Shown: positions 1 to 20,500 of the stretch, one piece after another
How the letters are laid out: each line of letters opens with the position of its first letter
Numbering within the stretch: position 1 is the first letter of the stretch
Virus record (IMG/VR): IMGVR_UViG_3300046011_004900
Span: 1 to 20,500 of that record
Length of the DNA: 20,500 nucleotides
Reading direction: 5' to 3' (one strand)
DNA from: a virus
Notes under the pieces: generated by a model
Database searches by the model: none
What the model was told of the DNA's origin: nothing
Seen by the model: only the letters and a program-made list of their open reading frames with translations
Program-made: the position numbers and the translations under genes

Positions 1-2
1 AA

Positions 3-3000
3 ATAATCACCAACTTTGATGGTTGGGACTATTATATGTACTATTCAGATTCAGACAAAGCATGGCCTAAATCTAACAATGTTAAACCATATATTTTACA
101 TAAAACTGATAGTACAGAAGTAAATCAATGGTATGGTAGTACAAATGAATATAATCCAACATATGGTGGTTTAATATTGTCTGCTTCATTATTTGACAAC
201 ACCAACCCCAATCAATTATTAAAATCCATACCTGAATATTTACGTGAGGATGCTAATAACCAAAACTATGAATTATTCATTGATATGGTTGCTCAACATT
301 ATGATAATATATGGATTTACCATAATGAGATAACTCAAAAATATAATAATGACAATAGATTAGAAAATGGTATATCTAAAGATTTAGTAGCTGATGCTAT
401 AAAAGAATTTGGTATTAAAATATATCAAAATAGTTTTACCAATGAGGATTTATATACAGCATTCCTTGGATTAACACCTAATGGTAGTACATTCCCATTT
501 CCTAATATCACTGGTTCTCTTCCTACTCCTTCCGGATATGAATATATTGACACACTAATATCAGCATCTAATGACAACATCCCTATGGATGATGTTAATA
601 AATCATTATATAAACGACTATATCATAACTTACCATATTTACTTAAATCTAAAGGTACTTTACCTGGGTTACGAGCACTTATTACTTCATATGGTATCCC
701 GGACACTATATTAAGAATAAACGAATATGGTGGTAAAGATAAAACCGAATTCAACGATTGGGACTACTATAAAAATGAATTTAATTACGCGTTCAACACA
801 CGTGAAAATAACTTTATTTCATCATCCTGGAATTTAAACACGAATTGGAACGCAATTGACGATAAAGCATCTACTGTAATGTTCCGATTTAAAACTAACG
901 GATTAACAGCAGACACACCAGTATCTCAAAGTTTATGGTATTTATCGAATGGTAATGATGGAGCAGCTCTAACACTTACATATACTGGATCTATATTTAA
1001 TAGTGGTTCATATTCAGGATCTATAGTAGACCCATATAACGAATACGCTACATTATCATTTTACCCAGATACTAACAATTCATCTGTTTCCACTAGTGTG
1101 TATCTTCCATTTTACGATGGAGAGTGGTGGTCAGTAATGGTAAATAAATCCAATGATATATATACATTAACAGCCCAAAATAAAATACATGAAAGTGGAA
1201 ATAATGGAACAACTTTAGGATTTAACGAATCAAGCTCAATCCAAGGAACAACATATAACTGGAAAAATGCTAGTACTAGTTACTTTCCCGTTAGTTTCTC
1301 CTTCCATTCACCCGTAGGATACGATATTGCTGTTTATGATACTAACGTATATGATGGGGTAGGATCTATCACAAATATATTTACCCCATTTTCCGGATCA
1401 TATCAAGAAATTAGATACTACACTACAGTTATTTCTAGTAGTGTATTTACTGATTATACTATGAATCCATATTCTATTGAAGGTAATACAGCAAATTCCT
1501 CCGCTAACGAATTAGCATTTAGAGCACCTTTAGGTGGAGATTTGTATATTGATTCGATATCGATTCATCCTAAAATAACCGGATCTTGGATCCAAACACA
1601 TTCATTTGCTAGTAATAGTAATTTTTATTTTGACGATACACCCATATTTGAATCCAATAGTGAACAATTCTTCTATGACCAACCAGTATCTGGTATCAGA
1701 AACCCTATATCGGATAAAATACGCATTGAAAATAACAATTTCCCAACGGGTAGTGTTTTGTCCCAATATAGATCACTTTCACAAAATAATTCAATCAATT
1801 CAACGTACACACCTGGTATTAACTTATTAGAAGTTTCATTCTCCCCACAAAACGAAATTAACGACGACATAATGTCCCAAATTGGATATTTAAATCTGGG
1901 TGAATATATAGGTGACCCTAAATTGCGTTCCACATCAGCCCAATCATACCCAGATTTAGATAAATTAAGAAACGATTACTTCCAGAAATACACTAAAAAT
2001 TACAATTTAACGGATTTTATTCGATTAATTAAATTCTTTGACAATTCACTATTTAAAATGATTAAGGATTTTGTACCCGCACGTACAAATCTAGCATCGG
2101 GAGTAATAATTAAACAACATTTACTTGAACGAAATAAATTTCCCCAACCCCAACTATTCCATATAGACGAAACACTATCAGGTTCCGTTAAACCACAATG
2201 GAATGACTATAGTAGTGGTACTGTAGAACACTTTGAAGGTGGAGCTGCTGGTGTAGTTAATAGTTTAAATATTGAATCAAATATATCCCAAAGTTGGTAT
2301 GTAACTCATACTATCCCATCCGGATCAATTACTACATTACATAACGACCAATCAGAATTCTATAACGGGGAGTATAGTGGATCAATCATCACAGTATCAA
2401 CTCAAAACCTTACATCAGGTAGTGGAGATATAAGTTACGGTGGTAATTTCTCTCAATCACTATTCAACAATATGGAGGATGCTAGAACCAGTACTAAATA
2501 CCAAGATGTAGATTACTCATCTGGTTTAAATGAACCGGTTAATTTAGATTTACTTATATCTGGAAGTGCAACTAAGGCTGCCGTACAAGACTCAAATTAT
2601 TCATTGAAACGTCACACTAGACCAAGGTATGAGGGTGTAAAAAATACATCTCAATATTTAAATGTATGGAGTGATAGTAATGTGAATGTAGGAAATTATG
2701 GTAAAACTCCATCAATGGAAAGTTTACAGAACTCTATAGCATATTGCGATAATATTAGCAGTTCTATTCCATTAAGAATGGATACATCACAAGCCAATGT
2801 TAAGTATTTAATTAGAGATAATAGTACTGTAGTTATACCTAATCAATCATATAATTCTTTATACGATACTCAAGGTACATTTATTACAAACCACTTAGTA
2901 TCTATTAGTAATACTCAAAAACCAAACCAATTAGCTACAGTACCTAAAAAAATAGTTAGAGGAGGATATAGACTAGAACCTATATTATATAATCAATTAT

Positions 3001-4070
3001 ATACAGAAGTTTCCAACTCATGGGCTTCAACAATTAGTTTATATGATTCATATACATCAGGATCAGTATCTAGTGATTGGACAGCAAAAATAGGAATGGG
3101 ACCTATTACTGGAGAAAATCATGGATATGAAGAAATTACAACTATATCTACATGGGTTCCTTTAAATCATTTACGTGTTATTAATAGACAAGGTACTGCA
3201 ACTTCAACAAATACTTTAATAACCGTAACTCCTGATCAAACTTCAACATATAAAGTAATTACTGCTATTAAAACGGATGTTGTGGATCTTATATTTACTG
3301 TTAGTCTTAGAGTATCTAGTGGTTTAGGAAATGATGTAGGATATGGTACTATATACTACAGAATATGGAATAAAACCCAAGGTACCCAGTTAGGCCCTAC
3401 CCAAGAAGCTACCACCCCCCCAGAATCTACTACAGATCCTAATACCCCAACATACTCATTTACCCAAACATTATTATCAACAAATATGGTAAATAATGAT
3501 GAATATGAAGTTCAAGTTTATACTCCGGATACCCTTCAATACGTTGAATCACCTTCATATTTTGAAATTGCACAATCACCTATTGCAAATAGTGAAGTTC
3601 CAACAACATCACTTTGGATATCATCATCATATCCTGCATATCCTATTGATTCAATATATACATCAAATGCATCCCTTGTATCATTATTTAACACACCTAA
3701 TGTTAAACAATTATCTATGCCTACTTCGTCTTTCCCTGAAGTGACTGAAGATTGGAGTATTAAACCTGGAGATGAATTTAGATTTGATGGTCAAGAATCA
3801 CATACCTTTATGGTAAAAGAATCATACACATCGGGGAGTAATTTAATAGTAGTAATGGATAAACCTATCCCACAATATCCCGCTGTTGATATAAATCATT
3901 TTTTAATAAGAAGATATGTTCCGGATGCTAGTCAGGTTATATTTGAAGGAGTTATTCAATCCAATATACTTCCACCATATTTACTAAAACCTGAATATGT
4001 AACTGAAAATTTAAATAAAAACTTACAAACCATAATACCAGAACTGATTAAAAATGGTTTGATACTGTAA
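3..4070 (+). CDS. Large tail/baseplate structural protein, 5' end missing
   Basis: The reading frame is open to the left edge: codons upstream of the ATG at 36 read I-I-T-N-F-D-G-W-D-Y-Y with no stop, so the true start lies before the window and the ATG at 36 is internal. At least 1355 residues are visible. Counting from the codon at 36, residues about 197-235 hold a conserved-looking block (NLPYLLKSKGT, LRALITSYGIP, EYGG) that I recall from large structural proteins of environmental phages. Bases about 2010-2140 encode a second such block (DFIRLIKFFDNSLFKMIKDF, then PARTNLASG). The rest is rich in Ser, Thr, Asn, Gly and Tyr with frequent SGS tripeptides, typical of beta-rich virion proteins. 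Bases about 3230-3580 look like a beta-sandwich domain. The protein ends at TAA 4068-4070, 52 bases before the next structural gene. A baseplate or tail-fibre-attachment role is inferred from composition and neighbours; no enzymatic motif was seen. Confidence 0.85.
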   Translation: MITNFDGWDYYMYYSDSDKAWPKSNNVKPYILHKTDSTEVNQWYGSTNEYNPTYGGLILSASLFDNTNPNQLLKSIPEYLREDANNQNYELFIDMVAQHYDNIWIYHNEITQKYNNDNRLENGISKDLVADAIKEFGIKIYQNSFTNEDLYTAFLGLTPNGSTFPFPNITGSLPTPSGYEYIDTLISASNDNIPMDDVNKSLYKRLYHNLPYLLKSKGTLPGLRALITSYGIPDTILRINEYGGKDKTEFNDWDYYKNEFNYAFNTRENNFISSSWNLNTNWNAIDDKASTVMFRFKTNGLTADTPVSQSLWYLSNGNDGAALTLTYTGSIFNSGSYSGSIVDPYNEYATLSFYPDTNNSSVSTSVYLPFYDGEWWSVMVNKSNDIYTLTAQNKIHESGNNGTTLGFNESSSIQGTTYNWKNASTSYFPVSFSFHSPVGYDIAVYDTNVYDGVGSITNIFTPFSGSYQEIRYYTTVISSSVFTDYTMNPYSIEGNTANSSANELAFRAPLGGDLYIDSISIHPKITGSWIQTHSFASNSNFYFDDTPIFESNSEQFFYDQPVSGIRNPISDKIRIENNNFPTGSVLSQYRSLSQNNSINSTYTPGINLLEVSFSPQNEINDDIMSQIGYLNLGEYIGDPKLRSTSAQSYPDLDKLRNDYFQKYTKNYNLTDFIRLIKFFDNSLFKMIKDFVPARTNLASGVIIKQHLLERNKFPQPQLFHIDETLSGSVKPQWNDYSSGTVEHFEGGAAGVVNSLNIESNISQSWYVTHTIPSGSITTLHNDQSEFYNGEYSGSIITVSTQNLTSGSGDISYGGNFSQSLFNNMEDARTSTKYQDVDYSSGLNEPVNLDLLISGSATKAAVQDSNYSLKRHTRPRYEGVKNTSQYLNVWSDSNVNVGNYGKTPSMESLQNSIAYCDNISSSIPLRMDTSQANVKYLIRDNSTVVIPNQSYNSLYDTQGTFITNHLVSISNTQKPNQLATVPKKIVRGGYRLEPILYNQLYTEVSNSWASTISLYDSYTSGSVSSDWTAKIGMGPITGENHGYEEITTISTWVPLNHLRVINRQGTATSTNTLITVTPDQTSTYKVITAIKTDVVDLIFTVSLRVSSGLGNDVGYGTIYYRIWNKTQGTQLGPTQEATTPPESTTDPNTPTYSFTQTLLSTNMVNNDEYEVQVYTPDTLQYVESPSYFEIAQSPIANSEVPTTSLWISSSYPAYPIDSIYTSNASLVSLFNTPNVKQLSMPTSSFPEVTEDWSIKPGDEFRFDGQESHTFMVKESYTSGSNLIVVMDKPIPQYPAVDINHFLIRRYVPDASQVIFEGVIQSNILPPYLLKPEYVTENLNKNLQTIIPELIKNGLIL

Positions 4071-4077
4071 TATTTAT
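4070..4077 (+). promoter_or_regulatory. ATATTTAT motif in the gap before the 4123 gene
   Basis: The 52-base gap between two structural genes opens with ATATTTAT, overlapping the last base of the upstream stop codon and lying 45 bases before the next ATG. It matches a motif also found before five other genes in this window (near 6777, 14333, 15424, 16052 and 16290). A promoter, processing or regulatory role is inferred from position only. The rest of the gap is plain A/T-rich sequence. Confidence 0.25.
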
Positions 4078-4122
4078 TAGTATATTAAATAAATTAACAA
4101 CTAAAATAAAAAATAATCATAT

Positions 4123-4779
4123 ATGGGATATTTAAATCCAACCTCACTAACAATAGATGCCATTTTAACTAAAAAGGGTAGAGAATTACTAGCAAAAAAT
4201 GATGGTTCATTTAGAATCACTCAATTCTCTCTAGCAGATGACGAAATTGATTATACATTGTATAACCCAACACACCCATCAGGTTCTTCATTCTATGGAG
4301 AGGCTATAGAAAATATGCCGGTTTTAGAGGCATTTCCTATTGAAACTCAAATAATGAAATACAAATTAGCTACCTTACCTAGAGGTACAGCTAAATTACC
4401 TGTATTAGGTTTAGGTTATTCATCCGTTATATTAAAACAAGGTGAATCACTATCTATTACCCCACAAACATTAAATTACTTAGGTAACAACCAAACCTAC
4501 GAAACTAGTGGATACTCAGCTACAATATCTGATATTAGATTAATGAATACTTATACAGGAGTAGGAATTAATTCACAAGCAGCAATATCTGCAAACACTT
4601 CTACATCAACGTTGGGTACTAATGTATCTAAAACAATCATAGGTACACAAATTAATTTAAGAGCAACAACCATCAACACATTATTTGGTTCAAATACACA
4701 ACTTACTGGTACATTAACTGTAGTAGGTTTAGATAGTGGTGCTCGATTAACATTACCTATAACCATTAATAAAATATAA
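4123..4779 (+). CDS. Conserved phage structural protein, 218 residues
   Basis: Complete small virion-type protein. The N-terminal third holds a distinctive block: AILTKKGRELLAKNDGSF at residues 13-30, followed by QFSLADDEIDYTLYNPTHPSG. I recall this pattern from a structural protein conserved in many marine and freshwater tailed phages, but I know no defined function. The later part is Thr/Ser/Asn-rich with beta-type alternation (residues about 90-218), consistent with a beta-sandwich. There is no signal peptide or membrane segment. It sits between the giant structural protein and two paralogous structural proteins, so a tail or baseplate location is likely. The leader is A-rich with no Shine-Dalgarno element. 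The stop is 12 bases before the next start. Confidence 0.85.
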   Translation: MGYLNPTSLTIDAILTKKGRELLAKNDGSFRITQFSLADDEIDYTLYNPTHPSGSSFYGEAIENMPVLEAFPIETQIMKYKLATLPRGTAKLPVLGLGYSSVILKQGESLSITPQTLNYLGNNQTYETSGYSATISDIRLMNTYTGVGINSQAAISANTSTSTLGTNVSKTIIGTQINLRATTINTLFGSNTQLTGTLTVVGLDSGARLTLPITINKI

Positions 4780-4791
4780 TAAATAATAAAT

Positions 4792-5805
4792 ATGGCATTC
4801 AAACGATTTGATCCTGAAGATTTCGTAATAAGTAGTGATTCTATCACTAGTACACTTTGGTCAACAAATAATCCGACTTTAACTTCGGTACATACTTCAT
4901 CAACACAAGTAGCAAGTAATAGCAGTAAATTTTATTTAGATGTATATCAAACATCATCTAATGACCCCACAGCTGCTATTCAATTTAACATAGTATACGC
5001 AAACGCTATAGGAAGTGGAAGTATACCATATAACAATTCTATTCCGTCGAATACTCCAACAAAAACAATGTATGGTCAATATAGATCATTAATATTGGAA
5101 GACGAAAATGCTAAATTTATATTTGGTAAAGGTAATAACGTATTAACTGGATCGGATTTCTGGGCTATATCGGTTGAACGTGCTAACTACAAAGAATCAT
5201 TATTCCCTGGTTCGTTAAATTTAACATTGAAGAGTGGAGGTAATACAATTAAATTAACAGACGATTCACAAGATAATTTAGTAAATAATTTCATCGGAAC
5301 AACTAGAGTATATCAATTAATATCTGGCTCTAATGGTAGTGCTGGAACATTATCTGGTAGTGGATACGTAGCAGGATCAGGTTCATATGGTTTAGTATTT
5401 CCTGATTTAGGAACAATCCTACTTAACCCCGCTGCAATTAAACAGTCAATTGGATTAACCCCAACCCTTACATATAATGTAGATAGCCAAAATCCCCTTA
5501 AACTATTCACAGCAATATCTGGAGGTGCATCATTTACATTAAATTCAGAGGAAACAATATCATCGGATTACATATTCGTTAGAGCTAGAAATAATGAATT
5601 TAACTACTCAGAAAACCCATCATTCATATCTGGTTCAACAGGTGAGGTTATATATGACAACTTCATCAACAACCCACAAACATATATTACTACAGTAGGT
5701 ATGTACAACGATTCAAATGAATTACTAGCTGTAGCTAAAATGTCTAAACCATTAATAAAAGATTTTACCAAAGAGCTACTTTTGCGAGTAAAGTTGGACT
5801 TTTGA
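4792..5805 (+). CDS. Tail-module structural protein, first of a tandem pair
   Basis: A 337-residue protein without enzymatic motifs. The middle region is rich in Gly/Ser with SGS repeats (residues about 178-205). The C-terminal 75 residues contain NEFNYSENPSFISGS, then TTVGMYN and ELLAVAKMSKPL. The next gene has a clearly matching C-terminus (NEFNFSQNPTLVSGS, TTVGLYN, ELIAVAKLAQPL). The two proteins therefore share a C-terminal domain and probably arose by duplication. A block LKSGGNTIKLTDD near residue 145 also resembles LKSGSNTITDNGE of the neighbour. I recall this C-terminal pattern from environmental phage structural proteins; a tail or baseplate role is inferred. The leader is A/T-only (AATAAATAATAAAT). 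Alternative: an adhesion-associated or fibre-connector protein. Confidence 0.8.
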   Translation: MAFKRFDPEDFVISSDSITSTLWSTNNPTLTSVHTSSTQVASNSSKFYLDVYQTSSNDPTAAIQFNIVYANAIGSGSIPYNNSIPSNTPTKTMYGQYRSLILEDENAKFIFGKGNNVLTGSDFWAISVERANYKESLFPGSLNLTLKSGGNTIKLTDDSQDNLVNNFIGTTRVYQLISGSNGSAGTLSGSGYVAGSGSYGLVFPDLGTILLNPAAIKQSIGLTPTLTYNVDSQNPLKLFTAISGGASFTLNSEETISSDYIFVRARNNEFNYSENPSFISGSTGEVIYDNFINNPQTYITTVGMYNDSNELLAVAKMSKPLIKDFTKELLLRVKLDF

Positions 5806-5817
5806 TTTTACCCATAA

Positions 5818-6777
5818 ATGAGCGTATATAAACCATTCACGACCACCGATACTTCAGTAACCCCACTTAGTGTAAATAAAACATTTACATTTAATGGGAG
5901 TGCTGAACTATTGAATGGTGGCATTGATAGGTTTACTGGTCAAAACATCACATCTAGTTTGTGGATCTCGGGTTCAAACCCAACAGGTGATATAACCTCA
6001 TACGATAAAACATTAATATATAGATCCGCACAAGAATTATATTACTCAAATTATATTAGTAGCTCAAATGTTTCCCCGGCATCAACAGCATCATTTAATC
6101 CTGATGGAACTATAACTGGAGGTATATATACTCCTAGCTACGATAATTATTTATCAACTACATTAAAATCCAATAGATATTTCCCTACGGGATCAAATGC
6201 AGAAATTGGAATATATTCCATCCCCTCAAATGTATTTGGGGAAAATATTAAACCCAATACATTCTATTTAAAATCCGGCTCAAACACTATCACAGATAAT
6301 GGTGAGGGTGCTCTATATTACAACAATTCATATCTAGTAGGAAATATTATATATGAACATGGTATGGTAATATTATATGAAGTACCACAATCCTTATACC
6401 CATATGGTGTTTATGGGTCTTTAATATATGGGTTTGGTTTATATGGATCACCACCCCCACCAATCATAAATAATTTTACATTAGGAACCAATGTAACCTG
6501 CTCATTCCAGAGTACCGTTACGGTATACGAGGCTCAATACAAATGTAACATACGACAAAACGAATTTAACTTCTCACAAAACCCAACCCTGGTATCTGGT
6601 AGCTCAAATGATGGTATTCTATACAATTTTGCTACTGGTTCATATTTTAACCCATATGTAACCACAGTTGGTTTATATAATAATAGTAAGGAATTAATTG
6701 CTGTAGCTAAGTTAGCACAACCATTACCCCTATCATCGGTTACAGATACCAACATAATAATTAATTTAGACCTATAA
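5818..6777 (+). CDS. Tail-module structural protein, second of a tandem pair
   Basis: A 319-residue paralogue of the preceding protein. Similarity is clearest at the C-terminus (residues about 240-319: NEFNFSQNPTLVSGS, then TTVGLYNNSKELIAVAKL). The N-terminal half differs more and has a Phe/Thr/Ser-rich start (PFTTTDTSVTPLSVNKTFTF). A glycine/tyrosine-rich stretch (PYGVYGSLIYGFGLYGSPPPP, near residue 200) is unusual and may form a flexible or sticky loop. There is no catalytic motif, signal peptide or membrane segment. It sits between its paralogue and the long fibre, so the pair may form adjoining parts of the distal tail. The start is 12 bases after the previous stop. Structural assignment is by composition and context. 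Confidence 0.8.
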   Translation: MSVYKPFTTTDTSVTPLSVNKTFTFNGSAELLNGGIDRFTGQNITSSLWISGSNPTGDITSYDKTLIYRSAQELYYSNYISSSNVSPASTASFNPDGTITGGIYTPSYDNYLSTTLKSNRYFPTGSNAEIGIYSIPSNVFGENIKPNTFYLKSGSNTITDNGEGALYYNNSYLVGNIIYEHGMVILYEVPQSLYPYGVYGSLIYGFGLYGSPPPPIINNFTLGTNVTCSFQSTVTVYEAQYKCNIRQNEFNFSQNPTLVSGSSNDGILYNFATGSYFNPYVTTVGLYNNSKELIAVAKLAQPLPLSSVTDTNIIINLDL

Positions 6778-6785
6778 TATTTATA
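6777..6785 (+). promoter_or_regulatory. ATATTTATA motif before the fibre gene
   Basis: ATATTTATA fills most of the 15-base gap before the fibre ATG at 6793, leaving 7 bases between motif and start. Same motif as at 14333, 16052 and 16290. On the opposite strand it reads TATAAATA, the T4 late-promoter word, but no minus-strand gene is present to use it. Its function is unknown. Confidence 0.3.
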
Positions 6786-6792
6786 ATAGAAA

Positions 6793-9738
6793 ATGGCAAA
6801 GATATTAAGCAACGTAAATATATTAACTGGACAAGTTGTTGAAGCCCACCACGTAACTCAATCTATAGATGCATTCACCGGAGTAGAAGCATATAATATA
6901 ACATTATCTGGTTCATTAACATTAGTAGGACCAACTAACATAACAGGACAAGTTTCAGCATCTGGATTTACTGGATCACTACATGGTACTGCATCTTGGG
7001 CCTTAAACTCACCAAACTCCGTTAGTGCCTCGTATGCCGCTACTGCTTCATATGTTGTAAGTTCATCTTATGCATTAAACTCTACTAGTGCATCATATGC
7101 CATTACTTCTTCTTACTCACGTAACTCAACTAGTGCTTCATATGCTGTTAATTCAACAAGTGCATCATATGCTGCTACAGCATCTTACGCTGTAAGCGCA
7201 TCGTATGAAATTAATTACGAAACAAGTTCATCGTATGCAGAAACTGCATCTATTGCAACTAGTGCATCTTATGCTATTAATTCAACTAGTGCTTCATATG
7301 CATTAACTGCATCTTATTTGACGGGATATATTTCACCATTCCCATTTACTGGTTCTGCCCAATTCACCGGATCTGTAGGTATTACAGGTAGCTTAGAGGT
7401 AACGGGTGGTATTACCGGTAGCTTATTAGGCACCGCTTCATATGCATTGAGTGCTCTTAGTGCTTCTTATGCATCAATTGCTACTAGTTCATCATATGCT
7501 ATTAATTCAACTAGTGCCTCTTACGCTACAACATCATCTTATTCAAACAATTCAACTAGTGCTTCGTATTCATTAAACACTACTAGTGCATCATATGCTA
7601 CTACAGCATCATATGCTATTAATTCAACTAGCGCTTCATACTCATTGAATACTACTAGTGCTTCATACGCAACAACATCCTCTTACTCAAATAACTCAAC
7701 TAGTGCTTCCTATTCACTTAACTCAACAAGTGCTTCCTACGCTACAAACGCAACTAGTGCTTCATATGCAGAAACAGCATCATATGCTGTAAGTGCATCA
7801 TATGAAATTAACTACGAAACAAGTTCTTCGTATGCAGAAACTGCATCTATTGCCACTAGTGCCTCATATGCTATTAATTCAACTAGTGCATCTTATGCTA
7901 CTACATCATCTTACTCAAACAACTCAACTAGTGCATCTTATGCTACCACTTCATCTTACTCAAATACATCAACAAGTGCTTCATATGCATTAAACGCTAC
8001 AAGTGCTTCATACGCATTATCATCATCCTATTCACGTAATTCAACAAGTGCATCTTACTCATTAACATCATCTTATTCAATAAGTACAATTAGTGCTTCA
8101 CACGCTGCAACTGCATCTTATGTTAATACATTACGCCAAACCGTACTAATATCCGGTTCATTAATTGTATCTGGTTCTGGTTCATCCTCACCTCTATTTA
8201 ATGTTGTAGGTAGTGTAGAAGATATACTTACCATATACGACGGAGATACAAATAGTGGATCTATTCTATTTGTAAATGACAGCAATGATGCACCTATATT
8301 TCAAGTATTTACTGGAAGTATATCAATGCATAAACCAACTACAATTTCAGGTAGTTTAAATGTAACGGGATCTACATCAATAACAGGTAGCTTAAATGTA
8401 ACTGGTGGTATAACTGGTAGCTTATTAGGCACCGCTTCATATGCATTGAGTACTCTTAGTGCATCATACGCTCCCACATCTACTAGTGCTTCATATGCAG
8501 CTACTGCATCAATTGCTACTAGTGCTTCATACGCATTAAACACAACAAGCGCTTCATATGCTGCAACGGCGTCCATTGCTACTAGTGCATCATATGCTGC
8601 AACATCATCTTACGTTGTAAGCTCATCGTATGCTACTACTTCATCGATTGCTACTACTGCATCTTATGCTGCAACGGCATCTTATGTTGTAAGTTCATCA
8701 TATGCTGCAACATCATCTTATGTTGTAAGTTCATCATACGCATCAACAGCATCTATTGCTACTAGCTCTTCATATGCTGCTACTGCATCAATTGCCGTTA
8801 GTTCATCGTACTCGACAACATCATCAATAGCAACTAGTGCATCTTACGCTACTACAGCATCTTACGCTATAAGTGCATCGTATGAAATCAATTACGAAAC
8901 AAGCTCGTCATATGCAGAAACTGCTTCGATTGCAATTAGTGCATCATATGTATTGAATGTAACAAGTGCATCATATGCAGCTACATCATCTTACACAACA
9001 AACACAATTAGTGCATCATATGCTACTACATCATTAAATACATCTGATGTATTAATATATGTTAAAAATGTTACTGGTGCCTCTATAGCAAAAGGTAAAG
9101 TCGTAAGAATATCTGGCGCAACTGGAGATAACGCATTAATATCAACAGCATCATATGATGCCGATAGCGTATCCGCTAATACCTTGGGTATATTAAATGA
9201 AACTATAGCGGATCAAGCATTTGGGTATGTAATGACTGAAGGTAAATTGCTAGGAATTAATACAGACACATTCACTGCTGGACAACTTTTATACCTAGGA
9301 CCTACGGGCTCAATTATAGGATATGAACCAGTTCCTCCACTTCACGCAGTTCGTTTAGGTCAAGCTCTACGAATCCAAACCAATAATGGTTCAATGTATG
9401 TTCGTATCGATAACGGATATGAATTAGATGAATTACATAATGTATTAATCATATCTGGATCTGATGGAGATCTATTAGTAGCTAGTGGTAGTAACAATAA
9501 TGGTAAAAAATTATATATTAATACTAAACAATTAACTGGATCATATGGTTTAACTGGTAGCTTAAATATAACTGGTTCTGCGTTAATTACCGGTTCATTA
9601 AATGTAAAAGATATACTAGTACTAACACCTAGAACAACCACCCCTACACCAACCGAGGGAATGATTATAGCTTCAGGGTCAGCAGGTAGTAGTATATTAT
9701 ATTACTATAATGGGACCTCTTGGAATGCATTATTTTAA
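6793..9738 (+). CDS. Repetitive tail fibre protein (SASYA repeats)
   Basis: A 981-residue fibre. The N-terminal 75 residues (MAKILSNVNILTGQVVEAHH and on) probably anchor it to the virion. Three tracts of short SASYA / SSSYA / TASYA units follow (bases about 7021-7320, 7430-8130 and 8430-9036), separated by TGS-rich inserts (FTGSVGITGSLEVTGGITGS and similar) that look like beta-solenoid or collar segments. After base 9040 comes a non-repeat C-terminal region with DVLIYVKNVTGASIAKGKVV, TLGILNETIADQAFGYV and YLGPTGSIIG. I recall this as a recurring domain of phage fibres and bacterial surface proteins. The last 50 residues (SSILYYYNGTSWNALF) resemble a fibre tip. Regular alternation of small residues with Tyr suggests an elongated trimeric shaft. 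The role is probably receptor contact. A 36-residue super-repeat occurs three times. Confidence 0.88.
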   Translation: MAKILSNVNILTGQVVEAHHVTQSIDAFTGVEAYNITLSGSLTLVGPTNITGQVSASGFTGSLHGTASWALNSPNSVSASYAATASYVVSSSYALNSTSASYAITSSYSRNSTSASYAVNSTSASYAATASYAVSASYEINYETSSSYAETASIATSASYAINSTSASYALTASYLTGYISPFPFTGSAQFTGSVGITGSLEVTGGITGSLLGTASYALSALSASYASIATSSSYAINSTSASYATTSSYSNNSTSASYSLNTTSASYATTASYAINSTSASYSLNTTSASYATTSSYSNNSTSASYSLNSTSASYATNATSASYAETASYAVSASYEINYETSSSYAETASIATSASYAINSTSASYATTSSYSNNSTSASYATTSSYSNTSTSASYALNATSASYALSSSYSRNSTSASYSLTSSYSISTISASHAATASYVNTLRQTVLISGSLIVSGSGSSSPLFNVVGSVEDILTIYDGDTNSGSILFVNDSNDAPIFQVFTGSISMHKPTTISGSLNVTGSTSITGSLNVTGGITGSLLGTASYALSTLSASYAPTSTSASYAATASIATSASYALNTTSASYAATASIATSASYAATSSYVVSSSYATTSSIATTASYAATASYVVSSSYAATSSYVVSSSYASTASIATSSSYAATASIAVSSSYSTTSSIATSASYATTASYAISASYEINYETSSSYAETASIAISASYVLNVTSASYAATSSYTTNTISASYATTSLNTSDVLIYVKNVTGASIAKGKVVRISGATGDNALISTASYDADSVSANTLGILNETIADQAFGYVMTEGKLLGINTDTFTAGQLLYLGPTGSIIGYEPVPPLHAVRLGQALRIQTNNGSMYVRIDNGYELDELHNVLIISGSDGDLLVASGSNNNGKKLYINTKQLTGSYGLTGSLNITGSALITGSLNVKDILVLTPRTTTPTPTEGMIIASGSAGSSILYYYNGTSWNALF
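7021..7320 (+). repeat. SASYA coding repeat tract 1
   Basis: About 100 residues made almost entirely of units such as TSASYA, TASYA and SSSYA separated by 3-6 residues (LNS, INS, VNS). At DNA level the units are imperfect (tca/tct/tcg for Ser, gca/gct/gcc for Ala), so the amino-acid pattern is more regular than the base sequence. Confidence 0.9.
7195..7302 (+). repeat. 36-residue super-repeat, copy A
   Basis: Encodes SASYEINYETSSSYAETAS followed by IATSASYAINSTSASYA. The EINYE block stands out from the surrounding small-residue repeats and marks the unit. Same unit at 7792-7899 and 8872-8979. Confidence 0.88.
7417..7463 (+). repeat. Direct repeat, copy 1 (36 identical bases, 47 with one mismatch)
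   Basis: Begins GGTAGCTTATTAGGCACCGC and runs through the codons for GSLLGTASYALS. The first 36 bases are identical to 8416-8451, exactly 999 bases downstream and in the same frame. This is the longest near-identical DNA repeat seen in the gene and a plausible site for recombination between fibre segments. Confidence 0.85.
7430..8130 (+). repeat. SASYA coding repeat tract 2
   Basis: The longest tract, about 230 residues. Units alternate between SASYA, SSYSNNST and SASYSLNT types, including a sub-pattern STSASYATTSSYSNN that recurs several times. It ends at SASHAATASYVNTL before a non-repeat insert (LISGSLIVSGSG). Confidence 0.88.
7792..7899 (+). repeat. 36-residue super-repeat, copy B
   Basis: Encodes the same 36 residues as copy A (7195-7302), with base differences confined to synonymous positions as far as I could read (for example agc/agt, tcg/tca, aat/aac codons). 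Confidence 0.88.
8416..8462 (+). repeat. Direct repeat, copy 2
   Basis: Second copy of the 36-base identical repeat (47 bases with one mismatch) found at 7417-7463. It restarts the TGSLLGTASYALS segment that opens the third repeat tract. Confidence 0.85.
8430..9036 (+). repeat. SASYA coding repeat tract 3
   Basis: About 200 residues. Here units of the type TASIATSASYAATSSYVVSS dominate, unlike tract 2, so the tracts have diverged in unit type while keeping the Ser-Tyr-Ala spacing. Confidence 0.88.
8872..8979 (+). repeat. 36-residue super-repeat, copy C
   Basis: Encodes SASYEINYETSSSYAETAS followed by IAISASYVLNVTSASYA: identical to copies A and B in the first 21 residues and diverged in the remainder (T to I, A to V, I to L, S to V). 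Confidence 0.85.
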
Positions 9739-9749
9739 CATATAAACAA

Positions 9750-10190
9750 ATGTGGTTATACAACTCAACACCAATATCAACTATAGAAGATTTACCCCAA
9801 TCAACATTTGGATTCATATACATTACAACCCATACCCCAACCGGTAAAAAATATTTGGGTAAGAAATCTATATTTCATACACTCAACAAAAAGTTGGGTA
9901 AAAAAGAACTAGCCGAACAACCCATCACTCGGGGACGCGCTAAAACAACCAAACAGATAATTAAAGAATCTGACTGGAAAACATATTACGGTTCAGAGGA
10001 ATTCATCAAACAAGCAATACGCAACAAACAACACGATGAATTCACACGTGAAATCATCCACTTTGTAACTAACAAAAAACAACTTACATACTACGAATGC
10101 AAATATCAATTTATGTATGGTGTATTGGAATCAGATGAATTCACAAATTCCAACATCCTTGGCAAGTTCTACTCAAAAGACTTGATATAG
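9750..10190 (+). CDS. GIY-YIG-like nuclease, 146 residues
   Basis: A small stand-alone protein. The GIY-YIG pattern is degenerate but readable: GFIY at residues 21-24 (in place of GIY) and KKYLGKK at 33-39 (in place of YIG), followed by W76-K-T-Y-Y-G-S and a Glu (E116 in TYYECKYQ) where the family's catalytic glutamate would sit. GIY-YIG enzymes cleave DNA with one metal ion; phage members include homing endonucleases and repair or degradation enzymes. The start at ATG 9750 is preferred over an upstream in-frame TTG at 9720, which would overlap the fibre gene; 9750 leaves an 11-base gap with an A-rich leader (CATATAAACAA). It stands between the fibre and the primase, a common place for homing-type genes. 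No DNA-binding domain is evident, so a free-standing nuclease is likely. Exact role unknown. Confidence 0.7.
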   Translation: MWLYNSTPISTIEDLPQSTFGFIYITTHTPTGKKYLGKKSIFHTLNKKLGKKELAEQPITRGRAKTTKQIIKESDWKTYYGSEEFIKQAIRNKQHDEFTREIIHFVTNKKQLTYYECKYQFMYGVLESDEFTNSNILGKFYSKDLI

Positions 10191-10191
10191 C

Positions 10192-10210
10192 AATATATAC
10201 ATTGTATATT
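10192..10210. other. AT-only inverted repeat between nuclease and primase genes
   Basis: AATATA (10192-10197) and TATATT (10205-10210) form a 6-base inverted repeat around a 7-base centre, in the 27-base gap before the primase ATG. It is too weak for a terminator. It could be an operator or promoter element, or chance in AT-rich DNA. Confidence 0.2.
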
Positions 10211-10217
10211 CACTATT

Positions 10218-11144
10218 ATGGTAAATGAGTTATTAATAAATCTGGTAAATAATATCCTGGGTTCCGGCAAACGGACATCTAGAGGTAACGTAGCCTACAA
10301 CTGTCCATTCTGCCATAAACACCATAAATTAGAAATCAATTTTACCGAAAACACCAATGGTGAAAATAAATGGGCTTGCTGGAGTTGCTCAAATAGAGGT
10401 AAATTTATCCATACTCTATTCAAAAAACTGTCAATTGCACCAGACAAGTACCAAGAATTACGCAAATTAACCAAGTCAACATTTCATGCTGATTTAGGTA
10501 CCCCACAATTCAAATCAATTGAATTACCAAAGGAATTCACCACCTTCATAGATAACAAAGATCCATACGCTCATAAAGTATTTAAATATTTAAAGCAACG
10601 AAATATATCCTCACAGGATATACTAAAATATAATATAGGATATTGTAAAACAGGTGCGTATGCTAATAGAGTAGTATTACCATCATACGATATAGATGGT
10701 AAATTAAATTATTTTACAGCACGCTCACTTGAGCCATACAACCATATTAAATATATGAATCCAGACATATCTAGAGATATAATTCCATTCGGTATGTTTA
10801 TTAACTGGGATTTACCCATAATCATATGTGAGGGGCCATTCGATGCATTAGCAATAAAACGCAACGCTATACCATTAATGGGAAAAAATATGCAATCCGA
10901 ATTAATGAAAAAATTAGTAGAATCAAAAGTACATAAAATATATATAGCTTTAGATGCAGACGCGATTCAACGTTCAATATCGTTCTGTGAAAAATTATTG
11001 GATATGGGGAAAGAAGTATACCTAGTTGAACTAGATGGGAAAGACCCATCATCTTTAGGTTTTGAAGGGTTTACTAAACTTATCCAAACTGTTACTCCAT
11101 TAACACAATATAAACTAATGGAGCGTAAACTAAATTTTATATGA
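10218..11144 (+). CDS. DnaG-type DNA primase
   Basis: A 308-residue primase that would make RNA primers for phage DNA replication. The N-terminal zinc ribbon has C29-P-F-C32 and C54-W-S-C57, matching the CHC2-type zinc-binding domain in a four-cysteine form. Residues about 115-195 form the link to the catalytic core (with RVVLPSYD and LNYFTARS). The Toprim domain follows: glutamate in ICEGPFDA (E205), the acidic pair in ALDADA (D246, D248), and a third site in DGKDP (D273, D276). It is short compared with bacterial DnaG (about 600 residues) and lacks a recognisable helicase-binding C-terminal domain, as is usual for small phage primases. Its stop overlaps the next ATG (ATGA at 11141-11144), implying translational coupling with the PD-(D/E)XK nuclease. 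The leader has no Shine-Dalgarno sequence. Confidence 0.93.
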   Translation: MVNELLINLVNNILGSGKRTSRGNVAYNCPFCHKHHKLEINFTENTNGENKWACWSCSNRGKFIHTLFKKLSIAPDKYQELRKLTKSTFHADLGTPQFKSIELPKEFTTFIDNKDPYAHKVFKYLKQRNISSQDILKYNIGYCKTGAYANRVVLPSYDIDGKLNYFTARSLEPYNHIKYMNPDISRDIIPFGMFINWDLPIIICEGPFDALAIKRNAIPLMGKNMQSELMKKLVESKVHKIYIALDADAIQRSISFCEKLLDMGKEVYLVELDGKDPSSLGFEGFTKLIQTVTPLTQYKLMERKLNFI

Positions 11145-11914
11145 AAAAATCACAACTTAAACATTCTTACGGTCGAGTTTTAGAGGTATCCGAGGATATG
11201 CAACAAATCACATTACCTGATCAACGTTTTTACAAACGTAACGGATTATATTACCCTTCAATAACTACTATCCTCCAATGCTACCCTCGCGGTCCGCACT
11301 TTGAAAACTGGCTGAAACAAGTAGGATTTGCTTCAAACCACATAGTTAAGAAAGCCGCAGAGGAAGGTACTCAAGTACATGAAATGTGTGAACAGTATTT
11401 AGAAGGTGAAGAATTAAATTTCCTGTCCCCCACTGGTCAACCATTATATAACCCAACTGTATGGCAAATGTTTATTCGATTTGTTGACTTCTGGGAAACA
11501 CATAAACCAACATTAATTGAGACCGAGGTACATTTATTTTCAGATAAACTTAAAGTAGCTGGTACTTGCGATTTAGTTATTGAATTAAATGGTGAGCGTT
11601 GGATACTTGATTTAAAAACATCAAACCATTTACACACAACATATGATTTACAAACAGCTGTATATGCACAATGCTATATGGAATGCTTTGAAAAGAAAAT
11701 AGACAGATGTGGTGTGCTATGGTTAAAATCATCCAAACGTAAAGCCAACCCGGATAAATTAAGCGGTAAAAATTGGGAGATAGTTGAATCTAAACGCTCC
11801 ATTGAGGAAAATTTAGAAATATTCCAGCACGTTAAATTTATTTTTGATTTAGAAAACCCAACACACAAACCATCGTTTTCCGAATTTAGAACAGTAGCGA
11901 AACGAGAAATTTAA
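11141..11914 (+). CDS. RecB/Cas4-like PD-(D/E)XK nuclease
   Basis: A 257-residue nuclease with the RecB-family motif order: GTQVHE at residues 76-81, E129 in ETEV, G-T-C-D144 in VAGTCDLV, D157-L-K159 in ILDLKTS, and YDLQTAVYA (Q171, Y175). D144, the D157-x-K159 pair and Q171 form the expected metal-binding and catalytic set of the PD-(D/E)XK fold. There is no helicase domain and no cysteine cluster, so it is neither full RecB nor an iron-sulphur Cas4. Such single-domain enzymes in phages act as exonucleases in recombination, host-DNA degradation or end processing. Being coupled to the primase through an ATGA overlap favours a role in replication or recombination. The substrate cannot be read from sequence. 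Confidence 0.9.
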   Translation: MKKSQLKHSYGRVLEVSEDMQQITLPDQRFYKRNGLYYPSITTILQCYPRGPHFENWLKQVGFASNHIVKKAAEEGTQVHEMCEQYLEGEELNFLSPTGQPLYNPTVWQMFIRFVDFWETHKPTLIETEVHLFSDKLKVAGTCDLVIELNGERWILDLKTSNHLHTTYDLQTAVYAQCYMECFEKKIDRCGVLWLKSSKRKANPDKLSGKNWEIVESKRSIEENLEIFQHVKFIFDLENPTHKPSFSEFRTVAKREI

Positions 11915-11926
11915 ATATGTATAGCC

Positions 11927-12685
11927 ATGATTAGTTTAGTTCAATTATTAAGAGAAGTACAAAATAACCCACAAGCTATATTCCTAGCAGGCCCAGCAGG
12001 TAGTGGTAAATCATATTTATCTAAACAATTACTACCCCAATCATTCACAACCATCAATTCAGATGACACATATGAAGAAATGTTGAAGGCGAGTGGGATT
12101 GGACTTAAACAAACTAATTTCACTCCCGAACAACTATCTCAAGCAGCTAAAATTCAAGCTCAATCACGTAAAATTACTCAAGATAAACTTGCACAAACAC
12201 TGGAGGGTAGGCAAAGTGTAATTATTGACGGTACCGGTGCTGCATCAAATCCAATACTCAAGAAAAAACAGGAATTGGAATCACTCGGCTACACTACATT
12301 AATGTTAATGATATATGTTTCACCATTAACTTCACTTCAACGTAATGCTGAACGTGAACGTAGTTTAATGCCTGGAATTGTACTTAGAACATGGCGCGAT
12401 GTAAATCGCAATATAGATACATACGCACGTGAATTTGGTGATAATTTCATATTAATAAATAACGATCCAAACAATGCAAATAAATCGTTTTCTACCGCAC
12501 TAGCTGATTCGTATATTAAACAATCAACAGCTACTGGTAAACCAAAAACACCAGAAGAACAAGCAAAATCGGACGCAGATAAAGCACAATTAAATTACGA
12601 CATAGAAAATATGGTAAAAACATTACCTACATTCGACACATTACAGACAGCTAAAAGTAAAATTAATATATTCTCGAACATATGA
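11927..12685 (+). CDS. P-loop kinase, zeta-toxin / polynucleotide-kinase type
   Basis: A 252-residue P-loop phosphotransferase. Walker A is G22-P-A-G-S-G-K28-S29; the following NSDDTYEEM (residues 44-52) is where kinases of this group bind the acceptor; IIDGTGA at 99-105 is the Walker B-like strand; and R143/R145 with SLMPGIVLRTWRDVNRN (146-162) form a lid-like arginine region. I recall this lid pattern from a zeta-toxin-family protein common in environmental phages, and the layout also parallels the kinase domain of T4 polynucleotide kinase. The phosphate acceptor (nucleic acid 5' end, nucleotide or sugar nucleotide) is not determined. Sixteen residues (MISLVQLLREVQNNPQ) precede the first strand and resemble leaders on neighbouring genes. 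An ATG at 11917 closes after five codons, so 11927 is the start. The stop overlaps the next start (ATGA). Confidence 0.85.
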   Translation: MISLVQLLREVQNNPQAIFLAGPAGSGKSYLSKQLLPQSFTTINSDDTYEEMLKASGIGLKQTNFTPEQLSQAAKIQAQSRKITQDKLAQTLEGRQSVIIDGTGAASNPILKKKQELESLGYTTLMLMIYVSPLTSLQRNAERERSLMPGIVLRTWRDVNRNIDTYAREFGDNFILINNDPNNANKSFSTALADSYIKQSTATGKPKTPEEQAKSDADKAQLNYDIENMVKTLPTFDTLQTAKSKINIFSNI

Positions 12686-13647
12686 ATCCACTAGTACAAT
12701 CCATTATTCAACCCTTCATTAACGAGGAGATACTCCCCCAAAACAAACCTACATTGGCTATATACCCAGGTAAATTTAAACCACCACATGCCGGACACGC
12801 TATGGTAGCTAAAAAATTAATGGATGTTGCAGATAAAGTAGTAATATTAATATCACCAAAAATACATGAAGGAATTACCCCACATCAAAGTGAGGCAATA
12901 TGGAATTTATACAACGAAAAATTATTCAACAATAAATTAACCATTCAAATATCCGACAAACCATCTCCCGTAACTGGTATATTAAATGAAATTAAGAACC
13001 ACCAAGATATGGAATTTATTGCTGCTTGTGGTAAAAGTGAAGAGGATAGATTCGTTAAAATAGGTAGAGACCCAGAATACATGAATGCTAGAACATTCGA
13101 TGCTGGTATATTGGAGGGAGGTATTAGTGCAACTGAATTAAGAGCATCAATTAATAATAATCAAGACATATCTCATTTTTTACCTAAAGGTATATCTACT
13201 CAAGAATATTTAGATATATTAACACCTGAACAACCATTAAATGAAAGTAGTCCCGTTGAGGAGCAACGTCAATTATTGTTAGGTTATATCCAATCGTTGA
13301 ATGAATATATGATTAAACAGGGAATGAACGTACAACCATTACCTCGCGTTGAAATAATTGACAACGATGTAGCAAATGCAGCTAATTTCTTTGGTAAAAC
13401 CGGTTACTACATACCCCAAAACCCCACAATAGTAGTATATTCATTGAACCGATCTCCACGTGATGTTCTTGCTACAATATGTCATGAATATATTCATCAT
13501 ATACAAAATATGGAGGATCGATTACCTGAAATCAACACTACTAATGTAAATGAAGATGATAATTTGAAGGAAATTGAACGTGAAGCATATGAACAGGGTG
13601 GGTTATTACTTAGACAATTTAAAAACACCCTTTTACCTAACTCGTAA
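12682..13647 (+). CDS. Nucleotidyltransferase fused to HExxH metallopeptidase-like domain
   Basis: A 321-residue two-domain protein. Residues about 23-180 are a cytidylyltransferase-like nucleotidyltransferase: YPGKFKPPHAGH carries the nucleotide-binding HxGH (H36, H39) and ISATELR (148-154) is the matching ISSTxxR motif. Relatives transfer AMP or CMP to NMN, pantetheine phosphate, FMN or sugar phosphates; the substrate here is not evident. Residues about 190-321 contain H268-E-Y-I-H272 followed by EIEREAYEQG about 25-30 residues later, where a glutamate (E297 or E301) would be the third zinc ligand of a gluzincin-type peptidase. A Pro/Asn/Glu-rich linker with PLNESSPVEE lies between the domains. 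The fusion is one uninterrupted frame. An N-terminal extension (LVQSIIQPFINEEI) resembles leaders on neighbouring genes. Start overlaps the kinase stop. Confidence 0.85.
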   Translation: MNPLVQSIIQPFINEEILPQNKPTLAIYPGKFKPPHAGHAMVAKKLMDVADKVVILISPKIHEGITPHQSEAIWNLYNEKLFNNKLTIQISDKPSPVTGILNEIKNHQDMEFIAACGKSEEDRFVKIGRDPEYMNARTFDAGILEGGISATELRASINNNQDISHFLPKGISTQEYLDILTPEQPLNESSPVEEQRQLLLGYIQSLNEYMIKQGMNVQPLPRVEIIDNDVANAANFFGKTGYYIPQNPTIVVYSLNRSPRDVLATICHEYIHHIQNMEDRLPEINTTNVNEDDNLKEIEREAYEQGGLLLRQFKNTLLPNS

Positions 13648-13657
13648 AAATAGTAAT

Positions 13658-14305
13658 ATGACTAAACAACAATTAATATCAATAATACGGGAAGAAATAA
13701 AATTAATTACTAACCCTACTATTCAATTAAATGAGGGTACATTTGATTCATATATACTGGACATTTCACGCCAAATAATCAACGCATTTAAGCGCAAAAA
13801 AACACTTAACTTAACATACACCATAACTCGTGGTGGAGAGGAAGCTGAATTTGATTTAGTGGCACGTTTTGTACCTGTATCTAATCTATCTCAACCATAT
13901 TCTATATCCGCTAATTCGGATATGAATTCATTCAATATGTCTATTGAATTCAATCCTACAACATTCCCACAAGCATTTAGTGATATGGTAGCTGAAGTTA
14001 AAGAAACAGTAACACACGAGTTGGAACATATAGGTCAACAGAATTTTGAAGATATGAACGTCAAATATTCAAATTACGAAACAACTATTGAATACTACAC
14101 TTCACCTCAAGAGATACCGGCATTTATTAAAGGATTAATTAAACGAGCAAAAACTAAAAATATACCACTAGCAACAGCTATGGAAGAATGGCATCAAGAA
14201 AATATATTAAATTTCAACAACCCCGAAACAGATTGGCCTATAGTAAAACGTATATGGTTAGATTGGATTAAAGACAATAAGCAACAATTAAAGAAATTTA
14301 TATAA
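13658..14305 (+). CDS. HExxH metallopeptidase-like protein with IIREEI leader
   Basis: A 215-residue protein. The start at ATG 13658 is chosen because it follows the preceding stop by 10 bases; an upstream in-frame ATG at 13574 would give 28 extra residues overlapping the previous gene. H120-E-L-E-H124 is a zincin motif, and E152 in SPQEIPAFI is a likely third ligand, giving the gluzincin arrangement. The N-terminus MTKQQLISIIREEIKLI and the following QLNEG (residues 23-27) look like a targeting leader ending in a potential prohead-protease site. The region between (30-110) shows alternating beta-type patterning. Substrate unknown: possibilities include virion-internal processing, cell-wall associated peptides or a host protein. 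It is the second HExxH protein in a row, but the two share little beyond the motif. Confidence 0.8.
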   Translation: MTKQQLISIIREEIKLITNPTIQLNEGTFDSYILDISRQIINAFKRKKTLNLTYTITRGGEEAEFDLVARFVPVSNLSQPYSISANSDMNSFNMSIEFNPTTFPQAFSDMVAEVKETVTHELEHIGQQNFEDMNVKYSNYETTIEYYTSPQEIPAFIKGLIKRAKTKNIPLATAMEEWHQENILNFNNPETDWPIVKRIWLDWIKDNKQQLKKFI

Positions 14306-14332
14306 AACGTGCCAACCATATATATTTCCCAT

Positions 14333-14341
14333 ATATTTATA
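14333..14341 (+). promoter_or_regulatory. ATATTTATA motif before the HAD gene
   Basis: ATATTTATA ends two bases before the ATG at 14344, in a 38-base A/T-rich gap that also contains CATATATATTTCCC. Such closeness to the start argues against a simple -10 promoter here, unless the message is leaderless or initiates elsewhere. Confidence 0.3.
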
Positions 14342-14343
14342 CC

Positions 14344-14877
14344 ATGATTAATTTATCAAATTTATACAACGAAATAGTGGAACAATCAAAATATACTATA
14401 TACTGTGATCTTGATGGAGTTTTAGTTGACTTCGATAAAGGATACGAAAAATTAACTGGTAAACACACATCACATGCTGATGTACAGACCAAATCTACAT
14501 TCTGGAGAGCGTTTAACCATAGTTTACTTGTTAAAAATATAACTGAGCAAGAATACTGGTCCCGATTGGATTGGATGGTAGATGGGAAGGAATTATGGGA
14601 TTACATTAAATTATATAAACCATATATTTTAACTGCACCTACATACAATTCAGGATCAAGATATGGTAAGGCCGTGTGGGTTGAAACCCATCTAGGCCCT
14701 GTAAAGAAATTATATTTTTCACCAGCGGCTCGCAAAGCTGAATTTTCCCAAGAAAATGCAATACTTATCGACGATAGAGCTGCTACCATAGACGAATGGG
14801 TTGCTCGCGGAGGTATAGGTATATTTCATACTTCAACTCAAGACACAATACAACAATTAAAAGCACTCAACATATAA
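14344..14877 (+). CDS. HAD-superfamily 5'-nucleotidase-like phosphatase
   Basis: A 177-residue HAD phosphatase. Motif I is YCDLDGVLVDF with nucleophile D22 and acid/base D24; motif II is T97 in ILTAPT; motif III is probably K131 in AARKAEF; motif IV is LIDDRAATIDEW with D143/D144 binding magnesium. The DLDGVLVDF plus LIDDR combination is typical of 5'(3')-deoxyribonucleotidases, and LIDDR...W also resembles the phosphatase half of T4 polynucleotide kinase. The enzyme would remove phosphates from nucleotides or nucleic-acid ends. Residues 1-15 (MINLSNLYNEIVEQS) precede the fold and look like a leader. With the P-loop kinase two genes upstream it could form a split end-healing pair (inference). 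One base separates its stop from the next ATG. Confidence 0.88.
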   Translation: MINLSNLYNEIVEQSKYTIYCDLDGVLVDFDKGYEKLTGKHTSHADVQTKSTFWRAFNHSLLVKNITEQEYWSRLDWMVDGKELWDYIKLYKPYILTAPTYNSGSRYGKAVWVETHLGPVKKLYFSPAARKAEFSQENAILIDDRAATIDEWVARGGIGIFHTSTQDTIQQLKALNI

Positions 14878-14878
14878 T

Positions 14879-15448
14879 ATGTCAGATTCAGTACTAAAGA
14901 AACAATTTACCGAGCGAGATGTACAACGTATTCGTAACCTTGTAAAAGGTAAATCAGGCGACCGTGTTACTCACGGTGTTGGTTATATGAAATCCTCAAG
15001 CGATTACGTTGAAGGAGATGTGTGGGAGGAAAACGGTAAAAAATGGACCATAGTTGACGGTGTACGCGAGAACATTACTAAATTAGATAAATTCAAAAAA
15101 GTAGCAATACCTATATTCTGCACATCGTGTAAGCAAATAATGGATAAACAATTAGATCCATATTACTTCAAATCATTCGGTCATTGTTTGGATTGCCAAA
15201 CAACATTTGAGACACAACATAAATTAGCAGGTACTTGGGAATCATATATAAACGAAGTACACAATAAAGAAATTGATATTCAAATAGAGGAATACAAGAG
15301 TTACATGCAAGATGCTCTCGCTGAGAGTAACAATAGTTTTATAACCGAAGCTGGAGACATCCAGAAGTGGGTTGGAGGGATAGACAAAAAACGAATCCAA
15401 CAAGTTATGCAAGATGGTATAGACTATTTATTAAGCTTGAAAAAATAA
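14879..15448 (+). CDS. Conserved phage zinc-ribbon protein of unknown function
   Basis: A 189-residue protein. Residues 10-70 contain FTERDVQRIRNLVKGKSGDR and EGDVWEENGKKWTI, a pattern I recall from conserved hypothetical proteins of marine phages. A zinc ribbon follows: C81-T-S-C84 and C103-L-D-C106. The C-terminal third is charged and helical (residues 120-189). The conserved pattern does not point to a specific reaction; nucleic-acid binding is plausible from the zinc ribbon and basic N-terminus. It begins one base after the HAD stop (TAATATG), so it is likely co-translated with it. There is no membrane segment. Confidence 0.8.
   Translation: MSDSVLKKQFTERDVQRIRNLVKGKSGDRVTHGVGYMKSSSDYVEGDVWEENGKKWTIVDGVRENITKLDKFKKVAIPIFCTSCKQIMDKQLDPYYFKSFGHCLDCQTTFETQHKLAGTWESYINEVHNKEIDIQIEEYKSYMQDALAESNNSFITEAGDIQKWVGGIDKKRIQQVMQDGIDYLLSLKK
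15424..15433 (+). promoter_or_regulatory. CTATTTATTA motif before the 15453 gene
   Basis: CTATTTATTA lies inside the last codons of the zinc-ribbon gene, 19 bases before the ATG at 15453. It matches the TATTTATT form seen at 4071. Weak evidence alone; listed because its position agrees with the other copies. Confidence 0.2.
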
Positions 15449-15452
15449 CACT

Positions 15453-16082
15453 ATGGACAACCCTACAATGATCATCACTATTTCAGTAGCACTAATAACA
15501 GCAGTATTCGGACCTGTTGCTGTAGCATGGGCTCAATCGAAATTCACAAAATCAACCAAAGAAACAACTATATCCGAAGCCATTAATATGAACGTAATGG
15601 TGGATTCACAGTTGGAGGATATGATGGATGAATTGAAATGTGATAGAATATGGATAGCACAATTCCATAACGGTGGTCATTTTTACCCAACAGGTAAATC
15701 AATACAGAAATTTAGTGTATTCTACGAAAAATTAACATTAAATACCCCTTCACTACAAGCACTACTACAGAACATACCCGCTTCACTATTCCCTAAAGCA
15801 TTAAATAAAATGCACCGAGATAGAGAGCTATCCGTTCCAGTAGTGCAAGAAGGTGATGAATTATACGGTATGGAAAGTATTACCCTACCATTAAATACAA
15901 AATCATTATATATGGTTGGTTTATATAGTTTAGATAACCATTTAATTGGTGTAATGGGTATAGCATATAACGAAAAACAACACCAATTAACCCACGAAGA
16001 ATGGGTATACACTAGACAGAAAATCGGTGTTATAGGAACATTACTTACTGAATATTTATACACAAATAATATTAAAAAATGA
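15453..16082 (+). CDS. Membrane-anchored GAF-like domain protein
   Basis: A 209-residue protein with one predicted N-terminal membrane segment (residues about 6-27, IITISVALITAVFGPVAVAW), then a short polar linker and a soluble domain. The soluble part has RIWIAQFHNGGHFYPTGKS (residues about 65-84), LPLNTKSLYMVGLYSL and GVMGIAY. These beta-strand blocks resemble a GAF domain, and I recall the FHNGGxFYPTGKS pattern from phage proteins annotated as GAF-like. The segment probably anchors the protein with the domain in the cytoplasm; the orientation is not certain. Possible roles are ligand sensing, lysis timing or superinfection control. A holin is less likely because there is only one segment and a large soluble domain. 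Its stop overlaps the next start (ATGA at 16079). Confidence 0.72.
   Translation: MDNPTMIITISVALITAVFGPVAVAWAQSKFTKSTKETTISEAINMNVMVDSQLEDMMDELKCDRIWIAQFHNGGHFYPTGKSIQKFSVFYEKLTLNTPSLQALLQNIPASLFPKALNKMHRDRELSVPVVQEGDELYGMESITLPLNTKSLYMVGLYSLDNHLIGVMGIAYNEKQHQLTHEEWVYTRQKIGVIGTLLTEYLYTNNIKK
16052..16060 (+). promoter_or_regulatory. ATATTTATA motif before the 16079 gene
   Basis: ATATTTATA falls in the last codons of the GAF-like gene, 18 bases before the ATG at 16079. Position relative to the next start is like the copies at 15424 and 16290. Confidence 0.25.
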
Positions 16083-16282
16083 AAGACAACTTTAACCACC
16101 ACGCGTGGATTCGCAACCAAAAATTAAATGAAATGGGTGTTGCATATCCTATGTCTGCTATGGAATATTTAAAAAATGAAATACCATCAATATACAATAC
16201 TCCAAACAACGTACAGCAACCTCACGTAATTCAAGCAATGGAAGAATACGCGGATTACCTATCGAAATATAAAGAACAATAA
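16079..16282 (+). CDS. Small protein, 67 residues, leader-like N-terminus
   Basis: Coupled by an ATGA overlap to the GAF-like gene. It is mostly helical and polar, with no cysteine or membrane segment. The N-terminus MKDNFNHHAWIRNQKLNEMG resembles that of the next gene (MSDNFDLKKFLKES) in the M-x-DNF opening, and contains LNE at residues 16-18. The rest (YPMSAMEYLKNEIPSIYNTP, then QAMEEYADYLSKYKEQ) has no recognised domain. It could be a small virion-internal or scaffold-associated protein; this is inference from the leader only. Coding status rests on the overlap start, the clean stop and the following gene spacing. Confidence 0.7.
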   Translation: MKDNFNHHAWIRNQKLNEMGVAYPMSAMEYLKNEIPSIYNTPNNVQQPHVIQAMEEYADYLSKYKEQ

Positions 16283-16289
16283 TATACCA

Positions 16290-16298
16290 ATATTTATA
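16290..16298 (+). promoter_or_regulatory. ATATTTATA motif before the acidic scaffold-like gene
   Basis: ATATTTATA within the 30-base gap, 14 bases upstream of the ATG at 16313, preceded by CCA. One of the clearest copies because it is intergenic and well spaced for a leader. Confidence 0.3.
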
Positions 16299-16312
16299 CT
16301 AAAATAACACAC

Positions 16313-17299
16313 ATGAGCGATAATTTTGACTTAAAAAAATTCCTTAAGGAAAGTAAAGCAATCGAAAACTTAAACCCGGTTTTCCACAGATTAAACGAAA
16401 ATAAAAAAACAGAAACCACTAAAACTACACTAGTAGAAAATAACCTACGTGCTAAAATACGTGAAATGGTATTGGCTGAATTAGGTGGACGTGAAAATTA
16501 TAATTTGGGTGATGACATATATAATAATAATGGGGAAGAGGATCCATTTGATGGTATGGATATTAATTTTGGAGACGAAGACGAGATATACGAAGGTGGA
16601 GGAAATAATTTTACGTGGGTTTGGGATAAAAGTAAGCTTACTAGAACATCGTACAATAATGGAAAATATAATACATCTGAAAAATTTAAATCATTAGAAG
16701 ACCTATTAGCTAATAAGGAAAAAGCTGATGAGATTCAAAAACGTAGAGAAGAAAAAGGGCGTGATAAAATTGAACATATCCTTAAAGAAGAAGACGAAAA
16801 CAAGATATATGAAATATCCAAACATCTATCTAAATTTAAAGACTATAAAGACCCACACCCAGAAATTTATGCTCGAATGCTTGCTAATTGGAATAGTACT
16901 GGTAAAAACCCATTCTTCCCATCTCTTCAATTAGATATGGTAGACTGGGAAGCAACCAAAGAAGGTCACGATTTTTGGGAAGATGTATATGATGGTCGTT
17001 TTGAAGATGCATATAATTATATTAAATATCATGGTGATGAATTGTACGAAGCTAAAAAAGACAAAGCAGAAGATATGCCGGCTGACGACGAGGAAATCGA
17101 TTTAGAACTAGAACCAGAAACAGATGCACCTGAAGCAGAATTAACAGCAGCAGCTTCTAGCGCTACAGGTGATGCTAAAGAATTAATTAATAACTTAATG
17201 GCCTCTTTAGATACAGCTAAAGCAATGGGTAACGAAAAACTTACCACACAGATACTTAACACACTTAAATTTGCTATTGACCAATCAATGGCACAATAA
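16313..17299 (+). CDS. Acidic scaffold- or core-like protein
   Basis: A 328-residue hydrophilic protein. Residues 1-29 form a leader-like segment (MSDNFDLKKFLKES, ending HRLNE), and residues 45-59 contain a second amphipathic segment (LRAKIREMVLAELGG). A strongly acidic, Gly/Asn-rich stretch occupies 64-95, a charged helical central part follows, and another acidic run is EEIDLELEPETDAPEAE near residue 260. The C-terminal 45 residues (GDAKELINNLMASLDTAKAM, then GNEKLTTQILNTLKFAIDQS) are a helical tail that I recall from phage proteins of capsid-core type. Charge, helices and possible protease sites fit a prohead core or scaffold component, removed or packaged during maturation. No enzyme motif is present. 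A structural but non-scaffold role is possible. Confidence 0.7.
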   Translation: MSDNFDLKKFLKESKAIENLNPVFHRLNENKKTETTKTTLVENNLRAKIREMVLAELGGRENYNLGDDIYNNNGEEDPFDGMDINFGDEDEIYEGGGNNFTWVWDKSKLTRTSYNNGKYNTSEKFKSLEDLLANKEKADEIQKRREEKGRDKIEHILKEEDENKIYEISKHLSKFKDYKDPHPEIYARMLANWNSTGKNPFFPSLQLDMVDWEATKEGHDFWEDVYDGRFEDAYNYIKYHGDELYEAKKDKAEDMPADDEEIDLELEPETDAPEAELTAAASSATGDAKELINNLMASLDTAKAMGNEKLTTQILNTLKFAIDQSMAQ

Positions 17300-17332
17300 A
17301 TTCAGTAACCAATAAATATAAAAATAAAATCT

Positions 17333-17557
17333 ATGAACGCAACACTTACAAAACCAGCAAAAACAACAACTACTACTGCAACTAGAACAACAACAGAAAT
17401 TTTAGAAGTATTGAAAGCAACAGTAGCAACTTTAGAAACAGAACACACAAAAACTACTAAAGTATCTCGTAGTAGAGCACGTAGCGCTGCTAACGAATTA
17501 AAAACATTAGCTTCTGAATTCAAACGCAATTCACTAGTTGAGGATAAAACAAAATAA
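17333..17557 (+). CDS. Small basic histone H1-like protein
   Basis: A 74-residue protein. Residues 1-21 are Thr/Ala/Lys-rich and unstructured; residues 22-40 are helical (EILEVLKATVATLETEHTK); residues 44-66 are a basic helix (VSRSRARSAANELKTLASEF). The T-x-x-SRARxAxxELKxLxxEFR pattern matches my memory of the small H1-like (Hc1-type) proteins of Bacteroidota, which bind DNA and compact the nucleoid. A phage copy could bind phage DNA, help packaging or displace host proteins. It lies 33 bases downstream of the acidic scaffold-like gene and one base before the next ATG. The opposing charge of the two neighbours may be meaningful. Assignment is by motif recall, not by search. Confidence 0.65.
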   Translation: MNATLTKPAKTTTTTATRTTTEILEVLKATVATLETEHTKTTKVSRSRARSAANELKTLASEFKRNSLVEDKTK

Positions 17558-17558
17558 A

Positions 17559-17924
17559 ATGCCATATACAGAACAACCCAACGGAATATCTAAACCCGTT
17601 GGGACTTCTAACCTTACTAAAACTAACCAAGATATGGGATATATTAATACATTAAATGAAGGTCTATCCCCCGAAGTATCTAACAAAGCTAAATCTATAT
17701 TTAAAGCAATGATAAACGATCGTAGAGATCAGTTATTTAAACGATATGGAGCCGAAGCAGAAAAAGTAGCATACGGTAAAGCAATTGCACAAGCTAAACG
17801 TGAATTTGAATCTCCCCTTGAGGAAATAAATTCCGATTCATACATTCAAACACGAAACCAAAACCCATTAATACGGGATATAGCTAATAGAATAATGGAA
17901 CGTCTAAAATATAGTACAAAATGA
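17559..17924 (+). CDS. Small conserved phage protein, 121 residues
   Basis: The start at ATG 17559 is chosen because it follows the H1-like stop by one base; a TTG at 17538 would overlap that gene. Residues 1-33 are Pro/Asn/Gly/Thr-rich and end in YINTLNEG, another LNE-G site. Residues 36-85 are helical and charged (KAKSIFKAMINDRRDQLFKR, YGAEAEKVAYGKAIAQAKRE), and the last 30 residues are also helical. I recall the RYGxEAEKVxY pattern from small phage proteins near capsid genes. No enzymatic or membrane features. The stop overlaps the following ATG (ATGA at 17921). Likely a virion-internal or assembly protein, but this is inference. Confidence 0.75.
   Translation: MPYTEQPNGISKPVGTSNLTKTNQDMGYINTLNEGLSPEVSNKAKSIFKAMINDRRDQLFKRYGAEAEKVAYGKAIAQAKREFESPLEEINSDSYIQTRNQNPLIRDIANRIMERLKYSTK
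17577..17603 (+). other. Potential hairpin at the start of the 17559 gene
   Basis: CCCAACGG (17577-17584) and CCGTTGGG (17596-17603) can pair perfectly over 8 bases around an 11-base loop. It lies just after the start codon, inside the coding region. It is GC-rich for this AT-rich window and has no following T-run, so it is not a typical intrinsic terminator. It could slow translation or mark an RNA-processing point. Confidence 0.35.
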
Positions 17925-18388
17925 CTGCAGATGAATTAAAGGACAAAATCCGAGTAATAATTAAAAAATACCAAGACAAACCCCTATTAGCCCCACAAGC
18001 AACACCTGAATATGATGAATTAGTTAGATTCCCCGAACTAAAACGCGTATTAACAGATTTACTATCACCCGAATATAATAGTTTCATTACATCTTTGGAT
18101 TGGGTAGCACCAATGCCTACTACATTCCGTATTAACTTACAGAATAACCAAGAATTTTACCTTATATATGGTAAACGTAGTTGGATAGCTCAAGTTGAGA
18201 GTAAAAAATATTACCTAGTAAATATACCAGAAGAACAACACGCTATTGAAGCTATAGCTAGGATATTGCGTTACGGAGCCAAAGAAGAACCAAGCACTGA
18301 AAATGATGGATTTGAAGATTTCGAAACATCTACTCCAACAACACCTGAAACACCCCCTGAAACCACACCCGAAGAAACACCAACATAA
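17921..18388 (+). CDS. Conserved phage protein with acidic Pro/Thr-rich tail
   Basis: A 155-residue protein. Residues 1-120 are a compact domain: helices (ELKDKIRVIIKKYQDKP), RFPELKRVLTDLLSPEYNSF, then SLDWVAPMPTTFRI, FYLIYGKRSWIAQVES and KKYYLVNIPEE, ending in AIEAIARILRYG. I recall this block from a hypothetical protein conserved in environmental phages, with no known activity. Residues 126-155 are a disordered tail of Pro, Glu and Thr (TPTTPETPPETTPEETPT). The YxxKRSW beta-pattern suggests a binding rather than catalytic domain. The start overlaps the upstream stop (ATGA), so it is co-translated with the 121-residue protein. No membrane segment or signal peptide. Confidence 0.8.
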   Translation: MTADELKDKIRVIIKKYQDKPLLAPQATPEYDELVRFPELKRVLTDLLSPEYNSFITSLDWVAPMPTTFRINLQNNQEFYLIYGKRSWIAQVESKKYYLVNIPEEQHAIEAIARILRYGAKEEPSTENDGFEDFETSTPTTPETPPETTPEETPT

Positions 18389-18414
18389 ACACTAACAACA
18401 TGAATATATAAAAT

Positions 18415-19083
18415 ATGGAATTAAATACATATGGAGATCTAAAACGAGTAATCAAATTTATATCTACTAAACAAAAAGGAGAAAAACTTGGAAAAGTTGC
18501 TTTAGAAACTCTAGTTAGCTTTATCCCTGGAGTCGATGCTGCCAAATCGACATTTGATTTTGTTAAAGCAGCATTTTCCAAACCAGATATCAAAAAAACC
18601 AATACATGGTTGGATAAATTAGACATAGATGACAAGGTATCGTCCATAATAGATGATACTGTTGAAAATAGTTTTCTCCAATACATGTCTAAAATTATTG
18701 ATAGTGAACCAGATGATAAACCATTAGAACAAGATTTTAATATGAATTCTAAACTAATAGACTTTTTAAAGTCCCAATATGCCGGTAGAACTATAACAGG
18801 GGTAAGAGAAAATAAACTAATTACTAAAAACCACCTTAAACAAATTATTAAAGAAGAAATAAATAAAGTATTAAGTGAAATCACCCCCACCCAATCATCA
18901 ACTGAAGTAATAGCTTTAAAAAAATATCTACAAGGAAGTGGGAAATCGGCTTTATCCCAAATAAATACTCCTTTGGAACTTAAAGACATATTAAATATAA
19001 TATGGGATGGAATGAATCCATCTTTTAGAAGTAATGCAACCTCTGAGTCTTTAAAAAATATAATAGACTCTAAGTTAAAATAA
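18415..19083 (+). CDS. Conserved phage protein with internal IIKEEI segment
   Basis: A 222-residue protein. Residues 1-130 are an alpha-rich conserved domain containing FIPGVDAAKSTFDFVKAAFS, KPDIKKTNTWLDKLDIDDKV and EPDDKPLEQDFNMNSKLIDF, a combination I recall from environmental phage genomes without known function. Residues 139-155 read NHLKQIIKEEINKVLSE, closely matching the leader of the HExxH protein at 13658. A separate helical C-terminal domain follows (VIALKKYLQGSGKSALSQ, then LELKDILNIIWDGMNPSF). The IIKEEI segment therefore sits between two domains instead of at the N-terminus. An ATG at 18400 closes after three codons, so 18415 is the start. A long open frame on the opposite strand here is judged a shadow. 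Confidence 0.75.
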   Translation: MELNTYGDLKRVIKFISTKQKGEKLGKVALETLVSFIPGVDAAKSTFDFVKAAFSKPDIKKTNTWLDKLDIDDKVSSIIDDTVENSFLQYMSKIIDSEPDDKPLEQDFNMNSKLIDFLKSQYAGRTITGVRENKLITKNHLKQIIKEEINKVLSEITPTQSSTEVIALKKYLQGSGKSALSQINTPLELKDILNIIWDGMNPSFRSNATSESLKNIIDSKLK

Positions 19084-19084
19084 T

Positions 19085-19762
19085 ATGGATGATGTAACAC
19101 AATTTTTACATAGGATATCATACAAGTTCCCTAAAGGATACCCGGATATGAACGATGCGAATGATATTTTAATTCTAGAGAATGAATTAAAGTCAATGGG
19201 TATAGACTTGAAAGAAGCAAAACAAATTGGAGATATATACCACTTCACCGATCTAGAAACTCTAGCAAATATGCACCGCACTTCTAACCATATAGAATTA
19301 GACAGTTCATATTCCAGTAACGCGGCTAATGAATATTACTCATTTACTAGAGATCCGAACATAAGCACTCTAGGAGACGACAAACATCAAATCAAAATCA
19401 AATTAAACGGAGACAAAATGTCTAACAAATATAAATTTGAACCATACGTTGATGTAACTAGTGGGGAAGAGGAATTTTCGTATGGTAAAAATACACCAAA
19501 CTTTGAAGCGGAAGAAAGAATTAGCTCAAAGTACGGTAAAATAGACTTAACACCATACATAGACGAAATAGCCATAATAGACGAAGACCATTTCCTAGAT
19601 TACCTAGAACAAAATTGGAAGGACACTAAATACTACGACGGCATAAAACAAGATTACTACGATACTGTATCGTGGATTAAATCATTAAATATCCCACTTA
19701 AATTCATTGCATCCCCTATCACATCCCAACCTAGAATACTAGATAGAACAACACCAGAATAA
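19085..19762 (+). CDS. Possible ADP-ribosyltransferase-like phage protein
   Basis: A 225-residue protein in two parts. Residues 1-45 (FLHRISYKFPKGYPDMNDAN) match a short module I recall from several marine phage proteins. Residues 50-170 contain IYHFTDLETL (H53), then YYSFTRDP (86-91), KIKLNGDKMSNKYKFEPY and EAEERI (141-146), followed by LTPYIDEIAII. The order of a 'YHFT' strand, an 'SFTR' strand and a late acidic EAEER motif resembles ADP-ribosyltransferase-fold proteins of the kind that read Y-H-x-T ... S-x-T-R ... E. Phage members modify host proteins, for example T4 Alt and Mod on RNA polymerase. The assignment is tentative because family motifs vary widely. It starts one base after the previous stop. 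Confidence 0.6.
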   Translation: MDDVTQFLHRISYKFPKGYPDMNDANDILILENELKSMGIDLKEAKQIGDIYHFTDLETLANMHRTSNHIELDSSYSSNAANEYYSFTRDPNISTLGDDKHQIKIKLNGDKMSNKYKFEPYVDVTSGEEEFSYGKNTPNFEAEERISSKYGKIDLTPYIDEIAIIDEDHFLDYLEQNWKDTKYYDGIKQDYYDTVSWIKSLNIPLKFIASPITSQPRILDRTTPE

Positions 19763-19778
19763 GTTATTTAAAATATAT

Positions 19779-20500
19779 ATGGGTTTAAACAATTTAACAC
19801 ATGCCGAAGAAGCAATATGTGTACTCAAACAGATATTAGGACTAGACGATACTAATTTCGTTTACCAATCCACTAAAAGATGTAAATTACTAGTACCCAG
19901 ATCTGAACGATATGAATACGTAAAACGTATACAACAGTTGGACGAATTTGAGTACGATCCAAATGTTAAAGGTTCATCCATCGGTGGTATCAAATATAAA
20001 GATTCATTATTCCTACTTAAACCATCAAATGCTCAAGGTAGAGCATCCGCTGGTACAGAAAATGAAGATATATTAGAGAACGAAATTAACCAATATATCC
20101 AGAACGGTGTAAATAAAATCATATTTACCTCACCACTCAAACAACATATCATCGAGAATGTAAATGGTGTAGAAGGTACTGGATACGATGTAGCTGGTGG
20201 TAAGAAAGCAGACTTAATAATCAAATCAACAATTGACTACCCTATATCCATTAAGAAAGACAATGCTGGTTTCTGGGAGAGCTCAGATACACGATATAAA
20301 TCAGTGGTAAATAAGCTAGTATATAAAATAAATAATGGTGATTTTTCCCCTGAACTAGTATTTAAACCATTCATCGATAAATTGGGCAACGAGAAAATCG
20401 GAATTAATACCATGCACAACAATGTAACTGGTGAAAAAGTAACGGGAATAATAGTTACTGGCCTACCAACGAACGATGAAGAATCAATTATATTTGGTGC
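19779..20500 (+). CDS. Restriction-endonuclease-like protein, 3' end cut by window
   Basis: An open frame from ATG 19779 runs to the right edge without a stop, giving at least 240 residues. The frame shows a PD-(D/E)XK-like core: an upstream helix with acidic residues (NEDILENEINQYI, E100/E102), D145 in GGKKADLIIKS, then YPISIKKDNAGFWESSD, where S157-I-K159 would be a variant of the E-x-K signature. The KADLIIK...PISIKKD...FWESSD arrangement I recall from phage proteins annotated as restriction-endonuclease-like. The first 60 residues contain a helix-rich region (AEEAICVLKQILG) and a charged block. It could cut DNA, or be an inactive structural relative. The leader is AT-rich (GTTATTTAAAATATAT), 16 bases after the previous stop. 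Confidence 0.7.
   Translation, partial: MGLNNLTHAEEAICVLKQILGLDDTNFVYQSTKRCKLLVPRSERYEYVKRIQQLDEFEYDPNVKGSSIGGIKYKDSLFLLKPSNAQGRASAGTENEDILENEINQYIQNGVNKIIFTSPLKQHIIENVNGVEGTGYDVAGGKKADLIIKSTIDYPISIKKDNAGFWESSDTRYKSVVNKLVYKINNGDFSPELVFKPFIDKLGNEKIGINTMHNNVTGEKVTGIIVTGLPTNDEESIIFG

Follow-up and report, generated by a model that had tools for sequence, protein, structure and literature searches.

Short N-terminal leaders on a run of unrelated enzymes in a T4-like phage are very probably removable propeptides of the capsid-targeting (CTS) type, which bring the enzymes into the prohead so that they can later be injected. The phage belongs with the T4-like phages and is related to Flavobacterium phage immuto, and the DNA analysed here (the window) is a stretch of 20,500 nucleotides, positions 1 to 20,500 of the IMG/VR record IMGVR_UViG_3300046011_004900. 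Our reading rests on the sequence pattern, its conservation and modular distribution, tag swapping, the head genes and virion association in a related phage group. The data suggest that a kit of enzymes travels in the capsid and is injected with the DNA into the bacterium.

A sequence-only reading of this DNA had described four consecutive, differently folded proteins that begin with a short segment outside the enzyme core, and a near copy between the domains of the protein starting at 18415. We found all five segments in the sequence as quoted: MISLVQLLREVQ in the kinase (at 11927), MNPLVQSIIQPFINEEI in the nucleotidyltransferase (at 12682), MTKQQLISIIREEI in the HExxH protein (at 13658, taking as start the ATG there rather than the TTG at 13574), MINLSNLYNEIVEQS in the HAD protein (at 14344) and the internal copy LKQIIKEEINKVLSE. 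They share the pattern h-x-x-h-h-x-E (h, hydrophobic), with which all four proteins start (Table 1). Tagged proteins beyond these four are the 16313 protein (MSDNFDLKKFLKE) within the window and two more just past it, on an overlapping contig. The location outside the enzyme core was borne out for the two proteins that we modelled with AlphaFold, in which the leaders had low confidence. The mean pLDDT of the kinase model was 51 for residues 1-10 vs 89.5 for the whole chain (the alignment used for folding consisted of contig sequences only, two rows from an annotated phage collection being left out). In the HExxH model, residues 1-30 had a pLDDT of 39-48 per ten-residue block and the first core helix started at residue 28, immediately past LNE26; a PDB fold search with this model gave no significant match.

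Table 1. Leaders, the proteins that carry them and a predicted protease site (positions in the window)
Feature	Positions	Strand	Basis or remark
P-loop kinase, zeta-toxin / polynucleotide-kinase-like	11927..12685	+	Pfam Zeta_toxin 7e-13, AAA_33; AlphaFold, PDB
Leader MISLVQLLRE of P-loop kinase	11927..11956	+	CTS-like, T4 register 4/7/8/10 (PMC9026906)
NMNAT-like nucleotidyltransferase + metalloprotease domain	12682..13647	+	Pfam CTP_transf_like, PHROG, homologues
Putative leader MNPLVQSIIQPFINE of nucleotidyltransferase-protease	12682..12726	+	sequence comparison with homologues
Predicted prohead-protease site LNE (then S) between nucleotidyltransferase and metalloprotease domains	13237..13245	+	sequence
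HExxH putative metalloprotease	13658..14305	+	
Putative leader MTKQQLISIIREE...QLNE of HExxH protein	13658..13735	+	ends in predicted protease site
HAD 5'(3')-deoxyribonucleotidase-like protein	14344..14877	+	PHROG 2643, 5'-3' deoxyribonucleotidase, 4e-27
Leader MINLSNLYNEIVE of HAD phosphatase	14344..14382	+	
Class B-tagged protein without assigned function	16313..17299	+	apparent same-family members bear class C tags in other phages
Class B leader MSDNFDLKKFLKE...HRLNE of 16313 protein	16313..16399	+	
Internal class A-like segment LKQIIKEEINKVLSE of 18415 protein	18835..18879	+	residues 141-155

Short N-terminal helices of unrelated proteins might look alike simply given how common hydrophobic and acidic residues are, the more so as the motif is degenerate. 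Since it was formulated after inspection of these sequences, the following shuffling figures are only indicative: shuffled N-termini matched at 0.7-4% each (a product of ~1e-7 for all four proteins, with the motif allowed to start at residue 10 or earlier), and 8/35 N-termini from the window and the contig of this phage that overlaps it matched vs 0.5 expected by shuffling (maximum 4 in 2000 shuffles). Among internal segments of 40 residues from the same DNA, 2/216 matched. For the same reason we placed more weight on S-CREM2 virions, the immuto genome and tag scans in IMG/VR. In immuto the motif was present in 11/36 proteins encoded in the 101-129 kb cluster and the head module vs 10/203 elsewhere (P 2.5e-5); the latter matches are a point for coincidence. 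The large terminase subunit of our phage has a match at its start as well (DIRQIIKEEY), though terminase would not be expected within virions; by itself, then, the motif is insufficient.

The tags fall into at least three leader classes (A, B and C), of which B and C were scanned in IMG/VR. The class B tag was N-terminal in 56/58 distinct proteins, whose bodies formed 28 clusters without detectable similarity, and the class C tag in 59/64 distinct proteins with 33 such clusters; 140/142 tag-bearing stretches encoded homologues of proteins of immuto or of the relative G005. Moreover, different tag classes occurred on homologous bodies in eight families. Near-identical tags on dozens of dissimilar bodies are hard to reconcile with coincidence, and we reject chance because the tags swap on homologous bodies, which leaves that explanation barely credible. 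The leader segments are genuine and non-random.

RMQKLAGI, the core of class C, recurs as the C-terminus of the scaffold protein gp22, and LAG[IL] stood near the end in 13/15 recovered gp22 C-termini. This identity would also be expected if the tagged proteins entered the prohead as components of the assembly core, which they build or size before being degraded or kept as structural fillers, and were not injected as working enzymes. T4 core proteins are fragmented by gp21 (PMC9026906), and several of the tagged proteins are acidic or of low complexity. However, the catalytic motifs of the window cargo (P-loop, HExxH, DxDG) were intact across relatives, whereas fillers need none; the predicted protease sites lie at domain borders and not within domains; and comparable enzymes are found in cyanophage virions. 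We therefore regard a purely core-building role as unlikely, and favour delivery of working enzymes.

The absence of the segment from homologues had been named as evidence against cargo leaders, and here the families differed, with an outcome mostly in favour of such leaders. All cluster-type kinase homologues kept the leader, with M1 and the Glu as the sole invariant leader columns (16 sequences), and a leader of some kind was kept by most HAD homologues of the lineage. On the other side, leaders were missing only from NMNAT, which had no obvious one in two related contigs and in immuto, and from one of the two HAD copies in Melnitz. That HAD homologues in eight other phages are without the extension speaks for the propeptide reading. 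Immuto protein 157 has a class A leader yet sits among baseplate genes. A tblastn search with the S-CREM2 leader and linker returned one close relative and one chance match only, so plain similarity cannot trace the leaders.

The motif of the leaders matches the key residues of the T4 CTS: in IPIII, residues 4 and 7 serve targeting and residues 8 and 10 serve gp21 cleavage (PMC9026906); the T4 internal-protein CTS, MKTYQEFIAE, was checked in the T4 sequence. The register was exact in the kinase family and shifted by 2-5 residues in the HExxH, class B and NMNAT leaders. The HAD leader has Tyr8, at the position where gp21 prefers Leu/Ile, and an IVE site follows. Predicted L/I-x-E sites at or after the leaders are LRE, INE and IRE plus LNE, IVE and LNE. 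The phage itself encodes the portal gp20, and its relatives encode Peptidase_S77 (3e-27) and gp23 (4e-71). The S77 protease is present in G005 and immuto, the longest contig of the phage itself ending before the protease gene; gp23 was found by Pfam in G005 and by annotation in immuto, and its maturation site could be aligned with that of T4 (LTE followed by A).

Predicted protease sites also lie between enzymes. The LNE at 13237..13245 was the one position at which all 7 non-redundant homologues have [LIV]xE, [LIV/M]xE was retained at both enzyme domain borders while the linkers were otherwise unconserved, and the HExxH protein and the protein preceding it form one fusion in several relatives. 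As judged from sequence, this placement of [LIV]xE suggests that polyprotein cargo is cut by the prohead protease. In a literature search, no report of prohead-protease polyproteins turned up.

Virion data came from T4-like cyanophages; for immuto and the Baltic Flavobacterium phages, a literature search turned up no virion proteomics. In S-CREM2, published mass spectrometry had detected in virions 5/5 of the proteins that bear the motif in strict T4 register (Fisher P 6e-4; background, 52/219 proteins detected). Among these five are a cytidylyltransferase of the NMNAT-like type, a kinase and a SAM hydrolase. The association fell to P 0.08 when the motif could start as late as residue 18, and we rejected this looser window because only the T4-register form was specific. 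A T4-GC190 cytidylyltransferase was present in S-SM1 virions too (PMC10665884, PMC3037559). The T4-GC190 members in P-SSM2 and S-SM2 begin MKSFSQFLTE and MKSFFQFLSE, and the S-CRM01 homologue begins MKLFNQFFKE. The S-CREM2 authors caution that regulatory proteins may co-purify with virions.

The leaders could instead be docking helices with no virion role, which in the infected cell bring the enzymes together in a complex or on a membrane or scaffold, much as encapsulation peptides act in microcompartments. This would fit short amphipathic helices being carried by enzymes whose metabolism is linked and whose genes lie in a single cluster, as well as the match at the terminase N-terminus. It would leave unexplained why the kinase leader conserves its Glu, why class C is identical with the scaffold C-terminus and why CTS-tagged enzymes are detected in S-CREM2 virions, and we consider docking alone quite improbable.

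If the leaders are capsid-targeting propeptides, then late in infection the amphipathic helix would bind the prohead scaffold core, so that unrelated enzymes (the kinase, the NMNAT-like transferase with its metalloprotease, the HExxH protein, the 5'-nucleotidase and others) would already be inside when the shell closes. A prohead protease of the gp21 type (S77) would cut past [LIV]-x-E and remove the leader, and the same cleavage may split enzyme domains made as a single chain. The trimmed enzymes would stay with the DNA and be ejected into the next host, where they would probably reshape nucleotide/NAD metabolism or blunt defence. The proposal of the sequence-only reading that T4-like capsid-targeting segments load enzymes for injection is well supported by comparison, through the CTS residues, the head genes, the S-CREM2 virions and the scaffold C-terminus; packaging and injection are what we infer from these for the present phage. 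We lean slightly towards a fuller statement, in which immuto-like phages have at least three interchangeable N-terminal tags, one matching the scaffold C-terminus, by which dozens of different proteins, enzymes among them, are loaded into the head, and in which the prohead protease also separates tandem NMNAT, metalloprotease and HExxH cargo inside the capsid. If this is true, the tags make uncharacterised phage proteins a list of predicted injected proteins that can be read from sequence. As T4 internal proteins of the CTS type disarm host restriction enzymes (PMC12373910), functions in counter-defence and early takeover would naturally be sought within the tagged set of environmental immuto-related phages. 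Scaffold-derived tags and protease-released multi-enzyme cargo would likewise be new handles for loading phage capsids.

The mechanism is known from T4, so the system is not of an undescribed kind, as had been claimed: in T4 the leader by itself is enough for packaging of a foreign protein (PMC3012670, PMC9026906), a review proposes that T4-like phages use the CTS for packaging various proteins (PMC9026906), and earlier work has reported enzymes in the virions of cyanophages (PMC10665884, PMC3037559). New here are the at least three leader classes, the N-terminal place of the two scanned ones on dozens of dissimilar proteins, their swapping between homologous bodies, the copying of the scaffold C-terminus by one class and the [LIV]xE sites at borders of enzyme domains. 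With IPI-III and Alt of T4 the leaders share an N-terminal propeptide of 10-20 residues on unrelated proteins, hydrophobic residues 4, 7 and 8, Glu 10, an S77 protease and a gp20/gp23 head (PMC9026906, PMC3012670). Unlike in T4, recognisable enzymes from one cluster make up the cargo together with many unknown proteins, one of several leader classes matches the scaffold C-terminus, and predicted protease sites also separate enzyme domains. S-CREM2 and S-SM1 likewise have NMNAT-like cytidylyltransferases and kinases in virions, with MKxFxxFLxE leaders; in the accessible parts of those reports the proteins are given as virion-associated and no connection to a leader is drawn (PMC10665884, PMC3037559). 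The S-CREM2 kinase is APH-like whereas ours is zeta/PNK-like, and our phage, unlike these cyanophages, groups with a Flavobacterium phage. In the giant phages SPN3US and phiKZ, a gp21-like protease removes propeptides after x-x-E and enzymes such as the virion RNA polymerase are packaged, but several propeptides exceed 100 residues and the available part of the report describes no short tag common to many families (PMC5694885). The residues before x-E at the cleavage site differ as well (S/A-x-E in phiKZ). Encapsulation peptides of microcompartments and cargo peptides of encapsulins also direct unrelated enzymes into a protein shell by a short helical tag, but these are cellular organelles, with no prohead protease and no injection.

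All the leader segments that the sequence-only reading had quoted from four consecutive enzymes and the 18415 protein were located at their positions in the window. The 20.5-kb viral window belongs to the same phage as G001, a 37.5-kb contig that is 99.98% identical across the overlap and carries the sequence on downstream, through the terminase and a T4-type portal. The leaders share the pattern h-x-x-h-h-x-E (h, hydrophobic residue). In the window and G001 this pattern, which was formulated post hoc from leaders already inspected, started at or before residue 10 in 8/35 N-termini (0.5 expected by shuffling) and occurred in 2/216 internal windows. We therefore sought tests on other data. In Flavobacterium phage immuto, a T4-like relative, the pattern was carried by 11/36 proteins in the 101-129 kb cluster plus head module versus 10/203 elsewhere (P 2.5e-5), and in three related contigs (G005, G006 and G008) it was present in 18/65 forward ORFs as far as the capsid gene and in 0/18 beyond it (P 0.007). 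The window cluster is syntenic with immuto, with primase, exonuclease, NMNAT-protease and 5'-nucleotidase followed by terminase, portal, S77 protease, scaffold and gp23.

Features and their coordinates
Feature	Location	Remark
Tail-fibre-like protein	window 6793-9738	large; dozens of (T)ASYA repeats
PHROG 447 match	window 9756-10187
P-loop kinase	window 11927	leader
NMNAT-protease	window 12682	leader
HExxH protein	window 13658 (ATG start)	leader
HAD phosphatase	window 14344	leader
Class B protein	window 16313	NFDLKKFLVEN
18415 protein	window 18415	leader-like segment
Terminase large subunit	near window 29161, extrapolated (G001, L029/L030)	N-terminus DIRQIIKEEY
immuto 183	L013 22132-24855	907 aa
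S-CREM2 gp12	L024 7704-10313	Cas9-like nuclease

In T4, IPIII needs no more than its ten N-terminal residues for packaging; suppressor mutants assign residues 4 and 7 to targeting and residues 8 and 10 to processing, and the prohead protease gp21 cleaves after L/I-x-E (PMC9026906). IPII and IPIII both begin with MKTYQEFIAEA in the T4 record that we checked. The window kinase leader, MISLVQLLRE, matches the register of this capsid targeting sequence (CTS) with L4, L7, L8 and E10. Conservation in homologues held for the kinase, as M1 and E10 were the only invariant leader columns among 16 aligned sequences (in two Kyanoviridae kinases the Glu aligned across a short gap), and failed for the NMNAT, which lacks the leader in immuto and two relatives. 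The HAD leader (MINLSNLYNE) keeps the T4 register, but with Tyr8; in eight other phages the HAD homologues lack such an extension and begin near the catalytic Asp.

Members of both families, kinase and HAD, also occur in the T4-like pelagiphage HTVC008M and in Melnitz. In the T4-like cyanophage S-CREM2, 52 of 219 proteins were detected in the virion proteome (PMC10665884), and these included all five carriers of the strict T4-register motif (P 6e-4): a SAM hydrolase (MKDFDSFLEE), a kinase (MKRFDAFLTE), a cytidylyltransferase/NMNAT homologue (MKNFSSFLTE) and two further proteins of unknown function. The authors of the proteome warn of co-purification (PMC10665884); carry-over would hardly explain this detection, because the leader is common to the five detected proteins and occurs in no undetected one. 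A T4-GC190 cytidylyltransferase was likewise detected in S-SM1 virions (PMC3037559), and the leader is retained in the P-SSM2 and S-SM2 members of T4-GC190 and in the S-CRM01 homologue. The window NMNAT resembles the cyanophage enzymes weakly and mostly in the nucleotidyltransferase region, which is why we would regard them as the same enzyme type and do not claim close orthology. S-CREM2 gp12, also detected in virions, has a CTS-like FASFMAEA ∼20 residues from its N-terminus, which points to an offset leader or to a wrongly annotated start. A virion proteome of the immuto-like lineage was not found in the literature.

The leaders fall into classes A (MKKSQLRQIIKEEL-like), B (as in the window 16313 protein) and C (RMQKLAGIITE); the NMNAT, HExxH and class B leaders are offset from the T4 register by a few residues. 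The sequences of classes B and C vary so little that IMG/VR could be scanned for them with exact back-translated DNA. Class B was found in 58 distinct proteins, ≤12 residues from the start in 56, with bodies forming 28 clusters without detectable similarity among 53; class C was found in 64, ≤30 residues from the start in 59, with 33 clusters among 55 bodies. Homologues of immuto or G005 proteins were encoded on 140 of the 142 stretches that these scans yielded. Homologous bodies carried different leader classes in eight families: class B proteins share 60-68% identity with the body of immuto 176, whose leader is class A, and in one B/C family the identity between classes is ∼52%. This interchangeability argues for a single shared function. 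In the L198_51 protein a class C tag is directly followed by a class A-like segment (KLTKLIKESLKRILNEN), giving two tandem leaders. As a caveat, one class A protein lies close to baseplate genes, and the terminase N-terminus also fits the short pattern; it resembles class A leaders, either by chance or because it shares a contact with the head.

The gp22 scaffold homologue, too, has the class C core, at its extreme C-terminus: of the 15 scaffold C-termini recovered, 13 finish with RMQKLAGI or a variant of it, an ending absent from the T4 and S-CREM2 scaffolds. Beyond the scaffold, immuto has this core only at two N-termini, those of proteins 41 and 188. This suggests that the class C tag may mimic a contact used by the scaffold itself.

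Pfam identified Peptidase_S77 in G005 and immuto and gp23 in G005. The T4 gp23 maturation site LTE|A aligned to V-x-E in G005, G006 and immuto, which makes [LIV]xE a reasonable cleavage preference to assume for the prohead protease of this lineage. All seven non-redundant members of the NMNAT-protease family have [LIV]xE at only one common place, the interdomain linker, which sits in the least conserved stretch. The border to the HExxH domain in relatives reads LNE|S, LME|G, LNE|G, TLE|G or MAE|G; in the window, HExxH forms a protein of its own, whose leader closes with LNE|G and whose AlphaFold core starts directly past this site, at residue 28. The kinase leader had a mean pLDDT of 51. From these sites and the start of the modelled core we predict that the prohead protease trims leaders and splits tandem cargo enzymes. 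In immuto 183, which has no obvious leader, NMNAT, metalloprotease and HExxH are fused with an additional N-terminal region. A 354,809-base viral contig (L012/G009) encodes a T4-type portal and a protein related to the metalloprotease part of the NMNAT-protease.

By both sequence and fold, the window kinase is similar to zeta toxins and polynucleotide kinases. The second protein consists of an NMNAT-like domain fused to a metalloprotease domain, and the HAD protein is 5'(3')-deoxyribonucleotidase-like; a structure search with the HExxH protein gave no confident match. Another window protein matches PHROG 447 ('NAD synthetase') and also homing-endonuclease PHROGs, so this label, which the immuto annotation also carries, may be incorrect. 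T4 IPs inhibit GmrSD restriction enzymes (PMC12373910); by analogy, a role of the tagged enzymes in NAD/nucleotide control or counter-defence at the onset of infection is plausible, if speculative.

The open-access literature searched gave no description of the interchangeable tag set, of the class that matches the scaffold or of the processing predicted for multi-enzyme chains, which does not in itself prove novelty. The proposal of an undescribed cargo system is not supported: the mechanism has already been described for T4, and CTS-based packaging of various proteins in T4-like phages is suggested in a review (PMC9026906).
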